45,033 bases of DNA from a virus. The notes under the pieces were generated by a model. It did no database searches and was not told the DNA's origin. It worked only from the letters and a program-made list of their open reading frames with translations. Positions 1 to 45,033 of the stretch are shown here, piece by piece. Each line of letters starts with the position of its first letter. Positions within the stretch are counted from its first letter, which is position 1. The stretch spans positions 1 through 45,033 of the IMG/VR virus record IMGVR_UViG_3300042376_001093; one strand, given 5' to 3'. The translations under genes were made by a program, and so were the position numbers.

Positions 1-747
1 GCGGACGTACCCTTCAAGTTCTTTGGCTGACTGGAACGTGTCCTTGCGTCGTGAGCCCCAGCCCATTTGCTTGTGGGCAATGGCACCATGGGTGTACGCA
101 CACCACTCGTCACAGAGATACAAGGGCGAGTCGTTCCACCACCGACGCTGGTCAACCAGATAGAGCTTGTAGATTTTTCCCCGGCGGTTGGCCGGGATTG
201 AATTGGCAACTTGCTCTATGGTGATCTCGGGGTGGGGCAGCACGATCCCCTTGCCGTCCAGCAGGTAGATGCCGTGCTTGCCCCTCTTGTTCCAGACCTG
301 ATTGCTGGCTGCGTGGGTCAGTTCGTGCGTCCAAGTGACGAGATCAGTCGGGTCACTGTGGTCCTGAAATGCGGACGGGTTTTTGACCCGGCTGACAAGC
401 TCCTTCAGTATTGGCGGATACTGGCCCTCAGGAGCCTTTCTGATGGGCGGGCACACTCCCGATAGCAGCTTCAGGGAGTCGGCCTCTAGCGGTGCAATAG
501 AGGGCTTTGGCAAGGCATCGTTAAAATGAGGAGTCTTATCTTGTGACTTCTCTGATGCTTCTTTGATAGGGGCCTTTACCTGCACTTCAACCCTAGGCGT
601 AGCCGGTGTTTCACGGACTACGCTTTCGGGTTTGGGTGCTGGCTTTGGGATGTAGTACTTGGGCTGTGGTCTTGCTGGGGTCAGCAGCCACCATAACAGC
701 ATGGCTGCGACGTAAGCCTGCCCAATCCTGTAGTAGTAGTTTGGCAC
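1..747 (-). CDS. Membrane-anchored HExxH metallopeptidase-like protein (C-terminus cut by window edge)
   Basis: The frame is open from a GTG at 747 to the left edge (249 codons seen). Residues 8-24 form one hydrophobic segment (IGQAYVAAMLLWWLL), a signal anchor, followed by a Pro/Lys-rich linker to about residue 95. The globular part carries HELTH at 141-145, a zincin HExxH motif, and a later DEWCAY at 213-218 whose Glu could be the third zinc ligand, as in gluzincins. A zinc peptidase acting at the membrane or periplasm is therefore inferred; the substrate is unknown. The GTG has AAGG four bases upstream; an ATG at 702 is an alternative that would shorten the anchor. It follows the zinc-ribbon gene in the same direction. 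Confidence that it is coding is high because the frame is long and motif-bearing; the function is less sure. Confidence 0.7.
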   Translation of the reverse strand, partial: MPNYYYRIGQAYVAAMLLWWLLTPARPQPKYYIPKPAPKPESVVRETPATPRVEVQVKAPIKEASEKSQDKTPHFNDALPKPSIAPLEADSLKLLSGVCPPIRKAPEGQYPPILKELVSRVKNPSAFQDHSDPTDLVTWTHELTHAASNQVWNKRGKHGIYLLDGKGIVLPHPEITIEQVANSIPANRRGKIYKLYLVDQRRWWNDSPLYLCDEWCAYTHGAIAHKQMGWGSRRKDTFQSAKELEGYVR

Positions 748-764
748 ATAACCTTTTATGTGCC
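743..764 (-). promoter_or_regulatory. Perfect 9-bp hairpin over the GTG start of the metallopeptidase-like gene
   Basis: On the minus strand the arms GGCACATAA and TTATGTGCC flank an AAGG loop. The putative Shine-Dalgarno AAGG is the loop and the GTG codon (747-745) is in the 3' arm, so the RNA could hide its own start. It contains CATAAAA and belongs to the set of five intergenic CATAAA hairpins in this window. Confidence 0.55.
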
Positions 765-785
765 CGACTACCTACAGATGGGGAT

Positions 786-1118
786 TTAGAATGGGCTGTC
801 CACCTCCCTTTTCGACCACTTGGACCAGCCATTGGTGCCAATCAGGTTGCCGTCCTGATCCTTTCTCCTTGGATACAGGGCCCCGTCGCTCTTCCTCTGG
901 CCGAAGCCGATGCTGCACCCGCAGTCAACACAGCGGACTTCGTAGAAGTGATTGCCCTTGTTCTCTCGGGTGACCGGGACAGTGTTGGTGCTGTCACAGG
1001 CTCCGCATGTGGAGACACCGAACACTTCGATGGCCCCTGCCAATTCAGCAAAACAGTCTTTGGTGTCGGCCCCATCAACTTCAATTTCAATACGGTCAGT
1101 CTTCCATTTGATCTTCAT
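786..1118 (-). CDS. Zinc-ribbon phage protein
   Basis: This is a 110-residue protein. After a short beta-rich N-terminus (KIKWKTDRIEIEVDG) come two Cys pairs, CGAC near residues 38-41 and CVDCG near 63-67, the layout of a treble-clef or zinc-ribbon fold. The tail has charged GFGQRK and LYPRRKDQDG segments. It resembles small conserved phage proteins of unknown function that sit beside recombination and replication genes, so a nucleic-acid-binding role is inferred. Its ATG overlaps the stop of the upstream gene (ATGA type), which supports the start and co-translation. Confidence 0.75.
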   Translation of the reverse strand: MKIKWKTDRIEIEVDGADTKDCFAELAGAIEVFGVSTCGACDSTNTVPVTRENKGNHFYEVRCVDCGCSIGFGQRKSDGALYPRRKDQDGNLIGTNGWSKWSKREVDSPF

Positions 1119-1501
1119 GCTCTGCTCCTAGGAAACTCGCTGGGTGAAACAACAGAGTGCCCGCCAACCCAGTGAATGGTCGGGCCTGTGTACTGGTAAT
1201 CTTCGGTATCAAACGGGCAATCGCTCGGGTCTCCATCAGCCCTCTCAAACTCTTCCCTCAGCCTTCGGTAATCGCGGCCAACGATTGTGCCTTTGTATGT
1301 CAGCCCCCCAGTTTCTTTGATTCGCTGGTATTTCCTGATGGACTTACCTGACAAACCATCAAGTCCGGTTCTTCTATCAATCTCTTGTATTACGATTAAG
1401 GGACACTTCTTCATTTCCTTGACACACCACAGGAGATAAGGCATTGGAATGGAATCCATTGTCTTGCTCTTGTGTTTTCCAAACGGCATTACATCGCTCA
1501 T
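1115..1501 (-). CDS. DUF3820-like small protein
   Basis: The 128-residue protein opens with MPFGKHKSKTMDSIPMPYLL at residues 5-24, the signature of the DUF3820 family (F-G-K-[HY]-K-G-x-x-[LIM]-x-x-[IV]-P-x-x-Y-L-x-W). The family's biochemical role is unclear; members occur alone or at the C-termini of nucleases and helicases. The helicase encoded 420 bases upstream in the same operon ends with the same module (FGKWKGQPLSQIPVDYLRW), which suggests both serve one replication or recombination machine. The C-terminal 50 residues are acidic then Ser/Pro-rich and not recognised. It overlaps the zinc-ribbon start by four bases. Confidence 0.75.
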   Translation of the reverse strand: MSDVMPFGKHKSKTMDSIPMPYLLWCVKEMKKCPLIVIQEIDRRTGLDGLSGKSIRKYQRIKETGGLTYKGTIVGRDYRRLREEFERADGDPSDCPFDTEDYQYTGPTIHWVGGHSVVSPSEFPRSRA

Positions 1502-1527
1502 TGGGTAACCTCCATTGGTAAATCTCT

Positions 1528-1905
1528 TTACTGAAAATTCTCGTCAGCAGCAGGTCGTGCAACCTCCACAGTCGGTTGCCCTCCCCTCGGCCCAGCACTG
1601 GGTTGCTTGGTGATTGCAGACCGACTCCCTGCAAATAGCAGGAAGTCGGCTAGATCGGGCCGCTCGGAGCCATGCCGGACCTTTACCCGTGGAGTGATTT
1701 TGTTTTCGCAGTTCGCCACGTTGAACCCTGACACTGCGTACCAAGGGAGCCTCGCTCCTATGCCCTGCCCGTACAGTCGGACCCCCGGCAGGCACTGATA
1801 ATCCTCCACCGTTTTGGCCGCAGCCCCGGCTGGTGGTACACCGTCTGCCCCGTCCTGAATGGGGCTTGTTCGATCCTTCTTTTTTCGTTGTAAGGGTGCT
1901 GTCAA
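1528..1905 (-). CDS. Hypothetical protein between helicase and DUF3820-like gene
   Basis: No family is recognised. The frame is open from an ATG at 1971 that lies inside the helicase gene. The first start outside it with a ribosome site is a TTG at 1905 (AAGGA six bases upstream), giving about 125 residues. The N-terminal 35 residues are basic and Ala/Pro-rich. The central part (RLYGQGIGARLPWYAVSGF, then KITPRVKVRHGSERPDLADF) looks like a folded domain with mixed hydrophobic and charged residues. A competing GTG frame (1795-1544) has a better Shine-Dalgarno but an Arg/Ser/Cys-rich product typical of out-of-frame translation. The start is uncertain. Confidence 0.45.
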   Translation of the reverse strand: MTAPLQRKKKDRTSPIQDGADGVPPAGAAAKTVEDYQCLPGVRLYGQGIGARLPWYAVSGFNVANCENKITPRVKVRHGSERPDLADFLLFAGSRSAITKQPSAGPRGGQPTVEVARPAADENFQ

Positions 1906-1921
1906 CAGCAATCCTTGTTCA

Positions 1922-3490
1922 CTACTTCGCTGTGTTCCAACGCTCCTCGTTTGCCTTGCGATCAATGGCATCCTTGAACGCCTGCTTCCACATCGGAGTC
2001 AAGCGGGCCTCCTTCAATGCCCACCTCAAATAGTCCACGGGAATCTGCGACAGGGGCTGGCCCTTCCACTTGCCGAAGGGGGCACGAAACTCCCGCCGTC
2101 TGGGAGTGTCGCGGTCTGGTCGGCCGAAGGGGTCGTGGTCGTAGCTGTCGAACGTGACGCCCAGCACCAGCCCCTCACGACGCTTCCGCTCCGTGTCTCT
2201 CTGCAGGCGGGCGGCTTCTCGCTCGGCTTCCATCTCGGCGGCAACGGCGGCGTCGATCTCTTCCAGCGTGGCCTCGTCCTTGAGGCTGTCTCGGACCTTG
2301 ATGCGGATGTCCTTCTTCTGGTCGCAAAGAACGTCCAGAGCGGTGCATAGCTTGTGGCAACGGCTGGAGTCGGTCAGGTCGTGGACAATAAAGAAGGGCT
2401 TGTCGCTGGCTGCTATAGCCGCCTTCCGCTCGGCTGCGGTCTCAAGGCCGTCCGTCACCCCGGTCAGGTTGCGGGTGCCCCGGCCAATCATCTGCGTGTA
2501 CTTGTTCAAAGCCTTCGTTGGCTTGGCAAGGAAGATTTCCGACACGGGCGGGTGATCCCATCCCGTGGTCAGGATGCCTACGTTGATGATGACTTCCCGT
2601 TGCCCAAGCATGAAGCACTTGAGTTCCTCCCGGTACTCTTCTTCGGACTGATAGCTATGCACCAAGCTGCAATGCAGCGAGTGGCGGTCCAGCATCAGGT
2701 CCCTAAGCAGAGTCGCTTGCCTGACCGAATGGGCGAACACTAAGGCTGGCTGCTTAGGCTTGTGGTTCTGGACAATCAGTGCAGCTATGTCGTGAAGGAC
2801 TTCTTCCGCCCTTAGGATTTGGTCTAGCTCCTCAGGGTTGAAGTCCGACGATGCCTTTTTCGCCAACTTCGACAGGTTGATGGACTTGACGTAGTGAACC
2901 TTGACCTTGGGTGGACAGAGATAACCCTCGTCAATCGCCCTGCGGAGGGAAAAGCAGTAAGAAATCTTGTCGTAGAACCCAAGGAGCGAAGCCTTGTCTG
3001 CCCGGTAAGCCGTGGCAGTGCAGCCAAGGACCCTCGCTCCCCCGTCCACCAACTGCTGCAAGATGTCACGGGCCTGCATGGTGAAGCCCCAGTGGGCCTC
3101 GTCCACCACAACCAAGTCCACCTTGCCGATGAACTTCTTGTACCTGTCGTGCCTAAGAAGGGTCTGCCAACTGGCCACCACAAACTCAGTCTCGGGCAGG
3201 GCACTGAGATCAGCCTGCTCAATGTCAGGTTCGCAGTTCCTCAACGAGCGAATCGTCTTTACGGTCTGCCCAATCAGTTCGATCAGCGGAACGATGACCA
3301 GAGTTCTGGCCCCCTCCCGGGGCAACAGGACAAACGTCCGCGTCTTGCCTGTGCCGGTCGGGAGTTCCAGAAGCAGCTTCTTCAAGCCTTGCCGCCAGTC
3401 CGAACGCAAAGCAGTGATCGCCTCCTTTTGGTAGTCCCTAAGAAGGTGATCAAAGAGTGGCAGGGATTGGCACTTTGCTGGTGGCTTCAT
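1922..3490 (-). CDS. Superfamily 2 DEAH helicase with C-terminal DUF3820-like domain
   Basis: A 522-residue ATP-dependent DNA or RNA translocase. Visible motifs: Walker A LPTGTGKT (43-50), DEAH (130-133), motif III TATAYR (158-163), a second RecA-like lobe with GILTTGWDHP (305-314), and motif VI QMIGRGTR (333-340). The arrangement is that of RecG/UvsW/type III restriction-like phage helicases. A charged Glu/Arg-rich helix (about 405-440) leads to a C-terminal DUF3820-like module (about 468-500) also encoded as a free protein downstream. I chose the ATG at 3490, with GGGGGT five bases upstream, over one 45 bases earlier that would overlap the preceding gene. With the Erf and exonuclease genes it probably works in recombination-dependent replication or fork remodelling. 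Confidence 0.92.
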   Translation of the reverse strand: MKPPAKCQSLPLFDHLLRDYQKEAITALRSDWRQGLKKLLLELPTGTGKTRTFVLLPREGARTLVIVPLIELIGQTVKTIRSLRNCEPDIEQADLSALPETEFVVASWQTLLRHDRYKKFIGKVDLVVVDEAHWGFTMQARDILQQLVDGGARVLGCTATAYRADKASLLGFYDKISYCFSLRRAIDEGYLCPPKVKVHYVKSINLSKLAKKASSDFNPEELDQILRAEEVLHDIAALIVQNHKPKQPALVFAHSVRQATLLRDLMLDRHSLHCSLVHSYQSEEEYREELKCFMLGQREVIINVGILTTGWDHPPVSEIFLAKPTKALNKYTQMIGRGTRNLTGVTDGLETAAERKAAIAASDKPFFIVHDLTDSSRCHKLCTALDVLCDQKKDIRIKVRDSLKDEATLEEIDAAVAAEMEAEREAARLQRDTERKRREGLVLGVTFDSYDHDPFGRPDRDTPRRREFRAPFGKWKGQPLSQIPVDYLRWALKEARLTPMWKQAFKDAIDRKANEERWNTAK

Positions 3491-4002
3491 TGGGCACCCC
3501 CTAGTCGGGCAGGACCTGAGATAGGGAGTGGCCAATTTCCTGCATCTTGCTGCGGCTCCTCCCGATCCACCGGCTCCTCGCCTGCTCTTCTGTCCAAGAG
3601 TTCTTGATAAGGTCCCGGAGCCTCTGTATCTCTCTTTCGTCGGGGTCTTTTTCCCTTGCCTTTTCCAGTGCCCTTGGCCTCATCACCTTCCGTTCGTGGA
3701 GCATCCGATAAATCCCTTTCCTGCTGAACTGCTGGTATGTCATCTGAACCTGATACACGCTCATCCCCGACTGGTAATCCGAGATGATTTGCTCCTGCCA
3801 ATCCGGTGGTATCTCCTGACCATGCGCGATCATCTGTCTGCTCTCCTAGGAAAGAGTTGGTGTGTTGATCCAAGGCCGCCCGCACGACACGAAGTTCCGC
3901 GAACAGCATTGGGACTGCCCGCATCAGAATCAGCGGAAGCTGGTTCAGGTCGCTGTAGACGATCAGCCGCTCTAGCTGGTCAATCTCTGCGTCAGACATC
4001 AT
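3487..4002 (-). CDS. Small acidic-helical protein whose frame runs on across the next gene
   Basis: The start is an ATG-ATG pair at 4002/3999 with GGAGG six bases upstream, overlapping the end of the Erf gene. The first 60 residues (MSDAEIDQLERLIVYSDLNQ, then LPLILMRAVPMLFAELRVVR) form convincing helices. After about residue 65 the sequence turns Gly/Lys/Arg/Pro-rich and lies out of frame over the HTH-like gene. Either this is a true overlapping pair, or the protein has a non-conserved tail because no stop occurs until 3487. No family recognised. Confidence is good for the first third only. Confidence 0.5.
   Translation of the reverse strand: MMSDAEIDQLERLIVYSDLNQLPLILMRAVPMLFAELRVVRAALDQHTNSFLGEQTDDRAWSGDTTGLAGANHLGLPVGDERVSGSDDIPAVQQERDLSDAPRTEGDEAKGTGKGKGKRPRRKRDTEAPGPYQELLDRRAGEEPVDREEPQQDAGNWPLPISGPARLGGAQ
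3501..3833 (-). CDS. Small helix-turn-helix-like protein
   Basis: The 110-residue protein has an N-terminal PPDWQEQIISDYQSGMSVYQ stretch followed by KGIYRMLHERK, which reads as a homeodomain- or resolvase-type helix-turn-helix (residues 10-50). A basic helix and a WTEEQARSRWIGRSR tail follow. A DNA-binding or regulatory role is inferred. The start is an ATG with AGGAG nine bases upstream. It lies entirely inside another minus-strand frame (3487-4002) that is open across it; amino-acid composition suggests this frame is the coding one in the shared region. Confidence 0.6.
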   Translation of the reverse strand: MIAHGQEIPPDWQEQIISDYQSGMSVYQVQMTYQQFSRKGIYRMLHERKVMRPRALEKAREKDPDEREIQRLRDLIKNSWTEEQARSRWIGRSRSKMQEIGHSLSQVLPD

Positions 4003-4663
4003 TGGCCACCTCCTGCTTGATGGCCTTGCCGTACTTCTTCCGCAGCCGCTTGCAGTCGGCGGCAGTGACGGCCCCCTGCTCAACGAGAATGTCGAGGTGG
4101 TGCAGGATCAGAGTGACCTGCTCGACGTTGTCCTTCTCCTTCTCAAGCTTGGCCTCGGCCCGCTTGATGAGGTCGCTCTTGGTCTCCTCGACCGGAGCCT
4201 CGACAGGGGCAGCGGCTTCTTCAGCAGGGGCTGCTGCAACGGGCTGCTCGTCGCCAGCCAGCCAGCCACCAGCCAAGCACCGGAAGAGAATCTTCTGGGC
4301 GTAGGTGCATTGGATTTCAAACGTCTGGATGCCCGGCCGATCCTCAGGCGTGAAGCCCAGCATCAACGGGCACACACAAGACACCCACTCCCCGCTCTCA
4401 TGGTTCAGCCGACCGACCATGACCCAGCCATGAACGGCTTGGAATCCGGTGAGGAACGTCGGCATGGTGAAGCCGTTTGCCAGCAACGACGGCAGAAGGG
4501 CATCACAAATGTCCTTGAGGGTGGCGTACCGGAATCCCTCTTCCTTGTTCTCACCGCTCTTGGCAATCGCCTTGTAGGTGGCCTGAGCCTTCCGCAACGC
4601 TGCGGTAAAAGACTTGGTCTCAGGCGAACTACTCACTCCGCTCAGTCCGTGATCCAGTTGCAT
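3992..4663 (-). CDS. erf: Erf-family single-strand DNA annealing protein
   Basis: A 223-residue protein with the Erf core: YKAIAKSG, FRYATLKDICDALLPSLLANG (44-64), then a beta section (WVMVGRLNHESGEWVSCVCP, 80-99) and FEIQCTYAQKILFRCLAGG (115-133), which matches the family's conserved TYARRYAL region. After residue 135 an Ala/Pro/Glu linker leads to a charged helical tail. Erf proteins of phage P22 type bind and anneal single-stranded DNA in recombination. The start has AAAGGAGA seven bases upstream inside the end of the exonuclease gene, with which it makes a standard exonuclease-annealase pair. The call rests on pattern, not on alignment. Confidence 0.8.
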   Translation of the reverse strand: MQLDHGLSGVSSSPETKSFTAALRKAQATYKAIAKSGENKEEGFRYATLKDICDALLPSLLANGFTMPTFLTGFQAVHGWVMVGRLNHESGEWVSCVCPLMLGFTPEDRPGIQTFEIQCTYAQKILFRCLAGGWLAGDEQPVAAAPAEEAAAPVEAPVEETKSDLIKRAEAKLEKEKDNVEQVTLILHHLDILVEQGAVTAADCKRLRKKYGKAIKQEVANDV

Positions 4664-5645
4664 TTCTGCTCTCCTTTAGAACCCAACGAGGAACAACCAA
4701 CTCCGTAATCTGGCCAGCATCCGGCTGGTTCCAGTGGTCGATAAGCAGCCGCGTCTTGAGGTCTATGCGTGTAGACCTGAGGTCACGACGGGCTGACTTG
4801 AGAAGCTGCTCTGGCAGCACAACTGCGTGGCACTCATAGGGAGGCACGGTTGACGAGAGCAGGAAAACAAACTTGGTTGCCGGTATGCCTGCGGCTCTTG
4901 CACCCGACAGGTAATGCTCGGCTTGGAATGCGTATCCGTAATCAATGACGGATCGCCAGAAGGTCTTGAGCGGCTGACGTTCCTTTGTGGTTTTTAAATC
5001 CCACAGGAACGTGGCAGCACACGCATCAGGACGGCACTTCAGCTTGAGGCCGGTCTCTGGGTCTATCCACCGGATGCTGAACTCACGGTGTTCTGTCTGC
5101 TCTTGAAGCCGCCCAAAGATCGGGTTGGCCAAGATCGCATCGAACTGCCTGTGATACGCCTCAGCTTCTTCAACGGACAGACAGATGGCATCGGCACTCT
5201 GGCCTGCCAGCCACTCTTCGGTCTTCTTGGTGCGGCGACCATCAGCCCCAAGGACTTCCTTGGGAATGACAACTACGCGGCCCCACCAAGCACTGGGCCC
5301 TTGCTCGGCCCATTCGTGAACGTGCGTTCCCTTTACAAGGGATGCCCCGAATGGGTTACTTATCCCGCCAGAGATATACCGGCCGTGGAAGTACAGCGGG
5401 CCGTTGGCCCACAAGTCCCATAGCTGGCTCTTGCTCCACCACTCCTTGTCGGCGTGGTAGGCATTGATCGGCTCATCAAACCGGAGAGCAGTAGTAGCGG
5501 CGGCCGGACTCGAACCGGCGACACCCGGCTTATGAAGCCGGTGCCCTTGGGGGGTGAGGCCACCCGAAGGTTTTGCCTCGTCGTGGTGGTTTTCGCCCCC
5601 CAAAGCCGAACTATTGTCTCTTTTTACGCAAGGAGACAGTTCCAT
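4629..5645 (-). CDS. PD-(D/E)XK exonuclease (RecB/Cas4/exonuclease VIII type); 5' part contains the attP core
   Basis: The 338-codon frame has the nuclease fold: helix WWSKSQLWDLW (69-79), H108/H110 in GTHVHEW, E188 (HREF), D207 (CRPDAC), D216 and K218 (WDLKTT), and QAEHY (241-245), the QxxxY motif of RecB-family nucleases. It would digest double-stranded DNA ends to feed the annealase. The start is unusual. Downstream of the tRNA-half sequence (codons 35-51) there is no ATG, GTG or TTG before the nuclease domain, so translation must begin upstream, at the ATG 5645 (overlapping the integrase start on the other strand) or a TTG at 5603, neither with a clear ribosome site. The first 60 residues look unstructured. 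In a lysogen this end would be replaced by host DNA. Confidence 0.88.
   Translation of the reverse strand: MELSPCVKRDNSSALGGENHHDEAKPSGGLTPQGHRLHKPGVAGSSPAAATTALRFDEPINAYHADKEWWSKSQLWDLWANGPLYFHGRYISGGISNPFGASLVKGTHVHEWAEQGPSAWWGRVVVIPKEVLGADGRRTKKTEEWLAGQSADAICLSVEEAEAYHRQFDAILANPIFGRLQEQTEHREFSIRWIDPETGLKLKCRPDACAATFLWDLKTTKERQPLKTFWRSVIDYGYAFQAEHYLSGARAAGIPATKFVFLLSSTVPPYECHAVVLPEQLLKSARRDLRSTRIDLKTRLLIDHWNQPDAGQITELVVPRWVLKESRNATGSRTERSE
5495..5541 (-). other. attP core: 3' half of a CAT-anticodon tRNA gene
   Basis: Read on the minus strand this folds as a tRNA from the anticodon stem to the discriminator base: 5-bp stem CCGGC/GCCGG around the loop TTCATAA (anticodon CAT, + strand 5532-5534), variable loop GTGTC, and T-arm GCCGG-TTCGAGT-CCGGC. 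The 3' acceptor strand CGCCGCT and A follow. No matching 5' acceptor strand or D-arm lies upstream (5542-5580), so it is not a complete tRNA. A tRNA 3' half next to a tyrosine integrase is the classic phage attachment core, restoring the host tRNA on insertion. The target is predicted to be a tRNA-Met or tRNA-Ile2 (CAT) gene. Confidence 0.85.
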
Positions 5646-6507
5646 GATCGACGTAGCACTCCATTATTGCAGTGAAAGAGACCTGTCGGCAGATTACCGG
5701 CAAGCGTTGACAAGAGTGGCCCGCTCAATGCAGGCCAGCGGCATCACTCCGTTGACGCTTGAAGACTCCGTGTTCAATCGGTGGCTTCTGGGGGCCGCGC
5801 CGTCGCAGTCCACCACACGATCCAACTACAGGCGGATGGGGCTCACACTCTGGCGGGCCGCACTCGACTTGCAGTTGGCGACTCATCGTATCGGAAGGGT
5901 TGCCAGAGTCAAGTGCCGGGTTGCACCGCCCGTTGCATGGTCGGCCAGCGAACTTTCCCGGCTGCTGTCTCACGCAGAGCAGATGACCGGCGTGTTCCGT
6001 GCCAGCGGTTGTCCGCAGAGCCTTTTCTGGCGGGGCTGGATTCTCACTGGCTACGAAACCGGCGTTCGTTTCAGAGACCTTCACTATCTGCAGGCCAACC
6101 AGATGCGGGACTGCCGACTGTGGGTGGTCCAGCACAAGACGGGCCGACCGCTCGGGAAGCAGCTTTCTGCAAATTGCCAAAGTGTCCTTTGCGATCTTGC
6201 AAAGCTTTCTACAGACGGCTCCCTTTTTCGCTGGGCCCTGAGCCGAAAACACGTTTTCTTGCATTTCCGAAAATTGGTGAAAGACGCTGGTCTTGCTGGG
6301 TCGAGCAAGTTCCTTCGCCGCAGTGGGGCCACGGCAGTAGAGATGGCCAGCCCCGGAGCGGCCAGCAAATTTCTGGGTCATCTGTCACCCGGACTAGCAG
6401 CAAAGCATTACCTTGATCCTACCCTGTTGGCAGAGCGGCAACCCTCGCCGCCTCCAATCTGCGTCACTCAAAGTAAGACTGCGGGTCCGTCCGTCGCTTC
6501 TTCGTAG
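5644..6507 (+). CDS. int: Tyrosine-recombinase integrase
   Basis: A 287-residue site-specific recombinase. The ATG at 5644 has AAGGAGA seven bases upstream. An N-terminal core-binding helical domain (about 1-90) precedes the catalytic domain: R142 in ETGVRFRDL, K165 in HKTGR, R225 in FLRRSGATAVE, H246 in LGHLSPG, and nucleophile Y256 in AAKHYLDP. The usual His of HxxR is Lys222, a tolerated variant. It should recombine the tRNA half at 5495-5541 with a host tRNA gene. It is one of only two convincing plus-strand genes here, divergent from the exonuclease and overlapping the end of the giant protein gene tail-to-tail by 44 bases. Confidence 0.95.
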   Translation: MIDVALHYCSERDLSADYRQALTRVARSMQASGITPLTLEDSVFNRWLLGAAPSQSTTRSNYRRMGLTLWRAALDLQLATHRIGRVARVKCRVAPPVAWSASELSRLLSHAEQMTGVFRASGCPQSLFWRGWILTGYETGVRFRDLHYLQANQMRDCRLWVVQHKTGRPLGKQLSANCQSVLCDLAKLSTDGSLFRWALSRKHVFLHFRKLVKDAGLAGSSKFLRRSGATAVEMASPGAASKFLGHLSPGLAAKHYLDPTLLAERQPSPPPICVTQSKTAGPSVASS

Positions 6508-9500
6508 ATATGACACCGCTGCGTAATTCACGCTCACGGGCAAGCTCTTTCCCAAGCTGACGTTCCAAGGCCATCAACTCAAGCAGCTCGTTGTCCACGA
6601 AAGGCTTGGAGTCCTCGGGGATAAAAGTCTGAGTGAAGTTCCTTACCAGAGGGTCAGCCTGCATCATCTCGGCAATCTTCTTTCGGGCGTCGATTCGCCG
6701 GGCCTGATCGTCTACGTTCTGGAACTTGACCCCAGAGGTGGCGTTAATTCCCATCTGCCAAAGCCTATCCCTAAAGTCGGGCAGCTTCTCATCATCCAAA
6801 AGCCTATTGGTGATCTGGAGTGTGCGGGGAGCGAACGGCAGGAGGTTCAGGACGGGGTCAAGATTCTTGATCGTCTGCCCCCAAGCACTCTGCGGGTGAA
6901 CACCAATGAGGTCCTCGGCCAAAGTCTGAGAGACAGTCTCCATGTCCTTCAGTGGTCGCTTGGTGTAGAAGTTTTCCCCTGTTACGGTTTGTGCGATCTC
7001 TTTGAGCAAGGGGTGGGCAAGCTTCCCAACGGCGTCAGTGCCGGTATTCCACGCGGTCCCAGCGATGCTCGGGGTCCCGTCCCTCTGGAACCCGGGCTTG
7101 ATCATGTTGATCTGGTCGATGCCCGGCAAGTCTATGTCGGTAAGCCAAGGCGTCACCCCTTCCTTGACCCCACCAAACGGTCTGCTCAGGCGTCCCTCAA
7201 CAGGAGTGCCATACGAACCACGAATGCTTTCGGGAACGTACTCCTCCTCTTCGGAGTGCAGCACCGCCTCGGGAAGCCGCATCCCAAGCTGGGTGTACCT
7301 GCCGCCGGGGTGATCCATGATCTGCTTGGCAACCCACTTGCTGGTCCGTGAGGTGTAAGACCAGAACGGAATCAGCCGCCTGAAGAAGTTCTTCTCCAGA
7401 GTGGTAAGGCTGTCGTAGTCAACGTGGGCTGTTAGCACCCTTTTACCGGCCTCCATGGGGTCAACACCCTGCCGAAGCAGGCCGTTGAACAGAGCCATGC
7501 GGTTGATCTGGTCGGTAATGTCGCCCGACTTGGCAGACCATCGCAGGAACGGGTTGCCGATGTTCGTGCTGTCTTGAAGGCCAAGCTCACCAAACTTGTC
7601 CCAGTTCTTGGTTAGTTCTGAAACTGCGTGTTCGGCTGGCTTTGGAAGAGTGTTGCCTGTCAGCTTGTCCCAAGCCGCATAGCCCGTGGTGGTCCTCGGG
7701 TTCCAACCCGGGAGAAGCTCGTCCGCTACGTTGACACCACCTTGAAGAGCGGTGGCCCGGCCAGCAAGGTCCGACTGCCGCCTGCCAGAGGTCACTCCCG
7801 CTGCGGCAATGTCAGAGATGTATGCCCGCTTCCTTTCGTCGGGAGCCATGCCCTTGTACTTGGGCCAAGTGGCAAGGTGTTCGTCCAGCTTTTCCCAGTT
7901 CCCCTGAATCAAGTCTTTGGCGGAAGAGTAGCCAGCCATGGTGTCCCTGCCACTGCCAAGCTCGACAAGGTTTGTGAACCCGGCTGCGTACCAGTCCCTG
8001 TTTTTGGATGCTGGCCAAGCCAAAATGGTGGTCTTCCACATGGCGGTGAACCTGTCGAAGAAAGCCAGCCAGTCCCGCTGAACCTCCGGGTACTTGTAGA
8101 AGTCCGCAATCTTGGCCATCGCACTCACGACCCGCTTGTCCACAGACACGTTCCGAAGCTTGATGTCTTCTGCGGGGAATCGGCTGGCAAGCCTGTTGGC
8201 GATCTGCGTCTTGGCCCCCATCTGGACCTGAACGGGGAGCTTGGTCTGCGGCAGCGTGAACAGGTCCAAGTCCTTGAGGGCTTTCCCCATGGACACATGC
8301 ACGTTCTTGTCCGTAACTGTCTTGTAGTTCTGGAGCTTGGCAGACTTGGCTAGGAAATCCTCCATGGTGGAGGCAACAGCCAATGCCCGCTCATTGCCAA
8401 CCACCGAGCGGGTGAAGTCATCAACGAAGCTGGACCCGAAGAGCGGCATCCCGGCATCCAGAGACTTCTGGTCAAGCTGCCGCAGAGTACGGGCAAGCAA
8501 GGACGCCTGCTTCATTGTGTACTCTGGGCCTGTCCCGGCCGGGAACAGCTTGGCAGACTCCCCGTCCATCACTTTCTTGATGTACCTCGCAGCCTCAAGG
8601 TCGCTGCTTAGGAGCCTGTCTGGCCCAGCAACCTGCGGGTCAAGGCTGAGCTTGTTGAGAACGTCGGTGCCGCCGGGGCTTTTCAACGGGTCTTTCCGGG
8701 CCATCTGGTCGCCGGTCATTGCCGAGAAAGACTTCCCGCCGCTCGACTTTCCTGAGCCCTCTTCTGTGATCTTCTGCCAGAAGGACATATCGTCCACATG
8801 GCGAGGGAAGTACATGGTCTTGAACGGGTCCTGCAGTTCCTCACTGCCAAGCCCAGCCTGAGCCCTCTTCGACAAGTACTCGGCAGCAAGCCCGGGTTGG
8901 GTTGGGACGAAGTTGCTGCCGGTCTTGAGAGCTGCATAGGCCCCCTGACCGTGCCACATATCGACAAACCGCTGTAAGTCTGACCTGCTGCTAATCATCT
9001 TGAGGTCTTCGGGCGAGGGTCTGCCCTCAAGAACACGACGCATGGCCCGTCCGACTTCGTTGTCCCCAAAGACGCTGGGGTCGAGGTCTTGCAGGTGCTG
9101 GCTGGCTTTGAACCGACCGGCAGACTCACCGGCCTTCAGGGCATTGGTGAGTTCTTTGCCAATGATCTGCACTGATTCCTTTGGGGAACCGGCTGCACTC
9201 CTGTCGAAAGCTGCATAGCCGTACCGAACAGGGGCCGACCACCGCAGGGCTTGACCAGCCTTGTCAATGTTGCGGGCAATGGTCTCGCCAAAGGGGCCGA
9301 GGTTCATGCCCGTCTGAACGTAGTCAGAAAGCGGAAGGCCAATGCCAATGTCATAGCGAAGGGGCGAGTCCTTGACCTGATCGTAGTTCTGCTTGTACCT
9401 GCCAAGCCAATCGTCCACCTTCTTGGTGGCGGCTGCTGGGTCAGCCTGAGCTTCGATGATGTCCTTGACGGTCAGGTTTCGCCGGGAGGTCACCGTTCCA

Positions 9501-10102
9501 GCCAGCGGTCTGGCCAAGAGGTCAGCGTCGGTCAGGTCGTTGGCAATCTCGGACGCACTCGGCCTTACCCCCGGAGACTTCCAGCCTCGGCCAAAGTTCT
9601 CCCACCAAGAATCCAAAGCGTTCTGGGTGTACTTGCTGCCCAAGTCTCCGTCTTGAATGAGCTTCTTGCTCATCACACGGGTGGCGTCATCAAGCAGGCC
9701 AGCACCCCGGAGGGCCTCGGCACCGCGAGTCAGGCCCGGTCCAACGTAGGTGGTCGGGTCAGTGAGCGCACCAGCAGCAAACTCTGCAAGCGGTCTTCCC
9801 CATCCGCCCAAGGCTTCAGAGCTTGGCCGAAGACCCAACTCGGCAAGCATCTTGCCAGTGGTTGTGCCGCTGCCGAGGGACTGGCCTGCAATCGTATCCC
9901 TGACAAGGGACGCAGGGGCATCCAGTACGTCAAAGAGAAGCTCGGCCCCCTGAAGGGTGCGGCCTGCCACCTTGTCAAGAAGGGACTCCCTTTCTTCAGG
10001 AGAAAGGGCCGTACCCGCGACCGGGCTTTCGCTGTCGAAGTAGCTGCCGCCGTAGCCGATCTGCTTCCGGCGACCGCGTGGAGGGTCAAAGTAAGACTCC
10101 AC
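6464..10102 (-). CDS. Giant internal/ejected virion protein (1212 aa) with LPD38-like C-terminal region
   Basis: The start is GTG at 10102 with AAGGAGGGG just upstream. The protein is long, mostly helical and without a signal peptide. Early segments read LTDPTTYVGPG, and near two thirds is HVDYDSLTTLEKNFFRRLIP then FWSYTSRT, a pattern I associate with C-terminal parts of large polyvalent phage proteins (LPD38 type). The extreme ends share a short SYF motif (ESYFDPP, GSYFDSE and PQSYFE). As the last gene of the structural block, after the tail nozzle and two other very large proteins, it fits a T7 gp14-16-like role: packaged in the head and ejected with the DNA. No lysozyme motif is seen. The role is inferred from position and size. 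Confidence 0.8.
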   Translation of the reverse strand: MESYFDPPRGRRKQIGYGGSYFDSESPVAGTALSPEERESLLDKVAGRTLQGAELLFDVLDAPASLVRDTIAGQSLGSGTTTGKMLAELGLRPSSEALGGWGRPLAEFAAGALTDPTTYVGPGLTRGAEALRGAGLLDDATRVMSKKLIQDGDLGSKYTQNALDSWWENFGRGWKSPGVRPSASEIANDLTDADLLARPLAGTVTSRRNLTVKDIIEAQADPAAATKKVDDWLGRYKQNYDQVKDSPLRYDIGIGLPLSDYVQTGMNLGPFGETIARNIDKAGQALRWSAPVRYGYAAFDRSAAGSPKESVQIIGKELTNALKAGESAGRFKASQHLQDLDPSVFGDNEVGRAMRRVLEGRPSPEDLKMISSRSDLQRFVDMWHGQGAYAALKTGSNFVPTQPGLAAEYLSKRAQAGLGSEELQDPFKTMYFPRHVDDMSFWQKITEEGSGKSSGGKSFSAMTGDQMARKDPLKSPGGTDVLNKLSLDPQVAGPDRLLSSDLEAARYIKKVMDGESAKLFPAGTGPEYTMKQASLLARTLRQLDQKSLDAGMPLFGSSFVDDFTRSVVGNERALAVASTMEDFLAKSAKLQNYKTVTDKNVHVSMGKALKDLDLFTLPQTKLPVQVQMGAKTQIANRLASRFPAEDIKLRNVSVDKRVVSAMAKIADFYKYPEVQRDWLAFFDRFTAMWKTTILAWPASKNRDWYAAGFTNLVELGSGRDTMAGYSSAKDLIQGNWEKLDEHLATWPKYKGMAPDERKRAYISDIAAAGVTSGRRQSDLAGRATALQGGVNVADELLPGWNPRTTTGYAAWDKLTGNTLPKPAEHAVSELTKNWDKFGELGLQDSTNIGNPFLRWSAKSGDITDQINRMALFNGLLRQGVDPMEAGKRVLTAHVDYDSLTTLEKNFFRRLIPFWSYTSRTSKWVAKQIMDHPGGRYTQLGMRLPEAVLHSEEEEYVPESIRGSYGTPVEGRLSRPFGGVKEGVTPWLTDIDLPGIDQINMIKPGFQRDGTPSIAGTAWNTGTDAVGKLAHPLLKEIAQTVTGENFYTKRPLKDMETVSQTLAEDLIGVHPQSAWGQTIKNLDPVLNLLPFAPRTLQITNRLLDDEKLPDFRDRLWQMGINATSGVKFQNVDDQARRIDARKKIAEMMQADPLVRNFTQTFIPEDSKPFVDNELLELMALERQLGKELARERELRSGVISTKKRRTDPQSYFE

Positions 10103-10114
10103 TGCCCCCTCCTT

Positions 10115-11887
10115 TTACCACCAGCCGGTCAAGTCCCCGACCCCTTCGTACATACCGTGTGCGGCCGACTGCCACGGACCCTTGGCGTACTCTCCGGTCA
10201 TCGAATACCAAGCGTTGCGGGTGGTGTCGTTCCACGGGTCTGCCCCCAATTGCCGCGCCCAAGTTTCGTAATCGTCACCTTCTTCGCTGGATTCTTTGAC
10301 CGCCATTGTCCACTGGCGGAAGTACTCTTTTTCTTCTGCGTCAACAGCCTGTCCGCTCGACACCTTTGACCAGACCGACTGGGCGTGAGTGGTGCCCTTT
10401 TCTGCAACGTAGGCGTTCTCTCGCTTGGGGTCCGCAACCTGACCGGGACCAAGCGTTTGCTTAAAAGTGGTCCGGTAGACGGCAATCGACTCAGGGCTTG
10501 CCCGCTGGGCTTTCTTTAGGTCATCGGCCTCTTTGGTGACAGGAGACCTGTTTTCGTAAGCCTTCTGCTCCTGAACCGTCTTCATGGCATTGGCTTCGTC
10601 TTGGCCTTTCTGCATGAAGGCGGCAAAGTTTCCAAGTCCAAGCTCTGGGTTCTGGGCATGGTAAGCAACCAGCGTTCGGATCATGTCCTCAGAGGTGCCA
10701 GCGTTTTGCAGGTCCCTCTGGAACATCACGTTTGCTACGGAGGTGTTCATCCTGCGGGCAGTGTTGTCCTGATTGGCCCGCTCACGAATGGCACCACGAA
10801 CGTCGGCACCCTGTTCGGCCTTCCACTGATTGGTGAAAGTGTCGCGGACTTGGGCCGCCCGTTCAGCATGGCTCAGGCCGGTGCCTAGATCGTAAGCTTG
10901 CCGGAACTGCGAGAACGTAACGTCCTGCTTGCCGTCACCATCTCGGTCAGCACGGGCCTGCTTTTCCCACTTGGCGTACTCATCCCGAAGCCACTTCTCG
11001 CCACGCTGATCTTCCATGCGGTCGCGGGTACGCTGGTTGGGGGTGTACCTCATGCCGCCGCCGGGGACTTTGACAACGTCGTAGTCTTCCATCATCCGGT
11101 TGTGGCGGTTTTCAAAAGCAGCAAGGTCCGCTTCAAGCTGCGGCATCTCCTCTTCGGAGTAGGCGTCGTAGTCGATGCCCGCCAGCTTTGCTCTGTACTC
11201 CAGAGAGTTTCCAGCCTGAAGATGCACCGAGCGGTCTGCAGGGGCTCTCGGGACATAACCACCCTTTCCGTCATTGGCAGTCTGGTCCCAAACGTGGTAG
11301 CCCTCACCACCGGGGCCGTCTTTCCTCGGCACCTCAGGCTGGTGCAACTGGTAGTCCCGGGCCTTCTTTTGCTCGGGCGTCAGGTACCTGTCGGGCACAC
11401 TGTCGGCAACACCTCTGCGTCCACGAAGGGGGCTTCCAGCACGACCTCCCGGCATGGGCCTAGTGGCTTCGTAATGGGCCTGCTGCTCGGCAAGAGCCTT
11501 TTCCTTTTCGGCATGGGCTCTGGCTAGGGCGGCCCTTCGCATACGGTCGCCACTGTCTTGGGCAAGCCCACGCTCAAAGCCAATGGCACGGGCGGCACCA
11601 CGATCCAGTGCCCCTTCCTTGTGTTCCCGGTAGTCTTCAGCCCACTGCGGTGCTTCGATGGCCCGGACTGCGACTTCACGACGCCGCCGATTCTCGTCGC
11701 TGGCAGAGGGCTTTGGCTCTTCGGGACCGGGAAGGTGAAGCTCTGGCTCTTCCACCCTGTCGTGACCAGCAGAAAGCTCGGGTCCGTCCAAGGGGGAGCC
11801 CTCACCGCGAGCCAGCCTAGCCCGCTCGGCCCGGTGCCTGCGGATAGTCTCTTCAGAAGATGAGCCCGGTCGATAGGGAATAGCCAT
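10115..11887 (-). CDS. Large virion protein (590 aa), putative internal protein
   Basis: The ATG at 11887 shares its A with the stop of the preceding gene (TGATG), so the two are coupled; a GTG nine bases earlier is the alternative. The protein is very rich in charged residues (Arg, Glu, Asp) with long predicted helices, a Pro/Gly-rich segment near residues 135-200, and no membrane segment. DRDGDGKQD near the middle is a DxDxDG acidic loop of the kind that binds calcium in EF-hand or thrombospondin-3 repeats. It ends in an aromatic, Gly-rich tail (GVGDLTGWW). No family recognised; its place between two giant proteins after the nozzle gene suggests an ejected core protein. Confidence 0.75.
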   Translation of the reverse strand: MAIPYRPGSSSEETIRRHRAERARLARGEGSPLDGPELSAGHDRVEEPELHLPGPEEPKPSASDENRRRREVAVRAIEAPQWAEDYREHKEGALDRGAARAIGFERGLAQDSGDRMRRAALARAHAEKEKALAEQQAHYEATRPMPGGRAGSPLRGRRGVADSVPDRYLTPEQKKARDYQLHQPEVPRKDGPGGEGYHVWDQTANDGKGGYVPRAPADRSVHLQAGNSLEYRAKLAGIDYDAYSEEEMPQLEADLAAFENRHNRMMEDYDVVKVPGGGMRYTPNQRTRDRMEDQRGEKWLRDEYAKWEKQARADRDGDGKQDVTFSQFRQAYDLGTGLSHAERAAQVRDTFTNQWKAEQGADVRGAIRERANQDNTARRMNTSVANVMFQRDLQNAGTSEDMIRTLVAYHAQNPELGLGNFAAFMQKGQDEANAMKTVQEQKAYENRSPVTKEADDLKKAQRASPESIAVYRTTFKQTLGPGQVADPKRENAYVAEKGTTHAQSVWSKVSSGQAVDAEEKEYFRQWTMAVKESSEEGDDYETWARQLGADPWNDTTRNAWYSMTGEYAKGPWQSAAHGMYEGVGDLTGWW

Positions 11888-14800
11888 CAGTGCCACCTTG
11901 ACATGGTTTGCGGAATCTTCTGTGCTTTCTGCGATCCATCAATAAGTGCTTTGAGTTGGCGAAGCCGGTCTTCGGACGATCCCGATGCAGGGAAATCACC
12001 GATGTCTCTTCTGCCTTCTGGGCCGGTTCCTGTTTCAGTCTCGCCGCGAGCGAACGGGTCTTCGTATTCGGGCTGAGTCAAGTTGTTTGCAATCTGGTAG
12101 GCCGCCCCAGCCCCGAGCAGCAAGCCGCCGCCAATCAACGCTTTCTTTTTGGATGGGATGTAGCCCTTGATCCGTTCGGTCAGGGACTTTTTCTTGGGCT
12201 TGCCGTCCTTGCCGACTTTGGACTCTGCGTCAACATCTGTCTTGTTGTCAGTTTTTGCAGGGTCAGGATCGTTCTTTCCAACAACAGGGGCATCGCTCTC
12301 GCCAACATTTGATTTTGCAGCTTGGTCGAGCTTTTCGTTGACGGCATCAACGTCTGCTGGGGTTTTCTTGCCAGCCTGCGGAGCCGGGCCCTTTTGGGCG
12401 GCGGCCTGCTGTGGCTTGGCTTTTGGCTGCGGCTTCGGCTTAGCCTGACCTTTGGGTTTGGCTGCTGTCGTGGCTGCTGCTTGCTGCGTCTGCGGCTTAG
12501 CTTGAGGCTTGGGCTGCGGGGTAGTGGTGGCCTGCGGTGCTGGCTGCGGGGCAGGCTGTGCCGTGGCGGCTTCTGGCTTCCCCTTCTTGTGCGGACCACT
12601 GGCAACCGCCGCGTCGAGCTTGTCCATCACCTCTGCCTTGAAGGCCGCCCGATGGTCAGGGTCGGTGATTGCGTCGTAAGCGTCCTTGGCTTCGCGGTAC
12701 TGAGCCTTAGCCCAAACAAGCTCTTCGGGCGTTGCGTCCTTGTTGCCGAGGATTGTTTCAAACTTGGCAAGCGGCAGTTCGTCTTCTGCTTCAAGGCCGC
12801 CAAGCTGAAAGTCTTCGGCTTCGTCGGCAGCAGCGGCACCCTCGGTCTTGGCCGGGGCACTCTGTTTTCCGTCGCTTTCTAATTGGTACCGGCTGGGCAC
12901 AACCTCCCCGTCAGGCCGGGTGACGTAGCCGCCGGGCTTTGCTGCCGTGACGCTGCGGTTGCCAAGAGCCCGCTCTTCTTCGGCCAGCATTTCCTTCTGC
13001 TTGGTATCGTACTCACGAATCTCTGCCTCGCTCTGGGGGCCGTACCTTTCAACCTTGGCATTGGGAGCCGCCTTGTACCGAGACTTCCAAGCACCCTCAT
13101 CTGCGTGATCCGTGGTCAGCTTCTTGGCCTTTGACTGACGAGCCTGCTCCGTCTTGTAGGCATCAAGCTCTTCCTTGCTGCGGGCAATGTCTTCTGGGTT
13201 GGCTTCAAAGTCGGGGCTGACGGCTGGCTCACCATCACGAACCGACGAGACAATTTCCGGGTGATCGGCCCTCTTGGTCAAATCCCGGAAGTACTCCGCT
13301 GACGGCGATCCGCCTTCAGGCCAAAGAACATTGAAACGAGCGATGGCCCGAGCTTTCTTGCCGTTGGTGTCAGAAGGGAGCTTGGACGCCATGCTTTGGT
13401 AAGCCAGATTGCGAAGCTCCGCGATCCTGCTTGGCTTAGTCGGGAATGAACCGGAGGTTCGGATCGGTTCAGCAACCACATCTCCGGTCTTCGGGTCTCG
13501 GTACACCACCTTGCCATTCTGTGTTCGGTAAAGGGCCCACTCACGAATCCCTTCCTTGCCGCCCTTGAACACTTCCCTGCCTTCAGACCCCTTGAACTTG
13601 TCTGAATTGGCGGTTGCGTTTTCGACGGCAGGAGTTGCGGCAGCTTCCCGGTCGATCCGCTCAAGACTGCCGATCTCCGCGTCATCCGAAAGAGACCTGC
13701 TGTCAGTCGAGCGGCTGGAGTTCTGTGCTTCATCCAAAGCATCGTTGGGGCCGAGTTGTTTTCGTACTTCAGCCAGTTCCTTTGCGGGAACAGGGCCGCT
13801 GCCCTTTGCCGAAAACCGCTCCCGTGCCAGTTCCTCAAGCCCAGCCGCTGCCATCCGGTAGTAGTCGCTGCCTTGGGCCGGTGCTTTATCAGGAGAAAGA
13901 ACGCGGTTCAAAACGTATTCAGCAAACTGCCGGGGGCCGACATTGGGATCGCTGGAGAACCCGGAGCCGTAATCGGAAGGGGAGAGCTTCTTCTGGCCGC
14001 CCTCGGGCTTAACCTGCATCATGTCCCAAAGACGGTCGAGGTTGCCTCTGCCGACGCCCGGGTTTTCGATCATCTGAATGATCAAGTTATCAACGACATC
14101 CTGCTCTGACTTTAGGCTGTTCGTGGCTCGTTGATTGTTTGTCAGGGGCGTAGGCTTCCTGACGGTTGGCTTCTTGACGCCGTTCAGCGTTTCGGTAACG
14201 CGATTGAGTATTTCATTCAGCCGCTTTGTGTCGCCTGATTCTTTGGCTGCTCTGATGGAAGCCACAAGTTCGTCAACGTCACCGAAGGCGGCAGTCATTG
14301 CAGCCTGTGCCTCTTGGCCCCAGCTATCCCATGCGTTTTCATACTTCCGGCCTGCATGAACAGCACCATTATCGAATGGACCAAACGTGCCTTTGTCTTC
14401 TCCGGTTTGCTCAAGGACTCTTCGCGGAACCTTCCTGACGGCCTGCGGCGGCATGGGCGGCGTGTCGGAAATGTTGTTCTTGCGAAGCAGCGTCTTGAGA
14501 ACGTCATCGCCAAGAACAGACAGATCGACTTCGCCTGCACCGGGAAGCTGACGAACCCTTTCCTCAAGCCACTGGCGGGTTTCTTCTGGGCTGATAGTTG
14601 GCTGGTATGACTGGTTGTCGAATACGATTTTCGCCGGGTCTCCCCCATCGACTGTTTCGCCGGGGAGCCTCATGTACGGAGTGGCCTTGAACGTAGAAGC
14701 ACCAGCACCACGCAAACCTTTGGTGTCCACGCCTTCGACAGGGGGCATCCGCTCTGGGTCGCCTTGCTTGTAGGCAAAGTCTCCCGGAGGAACTCCTTCT

Positions 14801-15453
14801 TGCAGGTTGTTTTCTGGGGCAGTCTCGACCACCGGAGAGTCATCGGGCTCGGCTGGCATTACCCGGGCATCTTGCTCACCGGGAACCTGAGTCTTCTCGT
14901 AGGTCACGCGGCCAGACTCTGATCCCTTGACCGCATCCAGTGCAGCCAACCGGGCCCTGTCTGGCTTGCCGCCTTGCAGCAGGCCCATGACTTCGGCGGC
15001 CATGGGAGACCAGCCGCCAAGTTCTTCTCGGTTGGCCTTGGGGAACTCCCTTGCAATGCTCTCGGCAATGCTTGCCTTCTGGTCCGCAGGCAGGGACTTG
15101 AACTCTTTGACAAGCTGAGCAAGGGACTCGCCGTCACCCGACTGAGCAAGGCTGAAAAGAAGCTCGGTCAGGCCACGGGCTCGGGAGCCGGGCACTTCCA
15201 TGCGGGTGCCACCCGGCCCGGCCATCCGGCGTTCTCCGGTCTTCGGGTCGATGCCGCCTTTGGGAAGGGAGTAGCCGTCCTTCTTTTGCTTCAGCAAGCG
15301 TTCCAGAAGCAACTCAAAATTACTGAGTGTGCGGGTGCCGCCGTCCGGTGTAGACACCGACGCGGGGGCCTTCCGGGGAATGCCGACATCCCCCTTGTTC
15401 TTGATCTTGTCGGAGAAGTTGCTGAGCGGAACCCAGTCCGGTGCCCTAGCCAT
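11887..15453 (-). CDS. Giant virion protein (1188 aa) with Pro/Gln/Ala-rich linker and a C-terminal membrane-like helix
   Basis: The N-terminal two thirds are hydrophilic and helical. Near residues 915-990 the segment KDATPEELVWAKAQYREAKD, then AYDAITDPDHRAAF, resembles a J-domain edge but lacks HPD. About 90 residues of low-complexity Pro/Gln/Lys/Ala follow (PQPAPQ, PKPQAKPQTQQ). A basic KKKSLTERIKGYIPSKKK precedes one hydrophobic segment (ALIGGGLLLGAGAAYQIA) near residue 1110. A flexible linker plus one amphipathic or membrane helix would suit a protein ejected to span the cell envelope. The start overlaps the previous gene by eight bases. No family recognised; the role is inferred from order and composition. 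Confidence 0.8.
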   Translation of the reverse strand: MARAPDWVPLSNFSDKIKNKGDVGIPRKAPASVSTPDGGTRTLSNFELLLERLLKQKKDGYSLPKGGIDPKTGERRMAGPGGTRMEVPGSRARGLTELLFSLAQSGDGESLAQLVKEFKSLPADQKASIAESIAREFPKANREELGGWSPMAAEVMGLLQGGKPDRARLAALDAVKGSESGRVTYEKTQVPGEQDARVMPAEPDDSPVVETAPENNLQEGVPPGDFAYKQGDPERMPPVEGVDTKGLRGAGASTFKATPYMRLPGETVDGGDPAKIVFDNQSYQPTISPEETRQWLEERVRQLPGAGEVDLSVLGDDVLKTLLRKNNISDTPPMPPQAVRKVPRRVLEQTGEDKGTFGPFDNGAVHAGRKYENAWDSWGQEAQAAMTAAFGDVDELVASIRAAKESGDTKRLNEILNRVTETLNGVKKPTVRKPTPLTNNQRATNSLKSEQDVVDNLIIQMIENPGVGRGNLDRLWDMMQVKPEGGQKKLSPSDYGSGFSSDPNVGPRQFAEYVLNRVLSPDKAPAQGSDYYRMAAAGLEELARERFSAKGSGPVPAKELAEVRKQLGPNDALDEAQNSSRSTDSRSLSDDAEIGSLERIDREAAATPAVENATANSDKFKGSEGREVFKGGKEGIREWALYRTQNGKVVYRDPKTGDVVAEPIRTSGSFPTKPSRIAELRNLAYQSMASKLPSDTNGKKARAIARFNVLWPEGGSPSAEYFRDLTKRADHPEIVSSVRDGEPAVSPDFEANPEDIARSKEELDAYKTEQARQSKAKKLTTDHADEGAWKSRYKAAPNAKVERYGPQSEAEIREYDTKQKEMLAEEERALGNRSVTAAKPGGYVTRPDGEVVPSRYQLESDGKQSAPAKTEGAAAADEAEDFQLGGLEAEDELPLAKFETILGNKDATPEELVWAKAQYREAKDAYDAITDPDHRAAFKAEVMDKLDAAVASGPHKKGKPEAATAQPAPQPAPQATTTPQPKPQAKPQTQQAAATTAAKPKGQAKPKPQPKAKPQQAAAQKGPAPQAGKKTPADVDAVNEKLDQAAKSNVGESDAPVVGKNDPDPAKTDNKTDVDAESKVGKDGKPKKKSLTERIKGYIPSKKKALIGGGLLLGAGAAYQIANNLTQPEYEDPFARGETETGTGPEGRRDIGDFPASGSSEDRLRQLKALIDGSQKAQKIPQTMSRWH

Positions 15454-15733
15454 TTTTCTTCTTGTCCTTCTTGTCTTCTTTGTCGGCAGCGATCTTCAGT
15501 CCGGGCGGCAGGTCGCCCTTGGTGACTTTCGGCGGCTTGGAGTCACCCTTCTTTTCTTCGTGCAGATCAACGAGATCGTCGTTCTCTTTGTCTGCGTCTT
15601 CCTCGGAATCCTTCTTGGCTTCTTCCTTTTCCTTGGGGGTAAGGTGCCTCATGGCAAACCCACCAAGAAGCTTCCGAAGCTGCTTCGGCGTGAGGTCTTC
15701 GAGGTCGAGGGTAGAGAAGTTTGCGTGGGACAT
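15446..15733 (-). CDS. Small highly charged protein
   Basis: A 95-residue protein. The first 35 residues (NFSTLDLEDLTPKQLRKLLG) may fold; the rest is almost entirely Lys, Asp and Glu and is expected to be disordered. I chose the ATG at 15733, after the stop of the upstream gene; an earlier in-frame ATG would overlap that gene and has no better ribosome site. No family is recognised. It sits between Q-rich virion proteins and the giant proteins, so a minor structural or assembly role is likely. Confidence 0.6.
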   Translation of the reverse strand: MSHANFSTLDLEDLTPKQLRKLLGGFAMRHLTPKEKEEAKKDSEEDADKENDDLVDLHEEKKGDSKPPKVTKGDLPPGLKIAADKEDKKDKKKNG

Positions 15734-15738
15734 TGCGA

Positions 15739-16230
15739 TTACCCAAGGTTTCCTAGGAGTGAAAGGCGGAAAGCCTGCCAACTGTTGTCTCGTTGCATTT
15801 GGTTGTTCATGCGGGCCGACTTGACCTGAAAGGCACGGTTGAAGTTTGACCCCTGAACGGCAGTGTCTTGTGCGTAGTTGTCATTGAGCCGAGCCTGCAT
15901 GGCCTGCCGCGTGTCAAAGTCCTGCTGTGAGTTGAAGGCTTGGTCTTCGGCGCGGGCTTCGGCTACTGCGCTGGCCCCCCGTGCGGCACCGGAAGCTTGA
16001 GACTGAGCCGCCCTCATGCGGTCCATGTTGTTGACAGAAAAGCCAGCCTTGGCTGACATGGCAGGGCGAACGTAGCCCTTCTGGAACTCCTCGGCCGCCC
16101 GGTTGTTCCCGAACTCCTCGGTGGCCCTGTCGCTAATGGTCCGTCGCGGCTGAATGCCAGCCAGACCTGCAACCGGATTCGGCTTGAAGGCAGACTGCGA
16201 CGGCTTCAGTGAGTAGCTGTTTCCGATCAT
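15739..16230 (-). CDS. Hypothetical virion-cluster protein, Ala/Gln/Asn-rich
   Basis: A 163-residue helical protein rich in Ala, Arg, Gln and Asn with no Cys and no membrane segment. The ATG at 16230 overlaps the stop of the upstream gene (ATGA). Its segments RATEEFGNNRAAEEF and ARLNDNYAQDTAVQGSNFNR resemble those in the two Q-rich neighbours (RAAQDFAKSQLYQNQ; GSNFNYALAQQS), so the three genes may be distant paralogues. A role in the tail or internal core is inferred only from location. Confidence 0.6.
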   Translation of the reverse strand: MIGNSYSLKPSQSAFKPNPVAGLAGIQPRRTISDRATEEFGNNRAAEEFQKGYVRPAMSAKAGFSVNNMDRMRAAQSQASGAARGASAVAEARAEDQAFNSQQDFDTRQAMQARLNDNYAQDTAVQGSNFNRAFQVKSARMNNQMQRDNSWQAFRLSLLGNLG

Positions 16231-16670
16231 CCAAGTAGCCTCGCAAGGCCGGAACGCCAGTTCATCCACATATCCCATTTGTGCTGGCCAAGCCGAAGTC
16301 CAAGCTGAGCTTGGTCAGCAGCCTGCTGGTTGTTCTGCTGAAACCGCTGCATCCGGGACTGCCGCATCTGCTGAGTCATGGCTTCTTGCTGCTGTTGCAT
16401 CTGGGACTGCATCTTGGCATTGGCCATGTCTGACTTACGGCCAAGTGCTGCTTGGTTTTGATACAACTGCGACTTGGCAAAGTCCTGAGCCGCCCGGTCC
16501 CCTGTGGCAGTGCCCGTGTTGGGCTTGATCTGTGAGTCGTGCCGCAGCCCCGAGAGCAGGCTGGCCCGGTTGACCGCCTGCCCGTTAGCCTGAAGGTCAG
16601 CAACAGGCTGGCTGGGTTGCCGACCAAACGGAGCCGCCATCGGGTTTTGCTGGGGACCTTTTTGGTACAC
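16227..16670 (-). CDS. Hypothetical Gln/Met-rich protein
   Basis: A 147-residue protein. Residues 85-125 are a Gln/Met/Arg-rich helix (QSQMQQQQEAMTQQMRQSRM), likely a coiled coil, ending in LGLRLGQHKWDMWMNW. The GTG at 16670 lies two bases after the previous stop, with GAGGT five bases upstream; an internal ATG at residue 11 is the alternative. No family recognised. It belongs to a run of three Gln-rich genes between the tail nozzle and the giant proteins. Confidence 0.6.
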   Translation of the reverse strand: MYQKGPQQNPMAAPFGRQPSQPVADLQANGQAVNRASLLSGLRHDSQIKPNTGTATGDRAAQDFAKSQLYQNQAALGRKSDMANAKMQSQMQQQQEAMTQQMRQSRMQRFQQNNQQAADQAQLGLRLGQHKWDMWMNWRSGLARLLG

Positions 16671-16672
16671 GG

Positions 16673-17293
16673 CTACCTCGCCAGCAATGACTGGGACATG
16701 GCTTCAAAGGGGCCCATGATTTTGTGGCCGCCGGGGCCGCTGACATGGGTGTTGCCGTAACCCATCATCCGCATCAGGGCATTGTTCTTTTGGGTCCGAT
16801 ACTGCTGCTCGTTGTTCTGGGGCTGCTGGTACTGCTGCCGCTGCTGGCCTTGGGCCTGAATAGAGGCCAGTCTTTCTTGGTGTGCCCGCTCTAGGCCCGC
16901 CTGCTGCTGTGCAACCCGGGCGTTCATTTCTTCCCGCCAAGCATCGTTCACCTGATTCACCATGTTGCTGTGGTGGGCGAACTGCTGCTGGGGATTGGGG
17001 AGAGCAAACATGGATTGGCCCTGCTGTTGCTGGTTCTGGGCGGCCTGCTGGCCTGCTGCCTGTGCGTTGTTGGCTGGCCGTTGGCTGCGGGCCTGCTTTT
17101 GGTTCTGGGCGTTCTGCTTGATCATGTCCCGCTTGAAGCCCTTCTTGTCTTTTCTCCAGCGTTCGTGGAAATCCTCCATCATCATCCTCTGTGCTTCCTC
17201 CGGGTCGGAGGAGTACATAGAGTTGTCCACACCCTGCGATTGCTGGGCGAGGGCGTAGTTGAAGTTCGAGCCCGTCATGTTCGGCCAAGCCAT
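16673..17293 (-). CDS. Hypothetical Gln-rich protein, first gene after a CATAAA hairpin
   Basis: A 206-residue, strongly Gln/Asn/Met-rich protein (QQAAQNQQQQGQ, QGQQRQQYQQPQNNEQQYR). Its compact N-terminus SSDPEEAQRMMMEDFHERWR is charged, and the C-terminus is Gly/Met-rich. The ATG at 17293 has TTAGGAGA upstream, and a CATAAA hairpin lies just before that, so this may be the first cistron of a transcript running to 6464. Low-complexity Gln-rich chains are common in ejection or core proteins; the function is not known. Confidence 0.65.
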   Translation of the reverse strand: MAWPNMTGSNFNYALAQQSQGVDNSMYSSDPEEAQRMMMEDFHERWRKDKKGFKRDMIKQNAQNQKQARSQRPANNAQAAGQQAAQNQQQQGQSMFALPNPQQQFAHHSNMVNQVNDAWREEMNARVAQQQAGLERAHQERLASIQAQGQQRQQYQQPQNNEQQYRTQKNNALMRMMGYGNTHVSGPGGHKIMGPFEAMSQSLLAR

Positions 17294-17307
17294 GATGGAA
17301 AATCTCC

Positions 17308-17329
17308 TAACCCTTTTATGTCCGGGTTA
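17308..17329 (-). promoter_or_regulatory. Intergenic CATAAA hairpin
   Basis: On the minus strand TAACCC and GGGTTA pair around a ten-base loop containing CATAAAA, 15 bases before the ATG at 17293. It is the only marked structure in the 97-base gap after the Cys-rich gene. It matches the layout seen before the starts at 747, 31347, 34788 and 42017. Confidence 0.5.
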
Positions 17330-17390
17330 CGCCCCATCGGGCAGAGGCATCTGCGGCGGCGATACTTTGGGACTGCTGCTATCCAGCGTC

Positions 17391-18296
17391 CTAAGCTTTC
17401 GACTTCGCCTTTCGCCTTCTGGACAATTTGATGGCTCGGTTCACCATCATCCGGGCCACCATCTCGGAGAACGGAAGGCCACGGTTTTCGGCTTCCTCTC
17501 GCAGGCCAGCCAGAATCTCGTCCATGTGGGCTTCGCAGCCGTCTGGGCCCAAGCAGTTCATCCGCTTGGCCTTCTTACGGCATCCACAGTTGGCGTCGGA
17601 GACAATGCCAATCAGGGCAAGGGACTCGGAAAGCAGGGTTCCCGGGCCGTCAGGGTCAGACTCGCAGTCGGCTGGCTGCACGGATGCTGAACGGAGCGAC
17701 CTGACTGGGCCAATGGGATCGGGGAGATTTGGGCCGACAAAAGCTTCGTCAACCACCGTGACCTGATTGCAGCCGGTTGGCGGCAAAACCTGAGACAGGT
17801 TATTGGAGAAGTAAAAAGTGCCAATGTATCCACATTGACTGCCAATCGTGTCATCTGTCGCAATGGTGAACGTCCGCTCGTTTTGAGTCCACGTTCGTTC
17901 CCATCGGTCGAGATTGCCGGTCATAAACCCTATCTGACCGTTGATTCGGATTCGATCATCCGCCTGTCCGCTGCCCCAGATTTTGACTGGCAGCGAATAA
18001 CGGGAAGGAATCGTGATCGTGTATTTCAGGGTGATGGCGTTTGGCCGGGGGGTGGGCGCGTAGCTGCGGCGAATATACAGCGACGTACATGGCCCATCGC
18101 ACTCCACGGGGGCAGTGTTCAGGCAGTCTTCTTCTCGCTCCCAAATCCCAAACGGACTCGGGACGCACTCCGTTGCACTGACGCACTCCCAGCCCCAGTC
18201 GCCGCATTCGCAGCACTCGTCCTTGTTGGCAGCGACGATTAGCCGCCCCGTTGGGGTTCTGAGGTAAGCACCCTTATATTTCGCAAGTGGTTTCAT
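17391..18296 (-). CDS. Cysteine-rich virion-cluster protein
   Basis: A 301-residue protein. An N-terminal Cys cluster (ECCECGDWGWEC, then VECDGPC) is followed by a beta-rich domain (about 90-180: LKYTITIPSRYSLPVKIW, RIRINGQIGFM). A second Cys set NCGCRKKAKRMNCLGPDGC (about 236-254) precedes a basic helical tail ending SRRRKAKSKA. The beta domain may be a carbohydrate-binding or tail-surface fold; the Cys clusters suggest bound metal or disulfides. It follows the nozzle gene and a short coiled-coil gene, so a tail accessory protein is the best guess. No family recognised. Confidence 0.65.
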   Translation of the reverse strand: MKPLAKYKGAYLRTPTGRLIVAANKDECCECGDWGWECVSATECVPSPFGIWEREEDCLNTAPVECDGPCTSLYIRRSYAPTPRPNAITLKYTITIPSRYSLPVKIWGSGQADDRIRINGQIGFMTGNLDRWERTWTQNERTFTIATDDTIGSQCGYIGTFYFSNNLSQVLPPTGCNQVTVVDEAFVGPNLPDPIGPVRSLRSASVQPADCESDPDGPGTLLSESLALIGIVSDANCGCRKKAKRMNCLGPDGCEAHMDEILAGLREEAENRGLPFSEMVARMMVNRAIKLSRRRKAKSKA

Positions 18297-18299
18297 GGG

Positions 18300-18692
18300 T
18301 CAGTCCACTGAGCATTCGACGGTGTTTGCCAGCAAATCCTCAATGACCTTCACCCGCTTTTCCAGCTTCACCAAAGACTTTTGCATTTCCTCAAGGATGT
18401 CGCAGATGGACTTGCCGCCGCACTCCAAGACCGGAATCTCTGGCGGGGGGCCTTGGGTTGTGGTTGTGGCAACTGGCTGCGCAGGTGCAACCGCTGGAAG
18501 GACTTGCTCCCGGGGCTGGAATTTCTGGGGCCCGATGACATTGGCCCGGTCACCGTTGAGGGTGCGGAAATTGGCTGGGTTGGCCGACTCGGACAGGAGC
18601 CGCTGGGCAACGTCGAGTGCAGTATTTGCCGGGACTCCAGCCCTTATGAGAAGGTCAGCAATTTGCTGTGCTGCACGGGGGGAAATCGGCAT
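18300..18692 (-). CDS. Small protein with Pro-rich linker and C-terminal coiled coil
   Basis: A 130-residue protein. An N-terminal helical part (AAQQIADLLIRAGVPANTAL, residues 7-26) is followed by a Pro/Thr/Gln linker. The C-terminal coiled coil (CDILEEMQKSLVKLEKRVKV, then IEDLL) would favour a trimer. The ATG at 18692 shares a base with the nozzle stop (TGATG), with GGGGGTGAG in front, so it is translationally coupled to the nozzle. A small tail or ejection-associated protein is likely; no family is recognised. Confidence 0.65.
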   Translation of the reverse strand: MPISPRAAQQIADLLIRAGVPANTALDVAQRLLSESANPANFRTLNGDRANVIGPQKFQPREQVLPAVAPAQPVATTTTQGPPPEIPVLECGGKSICDILEEMQKSLVKLEKRVKVIEDLLANTVECSVD

Positions 18693-21595
18693 CACTCACC
18701 CCCATTCACGCCCATCAGGTCTACAGAATGGATCACCACCGGACCCGCTTCGTCCTGCTTCCCATACAGCTTGATGGAGACATGGGTATCGCTCCCGGCA
18801 AAGTCCTCTAGGGTCTTCCCGGCAAACAGGGCTCGGGCAATGCCATGGGATTCAGCTTCTTGATGGGGCATGGCTTGCATATCGACATAAGCTGCGGGCT
18901 CTTGATCGTCGTGAATGAACCCCACGCCGCGATCACGGCGGGCTACGTTCCGTCTGGGTGTGCTGGACCCGTTGTAGAAAACAGCCAGATTCAGCCTGCT
19001 GCTGGTCTTGGTGGGCTTGTAGACCACGCTGACGTTTCTGGAGTTTTGCTGACCACCGTTCTTGCTCTGCTGATCGGTGCCAAATTCAAAGTTGCCGCTC
19101 CGATAGGAGTAGGCAATCGGCTTTCCTTCGTCGGTCAGGCCGGAACCTAAGAGCAACAGACGGTTCTCGGCAGCATGGACGAGCATGACAGAGCCATCGT
19201 CAGCCCGAATCTCGGTCGCTGCCGAAAACACGGTCGGGTACTCCTCCTCCCAGATAGCCTTGCTGTCTGGGTCATAGACAAGCTGCCGCGTTGGGTACTT
19301 GCCCTCGTCGCCGGTATAGGCAACGTGGATACGGATGACCCCGAAGTTCCGGTCTGCCCGAAGGAAGAACCATTCCCGCTTGTTGAAATCAATGGTCTTG
19401 AGGCTGGAGTCCGTATTGAGCCTGAACATGGAGTCGATTGCCATGGACAAATGCTCGACCTCGCCCGTGTCGGTCATGGCATACAAGCCGTTGTCATCAA
19501 GGATGTAGGCCAGACCCATGTAGATGTCCCAACAGCGTTGGTTGAGGCATCCCCGGTAGGCAATCAGGGAGGTGGTGGCGTCCTGTTCTGGGCTGCGGAC
19601 GAACGTGAGCCGGTGGATGTGTTTGCTCTGGGCTACCACTAATGCACCGGCATAGGGAATCAGTGCCGTGATGTAGTCGGTGTCTCGGACATTGGTTTGC
19701 AGGATTAGCTCGTTGACCTCGGGAACAGCTTCCGGCTCGTCAGCCTCGGAGTAGAGAAGGGTATTGGGCCGCTTGCCGGTCGTGTCCACGCCTAAGAACG
19801 TGCGATCTTGGAAGACCACTCCAACGGCAAAGTCGGAGTTTGCAACCCCAAACCTGTTGGCATTGAGGGAGCCGTCCTCCAGAAGAATGGGCATCTGGAG
19901 ATAGCCGTCGCGGGCCGTATCGGTCAGGTCGCGGTCAGAAAGAGAGTCTTCGTAATCCGCCGCCGTTTTCAGGGTTGCCACTCGGAACAGGGTAGTAGCC
20001 TGCCCTGCCGTGGACCGCCAAAGCTCGACGCCAGTTGAACCGGCGGGAATCGTGATCGCAGCCCAAATGATCTTGGAAGCACAGTCTCCGCAGTCCAGTT
20101 CATTGACTGGAGACAAGCTTGAGTAGATCGGCCCGCCCGCAGACTCGGGCACAGAATCGTTGACGTAGCGGTAGTAGCACTGGTACTTGCCCCTGAAATT
20201 CGGACGAACGATTGCCAGTGCCCGCGCTTTTCCAACATCTCCCTCTGGGTCAATGAGCTTGGGCGGGAACAAATAGACCTTGTTGGGGCTGGGAACGATC
20301 AGCTTTGTGACGCTGCCTTCGCAGTTGATGTCGGTCTTGATGACCTCCCCATCCTCGGTGGTGAACGTGGGCGGGGTCTTGTACCCACTGCCACCGTTGT
20401 CCACGTTGGTCTTGATACGCCTCTGCTTGTAGGGGTTTGCCCGGATAATTTCCGCCAGCCCCGGAGCCTTGGGTGAGTAGCGGGTTATCCCTTCAATCCG
20501 TAGCTGGCACTCCTGTTCCGTATTGCAGTTTGGCCCAGAAACGATGCCGCTGGTGAACGAACCGGCCACCTTGATCTTGCCGGTCACAATATCGCCAGCT
20601 TGGTAGCCAGAGCCAAAGTCATAGACTTGGACATTTACCCCAAAGTCGTTCAATTCGCTGCCGTCAGAATTCTGCTTCAAGCAGTTTCCGTTGTAGAGAG
20701 TCCCGTCCACCCAGACGATTGCTCGGGCCCCAGAGCCAGAGCCACCTTGGGCCTCGACAATGATGCCCTTCCCCTCGCGGGCATACCCCTTAAGGCAGAG
20801 CCAAAACCAAGTCGGAAGCTCGGAGACTTCCCAGTAGACGATCCCTGTTTCAGGGTCACCTTGGGCAGCACCAGCTTCTAGGGTGATGGCAGCGGCAGCA
20901 CCAACTCCCGTAGCTGGCCCATTGGGGGTGTCTGTGAATTCAACACAGGGCACTTCGGTGTATCCAGCACCACCGTCCAGCACTTCGATTTCATTGACAC
21001 GGGCACTGAGAATCCGGCTGAGTGCAGTGGCCTGCCTGCCGCCATCTCCGGTGGGAGCCCCAATCTTGACCGTAGGGGGGAGGTTGTAGCCGTTGCCGAC
21101 CTCGGTGATGTCCACTCGGGCAACGTAATAGCTGGGGCTGGAGTCCTGAGTAATTTCTGGTTTGGCTTCTGGGGCGGAAAGACCCACTGGCCGAACCTTC
21201 CCATCAGGGCCACGGACCAGACCTCTTTTGCCATAACCTTGATAGATATAGACCTCGCCTCGCCTGCCCTGAGAAAAGGAAACGGGATGCTCTCCGGTGA
21301 AGGAGCTATCTTTGGCAACCTCGACCGGGGTGCTGCCGATGCCGCCAAGCTCAACGATCTTGCCGCTCTCCGACTGCCCCAGAATCACATCGGTTTGAGA
21401 GGAGCCCAGAGAGAGCCCCCATAGCTCGACCAGCCGCTCACTGGTGTCAGCCAGCTTTTGACTGCCACCTCTTACGGTCAACTGGCCGGGGGTCAGGCTG
21501 GTGCAGTTGATCTGCTCGACTGCCGCACCGGGGGGCAGGACGTAGGGGCTGGCAGTGTTGACCAGACCCTTCCAAGAGTTGATCCGAATAGGCAT
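18692..21595 (-). CDS. Tail nozzle protein (T7 gp12 / tail tubular protein B type)
   Basis: A 967-residue protein. The N-terminus (WKGLVNTASPYVLPPGAAVE, then NCTSLTPGQLTVRGG) and the C-terminal half (YRYVN...SSLSPVNE, VELWRSTAGQ, RTFLGVDTTG, NTLLYSEADEPEAV, VVAQSKHIHRLTF) match the beta-propeller tail-tube protein of T7-like phages, which forms the distal nozzle. An insert at about residues 145-430 carries at least four GxGY-P-V repeats (GNGYNLPPTVKIG, GGAGYTEVPCVEF, GSGYQAGDIV, GGSGYKTPPTF), known as a decoration module in virion proteins. Its ATG shares a base with the connector stop. It should bind the connector above and the fibres around it. Confidence 0.88.
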   Translation of the reverse strand: MPIRINSWKGLVNTASPYVLPPGAAVEQINCTSLTPGQLTVRGGSQKLADTSERLVELWGLSLGSSQTDVILGQSESGKIVELGGIGSTPVEVAKDSSFTGEHPVSFSQGRRGEVYIYQGYGKRGLVRGPDGKVRPVGLSAPEAKPEITQDSSPSYYVARVDITEVGNGYNLPPTVKIGAPTGDGGRQATALSRILSARVNEIEVLDGGAGYTEVPCVEFTDTPNGPATGVGAAAAITLEAGAAQGDPETGIVYWEVSELPTWFWLCLKGYAREGKGIIVEAQGGSGSGARAIVWVDGTLYNGNCLKQNSDGSELNDFGVNVQVYDFGSGYQAGDIVTGKIKVAGSFTSGIVSGPNCNTEQECQLRIEGITRYSPKAPGLAEIIRANPYKQRRIKTNVDNGGSGYKTPPTFTTEDGEVIKTDINCEGSVTKLIVPSPNKVYLFPPKLIDPEGDVGKARALAIVRPNFRGKYQCYYRYVNDSVPESAGGPIYSSLSPVNELDCGDCASKIIWAAITIPAGSTGVELWRSTAGQATTLFRVATLKTAADYEDSLSDRDLTDTARDGYLQMPILLEDGSLNANRFGVANSDFAVGVVFQDRTFLGVDTTGKRPNTLLYSEADEPEAVPEVNELILQTNVRDTDYITALIPYAGALVVAQSKHIHRLTFVRSPEQDATTSLIAYRGCLNQRCWDIYMGLAYILDDNGLYAMTDTGEVEHLSMAIDSMFRLNTDSSLKTIDFNKREWFFLRADRNFGVIRIHVAYTGDEGKYPTRQLVYDPDSKAIWEEEYPTVFSAATEIRADDGSVMLVHAAENRLLLLGSGLTDEGKPIAYSYRSGNFEFGTDQQSKNGGQQNSRNVSVVYKPTKTSSRLNLAVFYNGSSTPRRNVARRDRGVGFIHDDQEPAAYVDMQAMPHQEAESHGIARALFAGKTLEDFAGSDTHVSIKLYGKQDEAGPVVIHSVDLMGVNGGE

Positions 21596-22608
21596 TACGC
21601 AGCCTCGTAAGTGGAGGCTGAGTTTCCACCGTCGAGGGTGTCGCAGGGCTCACCGGCTGGGCCGCTCGGGATGCCTTGGTCACACCCGGGCCGCAAATAC
21701 CAGAACGAGGTGTAGCCAATCGCCCCCTGCCGCCGCCCGGAAATCGGGGCCACTGCATCAGACTCAAAGGCCAGCCGCAAATCACGCCCGTAAACCCCCA
21801 TGGCACCCTCGACGTTCTTCCCAGCAATGCGGGCAAGCCACGCTTCTGCACCTGAAAGCAGTGCCGTGTACATACCCGGAGAGATGTCGAGGTAATCGGT
21901 GATGACGTACTTGGTGCCAGCCGGGTAGCCCATCTTCCCGGCGGGGCTCCATGCGTAAGCCTTGTTCTGGTTGGCAACTCCATAGATCAGGGCTTCGTCA
22001 GCGTAGGCATTCATGCCCGTCAGGCTTTCGGGGTGGCGAGTGGGGTCAGCCGACACCCGGATCACAGAGCCAATCATTAAATTGGTGAAGGTCGTGCCCG
22101 TGCCCGCAATCTCCTTGTCGGTCCACTGGACGGTGCCTGCACGGGCCTGCGGCTCCCAGCCTGTGAACCGGAGGTCTTTGGGTCGCCGCCGGTAGCTGAA
22201 GGTCACGCAGGAGTCATTCGACCAGCCGTTGTAGATGCACAGGTCATAGCGGTCGGGGACATTCTTGGATGGAATGACAGTCCAAGCGATCCGGGTGAAG
22301 TTCCTGAAGTTGGAATTCATCAACCGCTCCCACTCGGTCGGGTTCAGGTACTCGGCTACCAGCCCGGTCTGCGGAAGCGTGAAGGCATCGACACTCTGGC
22401 AACCCCATGGCAGGGTGTGGCGGGTCAACTTGTCGTGGCAGCAAAGCTCAAGGTTTTCGGTGGCGTGATACCACCTCCAATCCCGAACAGATACCAAGTC
22501 CCGGTAGGCATGGAACAAAGACTGGCGCAGCACCCGATGCTCTTGGTCTTGGGCACCACCCCCCACGGAATCCATGAGGTAGGAAACGCAATCTAGGCTC
22601 GTATACAC
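21595..22608 (-). CDS. Head-tail connector / tail tubular protein A-like
   Basis: A 337-residue protein directly before the nozzle gene, where T7-like phages encode gp11. The helical N-terminus (QDQEHRVLRQSLFHAYRDLV, then VRDWRWYHATENL) fits the family's adaptor domain that docks below the portal. A long beta-rich part follows (about 110-240), ending LGAE-like SGAEAWLARIAGK. The start is GTG at 22608 with AGGGG before it. The C-terminal 45 residues (GCDQGIPSGPAGEPCDTLDG) are Gly/Pro/Cys-rich and atypical. Assignment rests on order, size and N-terminal pattern. Confidence 0.75.
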   Translation of the reverse strand: MYTSLDCVSYLMDSVGGGAQDQEHRVLRQSLFHAYRDLVSVRDWRWYHATENLELCCHDKLTRHTLPWGCQSVDAFTLPQTGLVAEYLNPTEWERLMNSNFRNFTRIAWTVIPSKNVPDRYDLCIYNGWSNDSCVTFSYRRRPKDLRFTGWEPQARAGTVQWTDKEIAGTGTTFTNLMIGSVIRVSADPTRHPESLTGMNAYADEALIYGVANQNKAYAWSPAGKMGYPAGTKYVITDYLDISPGMYTALLSGAEAWLARIAGKNVEGAMGVYGRDLRLAFESDAVAPISGRRQGAIGYTSFWYLRPGCDQGIPSGPAGEPCDTLDGGNSASTYEAA

Positions 22609-22622
22609 GTTTTGCCCCTTCT

Positions 22623-24950
22623 CTAGTCCGCAATGGCATAGGGCTTGACGGTCGAGGAATTCTCTCTGCCAGTCGGAATTGGCCGGGTGGCAACAAAGAT
22701 GCCGCCGCCATACTGAACGTCATTCCAATCAGCACCTTCTGGGAGGGGGGCGGTGACCCACGCCCCTCCATCGGCAGAGCGAAGGCAAAGCGAAGAACCC
22801 GGAGCGACCGCGACAAACCACCCGTTGCCGAAGGTCACGCCAGTCCAGTTGGCAGAAAACGGGAGATTTGTGCTGTAGTTGTTCCAGCCCTGACCGTCGA
22901 AGGAAGTGACGATCTTGCCTTGCGTCCCAACGGCAACAAACTGGTTGCCATCAGCTATGTCGTTCCAGACTGCGGACTGCCCAAGGGAAATCCACTCCCA
23001 AGACAAGCCGCCGTCACGGGAAAAGAGTGCTTTGTCAGTCGCGGAAAGTGAAGTGCCGACCTCCACGCCTCCTGCACCAACAGCTACAGCACCGATCCCG
23101 GGCCGGTTGGCAACGGATCGCACCTGAACAAAAGAGTATTTGTCCGTTTCGGGAACGTCGCACTGCCCCCATGTGTTTCCACCGTCGCCTGTCCAGAACG
23201 CCACAACCTGCGCCGTCTTCGGCTTTCCGTCCCAGCCGGGGTTCCCAAAGGGTATTTTTGTTTCCTGATAGATAAACAGAACGTGGACACTGCCAACTGT
23301 GCAGATGAAGCTCCGCGAGGGGTCGTATTCAATCGAACCAATCACGGGCGGCCAAAACCGCATTGGATGCTTGGCTGTTGGCGTCCAAGCTGCACCGCGA
23401 TTCGTGCTGACGTAAAGCGAGAACCCGCTTCCTCCTTGAGCTATCAATGAAGAAAGCCAAGTGCCATTGGCAAAAGCTGGGGCCGAAGGTGCGTAATTCT
23501 CTGGGTCAACCGCGTTGGTCGGTCGGGCAAACTCCCGGTTTGTTTCGGAAGACCGGCGGTTGAAGCCCTGCGTGATAAACGTGCCGTCTGCGTAAGCCAT
23601 CTTGCCATGCGCCAGCCCGGTTGCCGTCCTCCAAGACGCACCCGTGGATGGGTCTCGGATGTCGAGCTTGACCGAATTGGAGTAGACGGGGCCTGAAGTA
23701 ATAGTCGTGGCAACGCATCGGTACAGTGAATTGTCTGCCGTTGATGGCGGATCAAGCGAAGCAACGAACGAATACTGCTGTCCGGTGAAAACCGGATACC
23801 AAGTGTTGTCACCGTTGTTGTTTACTGGGTTCTGCTCCCATGCGTAATCAACAATGCTTCCGTCTGCCGCTCGGGCCTCGGCAGTCAGGGTGACGAAATC
23901 TCCCGGAAACACTCTCTGAGGGGTGGGCTGGGTAGTGAAGTAAAGCTGCGGGCCACCGCTGGCCCCAACCGACAACAGAGCTGGCTCTGTGGCTACGGTG
24001 CCTGCCCCAATGAACGAGCCGACGCAGCGGTAGTATTTCCCGTCATCTTCGACAGCCGCCCTGAGTGAGAGGACCGCCGACTTTGCACCAGAAATGGTTG
24101 TCCACAGGGCGGAAGTAGGCGTCCGCGACCACTGCCATTCGTAATCGGCTGGCGGTTTGCTGAACTCAACGACAAACTGGGCCGTGTCGCCAATGTCGCA
24201 CCACACCGGCATAGGCTGAGTCAGCACCTTGTTGCCAGTGGTCGGGTCAGCAACAGCAATGACAGCCGCCGTCGTGCTATAGACCGTTTTGGCAGTGGGG
24301 GCTGAAGCGGCACAGCGGTACGAGTTGCCAGAGTTTGCAGCCCTCGCCGTGAACACTAGACGTTTTTCGTTGCCACCGGGAATGTCAGTCCAAGTGGTGG
24401 CTCCAGTTTTCTGGAACTGCCATTTGTAGGTGACCGTATCAGTGGGATTGCAAGTTGCCTCTGCCGTCAGGATCACCGCATAGCCATCGACCGTGGAGAC
24501 ATTCCGGGGCTGGGTCGTGAATGTGATGACTCCAGTCAGGTCTCCACCACCACCACCACCACCGTCACCCCCGCCCCCGCTGCTACTCGGCAGGACAAGG
24601 TTCAGGACAAGGTTGGGGGATGTTCCCGTGATCGTGGCATCGGCAGTCGTGCCTGTGGTCACAGTGCCAATCTGCAAATTGACAGGAGGGCCGACTTGGC
24701 CTCGGGGACCGGCTGGGCCAGAAGGGCCGGAGGGGCCAGCTTGACCGGCAGAACCAGACTCGGCCTGATAGGGAAGCTCTATGTAGAGGTCTACACCGTT
24801 GCCGATCTTGTACCGGCCAGTGTCCGACTCATAGGCGCACTCCCCCGGTCTGAGCATTGGGTTATCCAAAGCCCATTCAATGGAAGGACGGCTCGGCATT
24901 GCAAACGGGGACCGGCACTTGTGGCACCCGCAGCCTTGGCAGCAACTCAT
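22623..24950 (-). CDS. Tail fibre/spike with Ig-like domains and Asp-box propeller
   Basis: A 775-residue receptor-binding candidate. In order: Cys-rich head [12 protein letters not shown] (1-12); a tail-fibre N-terminal motif CAYESDTGRYKIGNGVDLYI (38-57) of the kind that packs fibre trimers; a short collagen-like run (about 72-89); a poly-Gly hinge (125-137). Three Ig-like domains follow (about 143-234, 240-328, 335-431), each with W and YRC marks. The C-terminal beta-propeller-like part has Asp-box repeats (STNRGAAW, GDGGNTW, SRDGGLSW, SADGGAW) as in sialidases and other BNR proteins. The ATG at 24950 overlaps the previous stop (ATGA). Asp boxes are structural, so glycan hydrolysis is not claimed. 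Confidence 0.85.
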   Translation of the reverse strand: MSCCQGCGCHKCRSPFAMPSRPSIEWALDNPMLRPGECAYESDTGRYKIGNGVDLYIELPYQAESGSAGQAGPSGPSGPAGPRGQVGPPVNLQIGTVTTGTTADATITGTSPNLVLNLVLPSSSGGGGDGGGGGGGDLTGVITFTTQPRNVSTVDGYAVILTAEATCNPTDTVTYKWQFQKTGATTWTDIPGGNEKRLVFTARAANSGNSYRCAASAPTAKTVYSTTAAVIAVADPTTGNKVLTQPMPVWCDIGDTAQFVVEFSKPPADYEWQWSRTPTSALWTTISGAKSAVLSLRAAVEDDGKYYRCVGSFIGAGTVATEPALLSVGASGGPQLYFTTQPTPQRVFPGDFVTLTAEARAADGSIVDYAWEQNPVNNNGDNTWYPVFTGQQYSFVASLDPPSTADNSLYRCVATTITSGPVYSNSVKLDIRDPSTGASWRTATGLAHGKMAYADGTFITQGFNRRSSETNREFARPTNAVDPENYAPSAPAFANGTWLSSLIAQGGSGFSLYVSTNRGAAWTPTAKHPMRFWPPVIGSIEYDPSRSFICTVGSVHVLFIYQETKIPFGNPGWDGKPKTAQVVAFWTGDGGNTWGQCDVPETDKYSFVQVRSVANRPGIGAVAVGAGGVEVGTSLSATDKALFSRDGGLSWEWISLGQSAVWNDIADGNQFVAVGTQGKIVTSFDGQGWNNYSTNLPFSANWTGVTFGNGWFVAVAPGSSLCLRSADGGAWVTAPLPEGADWNDVQYGGGIFVATRPIPTGRENSSTVKPYAIAD

Positions 24951-25117
24951 GGAGTCGGCATCCCGTAGTTGTTCTTTTCCTGCTCTTTGAGCCAAGCGTT
25001 CATGCGGGCCATTTCGGCATCGGCCTCGGCTTTGTCCTTGGCGATCTTTGCTTCCCACTCCGCGTCAGCGATGGCGGGGTCGGGGATGTCTTCCCACCAC
25101 TTCTCGTCCGGGATCAT
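24947..25117 (-). CDS. Small charged protein between two fibre genes
   Basis: A 56-residue protein, [20 protein letters not shown] at its start, then a Lys/Glu/Ala helix ([19 protein letters not shown]). The ATG at 25117 overlaps the upstream fibre stop (ATGA), and its own stop overlaps the next fibre start in the same way. That double coupling is the main support for it being a gene. It could be a fibre chaperone or a small fibre-trimerising partner; no family is recognised. Confidence 0.6.
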
Positions 25118-26874
25118 TTGGTGTCTCCGAAGGCGTACCAAGTGTTAGTGCCGGTCTTGATGAGTTCCACGAAGTTGAGTTCACCGGGGAGCGTGAGCGT
25201 TTGAGCCGCACCACCCGTCTGTGCCCCGGCGGCATTCCGCCAGAACAGGTTCACTCCCGCCGCGCCTTGCAGTGCGGTTGTCCCAAGGCGGGAGCAATCG
25301 TAGATGCGGATCACAGACCCAATCGGAATCGGAACGGTTGCGTTGTCGGGGATCGTGTAGGTAGCCGTCCCGGCGGCAGTGCTGGCGTTGAGGACCGCGC
25401 GACTGCAATCAGTCAGGGCAAGGGTGGTGTCGGCACTGGCAATCCGTATGGTGAGCGGCCCAAGGCAGTCAGCGTTAACCGCGCGGGCCGGGAACCTGAC
25501 CGTGGTGCCAGTGGTGACGGTGAAGTTGCCGATGAACTGAACGTCGCCGGTAACGTCGAGCATCCGGGTTGCATTGGGGAACTGGCCGATTCCTACGCGA
25601 GACAGGAATGCGCTTCGGCTAGTGGTGTCCAGTTGCAAAATGGCGGTCTTGTTCGTGATCGTGCCGCCAGTACCGACAGGGGAAATCTGGAGATCGACAT
25701 AGTTCGTGACCGTCCCAGAGCGGACGGCACCTTGCAGAAGCACACCAGAAACATTCGCAGTCGTGCCAGCGAACGTGCTGCTGAAATTGCTGTGACCGTA
25801 CTGAAGGCCAATGCCGTTGACGTTGACACTCATCGTGCCAGCGTCATCCGCGACGGCATTGCGCTGGCAAAGAACTGAAACGCCCGAAACGCTAGTGGTG
25901 CTTACATCAGTTGCACCCGGTACGGTCGGGTAGGCCACGGCAAAGAAATTGCTCGTGCCCGTGAACGTGAAACCCGTGTCCATTGCGTACAAGCCGTTAG
26001 GAAGCTTGTGCTGGGTGCGCGCGTAATAGGCCGCACCGTAGTTGGATTCGTCAACGTAAACGCGGGCTTTCTCCCGATTCTCTGGGTCCGCGCCGAATAT
26101 GGTGCGACCATCAGCGGTGAATGTTGCCAGCGTGGTGCGCTGGTTGTTGCCAGAGAGGGTGGTGTTGACCGTGGAGATCACGGCATCGGCACCCAACCGC
26201 CCGGGGTTCTCCTTCACGCCGAAGTACAGCAAATCACCGGAGTCGGTGGAGATCGTGAGCGCGTCTGCCTCCAGACCCGGAGCCGCAGTCACCACCAGCG
26301 GGCCGGTCATCGTGTCCCCGGCGACGAGAACATAGCGGTCATCCAAATCGGCCTGCGGGACCACCAAGTACCCATCGGTCCCCAGCTTGGCAAAGTTACC
26401 GGCATCGGCTGAAACAACGGTCGGGCCGGGATCGCCTTTGTCTCCCTTGGCTCCATCGCTGCCCGGGTCACCCCTGTCACCTTTGGCACCATCCACTCCA
26501 TCACGGCCCGGAGCCCCATCAGCACCGTCCGCTCCATTGTTGCCGGGAGGGCCAATGGCACCATCGACACCATCCCTCCCCGGTTGACCATCGGCACCCG
26601 GGGCTCCATCGACTCCATCCCTGCCGGGAGAGCCATCAACTCCATCACGCCCCGGAGGGCCTTCTGGACCCTGCGGACCTTCAGGGCCGGGAATGCCTAC
26701 ACCAGTGCCGTCTTGACCCGGGGGGCCTTCGGGACCGGCAGGACCGACTTCGCCGCGCTCACCAGTGTCGCCTTTCGGACCCTGCGGGCCTGCGGGACCG
26801 GGAGCCCCGCCGCCGCCACCTCCACCGGAAATGGGCTTCCAAGCTGTGCCATCCCAGAAATGAGCAATAGCCAT
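25114..26874 (-). CDS. Collagen-like tail fibre protein
   Basis: A 586-residue fibre. An anchor-like N-terminus, [10 protein letters not shown] (6-15), shares W-D-G-x-x-W-x-P with the fibre gene at 29671-30024. A poly-Gly hinge leads to 43 Gly-X-Y triplets (about 23-151) with GRDGVDG repeated. A beta-rich region follows with [20 protein letters not shown] and [10 protein letters not shown], typical of phage fibre stalk repeats, and Ser/Thr/Gly-rich strands to the end. The shaft should be a collagen triple helix; the tip may bind the receptor. The ATG comes right after the stop of the previous gene. Confidence 0.85.
26422..26808 (-). repeat. Collagen-like Gly-X-Y coding repeat
   Basis: About 43 Gly-X-Y triplets within the 586-residue fibre, with the unit GRDGVDG recurring four times. 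Such tracts expand and contract by recombination, which can change fibre length. Confidence 0.85.
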
Positions 26875-26877
26875 CGT

Positions 26878-27360
26878 TTATTTCTCAATGATGGGAATGA
26901 GGTATTCGACGCCAGCAATCTTCACTGGGATCGCCCCGATGATGAGCGGCTGGTGGAACGTCAGACCATCCTCCGACAGGCCGATTGGGTCACCATTGGA
27001 CTGAACCTCGACCGGCGGGCTGGAGTATTCAATGGGCGAATCCTCATCGAACCCCGGCGGCACCGCATTGGGCTGAATCCAAATTTGGCCTAGCTCACCC
27101 GGCGGCGGCTCAACGTCAGAAACAATGTGGTTATCACCAACAACAGCATCGTTGGACGGCCAGTAGGGGAGGTCTTCCCACCGATCCTTGCCATTACCGA
27201 TCTTGGCTTTGAGGGTGTCGGTCTCGTAACCAAACTCACCTTCAGCCAACGGAGGGTTCTTGGAAGTCCAGTTTGCCGCCGTGTCACGCCGGTACTGAAT
27301 GCGCCTGTATTCAGGGCATTTGGCAGGCTGGCTCGGTTTGTGGCAGTGGCAGCAACTCAT
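26878..27360 (-). CDS. Cys-headed fibre protein with fibre N-terminal motif
   Basis: A 160-residue protein. It begins MSCCHCHKPSQPAKC, like the Cys-rich head of the 775-residue fibre. It then has LAEGEFGYETDTLKAKIGNG and WEDLPY (about 37-64), the fibre-packing motif found at the base of many phage fibres. The C-terminal part (IGLSEDGLTFHQPLIIGAIP) is nearly the same as that of the gene at 29671-30024 (IGLSPDGLTFHQPLIVAAIP), showing module duplication. It may be a short fibre or an adaptor linking a fibre to the tail. The ATG at 27360 follows the upstream stop by two bases. Confidence 0.75.
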   Translation of the reverse strand: MSCCHCHKPSQPAKCPEYRRIQYRRDTAANWTSKNPPLAEGEFGYETDTLKAKIGNGKDRWEDLPYWPSNDAVVGDNHIVSDVEPPPGELGQIWIQPNAVPPGFDEDSPIEYSSPPVEVQSNGDPIGLSEDGLTFHQPLIIGAIPVKIAGVEYLIPIIEK

Positions 27361-27362
27361 TG

Positions 27363-28994
27363 TTAGTAAGCCGCCTTCCAGCGAATGCCAGAGAATGTTG
27401 CCTCGCTTGATCGTGCGCCGGGGCTGCATGAAATGTCGCGGTTTTTATTGCTAACGGTGCAGAAGCCATAGGTAACGGCAGTCCCAACGAGCCGCATGGC
27501 AAGCGGATAGCTGGCTTCAAGTTCCGCCAGCGGAAACTGTGGCGGCAGACGCAGCGGCACCCACGAGCCGCTGCCAGCACCGAATGACAGGGTGCCCTTG
27601 AGTTCAATGAAGCCACCGATCATCCTCGCTTGAATCTCGGTAGAGACAGACTCCCTCGCCCCATCCATGCGCACCATCCATGTCCAATCAATGTCGGGCG
27701 GTGGTGCCTTGGTGCCACCCACCAGCATCAGCTTCACCTCATCCAACACAGACTTCTTGAAAGCGGCCAAGGCAGGATCGTTGATCGAAGGCGAGGCAAT
27801 CGGGTTGATAACCGCCAGCTTTGAGTCGATTTCCGGCTTCGTGTAGGTGTCTGCCGTCTTTGCATACGGGGCCAGTTCGTCCTTCTGCACGAGGATGCCA
27901 ATATCGACCAGCGTCAGGAACTTCGCGTCGGCCTGAGCCTTCGTGTAGGTCTTGGTATCGACGTACCCAAACACATCCGCCTTGGTTGCCCAGACTGCGG
28001 TCAGGTCCGACTTGAGGACGTACCGTTCATCAGCTTCGGGTCGTGTGTAGATGCTATCGAAGACTGATTGAAGCTGGACCTGCAAGAGGGACACGGCTTC
28101 TGCGGTGCGGGCACCATAACGTGCGTCGGCATCAACCTGAGTGATGTAGGGGGACAGGTCAACGGTCGGAGCGGTCTTGCTCTCCAGCGTAGCCAGACGC
28201 TCCTTGATCGGCTCAAAGTCTGACTGATACGGGATGAGTTCCACGCCAGCCGGTGTATCAAGCACCAAGCGGGGGCCGTAGCCTTCGCCGGTATCGGTGT
28301 AGACCAAGCCGGGATTGTTTGGGCCTACGGCGTCACCGAACGCGTAGCCCTTCGCCAGCACAGCGTTGGCAACGAAGTTCTGCGTGTTGTCTACCTTCCG
28401 GGCGTATCGATCATCGGCTTCCGGCTTGTCGTAGTAGTTGGTCAGGTCAGCCCCGCCGCCGGTCAGGGCGAAGATGTCCACCCTCTGGGGATTGCCGAAA
28501 GGCTTGTTCAACTCATCGCTGGTCAGCTTGAGCCATTGGCCTTCAGCCGTCTGCATGACGATCATGGACGGATTTTGGGGAGTGGGCAGACCCGCTTCCG
28601 ACTTGACGATCTTGGCGAAGGAACTCAATTGGCCGGTGAGCGTGATCGTGGTCTGGTATTGCTGCCGTGTGATGGACACAAGGGTGCCAACGCCCTTGAA
28701 GTAGTGCAGGCCGTCAGACAGAACAGAAAAGGCATCGTCCAGCGCACTGGGCGTTTCGGCCCCAGCGTCAGGAACCGCACCCTCATGGAGGGTAATGGCC
28801 GACTCTGGGATCGTAGCCAGAGCGTCGTTCAAGTCAGTGAGGGTAGCCAGACCCGTCAGGTCCGTTGCCGGGATGGCCGCAATAGCGTCGGTGACGAACT
28901 GCTCTGTCGCGAGTCCAGCAGTGTCCGCAGAGCCGCCGCCAAGAGCAGCAACCCACTGACCGTTTGACTTGACGTAAAGCTGTTTAGCACACAT
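27363..28994 (-). CDS. Tail fibre protein with repeated stalk and C-terminal receptor module
   Basis: A 543-residue protein. It starts CAKQLYVKSNGQWVAALGG and has repeated stalk elements with Y-x-R-x-E-A-D-x-R-Y and aligned variants (YYDKPEADDRYAR, YITQVDADARYGA, YTRPEADERYVL, YTKAQADAKFLT, YTKPEIDSKL), a common phage fibre repeat. The C-terminus (WMVRMDGARE, GGFIELKGTLSFG, LPPQFP) is the same kind of module as in the two fibres at 28984-29667 and 30024-30875. The ATG overlaps the end of the previous gene by 11 bases. Confidence 0.82.
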   Translation of the reverse strand: MCAKQLYVKSNGQWVAALGGGSADTAGLATEQFVTDAIAAIPATDLTGLATLTDLNDALATIPESAITLHEGAVPDAGAETPSALDDAFSVLSDGLHYFKGVGTLVSITRQQYQTTITLTGQLSSFAKIVKSEAGLPTPQNPSMIVMQTAEGQWLKLTSDELNKPFGNPQRVDIFALTGGGADLTNYYDKPEADDRYARKVDNTQNFVANAVLAKGYAFGDAVGPNNPGLVYTDTGEGYGPRLVLDTPAGVELIPYQSDFEPIKERLATLESKTAPTVDLSPYITQVDADARYGARTAEAVSLLQVQLQSVFDSIYTRPEADERYVLKSDLTAVWATKADVFGYVDTKTYTKAQADAKFLTLVDIGILVQKDELAPYAKTADTYTKPEIDSKLAVINPIASPSINDPALAAFKKSVLDEVKLMLVGGTKAPPPDIDWTWMVRMDGARESVSTEIQARMIGGFIELKGTLSFGAGSGSWVPLRLPPQFPLAELEASYPLAMRLVGTAVTYGFCTVSNKNRDISCSPGARSSEATFSGIRWKAAY

Positions 28995-29667
28995 AGGCGA
29001 TCATCCCGTCGAATGTGACATGAGTGAACTTGCCGCCACTCGCCACCACGTTGAGGTCACCAGAAGTGGTCAGGGTGACCGACACAAACCGAAAGGCGAC
29101 TTTGTTTTCCTTGCCGGTGACCACCGCGCTGCAATCCACCAGCGGCTTCGGCAAGCTGGCGGGGAGAGTGCGGACGGTCGTGTAGGTGCCCGGGGACGAG
29201 TAGGTGAAAACCAGTTCGCCTCTGAGAAGGAGGACACCGTTGGTTTGCTTGGCTTCGATCACGCCCGACCCCTGCCGGGACACGAGAGGCGTCCAATCGA
29301 AGTCGGGTGGTGGAGTTTTCCCACCAGCGATCATTGTGCGGACGATCTCCCGAACCTCTGGCTCGGTCATCGACTTCGCTTGCGGCTGGACTTCAACCGA
29401 CGGCTGCGTGACGGGGGCGGCATCGGGAACGACCTCCGGGCCAAGCCACAGGTCGCCGTCCTTGCCAACAGGCTCCGCAGCCTGCTCATAGACAGCGGGC
29501 AGGTCTTCGGACTTGGCGTACCCGGAGAGGTCGCCCGCGGCGCCCGACGGGATATCGGCCAGCAGGGCATCAGTCTCTTCCGCGGAGTAGTAGCCCACGA
29601 TGCCCCGAAGCGGGTTGATCGCAAGGGAGTACGGCTGTGCGGGAGGGGTTCGATCTGGTGCGGGCAT
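28984..29667 (-). CDS. Tail fibre protein, short stalk plus receptor module
   Basis: A 227-residue protein. The N-terminus includes YYSAEETDALLADIP, a fibre stalk element. A segment DGDLWLGPEVVPD is shared with the 283-residue neighbour (TGDLWLEPVT). A helical SMTEPEVREIVRTMI precedes the C-terminal module DFDWTPLVSRQGSGVIEAKQ, GVLLLRGELVF, LPASLPKP and ending FDGMIAYVC. The same order occurs in two neighbouring genes with low identity, pointing to old duplication and divergence of the tip. Confidence 0.75.
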   Translation of the reverse strand: MPAPDRTPPAQPYSLAINPLRGIVGYYSAEETDALLADIPSGAAGDLSGYAKSEDLPAVYEQAAEPVGKDGDLWLGPEVVPDAAPVTQPSVEVQPQAKSMTEPEVREIVRTMIAGGKTPPPDFDWTPLVSRQGSGVIEAKQTNGVLLLRGELVFTYSSPGTYTTVRTLPASLPKPLVDCSAVVTGKENKVAFRFVSVTLTTSGDLNVVASGGKFTHVTFDGMIAYVC

Positions 29668-29670
29668 TGC

Positions 29671-30024
29671 CTACTCCTCGCAGAGTGGAAGGAGATATCG
29701 CTTGCCGTTCACAACCACGGGGATGGCCGCAACGATGAGCGGCTGGTGGAACGTCAGGCCGTCTGGAGACAGGCCGATTGGATCGCCGTTCGTCTGCGAC
29801 ACAATCTCCGGCGAGTCGTAGGTGATCGGGGTGGACGCATCGAACGAACCGACAGCACCACCAGCTGGGGTGCCGGTGGGATCGATCCACAGCGTGCCAA
29901 TCTCCGCCGGGGGAGGCGGCTCAACGTCCGACACGATGTGCAGGTCGGGGGCCGCGCCGCCGCCAACAGCAACGGGCGTCCACTTGCTGCCGTCCCATAC
30001 GCTTAGTTTGAGGGCGTCTGCCAT
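29671..30024 (-). CDS. Short fibre/adaptor protein
   Basis: A 117-residue protein starting KLSVWDGSKWTPVAVGGG, a head also present in the collagen-like fibre. It then has HIVSDVEPPPPAEIGTLWID and a C-terminal GDPIGLSPDGLTFHQPLIVA, near-identical to the end of the gene at 26878-27360 (which also carries HIVSDVEPPPGELGQIWI). It is thus a duplicate of that gene with a different head. Its start codon overlaps the end of the upstream collagen fibre by one base. A base-plate or fibre adaptor role is inferred. Confidence 0.7.
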   Translation of the reverse strand: MADALKLSVWDGSKWTPVAVGGGAAPDLHIVSDVEPPPPAEIGTLWIDPTGTPAGGAVGSFDASTPITYDSPEIVSQTNGDPIGLSPDGLTFHQPLIVAAIPVVVNGKRYLLPLCEE

Positions 30025-30875
30025 TATTCCACCGGGATTGAAATGCCGTCGAAGACGACCGTGTTGCAGTTCGGCGCGTCCAGAGCCAACTCGCCGTTGG
30101 TCTTGATGGTCAACTTGCCGGGAAGCGGAGCCGTTGATCCGTCCTCGGTTCCAAAGACCAACACCGTGTAGTCAAAGGCAGGGCGCGGCACACCGGCTGG
30201 CAGGTCGGCAATCTTCTGGGCCGGGAGAAAGCCAAACTGGGCAGTGTATGTGCCGCGAATGTGGATCGACCCACCGAAGGCTCTGGCAAATGCGTTGACT
30301 GTCACGCCAAATGCAGTCGCCCCAGTGAGTTTCTGCCATCCCAGAGGAGCAACGACAGGCTCTGGCTGCGGCAGCTTGGCGATGGCCGCATCAACGATGT
30401 CTTGAACCTCGGCGGAGGTCAGACCGCCAGTGGTCCCCGTCGGCAGCTTCGAGAGGCTGTCAGCGACAACCGCCTCAACCTCCGCAAGCGTCAGGCCACC
30501 CTTGCCAGCAGCCGATGCGGTGACAGGCTCAAGCCACAGGTCGCCCGTGCGCAGTGCGGTCGGGGTCGTGTCCTGCTCGAAGACAGTGACCGACTCGCCG
30601 TCCACGCCAGCCGGGCCATCCGCGCCCGGGGGGCCGTCAGCGCCCGCTGGGCCAGCTGGGCCGTCAGCACCCGCAGGCCCATCGGCACCAGCTTGTCCGT
30701 CCGCTCCAGCTGGGCCAGCCGCTCCAGCCGGGCCAGCCGGGCCTTCGACCGTCCCGACGATGTCGAGCAGCTGCTGGACCGTGACCTTCTGCGTGACGCC
30801 GCCATTGACCGCAGGCAGGATGCTTGCGGCGGTGACTGCACCGGCAGGGAGAGCGGATATTTTCTGGTCGGGCAT
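30024..30875 (-). CDS. Second collagen-like tail fibre
   Basis: A 283-residue protein. The N-terminus MPDQKISALPAGAVTAASIL and LPAVNGG..KVTVQQLLDIV is a frequent phage fibre base motif. Gly-X-Y repeats cover about residues 45-93 (GPAGADGQAGADGPAG type). A DLWLEPVT segment, two AEVQDIVDAAIAKLP-type helices and the recurring C-terminal module (GGSIHIRGTYTAQFG, LPAGVPRPAFDY, ending FDGISIPVE) follow. The ATG follows the stop of the upstream mini-gene with no gap. It is the first fibre gene transcribed in this array. Confidence 0.8.
   Translation of the reverse strand: MPDQKISALPAGAVTAASILPAVNGGVTQKVTVQQLLDIVGTVEGPAGPAGAAGPAGADGQAGADGPAGADGPAGPAGADGPPGADGPAGVDGESVTVFEQDTTPTALRTGDLWLEPVTASAAGKGGLTLAEVEAVVADSLSKLPTGTTGGLTSAEVQDIVDAAIAKLPQPEPVVAPLGWQKLTGATAFGVTVNAFARAFGGSIHIRGTYTAQFGFLPAQKIADLPAGVPRPAFDYTVLVFGTEDGSTAPLPGKLTIKTNGELALDAPNCNTVVFDGISIPVE
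30597..30743 (-). repeat. Collagen-like Gly-X-Y coding repeat
   Basis: About 16 Gly-X-Y triplets dominated by GADGPAG units in the 283-residue fibre. The codons are extremely GC-rich and nearly periodic at 9-18 bases. Confidence 0.8.
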
Positions 30876-31031
30876 TTAGGTGTTCTGCTCTTTGCGCAGC
30901 GGGTTGCCGTTCTCGGCAAGGATCAGTGCGTCGTCCTCTTGAAGAATCCGGTAAGTCTTGGGTGTCGGCGGCGGGCCGGGTGGCCCAGACGAGTCCTCTG
31001 TGTTGACGAGGGTGATTTGGGAGTGGGGCAT
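30876..31031 (-). CDS. 51-residue mini-protein before the fibre array
   Basis: The ATG at 31031 lies one base after the stop of the upstream gene, and the TAA abuts the next ATG, so it fills the gap exactly. The protein reads MPHSQITLVNTEDSSGPPGP at its start, with a Pro run, then TYRILQEDDALILAENGNPL (27-46), which looks like a small beta hairpin, and a basic tail. The context suggests a tail or fibre-base component. No family recognised; the support is packing within the operon and sensible composition. Confidence 0.6.
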   Translation of the reverse strand: MPHSQITLVNTEDSSGPPGPPPTPKTYRILQEDDALILAENGNPLRKEQNT

Positions 31032-31032
31032 G

Positions 31033-31347
31033 TCACCCGCTCACGCAAAGGATTCCCTCGCAGTCAGTCCCCAACCCCACAAGGAAGCTGGCGGCGAACA
31101 CGGCGGGCGGCAGTTCGACGGCGCTGCCAGCGGCAACGTCGCTGACCACCGGAGCGTTCTTGTGGTCGAGCAGCGGGACCGGGTCGTCACCGGACTTGGC
31201 GACCACATGCCACTCGACCTGCCCGCCACCGTCGGTGCAGATGAAGATCGCCGCAGCGGCAGCCGCAAACGGGATCACCTGCGAAGTCGCAGGATCGGAT
31301 GTGATCTTGACCGGGAAGCACCCGGAATTGCGCTCGATTTTTGCCAC
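31033..31347 (-). CDS. Small beta-rich structural protein
   Basis: A 104-residue protein with alternating hydrophobic strands: GCFPVKITSDPATSQVIPFA, AAAAIFICTDGGGQVEWHVV, LVGLGTDCEGILCVSG. The GTG at 31347 has GGGAGG six bases before it, and a CATAAA hairpin lies further upstream. It resembles a small capsid or tail decoration subunit in length and composition, but no family is recognised. It heads the run of genes leading into the fibres, so a fibre-base role is possible. Confidence 0.65.
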   Translation of the reverse strand: MAKIERNSGCFPVKITSDPATSQVIPFAAAAAAIFICTDGGGQVEWHVVAKSGDDPVPLLDHKNAPVVSDVAAGSAVELPPAVFAASFLVGLGTDCEGILCVSG

Positions 31348-31375
31348 GGCAGTCCTCCCAGTACGGTTGAGCCTT

Positions 31376-31401
31376 CACCCGGTTTATGGCCTTCGGGGGT
31401 G
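31376..31401 (-). promoter_or_regulatory. Intergenic CATAAA hairpin
   Basis: On the minus strand CACCC and GGGTG (or, shifted, CCCG and CGGG) can pair around a loop holding GGCCATAAAC. It lies in the 68-base gap before the GTG at 31347 and is in the orientation of that gene. The stem is weaker than in the other members of the set. Confidence 0.4.
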
Positions 31402-31415
31402 CATTACCGGCAGGT

Positions 31416-31967
31416 TTAGCGGGGCTTGCGTTTCCAGTGGGGAACGTGGCGGTCCTTCACGCGCTCGATGGCATCCTGCTTCTTCAGCCCCGGGTTCTCG
31501 GCCATCTCCCGCCGCGTCAGCTGGGCCAGCAGCTTGGGGTTGATGTCCACGCTCTTGGGCGGGGCAGCTGGCTCCGGGGGCGTGTAATTCACCGCACCAC
31601 GCACCTCCAGCCGACGCTTCTTGGCGACCCGGACGATGTCAGCTGCCGAATCGATCCACGCCTCGGGATCACGGTGGCCGCGGGAATCAGCGATTCCGCC
31701 GTGGTACACCTTCCCCTTTGTGCTGATCCCAGCCGCCTTGGCCTCGCGGAGCATCCACGCAGCCTGACGTTCCGGCAGGGCGTCCATGTGCGCGCCGCCG
31801 TAACGCCCCTCCATCAGGGTCCGGTCTGTCCCCTGCGTGCCGGGAGGGGTCTGCGTGGCGCACATCAGGGCGAACGCTGGCGTGCCACCAGCCCGAATGC
31901 TGTTCGAGTACACCACTGCGGCCTCGGCTCCCAGCCGCCGAACCTCCTCGGGTATCACCAGTGTCAT
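31416..31967 (-). CDS. Conserved phage hypothetical protein
   Basis: A 183-residue protein. The core PPGTQGTDRTLMEGRYGGAH, AAWMLREAKAAGISTKGKVY and HGGIADSRG...DPEAWIDS resembles a phage protein family I recall only as hypothetical. The following RRLEVRGAVN suggests a final strand. The tail is basic (DRHVPHWKRKPR). The ATG has GGAGGA before it and overlaps the upstream stop (ATGA). It travels here with another small conserved phage protein and an HNH nuclease; no function is assigned. Confidence 0.7.
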   Translation of the reverse strand: MTLVIPEEVRRLGAEAAVVYSNSIRAGGTPAFALMCATQTPPGTQGTDRTLMEGRYGGAHMDALPERQAAWMLREAKAAGISTKGKVYHGGIADSRGHRDPEAWIDSAADIVRVAKKRRLEVRGAVNYTPPEPAAPPKSVDINPKLLAQLTRREMAENPGLKKQDAIERVKDRHVPHWKRKPR

Positions 31968-32257
31968 GCTTCCTCCGGCGGGGTGAGACGCTTGATGAAC
32001 AGCGGGCCGTTCTCGCCCACATACGCCCCAAGCGTGTTGAACTCCAGAAACTCCTCGGCGTCCTCGTGGGTCATGCCATCTCGGTTGACCAAGATTTCAA
32101 TGCACTTGTCTATGTCGTAGACGGCCACGCTGGCGTGGTGGTGGTTGACGACGTAGCCGATCAGGCCACCCTCCAGACCGTCAGCCAGCAGCGCGTCGGG
32201 GTTGGCGTCCGCGATTGCTTCGCGAATCTCTTCCCACGCCGGATCGTTTGCGTTCAT
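31964..32257 (-). CDS. Small conserved phage protein
   Basis: A 97-residue acidic protein. The second half (IEILVNRDGMTHEDAEEFLE, then FNTLGAYVGENGPLFI) matches a common short phage protein whose FN-x-x-x-AYVGE-x-x-P-x-FI ending is familiar to me but whose role is unknown. The ATG at 32257 has AAGGAGGGG six bases upstream, inside the tail of the HNH gene. It shares four bases with the next gene, so the two are likely co-translated. Confidence 0.75.
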   Translation of the reverse strand: MNANDPAWEEIREAIADANPDALLADGLEGGLIGYVVNHHHASVAVYDIDKCIEILVNRDGMTHEDAEEFLEFNTLGAYVGENGPLFIKRLTPPEEA

Positions 32258-32684
32258 AAGACCCCTCCTTAAGGATGCCAGCCAAGTGCCCGCCGTTCCG
32301 TTCGAGATAATCTGCCGCCCGCCGCAAGAGAGTTGGGTTGTCGTGCATCTGGCCCAGCGCACGGTTGCAGAGATCGCAGCAGGCTCCGCGAATCCGCCCG
32401 GTGGCGTGGCAGTGATCGACGCTCAACGCCTTGCCCGAATCGACGCCGCCGCAGATGGCGCAGACACCACCCTGCCGCCGCACGATCTCTTCGTACTGCT
32501 CCATCGTCACGCCGTAGAGGCGACGAAGCGCCTTGCACCGCTGCATCCGTCGAGCATCGGCGCTTTCGTGGTATCGCCGCCTTTTGCGGTCACGCTGCTC
32601 CTCCGGGTTGGCGTGGTAACGCTCCCGCTCGCGCTCGGCAGCGCGCAGCCTCTTCGCCAGCAGCTGTGGGTGCAGCGCGATCAT
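32181..32684 (-). CDS. HNH endonuclease, recombination endonuclease VII family
   Basis: A 167-residue protein. A basic N-terminal helix (about 10-50) precedes CAICGG (about 75-80), LSVDHCHATGRIRGACCDLC (86-105) and NRALGQMHDN, the zinc-binding ββα-metal core of endonuclease VII (four Cys ligands plus the catalytic His in DHCH). T4 endonuclease VII cuts branched DNA before packaging; many phage relatives are nicking enzymes near terminase or portal genes. The ATG at 32684 follows the portal stop by 13 bases. It overlaps the next gene by 77 bases, and its last 30 residues (Arg/Ser/Gly) look like unselected tail. Confidence 0.88.
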   Translation of the reverse strand: MIALHPQLLAKRLRAAERERERYHANPEEQRDRKRRRYHESADARRMQRCKALRRLYGVTMEQYEEIVRRQGGVCAICGGVDSGKALSVDHCHATGRIRGACCDLCNRALGQMHDNPTLLRRAADYLERNGGHLAGILKEGSYERKRSGVGRDSRSNRGRQPRRAAG

Positions 32685-32697
32685 TGCTCTCGCAGGA

Positions 32698-34788
32698 TCA
32701 GGCGGGGAGAGGTGGACCCCCTGCCGCGCCACTCGCAGGATCGCCCGCAGGTGGAGGAGGACCGTCGGGGCCGGGGGCAGCGGCAGGGGGTGGAGGAGGA
32801 GGAGGGGGAGGCAGTAGGTATGGCGTGGCGTCGAGATCGAGCGAGTCGGCCCAATCAGAGAGCAGCGCGTTGTAGGGATCGACAATCCCCATCGGGATCA
32901 GACCCTGCAACACGGGGCCAAGGACTTGCAGAGCGTTCTGCATCTGCTCCTGCCGGTACATCTTGTTGGGCTTCCGCGCACTCCCAGACTCGATGCGGTA
33001 GTCGAACTCGCGTGCAACGGACCCCATCTGGTCGCCGCCAGCTGCGTTGAGGTGCATGTTCCAAGCCTCGGCCCCAAGCGGACCAAGGACCGGGGCTACA
33101 TCGCGGGCTTGGAGCAGCCAGCGAGCCGCCATCGCTTCCTTGCGTGCGCAGGCACTCATCCAATCCTCGACCGCGTTGCTCATGTCATCCGGGCGTATCG
33201 ACATGTTGTCTTGCTTCACCTGCGCTTCGCTGGCACTGCGCAGCTGATTTCTGGTTTGCCCGTAGACCAACTCGGTGAGTCCGACGCGCTTGTCGAACAT
33301 GTCGGTGACCGCGGCGATGATCTCCCAAATGTCCCGGTTCACCTGCGGCATGTTGAAGACGCTGACGATCTCGTTCACCGACTTCCCCAGCGCCTCGCTG
33401 ATCTCGACGATCTTGAACCCCTGCTCGCTGGGAGCCAGCAGCTGGTCTTTGATGTCCTGATCCGCGGCCTTGCTCACGCCGACGATGGTTTCGCAGCTGA
33501 CTCCGATGCGGGTGGCAAGGAACGACAGCGCGAAGTTGATGAAGCGGAGTTCACCGATGCCCGGCTTGATGTGGCTGATGGGCCACAGGCTGTTGGGCTT
33601 CGGATGGAAGGCGAGCATCTCGAACGGCCAGCCGCCCTGATCGGCCCACAGCGGGATCGGCCACGACGCCCGTGTGCGCAGCGACTGCGGCAGGCCGTCT
33701 TCGTCCGTCTGTTCCTTGAGGCTCTCGGGCGGGACGTTCAAGGGGTACTCGACGCCCTCTGCCACCACGAGGTAGGCGTAATCCCCAAGGGGATCAAACA
33801 CGCCGCGGTCTTCCTTCTTGGCGTCCTTCAGCCGGTCCCCGAATCCGGTCTTGCTCCAAATCTTATAGAAGGTGATCAGGTCGTTGGTCTTGCCGGTGCG
33901 CTTCTTCGGGGTGCCCAGCGAGCGATCCTCGTTCTGACGGCTGGCGGAGTCGTAGCTTTCGAGGTTTGGCTTGAGGTCGTCGCGGGAGAGTCCGTACATC
34001 CGCGCCACCTGATCGATGGGCAGGACGCACCGCTTGGCGCACCAAGTGATCTCGTCGATCACCTGCGCGTCCGGGTCGAGAAGCAGGTTGTCGATGCTGT
34101 CCATGAACGATCCGACAACCATCGTCGGCTCGGCTGGCGGCACGTTGGGGTACTCGACCGCCTCCGTCCAGAGGACGCCAGCACCCTTGATGATCGCCTC
34201 GTCGATGCCCTTCCGCGCGTGCGCCTTGAGGTTGTTCTCAAGGGGCGTCCAGTTGAGGTACGCCTCCAGCAGCTTGGCCTGCATCCGGCGCTTCTCGTCT
34301 TCGAGGGCAACCGCTTGCTCCGTCTGCGTGAACATCTGCATGGCGGGCGGTGGCATCATCTGGCCCGTCATTGGGTCCATCGCCACTTGGCTCATGTCGA
34401 TCCCCAGCATCTCCGGGGAGATGGATGGGAACCTCCGGGGCGTGACCGTCCGCACCGGATTGCGGTTGTAGAGGACTGCCCCCAGCAGCTTGACCGCCTC
34501 GAACACACGGTTCACGACGATACGAAACGCCGGGGCCGGTGCCGGGCGGGACATGAGGTTCAGCCCGCGGTTCGAGTTCTCGAAGAACCACTTGGCTCCG
34601 CCGTCGAAGAAGTACATCGCCTCCCGGGCGTCAGAGTCGAAGGCCGTCTTGGCCCGCTTGGCGGCGGCGATCTTCTTGAGCCAGCTGGCTGCGATGGGCC
34701 GCAGCGGCGAGTCCGTAGGCAGCTTCGCCTGCTTGGGGGGCGAAGTGTCTATAGCCTTGCCGCTGTCCTCACCGATGTCTTCTGCCAT
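32698..34788 (-). CDS. Portal protein
   Basis: A 696-residue portal that forms the dodecameric DNA gate at one capsid vertex. Typical elements are the N-terminal helical DSDAREAMYFFDGGAKWFFE, FRIVVNRVFEAVKLLGAVLY, EAIIKGAGVLWTEAVEYPNV with NLLLDPDAQVIDEI, and HIKPGIGELRFINFALSFLA in the wing and stem. RVGLTELVYGQTRNQLRSAS, then EAQVKQDN, is the conserved clip-to-crown helix of podoviral portals. The extreme C-terminus is disordered: nine consecutive Pro within a Pro/Ala/Gly stretch. The start has GAGGAG seven bases upstream, after a CATAAA hairpin. Confidence 0.93.
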   Translation of the reverse strand: MAEDIGEDSGKAIDTSPPKQAKLPTDSPLRPIAASWLKKIAAAKRAKTAFDSDAREAMYFFDGGAKWFFENSNRGLNLMSRPAPAPAFRIVVNRVFEAVKLLGAVLYNRNPVRTVTPRRFPSISPEMLGIDMSQVAMDPMTGQMMPPPAMQMFTQTEQAVALEDEKRRMQAKLLEAYLNWTPLENNLKAHARKGIDEAIIKGAGVLWTEAVEYPNVPPAEPTMVVGSFMDSIDNLLLDPDAQVIDEITWCAKRCVLPIDQVARMYGLSRDDLKPNLESYDSASRQNEDRSLGTPKKRTGKTNDLITFYKIWSKTGFGDRLKDAKKEDRGVFDPLGDYAYLVVAEGVEYPLNVPPESLKEQTDEDGLPQSLRTRASWPIPLWADQGGWPFEMLAFHPKPNSLWPISHIKPGIGELRFINFALSFLATRIGVSCETIVGVSKAADQDIKDQLLAPSEQGFKIVEISEALGKSVNEIVSVFNMPQVNRDIWEIIAAVTDMFDKRVGLTELVYGQTRNQLRSASEAQVKQDNMSIRPDDMSNAVEDWMSACARKEAMAARWLLQARDVAPVLGPLGAEAWNMHLNAAGGDQMGSVAREFDYRIESGSARKPNKMYRQEQMQNALQVLGPVLQGLIPMGIVDPYNALLSDWADSLDLDATPYLLPPPPPPPPPAAAPGPDGPPPPAGDPASGAAGGPPLPA

Positions 34789-34803
34789 CGACAGTCTCCT
34801 CTA

Positions 34804-34820
34804 CCGGCTTTATGGGCCGG
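34804..34820 (-). promoter_or_regulatory. Intergenic CATAAA hairpin before the portal gene
   Basis: A perfect 5-bp stem CCGGC/GCCGG with the seven-base loop CCATAAA (minus strand), 16 bases before the portal ATG. It looks like an anticodon stem-loop and is the cleanest member of the recurring set. Confidence 0.55.
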
Positions 34821-34836
34821 AGACGACGCGGGGCGG

Positions 34837-35178
34837 CTATTCGCCGCGCTTCTGGCGGGCGAGGAGGGCGACCAGCTGGGGCAGAAGACCCTCTACCTTC
34901 TTTAGGAGCGCCGTCTCGGGGTGTTCCTTCCAACAGCCCCACTGCCGCCACGGGGCGCTTTCCTGCAAGCCGGGGTCGTCGGCGTGGCGCACGCTGGGCT
35001 TCTCGATGAACCCCTGCTGCTCGCTGAAGGTCAGGATGAAGACCGTCTTCGCGCCGGGGCGGCGGCTGACCCATCCCATCCGCGGGTCTTGCGGGTTGAG
35101 CGGGTTGTCGAACCACAGAACCTTGTCCCCCAGTTCAACAGCCGGGGGCGTGAATTCAGACCCATTCTGCGATTCCAT
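34837..35178 (-). CDS. Conserved hypothetical protein between terminase and portal
   Basis: A 113-residue protein. The N-terminal VELGDKVLWFDNPLNPQDPR then MGWVSRR reads as a small beta barrel (SH3-like), followed by KTVFILTFSEQQGFIEKPSV, AP-WRQWGCWKEHP and a C-terminal helix with LLPQLVALLARQ. The Trp-rich SH3-like part suggests a protein-docking function beside the terminase. The ATG sits inside the end of the terminase gene with AGG in front. No family name recognised. Confidence 0.65.
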   Translation of the reverse strand: MESQNGSEFTPPAVELGDKVLWFDNPLNPQDPRMGWVSRRPGAKTVFILTFSEQQGFIEKPSVRHADDPGLQESAPWRQWGCWKEHPETALLKKVEGLLPQLVALLARQKRGE

Positions 35179-36859
35179 TACCTGCCTCCATTTCGCGCGT
35201 CGAGAGATCAGACTGCGGTCCCAAGTAGATGCTGTTACTTTGGGTGGAGCGTGCCTTGCGCTCCATGTATTTGATTATCCACTGTGGTGTCGCCATATCA
35301 TCGGGCTGTTTTCGTTCGGCAACGTACTTCGGCTCGGAGGCGACCAAGTACTCCATGCACTGGCATGCATGCACCTCGCCCTTCGTGTTCGGCGTGTCGG
35401 TCACCATCGACAGCCCGTTCACGAACGTCACCTTCTTCCGGTAGCGTTTGAGTTCCCGCTCCAGATTGGGGCAGCTGTCCCGCAGCACACGCAGCTTCGG
35501 GGTGCCGTTGGGGCGGATGTGCATTGCTGTCCGCACCGCGCCAGTTCTGGCCTCGATGTCGTCACACCCGGCCATGAACCCGGACCCGGTCGTGAGCGAC
35601 CGGACGCCGTGCTTGCGCATCTCGACGACGTACTGCTCCACGACCTGACGCCCGGAGCCGATGTCCCGCAGCCTGCCACCCCGCATGTCGATGATGAACT
35701 GGTGGAAATTCTGGCCCTTTACGGCAGCTGCGAACTTCTCCCCGAACATGACGGCGTTGCACCCCCGCAGGTACAGTTCGTCGTAGATCAGGAGGGTCTG
35801 AGAATCCGGGGGGACCGCCATAAACAGCACGGCAGTGACGGCGTGGCCCGGGTCTATGGCCGCGTAACGTGTCCATTCGGCGGGTACGCTGGCACCGTTC
35901 GGCAGGTCTTTGCGGTACATGCCGTGGACCGCCATCGTGAAACCCGGGTAGACGAGGACGCTGTCGGTGACAAACTCACCTTCGGCCCGCATCCGCAGAA
36001 CATCCTCTCCCTGCGCAGACCAACGGGCGATGGCCTTGGCCTTTTCTTCCGCATCGATATGGTCGTTATCGAGAAACCTGAGAGTGAACTTCTTGATGAT
36101 CGGATTCGGCTCGCCAGACTCCGCGGCCCGGTCGGCACGCTCCGACAGGCCCAGCAACGTCTCGGACTTCGAGTGCGGCATGGCACTGAAGCACAGCTTC
36201 CCCTTGCGGTCTGCAAGACGGGCCTGCATTTCCGGCAGCCATGCGTCGTTCCCTACGTCCTCGTCGAAATGCACCCGTGAGGCGGCGAACCCCTGCGGAG
36301 GATCAGACTCCGCTGAGAAGAACTGAATCCGCCAGCCGTTGTGCAGTTCGATGTTGTTGCAGTAGCCAGCTGACTTTAGCACCCAGCTGATCGACTTGAT
36401 GAACCGCGGCGGGATCAGCGGGGGGGCTGGCTTCGTCTCGCTTGCGCGGTCGGCGTCCTGCGCGGGATCAAACGCCCGCCACTGCTTGGTCTTCTTGTCG
36501 CGGATGATCTTGAACGCCCCGGCACGCAGGAGGTACGGCACGCACACCAGACCAATGTGTGACCAGTTCCTGCCGACGATCACCAGCAGGCCGTCCTTCT
36601 CCGGGTACTTCTTGTGCGGGTCTTGCCCCGTGGCGGCGCGAGCATCCTCAATGAATGTGCAGAGCGATTTGCCCGACCGATTTCCACCCAACACCAGCAC
36701 TTCGCTGGCGGCGCAGGCATGGACGTTCTCCTGCTGCGGGGACGGCTTGTAGAGACGAAGCGCCTCGATCCGGCGCTCGTTGAGTTCCGACTGTAGTTCG
36801 CGCAGTCGCTCCTTGGTGAAGCTACTGGTCTGTATCGGAATGTTCGGCAGGGGTTTCAA
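35156..36859 (-). CDS. terL: Terminase large subunit
   Basis: A 567-residue DNA-packaging motor and nuclease. ATPase: Walker A GGNRSGKS (58-65), Walker B VHFDED (195-200), coupling motif SAMPHSK (224-230). Nuclease (RNase H fold): D335 in AAIDPGHA, a strand YDELYLRG (358-365), IIDMRGG (388-394), and a C-terminal EVHACQCMEYLV helix. The start is a TTG at 36859 with GGAGA six bases upstream; no closer ATG exists, and this start overlaps the upstream gene by 38 bases. It works with the portal encoded 370 bases downstream and, probably, with the zinc-ribbon protein just upstream as small subunit. Confidence 0.95.
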   Translation of the reverse strand: MKPLPNIPIQTSSFTKERLRELQSELNERRIEALRLYKPSPQQENVHACAASEVLVLGGNRSGKSLCTFIEDARAATGQDPHKKYPEKDGLLVIVGRNWSHIGLVCVPYLLRAGAFKIIRDKKTKQWRAFDPAQDADRASETKPAPPLIPPRFIKSISWVLKSAGYCNNIELHNGWRIQFFSAESDPPQGFAASRVHFDEDVGNDAWLPEMQARLADRKGKLCFSAMPHSKSETLLGLSERADRAAESGEPNPIIKKFTLRFLDNDHIDAEEKAKAIARWSAQGEDVLRMRAEGEFVTDSVLVYPGFTMAVHGMYRKDLPNGASVPAEWTRYAAIDPGHAVTAVLFMAVPPDSQTLLIYDELYLRGCNAVMFGEKFAAAVKGQNFHQFIIDMRGGRLRDIGSGRQVVEQYVVEMRKHGVRSLTTGSGFMAGCDDIEARTGAVRTAMHIRPNGTPKLRVLRDSCPNLERELKRYRKKVTFVNGLSMVTDTPNTKGEVHACQCMEYLVASEPKYVAERKQPDDMATPQWIIKYMERKARSTQSNSIYLGPQSDLSTREMEAGNGIAEWV

Positions 36860-37391
36860 GGGATATCTCCTCGACCACCGGGAGAGCCGCAGCAGCCTGA
36901 TGGGGCAGGAACTGCTCCACCGCCTGCTGGAGTCGGGCGTCCAACTCGGCGTTCAACTCGTCCTCGCTCCACATCATCAAGGGCTTCTTCGAGCCGCCCT
37001 GCGAAGCGTTGGTGGTCACCAGCTTGGTAATCAGTTCAAGAATCTTTGTGCGCTGCGGCCCACCGGGGGCACAGTCGAAGTAGTTTTTCATCAGCAGGTT
37101 CGAGAACCCGTTGACACCCCCGAAGCAGTGCATCACCTGCTCCAGCAACTCCGCGGAGTGGGGAATGTCGCTGCCGCCGCGGGCAGCCCCGGCGAGCATG
37201 GTGTCAACGGCGTCGTCCTCAAGGCGCTGCATCTCACGCGCCCGGCGCTCCTTGCGGCGCTCGGTCACCATCCGACGGCGCTTCACCACGCAAGAGAGAC
37301 ACTTCAGACGGCGCTTCCGAAACACCGGGAAGTTGATGGGAGTGTCCTCACGCTCCCCGCCACAGTCCTCGCAAATCTTCATCTGGCCCAT
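36822..37391 (-). CDS. Putative small terminase subunit with N-terminal zinc ribbon
   Basis: A 189-residue protein. CEDCGGE (6-12) and CLSCVVKRR (31-39) make a four-Cys ribbon, followed by a very basic helix, an acidic helix, a central helical part (HSAELLEQVMHCFGGVNGFS, KILELITKLVTT) and an acidic C-terminus. Its position directly before terL and the DNA-binding then helical-oligomer layout fit a small terminase, which recognises the packaging site. No sequence family was recognised, so the role is inferred. The ATG follows GGAGG at four bases, after a strong hairpin. Confidence 0.6.
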   Translation of the reverse strand: MGQMKICEDCGGEREDTPINFPVFRKRRLKCLSCVVKRRRMVTERRKERRAREMQRLEDDAVDTMLAGAARGGSDIPHSAELLEQVMHCFGGVNGFSNLLMKNYFDCAPGGPQRTKILELITKLVTTNASQGGSKKPLMMWSEDELNAELDARLQQAVEQFLPHQAAAALPVVEEISLETPAEHSDTDQ

Positions 37392-37408
37392 CTGTCCTCC
37401 AACAGAAA

Positions 37409-37438
37409 CCGACCCAACAGGCGTCCCTGTCGGGTCGG
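37409..37438 (-). terminator. Strong hairpin with short T-rich tail (possible terminator)
   Basis: CCGACCC/GGGTCGG plus inner ACAGG/CCTGT form about 12 base pairs with one mismatch and a four-base loop. On the minus strand it is followed by TTTCTGTT, a weak U-tract. It lies in the gap between the stop at 37463 and the small-terminase start at 37391, so it may attenuate or end transcription before the packaging genes. Confidence 0.5.
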
Positions 37439-37462
37439 CCCCAAGCTGCCAGCACGCGCTGG

Positions 37463-37993
37463 CTATTTCCGCAGGAGCGACGACGAGAACGGCGTGCCGC
37501 CAATCCGCTGGCCGCTCGCACCGTACAGCTGCATCCCCGGCGACCCGGAGGACGCCAGACCGCCACCCGACGAACCGCCGCCGCCCATGCCGTTGATGGC
37601 ATTAGCCCACCCGGCCTGCGCGCGGAGGTCGTTGTCGGACACATAGCGCTTCGTCTCGGCTTCGTACTGCCGCTGGTCGCTGGCACCGGCTTGCAGGGCG
37701 CGCTCATGGTCGGCCTGCCGCCAGCCTTCCATAGTCTCCAGCTGGCCGGAGGCGCTGTCGGAACGAGCCTGCTGTCGGGTGGCCTCGTCGTAGAGATGGT
37801 CGGACGCGCCGCGGGAGTAGTTCTGGAGGCTGGCCGATCCGGCCTGACTGCCAGCTGCCTCGGCCCGCGCAGCCCGGTTGGCGGCGATGCGGCTCTCGGC
37901 AGCTGCATCGGCGTTGGCGGTCAAGGCGGAGAGAAGGCCACCGCGGTGCGGGGCGTTGGAGGCCATCTGGTACTGGGAGTAGTAGTTGCTCAT
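37463..37993 (-). CDS. Ala/Gly/Ser-rich virion-cluster protein
   Basis: A 176-residue, helical, Ala/Gln/Arg-rich protein (NADAAAESRIAANRAARAEA) with a Gly/Ser tail (GGGGSSGGGLASSGSPG). It resembles in style the Q-rich proteins encoded at 15.7-17.3 kb, particularly in YEAETKRYVSDNDLRAQ. The ATG overlaps the upstream stop (ATGA). No family is recognised. It probably is a minor head or core protein because it lies between capsid and terminase genes. Confidence 0.6.
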   Translation of the reverse strand: MSNYYSQYQMASNAPHRGGLLSALTANADAAAESRIAANRAARAEAAGSQAGSASLQNYSRGASDHLYDEATRQQARSDSASGQLETMEGWRQADHERALQAGASDQRQYEAETKRYVSDNDLRAQAGWANAINGMGGGGSSGGGLASSGSPGMQLYGASGQRIGGTPFSSSLLRK

Positions 37994-38373
37994 TTTTGTG
38001 CTTGCAGGTGCATGCGCATGGGGTCGTGGAACTGGAACGATGGGCCGCGGGATTCCCCGGTGTTGTTCGACTCCGTCTGCGAGTCGATGCGGACGCCCGG
38101 GATGACTTCCTGATCGGGAAGGTTGCCGCCGCGCTTGTACGCGGACAGGTAGCGTTGGAGGTCGCGGATGCGCGAGCCGGTGGCTCTGGCCGACAGGGGG
38201 TCGTCCATCAAGGCTTGGTTGTGGGACGCCCGCAGGCTGCCCAGCTGCTCGCCGTACTTGTTGGCGAGCGCCTGCCCCGTGTAGTCGTAGTTCACACTGC
38301 GGGAACTACTCTGGCTCGGGGACTGTCCCGAATGGAACGTGTGGAGGTCTTGAAGAGGGTTGATGTTTGGCAC
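37990..38373 (-). CDS. Hypothetical virion-cluster protein
   Basis: A 127-residue protein. I place the start at the GTG 38373, which has AGGA six bases upstream; the ATG at 38439 would run back over a hairpin and lacks a site. The sequence is hydrophilic, with SPSQSSSRSVNYDYTGQALA then ANKYGEQLGSLRASHNQALM and RIRDLQRYLSAYKRGG helices. No cysteine, no membrane segment and no recognised family. It shares four bases with the next gene, so the two products may be made in fixed ratio. Confidence 0.6.
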   Translation of the reverse strand: MPNINPLQDLHTFHSGQSPSQSSSRSVNYDYTGQALANKYGEQLGSLRASHNQALMDDPLSARATGSRIRDLQRYLSAYKRGGNLPDQEVIPGVRIDSQTESNNTGESRGPSFQFHDPMRMHLQAQK

Positions 38374-38396
38374 TGGCCGTCCTCTATCTACGCCAA

Positions 38397-38423
38397 GGGC
38401 GGCGAGGTTTCCCCCAGCCGCCC
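38397..38423 (-). other. Intergenic hairpin
   Basis: GGGCGGC and GCCGCCC form a perfect 7-bp stem around a 13-base loop, in the 76-base gap after the signal-peptide protein gene. There is no T-tract on the minus side, so a processing or pausing role is as likely as termination. Confidence 0.4.
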
Positions 38424-38449
38424 GGCAGCGCCACTCCACCGCCCCGGGG

Positions 38450-38674
38450 TCACTTGCCCGCTTTGCTGGCAGCCTCTTCCGACGCCGTCCACGCCTTGGA
38501 CCGGGCGTCCAGTTTCTTGGCCTTGAACTTCCGATAGGCCGAAGCCTTTTCGGCGCGGGCCTTCTTCTTGATCACATGCACCTGCTCGCCCAGTTCGCGT
38601 GCGTTCTTGGCGGCTTCCTCGGCCACGACCGGGAAGGCGACGAGAGCGATCAGCGCAAAGACGAAACCACGCAT
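38450..38674 (-). CDS. Small exported protein with signal peptide and basic helix
   Basis: A 74-residue protein. Residues 1-18 (MRGFVFALIALVAFPVVA) are a classic Sec signal peptide with a probable cut after VVA. The mature 56 residues are one long, Lys/Ala-rich helix (NARELGEQVHVIKKKARAEK, then ASAYRKFKAKK). The ATG at 38674 has AAGGAG six bases before it, the best-placed site in the area. It lies in the capsid cluster, which is odd for an exported protein. It could be a spanin-like or envelope-acting lysis accessory; there is no lipobox Cys or C-terminal membrane segment to prove this. Confidence 0.75.
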   Translation of the reverse strand: MRGFVFALIALVAFPVVAEEAAKNARELGEQVHVIKKKARAEKASAYRKFKAKKLDARSKAWTASEEAASKAGK

Positions 38675-38699
38675 GGCAGACTCCTTCTGACAGGGATCA

Positions 38700-39221
38700 C
38701 TACGGGTCAACGGACGGCGCGGGATCGACCGGATCGGTCGTACCGGGCGGCGCGGGATCGACCGGATCGGTCGTACCGGACTGATCGGGGTTACCGGACG
38801 GCTCGGGGACTTCGTCGCCGTTCGCGTCGATGACGAGCCGGGGCGTAGGCGTGCCCTTCACGCCCAGCGAGACGCGGGTGCCCAGCGGCTGCTGCGTCGG
38901 GCCGTCGATCACGAGCCAGAACACTTCCTTGTCCGGGCAGCCAGCGGCGGGGAGGTACTCGTCCACCACGCCGTCGTAGCCCTTGACGACCAGCTTGGCC
39001 CCCGGGAGGACCGGAGCGCCGGTGTCGTTCGGCACGGCCACGCAGGTGACGATCTCGTTGGAGAGAACCGCACCCGTCTTGGCGTGAACGTCGGTGAACT
39101 GCTTCTTCGTGAAGACCTGCGACCGTCCCGTGACGGCGGGGTCGGTCTTCTCGATGGGGTGGTTCCAGACGGTGCCAAGGACTTGGCCGCGGCTGAACCC
39201 GGGGTCGAACGTGTAGGACAT
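38700..39221 (-). CDS. Putative capsid decoration protein
   Basis: A 173-residue protein directly after the major capsid gene, where head-stabilising proteins are often coded. It is beta-rich: VFTKKQFTDVHAKTGAVLSN, IVTCVAVPNDTGAPVLPGAK, VFWLVIDGPTQQPLGTRVSL. After about residue 133 it turns into an Asp/Pro/Gly tail with an 11-residue tandem duplication (GTTDPVDPAPP), probably surface-exposed. The ATG has AAAGGG before it. The role is inferred from position and beta content. Confidence 0.65.
   Translation of the reverse strand: MSYTFDPGFSRGQVLGTVWNHPIEKTDPAVTGRSQVFTKKQFTDVHAKTGAVLSNEIVTCVAVPNDTGAPVLPGAKLVVKGYDGVVDEYLPAAGCPDKEVFWLVIDGPTQQPLGTRVSLGVKGTPTPRLVIDANGDEVPEPSGNPDQSGTTDPVDPAPPGTTDPVDPAPSVDP
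38715..38779 (-). repeat. Tandem 33-bp duplication in the decoration gene tail
   Basis: Two identical 32-base copies (38715-38746 and 38748-38779, period 33) encode GTTDPVDPAP twice. Exact identity suggests a recent in-frame duplication. An inner GATCGACCGGATCGGTC segment is itself nearly palindromic. Confidence 0.85.
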
Positions 39222-39239
39222 GGTTTCCCTTTCTTAGGA

Positions 39240-40358
39240 TCAGGCGGCTGCGACGAGTTTGAAGAAGTTGCGCGGACTGACCATGCGCAGGTTGGCGAGA
39301 ACCGAAGCGACGTATTCGTAAGCTTGGTTGTGCTGGTTAAAGTACGGCCCCTCGGCGGTGATCAGCTGCGACTCCATGCAGTGGAGGTACATGTTGCCGA
39401 TGCTGACGCCGTAGCCGCAGCCCGTCGGAACCGAATATTCCGTCGAGATTTCGACCCCGTCCTGCTCGAACACATCGCTGAACCCGTAGGACTTCAGACC
39501 GTTCGTCTTCGTGACGATGGTGCGCTCCTTCGAGTCGAGCCGGTTCATGTAGTCGATGAACATGCGACGGTCGAGAAGCACGAGGTCGATGGCGGATTCC
39601 TTAGAATCATTTCTTTTGGTTTGATGAATCGCCTCGCGCACCGCCTCGACGCACTGATCCTTCCAAGTGGGCGTGGCCCCCTTGAAGAACGTCGAGGTGT
39701 AATTTGTGAGGATCGGCGTGTAGTAGTCGTAGGACTCATCGCACGCCACGTTGGGCCAGCTGCCCTTCTCCAGCTGCGAGCCAGCCTCGGCACCCAGTTC
39801 GGTCGAAAGACCGGCGTAGGTGTCCTTCGCCCAGCAGAACGGGTCCGCGGCGTTGGCGGCGCGCTTCGTGCCGTCGTCCACGTTCACGGTGCCGTCGTAG
39901 CCGGTGAACGTGTCGAGGCCGCAGAACCGATGCTCGTTGCCCGGGGCATCGCCGTCGGTGTAGACCTCACGCGAGAGGTGCTGCTCGACCGACTCCTGCA
40001 ACCGCGCGCTCATCTTCCCGGCGACGTTGATCAGCGCCTGCTGACCGCGGTTTTCCAACATCTCCCGTCGCAGGATCGCATCGGTGCATTGATACCCGCG
40101 CCAATCGAGCTTTGCCGTCTTCCAGAGATTCTGGCGGCTGAAGACCCGCGGAGTCTCTCCGTTGTTCGCGGACACGGGCTGGTTACGAAATCTCACCTCC
40201 CACGAAAAGCCTCTTCCCGACTGATTGGTCAGCACGTTGCCGCTCGCTTCGAGAGAAGCGAGGACGCGGAACTTGCGGAGGACTGCAATTTCCTCTTGCC
40301 GCAGGTAGTTCGTCAGCGATGTGCCGATAGCCCTCGCCCAATCAGTAGTACTGGCCAT
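39240..40358 (-). CDS. Major capsid protein
   Basis: A 372-residue protein right after a scaffold-like gene. Segments fit an HK97-fold coat protein of podovirus type: helical N-arm (WARAIGTSLTNYLRQEEIAV), RGFSWEVRFRNQPVSANNGE (E-loop area), then RGYQCTDAILRREMLENRGQ and KMSARLQESVEQHLSREVYT as the spine helix. IDLVLLDRRMFIDYMNRLDS leads to a C-terminal beta part with VEISTEYSVPTGCGYGVSIG. The second ATG (40358) is preferred because AAAAGGA stands at normal spacing; the first ATG adds Met-His. Identification is by size, gene order and fold-like pattern; I did not match a named family. Confidence 0.85.
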   Translation of the reverse strand: MASTTDWARAIGTSLTNYLRQEEIAVLRKFRVLASLEASGNVLTNQSGRGFSWEVRFRNQPVSANNGETPRVFSRQNLWKTAKLDWRGYQCTDAILRREMLENRGQQALINVAGKMSARLQESVEQHLSREVYTDGDAPGNEHRFCGLDTFTGYDGTVNVDDGTKRAANAADPFCWAKDTYAGLSTELGAEAGSQLEKGSWPNVACDESYDYYTPILTNYTSTFFKGATPTWKDQCVEAVREAIHQTKRNDSKESAIDLVLLDRRMFIDYMNRLDSKERTIVTKTNGLKSYGFSDVFEQDGVEISTEYSVPTGCGYGVSIGNMYLHCMESQLITAEGPYFNQHNQAYEYVASVLANLRMVSPRNFFKLVAAA

Positions 40359-40386
40359 GTGCATTCCTTTTCGTGCTGTGGCTGAC

Positions 40387-41466
40387 CTAGATCAGCCCGT
40401 CGTCTGAAAGTTGCGAGCGAAGTTGCTCGGCATAACTCATCCCCTTGCGTGCGGCTTCGGGGCTGTTCGTTGTCACACCTGCTCGATTGGCGGTTCGGGA
40501 AGCTGCTCGTCGCAGGTAGTCCATGTTCGCTTCGGCCTGCGTCTGTCGCGGAGGCGCGGTGGGAACCACGCTCGCCGGAGCAAACTGATCAAGCTGCTGC
40601 TGGAATGCCTGCTGGGATTGAGTCCTTGTCTGCGCCGCCAAAACCTGTGTCTGAAGGTCGCGTTCGACCATCTTCAAGGCGTAGTCCCAGCGGGCCTGCG
40701 GTGAAGCAATGCCCAAGGACGCTGCCTGTTCGATATATGTTCTGGCCGCGGCACCCTCGGGTGATACATTCCCGTTTGTGTCGTATAGCCAATCGCGGTT
40801 TTCCTGCTCGATGGACGCGACGTACTGAGTGCGCGCCTGCTCTTCCATCTGGCCGCGAACGATCTGCTCCGCCTGCTGCTGCGCCAGACGAGTGACCATC
40901 GGGGAGAGCGCCTCTTCCGGGTTGGAGAGGAACTTTTCCGCGAACGCCTGCTTGTACTGAAAGAACTCGGTGATCGCGTGCCGGGCGTCCAGCGGAGCGT
41001 CGGTGGCGATGGTGTCGCGGCCATGCTCGTCCTTGACGATGTACCGCTTGTAGGCGTCCCGCAGCTGGGGAGGATTCCACCACGAGTCCTCCTGCTTCTG
41101 CGGGGGCTGGGCTACGGGCTGGGCGGGAGCCTGCTGCGCCGCACGCCACTTGTCGTACTCGGGTCGGTTGGCGAGGTACTCCTGCGCGACCGGCATGAGT
41201 TGCTGGTACTGGGAGAGAGCGTGCGTTGCCTGTTTCTCTCGTTCGAGAGATTGGTAGAGACGCTGCGCAATCGTGCGTTCGTCAGCGCCTTGGAAGTCAG
41301 GCAGAGACTTAAACGCATCGAATGGGCTTCTTGGGGCAGCTGGTGCCTCGATCTCCTGCTCGGGTGCCTCATCGGTCACCTCCGGCTGTTCGTCTACCTC
41401 GGGCAAATCCTGCTCGGGGGAGTCGTTCTCGGGAGTCTCGTCGTCCAGCATTTCTTCGTCGGACAT
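40387..41466 (-). CDS. Capsid scaffolding protein
   Basis: A 359-residue protein. The first 45 residues are extremely acidic (SDEEMLDDETPENDSPEQDL). The centre is helical and Gln-rich (KRYIVKDEHGRDTIATDAPL; MVTRLAQQQAEQIVRGQMEE), and the C-terminus ends in a short basic-to-polar helix (SYAEQLRSQLSDDGLI) of the type that binds coat protein. Length, composition and position one gene before the capsid gene are characteristic. It should guide procapsid assembly and leave before packaging. The ATG has GAGGTAG in front. Confidence 0.8.
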   Translation of the reverse strand: MSDEEMLDDETPENDSPEQDLPEVDEQPEVTDEAPEQEIEAPAAPRSPFDAFKSLPDFQGADERTIAQRLYQSLEREKQATHALSQYQQLMPVAQEYLANRPEYDKWRAAQQAPAQPVAQPPQKQEDSWWNPPQLRDAYKRYIVKDEHGRDTIATDAPLDARHAITEFFQYKQAFAEKFLSNPEEALSPMVTRLAQQQAEQIVRGQMEEQARTQYVASIEQENRDWLYDTNGNVSPEGAAARTYIEQAASLGIASPQARWDYALKMVERDLQTQVLAAQTRTQSQQAFQQQLDQFAPASVVPTAPPRQTQAEANMDYLRRAASRTANRAGVTTNSPEAARKGMSYAEQLRSQLSDDGLI

Positions 41467-41496
41467 GGGCTACCTCGCTTGGGGTGAGGGTGGGGA

Positions 41497-41940
41497 CTAT
41501 CGAAAGACTTGCGTGTAGTAGGGCTGGCCGCTCGCAGCGACGACGACGCCGACGCCGATGGTCGAGTAGCGACTGTTGAGGATGTTTGCGCGATGCCCGG
41601 GCGAGTTCATCCATGCCCGCATGACTTCCGCCGGGTCGCGCTGACCGTAGGCCACGTTCTCGCCATACGGCCCGCCGGAGTGGTACATGCGGCGCTGGTT
41701 GGCCTGCTTGCCGCTCCACGAGCGGGCGAAGTTCATCAGCGGCGCGGCGACTGCGAGAGGGCGCAGGCCACGCTGACGACGCTCGCCGTTCACGAGGTCA
41801 ACGATCCGGTATTCCCACTCGCTACCGATGGTCACGCGACGGCAGGTCTTGCCATCGCACTCGGTGCGGATCAGGCGGTTTTCCGCGAACGCGAACTGCG
41901 ATGCGACGACGCACAGCAGGGCGGCAAGTGTCAGCCGCAT
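41497..41940 (-). CDS. Secreted CAP-superfamily (SCP/PR-1) protein
   Basis: A 147-residue protein. Signal peptide MRLTLAALLCVVASQFAFA (cut about residue 20), a short Cys pair (TECDGKTCRR), then a CAP domain: IVDLVNGERRQRGLRPL (about 47-63), LMNFARSWSGKQA, MYHSGGPYGENVAYGQR with the His-...-Glu pair of the cavity, EVMRAWMNSPGHRANILN and a final VVVAASGQPYYTQVF strand. CAP proteins in bacteria are exported and bind lipids or cell-wall components; catalytic roles are disputed. GAGGTGA precedes the ATG. Finding it between a lone plus-strand gene and the scaffold suggests a cargo (moron) gene altering the host envelope, or an accessory to lysis. Confidence 0.9.
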   Translation of the reverse strand: MRLTLAALLCVVASQFAFAENRLIRTECDGKTCRRVTIGSEWEYRIVDLVNGERRQRGLRPLAVAAPLMNFARSWSGKQANQRRMYHSGGPYGENVAYGQRDPAEVMRAWMNSPGHRANILNSRYSTIGVGVVVAASGQPYYTQVFR

Positions 41941-41999
41941 GAGTCACCTCGATGCTTGGGGCAAAGGTCTAGGAGACTTATGGCCCGCGCTGCCGCGAG

Positions 42000-42017
42000 T
42001 ACGCCATAAACCCCGTA
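42000..42017 (+). promoter_or_regulatory. CATAAA hairpin before the lone plus-strand gene
   Basis: TACG and CGTA pair around the loop CCATAAACCC; the last A of the stem is the first base of the ATG at 42017. This member points rightward, in the direction of its own downstream gene. No Shine-Dalgarno stands between it and the ATG, so the transcript may be nearly leaderless if the motif is a promoter. Confidence 0.45.
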
Positions 42018-43351
42018 TGGAGTACGACCACGACGCCTTCATCGACGATGCCCGTCAGCGGATGCTGGGCAAGCTGGCAGAGGTAGTCCTCAAGCGACTG
42101 CCCGACGCTGACCCGGTCGAGGCTGCGCGCATCCTGCTGGAGGGAACACCAGAAGAGCGCCTGCCGCTGGTCGAGCAGCTGGACTCCGCAATCGCCAACT
42201 CCGCAGCTGGGCAAGCGCCCGGGATATCACCTGCGGAGAGGGATGCCGTCAGCGAGAAGACCGGCAGCAGCTGGTACGCGCTCGGCCCCGGGGACCAGAA
42301 CGCACACGCGAGCATGCGGGACGCCAACCTGCTCAACGCCGCGCTCGGGCGAAAGAACGTCGTCAACATCCGCGACCTGACGGAGGGCGGGCACACGCAC
42401 GCCAAGGACGAAGAGGGGTTCCCGGTCGAGGTGGACTACAACGCCGGGCCGAACCTGTGGGCCGGGGGAGCGAGCGATCAGGACCGGGCACGCAACCGTG
42501 CCGCCTCGTGGCTGGACGCCTCCGACTACCACGACTCTGGTGAGAACGAGCCGGAACGGCACTCCTCGTGGATGGGTGCGAACTTCCCGCAGTACTCGCT
42601 GATCGGAGCGCAGGGAACGCTGACGAACATCTCGAACATGGGCGACACGGTGGCCGGAGGTCTGTGGGCCGGGGCCAACGCGGGGGCGGAGGCCGCGAGG
42701 CGGGCGCTTCGGCGCGACGAGCCTGACCTGCTGAACGAAAACACGGGGAGGTTCGGGCCTGACGCCGCGGCGTGGGTCACCAACAACGCCTACAAGCTGG
42801 TGAAGAACCTCCCGTCGGAGTTGCCGAAGCAGCTGGCGTATGACAGCGCGCAGCGATCCGTCACTGGTGCCAGCCCGCGCCTGCCCGGTGACATGGACCC
42901 CGTAAGCCGCGTCAAGCACCTCAAGCAGATGCGGGACAACATCGGGAAGGCCGGAGTTCCGACGGTCGAGCAATACGGCGCATCACGCGGCGAAACGTAC
43001 TCGCCAGCGTGGGCGTGGTTCCAAGACATGATGCCGGAGACAGCGGACCCGTTCACCATTGGGTCGATGGGCTGGGGAGCCGCCAAGGCTGTCGGGGCCG
43101 GGACGCTCAAGGGCGCAGCCACGCAGGCGGTCAAGGCAGCTGCTCGCGAGGGAGTCTCGGAGACGGCCAGCCCGTGGAACTACGCCCTCGGCATGCTCAC
43201 GTTCCCCGCAGTCTCGAACGCCTTCACGGCTCCGAAGCTGGAGGGATCGCCGGAAGTCCACGCCGCGGGGTACGCGCAGAAACAGCAGGACAGCGACAGC
43301 GCCATCGAGAACATCCGCCGCCTACAGCGGGTCAGAGATCAGGGTCGGTGA
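42017..43351 (+). CDS. Plus-strand phage protein of unknown function (444 aa)
   Basis: The protein starts at MEYDHDAFIDDARQRMLGKL; the frame is open further upstream but in a biased, unlikely sequence over the CAP gene's 5' end. Features: an N-terminal helical part (about 1-50), SWYALGPGDQNAHASMRDAN (about 80-100), an Ala/Gly-rich helical middle (NMGDTVAGGLWAGANAGAEA), then MGWGAAKAVGAGTLKGAATQ (a possible membrane-active helix) and a coiled tail (DSAIENIRRLQRVRDQGR). It resembles phage internal or ejected proteins in style. It is oriented against all flanking genes and converges with a tiny membrane-protein gene, overlapping it by 20 bases. Confidence 0.75.
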   Translation: MEYDHDAFIDDARQRMLGKLAEVVLKRLPDADPVEAARILLEGTPEERLPLVEQLDSAIANSAAGQAPGISPAERDAVSEKTGSSWYALGPGDQNAHASMRDANLLNAALGRKNVVNIRDLTEGGHTHAKDEEGFPVEVDYNAGPNLWAGGASDQDRARNRAASWLDASDYHDSGENEPERHSSWMGANFPQYSLIGAQGTLTNISNMGDTVAGGLWAGANAGAEAARRALRRDEPDLLNENTGRFGPDAAAWVTNNAYKLVKNLPSELPKQLAYDSAQRSVTGASPRLPGDMDPVSRVKHLKQMRDNIGKAGVPTVEQYGASRGETYSPAWAWFQDMMPETADPFTIGSMGWGAAKAVGAGTLKGAATQAVKAAAREGVSETASPWNYALGMLTFPAVSNAFTAPKLEGSPEVHAAGYAQKQQDSDSAIENIRRLQRVRDQGR

Positions 43352-43481
43352 ACTCTTCGATCACGCCGTCGATCACCAAAGCGACGAGCATGAACGAGGC
43401 GGCGAGTGAGAACGTGCAGAGCAGAGTAGTCACGCAGGCTACCGTTAGGATGGCGCAGGTGGTGAAAATGGCGTCTACCAT
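43332..43481 (-). CDS. 49-residue membrane protein (holin-like candidate)
   Basis: The ATG at 43481 shares its A with the stop of the upstream gene (TGATG), which makes it a probable coupled cistron. The protein is hydrophobic from about residue 4 to 40 (AIFTTCAILTVACVTTLLCT, then FSLAASFMLVALVIDGV), enough for one long or two short membrane helices, with an acidic C-terminus (EEFTDPDL). Size and topology would fit a small holin, antiholin or host-membrane protein. There is no endolysin next to it, so the holin role is only a suggestion. Confidence 0.6.
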   Translation of the reverse strand: MVDAIFTTCAILTVACVTTLLCTFSLAASFMLVALVIDGVIEEFTDPDL

Positions 43482-43780
43482 CACTGGGGTTGTGGCCTCG
43501 GCGGCTCGGGCAGGTACATCCAGTGGGAAACGTCCTGCGGGAGAACGCCCCTGCGACCGATCCAGACGAACCCGTCAAGGTGGTTGGTGAAGAGCAGGCA
43601 CTGGCGCATCGGGTCGGGTTCGCGCTCGGAACGGGCGACCCACTCCCGCGTTGCCAGCACGCCCCGCAGACGCTCGATCTCGGTGGCTGCCTCTATCAGC
43701 ACCGTCTCCAGTCGTGTTCCGCTGCCGCGATACCGCTCGTGCTGGTGATGCAGGCCACAGATGATTTCGTTCAATGTCAT
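43481..43780 (-). CDS. Small phage protein with DUF551-like C-terminus
   Basis: A 99-residue protein. The N-terminal helix ends EAATEIERLRGVLATREWVA, like many short phage proteins. The second half (FTNHLDGFVWIGRRGVLPQD, then VSHWMYLPEPP) has the V-T/S-H-W-M-x-L-P-x-P-P ending of DUF551, a small phage family of unknown role. The ATG overlaps the upstream stop (ATGA) and its stop overlaps the next start. It belongs to the right-hand cluster of very small genes. Confidence 0.7.
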   Translation of the reverse strand: MTLNEIICGLHHQHERYRGSGTRLETVLIEAATEIERLRGVLATREWVARSEREPDPMRQCLLFTNHLDGFVWIGRRGVLPQDVSHWMYLPEPPRPQPQ

Positions 43781-44079
43781 TTCAGCCGCTCCAGTAGGCC
43801 GCGCAGCGGGGCGGCGGATGCGTAGGACTTTGAGTCAATAAAATCAGCCGCTTGCTCCACCGCCTCTCGCTCCTCGTCGGTGAGGGTGACCAAAGCGTTC
43901 TTGGCCCGGGTCATTATCAAGTCCAAGACCCGAAGCTCTAGCTGCTCTTTGGAATGGGCAAGCTCGGCCACCCGCTGCTTCAGCCGCTCAATCTCGTTCG
44001 CCGCCTCCTCAAACAACTCGCTCGCCACCGGGACATGGATGTAGCGCAGGCCGCGAATCCGCTCGACGATGTCGGTCAT
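43777..44079 (-). CDS. Small coiled-coil phage protein
   Basis: A 100-residue protein. TDIVERIRGLRYIHVPVASE with LFEEAANEIERLKQRVAELA (about 2-42) is a frequent pattern of short phage proteins: an N-terminal VERIR box, then EAANEIERL heading a coiled coil. The C-terminal TLTDEEREAVEQAADFIDSK is another helix. The ATG at 44079 overlaps the upstream stop (ATGA). No biochemical function is known to me for such proteins. Confidence 0.7.
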   Translation of the reverse strand: MTDIVERIRGLRYIHVPVASELFEEAANEIERLKQRVAELAHSKEQLELRVLDLIMTRAKNALVTLTDEEREAVEQAADFIDSKSYASAAPLRGLLERLK

Positions 44080-44312
44080 TGGTCCCTCTTCACGAAGCGA
44101 TTGCCCTTGTCCCGAACGCGGTCGTTGTGGCCGCGCTCGTCCAAGATGCACTTCACGGTCCACGCCGTGGGTGCGGAATCCCCGGTTTTGTCGCACAGCA
44201 CCTTGACGGTCGCCCGCAGGCAGTCGAGTTCCACGCGCTGGGCATGACCCTTGACCCGGAGATCGTGATTCTCCGCTTCCAACTCGGTGATTCGGTCGTA
44301 CAAGTTGCGCAT
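44076..44312 (-). CDS. Small coiled-coil protein with two cysteines near the C-terminal half
   Basis: A 78-residue protein beginning MRNLYDRITELEAENHDLRV, a leucine-zipper-like coil continuing to about residue 38. It then has LCDKTGDSAPTAWTVKCILD (39-58) and a basic end (RVRDKGNRFVKRDQ). The ATG lies four bases after the upstream TGA and lacks its own ribosome site, so it probably relies on coupling to the HTH gene. No family recognised. Confidence 0.55.
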   Translation of the reverse strand: MRNLYDRITELEAENHDLRVKGHAQRVELDCLRATVKVLCDKTGDSAPTAWTVKCILDERGHNDRVRDKGNRFVKRDQ

Positions 44313-44316
44313 CGGT

Positions 44317-44700
44317 TCACAGGAGGGAGGTGGTTTCGGGCTGCTGCGGCGGCTGCGGAAGGGCGTGCCAGTACTCCGCCCCGGTACGGCCATCGGCCAG
44401 ACGCCAGCGGGACCGCTCGGAGTCCCAGCGGATGCCGACCGCGAACGTCCCCTTGGGCGGGAAGGACACAGAAGTACTCGTCCATCCCTCCGGCTGCTGC
44501 TGGGCGGGGGAGTTGGCACCAGCTGCGGTAGCCTCCAGCTGGACCCACTGCTTGACGGAGTCGATGCTCCAGCGGGTGACACGCCCCAGCTTGATCGGCT
44601 GGGGAGCCTTGCCCGCCCTGACGTATCGCCGCCATGTACGGGCAGCGATGCCGGTGTGCTGAGAAACCTCTTCCAGAGTCCAGAGCAGCTGGTCAGCCAT
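44317..44700 (-). CDS. AlpA/excisionase-like winged HTH protein
   Basis: A 127-residue protein. Residues 5-52 (LLWTLEEVSQHTGIAARTWR, RYVRAGKAPQPIKLGRVTRW, SIDSVKQWVQ) form the MerR-like helix-turn-helix and wing of the AlpA/Xis/DUF-type excisionase superfamily, which bind and bend DNA at att sites or promoters. A Gln/Pro/Ser linker and a second half (KGTFAVGIRWDSERSRWRLA) follow. The ATG has GGAGGGG five bases upstream. It could control lysogeny or be the directionality factor for the integrase, though it is 38 kb away in this window; in a circular phage the distance may be shorter. Confidence 0.7.
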   Translation of the reverse strand: MADQLLWTLEEVSQHTGIAARTWRRYVRAGKAPQPIKLGRVTRWSIDSVKQWVQLEATAAGANSPAQQQPEGWTSTSVSFPPKGTFAVGIRWDSERSRWRLADGRTGAEYWHALPQPPQQPETTSLL

Positions 44701-44995
44701 GATCCCCTCCTAGATTGGGTAGCCCGCACTGATCAACAAGTCCCGCAGGCGCTGAACTTCCATTTTCAGCCGCCTGCCCTCCTCCTTGAGCCTCTCGACC
44801 TCCTTCGCCTGTTCCTTGGCAACGCTTGATTGCACAGTTTCCTCTCCCACAGCCGTGCCCCTCCACCTCATCTAGACGCTTCGTTAGCCGTTTGATTTCA
44901 GCCACCAGCCGCGGGATCAGGCTATGAGCCACCCGGGCAAGCGCAGGATCACTCTTTTCGAGGGCGGCTTTCGCCTCGGTAACCAGCTGTTCCAT
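44693..44995 (-). CDS. Small helical protein (N-terminal half convincing)
   Basis: The ATG at 44995 with AGGA upstream starts a helix-rich segment MEQLVTEAKAALEKSDPALA, then RVAHSLIPRLVAEIKRLTKR and LDEVEG (to about residue 46). Beyond that the frame becomes Gly/Cys/Gln-rich where it overlaps the coiled-coil mini-protein frame, so the tail may be unselected. No family recognised. The 38 bases from here to the right edge hold no feature I can support. Confidence 0.5.
   Translation of the reverse strand: MEQLVTEAKAALEKSDPALARVAHSLIPRLVAEIKRLTKRLDEVEGHGCGRGNCAIKRCQGTGEGGREAQGGGQAAENGSSAPAGLVDQCGLPNLGGDHG
44710..44850 (-). CDS. 46-residue coiled-coil mini-protein overlapping the next gene's frame
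   Basis: The frame from GTG 44850 (or GTG 44835, with AGAGG five bases before) to TAG at 44710 encodes a heptad-like helix: AKEQAKEVERLKEEGRRLKM then EVQRLRDLLISAG. Composition and periodicity are far more protein-like than the overlapping frame at the same place (Gly/Ala/Arg-rich). The stop falls ten bases before the HTH start. It is shorter than most automated cut-offs. Confidence 0.55.
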   Translation of the reverse strand: MGEETVQSSVAKEQAKEVERLKEEGRRLKMEVQRLRDLLISAGYPI

Positions 44996-45033
44996 CGTCG
45001 CGGTCCTCGCTCTTGCGGGTTTCTGGAAAATGG

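Follow-up and report, generated by a model that had tools for sequence, protein, structure and literature searches.

The core of a phage attachment site (attP) forms an in-frame part of the gene for a RecE/ExoVIII-type exonuclease, and integration at a host tRNA-Met gene parts the exonuclease domain from its start codon. For both states the arrangement of the DNA is shown, as are the reading frame and the loss of the start codon on integration, the integrated state being documented on the nuclease side in a lysogen of a second-clade relative. We consider it likely, with a probability of roughly 0.84, that synthesis of the exonuclease is confined to phage DNA in the unintegrated state, its start being severed by integration; use of that start and loss of expression in the lysogen are inferred. 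The window, by which we mean the whole stretch of DNA analysed, comprises the 45,033 bases of an IMG/VR virus record, with the exonuclease and the core on the minus strand and the integrase on the plus strand.

The attP core inside the exonuclease gene

A block of 52 bp (positions 5493-5544, minus strand) matches a Planctomycetia tRNA-Met(CAT) gene without a single difference, covering the 3' part of that gene from its anticodon arm onwards. The match is to the tRNA-Met(CAT) locus L042 of the Planctomycetia MAG WB4_3_0930, and near-identical tRNA-Met genes are present in other Planctomycetota MAGs. The Rfam tRNA family (RF00005) was matched at positions 5502-5563 of the minus strand with 31.3 bits and an E-value of 0.0011, above the Rfam gathering threshold. 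ARAGORN called no complete tRNA gene in the window because the 5' half lacks tRNA sequence: the fragment comprises complete anticodon (CAT) and T arms and the 3' acceptor side, and unrelated sequence stands in place of the 5' half. A block of this kind is what the attP core of a tRNA-targeting integrase typically looks like. The initial annotation had described a minus-strand tRNA 3' half with a CAT anticodon and complete anticodon and T arms, which held in view of the Rfam match and the arms present; the core that it had placed at 5495-5541 also held but was slightly too narrow for the block of identity. As a side observation, the WB4_3_0930 tRNA was the only one found to match the window core across the full 52 bp, and this MAG (loci L039 and L042) carries one intact tRNA-Met plus a second copy of the 3' part behind unrelated sequence. 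The pair could perhaps represent both ends of another integrated element.

Beside the core, and divergent from the exonuclease, lies the gene for a tyrosine integrase (287 aa, positions 5644-6507, plus strand), with the Shine-Dalgarno (SD) sequence AAGGAG just upstream. The profile of the integrase family matches XerC-like and lambda integrase structures. Pfam Phage_integrase is matched by 13 of the 14 aligned integrase relatives, the window member alone being unmatched. No integrase relatives were found among isolate phage records.

The exonuclease ORF (338 aa, positions 4629-5645, minus strand) begins at ATG 5645 and runs through the core as ...GHRLHKPGVAGSSPAAAT.... It opens with a leader of 35 codons (5541-5645, minus strand), consisting of the start codon and a variable N-terminal segment, which would be left on the integrase side after integration; the core segment that follows (5493-5540, minus strand) reads RLHKPGVAGSSPAAAT in the exonuclease frame. 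At the leader start, the SD sequence is GGAG with a spacing of 13 nt. The PHROGs exonuclease VIII family (phrog_412) was matched with an E-value of 1.6e-40 over residues 55-335 of the ORF, and the exonuclease family profile matched PDB entry 3h4r (Exodeoxyribonuclease 8, the solved RecE nuclease) with an E-value of 1.3e-28; both matches place the nuclease domain entirely past the core. By this sequence match over the nuclease domain, the product is a RecE/ExoVIII-type exonuclease, and exonuclease activity on double-strand DNA is inferred.

The first in-frame ATG, GTG or TTG past the core start is a TTG 42 codons on, already within the exonuclease domain, and no standard start suited to the full-length exonuclease was found downstream of the core in the window. 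The frame of ATG 5645 is the only one able to start the nuclease. Two further claims of the initial annotation thus held in the window, namely that the core lies inside the only open frame able to start the PD-(D/E)XK nuclease (ATG 5645 to 4629) and that no ATG, GTG or TTG lies between the core and the nuclease domain.

The exonuclease gene is followed, in one direction, by genes for an Erf-like single-strand annealing protein (positions 3992-4663, minus strand) and then a superfamily 2 DNA helicase (1922-3535, minus strand). The former overlaps the 3' end of the exonuclease gene, has its own SD (AAGGAG, 4676-4671) before ATG 4663, and matches phrog_155 (E 7e-11) and, below the curated cut-off, Pfam ERF (E 2e-4). 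The latter matches phrog_16 (E 1e-67) and Pfam ResIII, DEAD and Helicase_C. Two very long minus-strand ORFs elsewhere in the window, at 6464-10102 (1212 aa) and 11887-15453 (1188 aa), had no PHROGs match.

Conservation of the open leader

Searches based on the integrase and on the core sequence yielded 17 distinct phages, the window included, in which a single open frame runs from the integrase-side start codon through leader and core into the exonuclease. Two further sequences (L057 and L119), in which the core is present and no exonuclease is in frame, were left out. Within the set, integrase identity to the window falls to about 35%, and exonuclease identities range from 32 to 60%. Identity to a host tRNA gene extends over 48-55 bp in 16 of the 17 phages, and the sequence replacing the tRNA 5' half is unrelated from phage to phage. 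ARAGORN calls a tRNA-Met in two relatives.

The leaders are 9-49 codons long, and their pairwise nucleotide identities across the 17 have a median of about 40%. Among the 499 leader codons of the first 16 phages, no stop was found in the nuclease frame versus 15 and 19 in the other two frames. The probability that all of these leaders would be open was about 10^-5.4 in a dinucleotide shuffle, which did not count agreement of frame and was not corrected for relatedness. An exact SD match of at least 5 nt precedes 12 of the 17 leader starts versus 8% of background ATGs. Strong, textbook SD sites are found at the leader start of second-clade phages; in several clade-1 phages, including the window, the SDs are weaker or oddly spaced. 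Third-position GC in the leaders (0.61) is not raised as it is in the exonuclease body (0.73), and by this measure the leader carries no coding signature beyond its openness.

In one phage (L054), the core is read in a different frame, as GFISRVSPVQVRPP, yet the ORF is open from an SD and ATG through the exonuclease. Retention of an open frame after such a change is difficult to account for without translation of the fusion, which we infer, from sequence alone, to be likely. In seven exonuclease relatives located away from the tRNA core, the start precedes the YH motif by 6-19 codons, a stretch in which most att-linked exonuclease genes have no start codon. In L013 and L014, a TTG without an SD lies between the core and the domain.

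Two features were observed at the exonuclease start of second-clade phages. A palindrome such as GTCAGGGT...ACCCTGAC lies just after the start codon in L052, L059, L062, L065, L060 and L054. In L060, a three-codon ORF with a good SD (positions 3922-3933; ATG GTT TCC TAA) overlaps the exonuclease ATG as TAATG; as far as can be inferred without experimental data, this overlap may point to coupled re-initiation.

The integrated state at the host tRNA gene

All 35 host tRNA loci that contain the core have a TAG, and no start codon, upstream of it in both frames used by the phages; the blocking TAG corresponds to tRNA positions 8-10. A lysogen junction was located by exonuclease profile search in contig C271 of genome G189, a MAG. 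Host genes (molybdopterin oxidoreductase-like and MutS-like ORFs, judged by eye from their translations) are followed there by an intact tRNA-Met (L112:7007-7082, minus strand), the exonuclease frame directly behind it, Erf, and genes collinear with phage contig L062. The exonuclease frame matches the family with an E-value of 9e-91 and is closest to second-clade phages (53% to L059). After the TAG, it contains no ATG, GTG or TTG for 163 codons past the core start, and the longest callable exonuclease protein is 140 aa.

On the nuclease side, this contig is a real attL from an independent genome, and it meets the arrangement predicted from free phage sequence. The lysogen belongs to a second-clade relative, not to the window phage, and is the only one found. 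Its integrase-side junction is absent from the assembly, the contig stopping inside the prophage, and the MAG yielded no integrase. Wider searches recovered no lysogen beyond G189; the scanned genomes are of unknown completeness, and the result is no evidence of rarity.

The remaining claims of the initial annotation can be judged against this junction. It had predicted that integration would join the host tRNA 5' half to the nuclease side, which held in the second-clade relative, and that the native start would move to the other junction, for which the start is absent on the nuclease side and the integrase-side junction is unassembled. The comparison it had proposed, of prophage att junctions in host genomes with the window, returned the attL, with an intact tRNA-Met and then a start-less exonuclease. 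Its placing of a nuclease-Erf-helicase operon behind a host tRNA without a start of its own held in part, that is, for the exonuclease start only, since Erf has its own SD. Similarly, the "lytic-only switch" that it had envisaged held only for the exonuclease start codon, and silencing of the rest of the operon was not shown. With an SD retained before Erf, operon-wide silencing would require promoter loss or polarity, neither of which has been shown. Speculatively, transcripts starting at the tRNA promoter could extend into the operon, and untranslated exonuclease RNA might cause polarity.

A strong G+C hairpin was observed in the lysogen at about L112:6960-7005, a few bases past the tRNA 3' end and inside the exonuclease frame. 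Possibly, it is a tRNA terminator without a T run.

Several other candidates were rejected as lysogens. L076 and L081, in which an integrase lies next to tRNA-Met, proved to be other elements, and L017 is the integrase-side junction of another element and has no exonuclease next to it. L017 is a MAG contig labelled Candidatus Kuenenia, with its integrase-side att junction at the same tRNA and two tandem integrase genes. Exonuclease relatives in G120, G229, G388, G257, G169 and G475 are not at the tRNA-Met core. Integrase matches were obtained in 24 of 397 genomes, mostly distant, and an integrase scan of genome contigs returned no match.

Proposed mechanism, alternatives and related systems

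In the mechanism that we propose, the attP core would serve as a functional, in-frame segment of the exonuclease gene of the phage. In free or excised DNA, the integrase-side start codon, the ribosome site and any upstream promoter would be joined via the core to the exonuclease domain, and the product would be a RecE-type exonuclease of full length, whose N-terminal extension derives in part from tRNA sequence. The integrase would recombine attP with the host tRNA-Met gene, with the start segment staying at the integrase-side junction and the exonuclease domain coming to lie directly behind an intact host tRNA with a TAG stop and no start codon. Excision or fresh infection would restore the start. 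As the start and the ribosome site are cut from the domain on integration, the exonuclease would be available only from unintegrated DNA. Use of the leader start, loss of expression in lysogens, its restoration on excision and a benefit of lacking the exonuclease in the lysogen are inferred, in the absence of expression data. A bolder reading is that, in a clade of temperate planctomycete phages, integration is the off-switch of a lytic recombination exonuclease, that the host tRNA supplies codons plus the blocking stop, and that the split was selected, the enzyme being harmful or unwanted in the lysogen; taken as a joint claim, this could as easily prove wrong as right.

The alternative that survives best shares the same mechanism and contests only its selected purpose. 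It holds that the leader is open only for the sake of the lytic exonuclease, that the att site came to be there by landing of an integrase module, and that shut-off in the lysogen is an unselected side effect, the early operon being repressed anyway. In its favour, leader composition and sequence are unconstrained beyond openness, the phages' immunity system has not been identified, and Erf retains its own SD in the window. Against it, the arrangement is kept across the divergence of integrases (about 35% identical) and exonucleases (32-60% identical) and through the L054 frame change. If the arrangement were neutral, one would expect it to have been disrupted in some phage by gene shuffling, but linkage by descent also explains its persistence. 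We lean slightly against this alternative.

A second possibility is that the exonuclease starts past the core at a non-standard codon such as ATC, in which case integration would leave the coding sequence unaffected and the open leader would be fortuitous. Several phages, including the window, do have an ATC immediately ahead of the YH motif, and relatives away from the tRNA core start 6-19 codons from that motif. However, no SD precedes the ATC, which is not universal, being missing at this place in L010, L012, L014 and L066. Moreover, there are 17 open leaders with start codons, 12 of them with good SDs, and L054 is still open after its frame change. We regard this possibility as very improbable. 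Finally, that the tRNA-like block is a decayed or captured tRNA gene and not an attachment site is supported by the Rfam score above the gathering threshold and the two ARAGORN tRNA-Met calls, but can be virtually dismissed, as the 5' half is unrelated in each phage, 48-55 bp are identical to the host in 16 of 17, the integrase adjoins the block, and the junction of intact tRNA and exonuclease in the host MAG (G189:C271) refutes it in practice.

Under the preferred reading, that integration severs the exonuclease from its start, the arrangement would by analogy work like a mirror image of integration-dependent immunity. In mycobacteriophages BPs, Brujita and relatives, attP lies inside the repressor gene near the integrase (Broussard et al. 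2013, as cited in PMC4557955; M. abscessus prophages in PMC8092301 and PMC9934374). Integration trims the repressor C-terminus, upon which the product becomes stable and active (PMC4557955, PMC8092301), and related cores are readable in different frames by different phages (PMC9934374). Common to both cases are an attP core in a phage ORF near a tyrosine integrase, alteration by integration of the protein made, and use of the core as recombination site plus codons. Here, however, the gene encodes a RecE-type exonuclease and not an immunity repressor, and the N-terminus and start are lost, with the free form intact, whereas there the C-terminus is trimmed and the product stabilised.

In Tn916, transfer genes are expressed only after circularization, the control being transcriptional (Celli and Trieu-Cuot 1998, as cited in PMC11658703). 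In our case, too, the gene to one side of att would depend on signals that excision joins to it from the other, its expression being inferred; unlike Tn916, in which transcription crosses att, the coding sequence and start codon span the site, and the element concerned is a phage that targets a host tRNA gene. Helper-embedded PICIs interrupt late genes of prophages, and expression is delayed until excision restores the gene (PMC10111431). Restoration of a phage gene by excision, inferred in the present case, is shared, but there a satellite splits a helper gene, whereas here phage integration splits the phage's own gene. Tyrosine integrases that target tRNA genes have an attP that restores the tRNA 3' half. 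The present core conforms to this in matching the tRNA from its anticodon arm as far as its 3' end, in adjoining the integrase and in rebuilding an intact tRNA at the lysogen junction, but it differs from ordinary systems in that it would also be translated within a phage protein. No case of attP in an exonuclease N-terminus was found in open-access literature searched by keyword, and a full-text search returned essentially no att-site literature on Planctomycetota.

The preferred reading would extend control by integration, known for phage repressors (C-terminal change) and conjugative elements (promoter joining), to the N-terminus of a lytic enzyme, and host tRNA sequence would be translated inside a phage protein if the leader start is used as inferred. 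It yields a simple rule, whereby an integrated phage has no exonuclease start. Annotation of such prophages will show a short exonuclease fragment, and the arrangement offers a handle on lysogeny in Planctomycetota.

The divergent start region has features of its own. A CATG palindrome (5643-5646) is common to both start codons, that of the exonuclease on the minus strand and that of the integrase on the plus strand, and therefore each mRNA leader is antisense to the first codons of the other gene. One CATG serves both starts in nine of the ten clade-1 phages, the exception being L012. Promoter-like sites on the integrase side were weak in the window, L054 and L062 and lacking in L065, in scans too weak for use. 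A hairpin with the integrase SD in its 3' arm (5608-5642, plus strand; -12.4 kcal/mol, z -2.6) overlaps the N-terminal codons of the exonuclease. Its inverted repeat recurs at the same place in the other nine clade-1 phages, with hairpin strength varying (z -0.7 to -3.4), and it could possibly limit integrase translation or constitute protein binding sites, as inferred from sequence alone.
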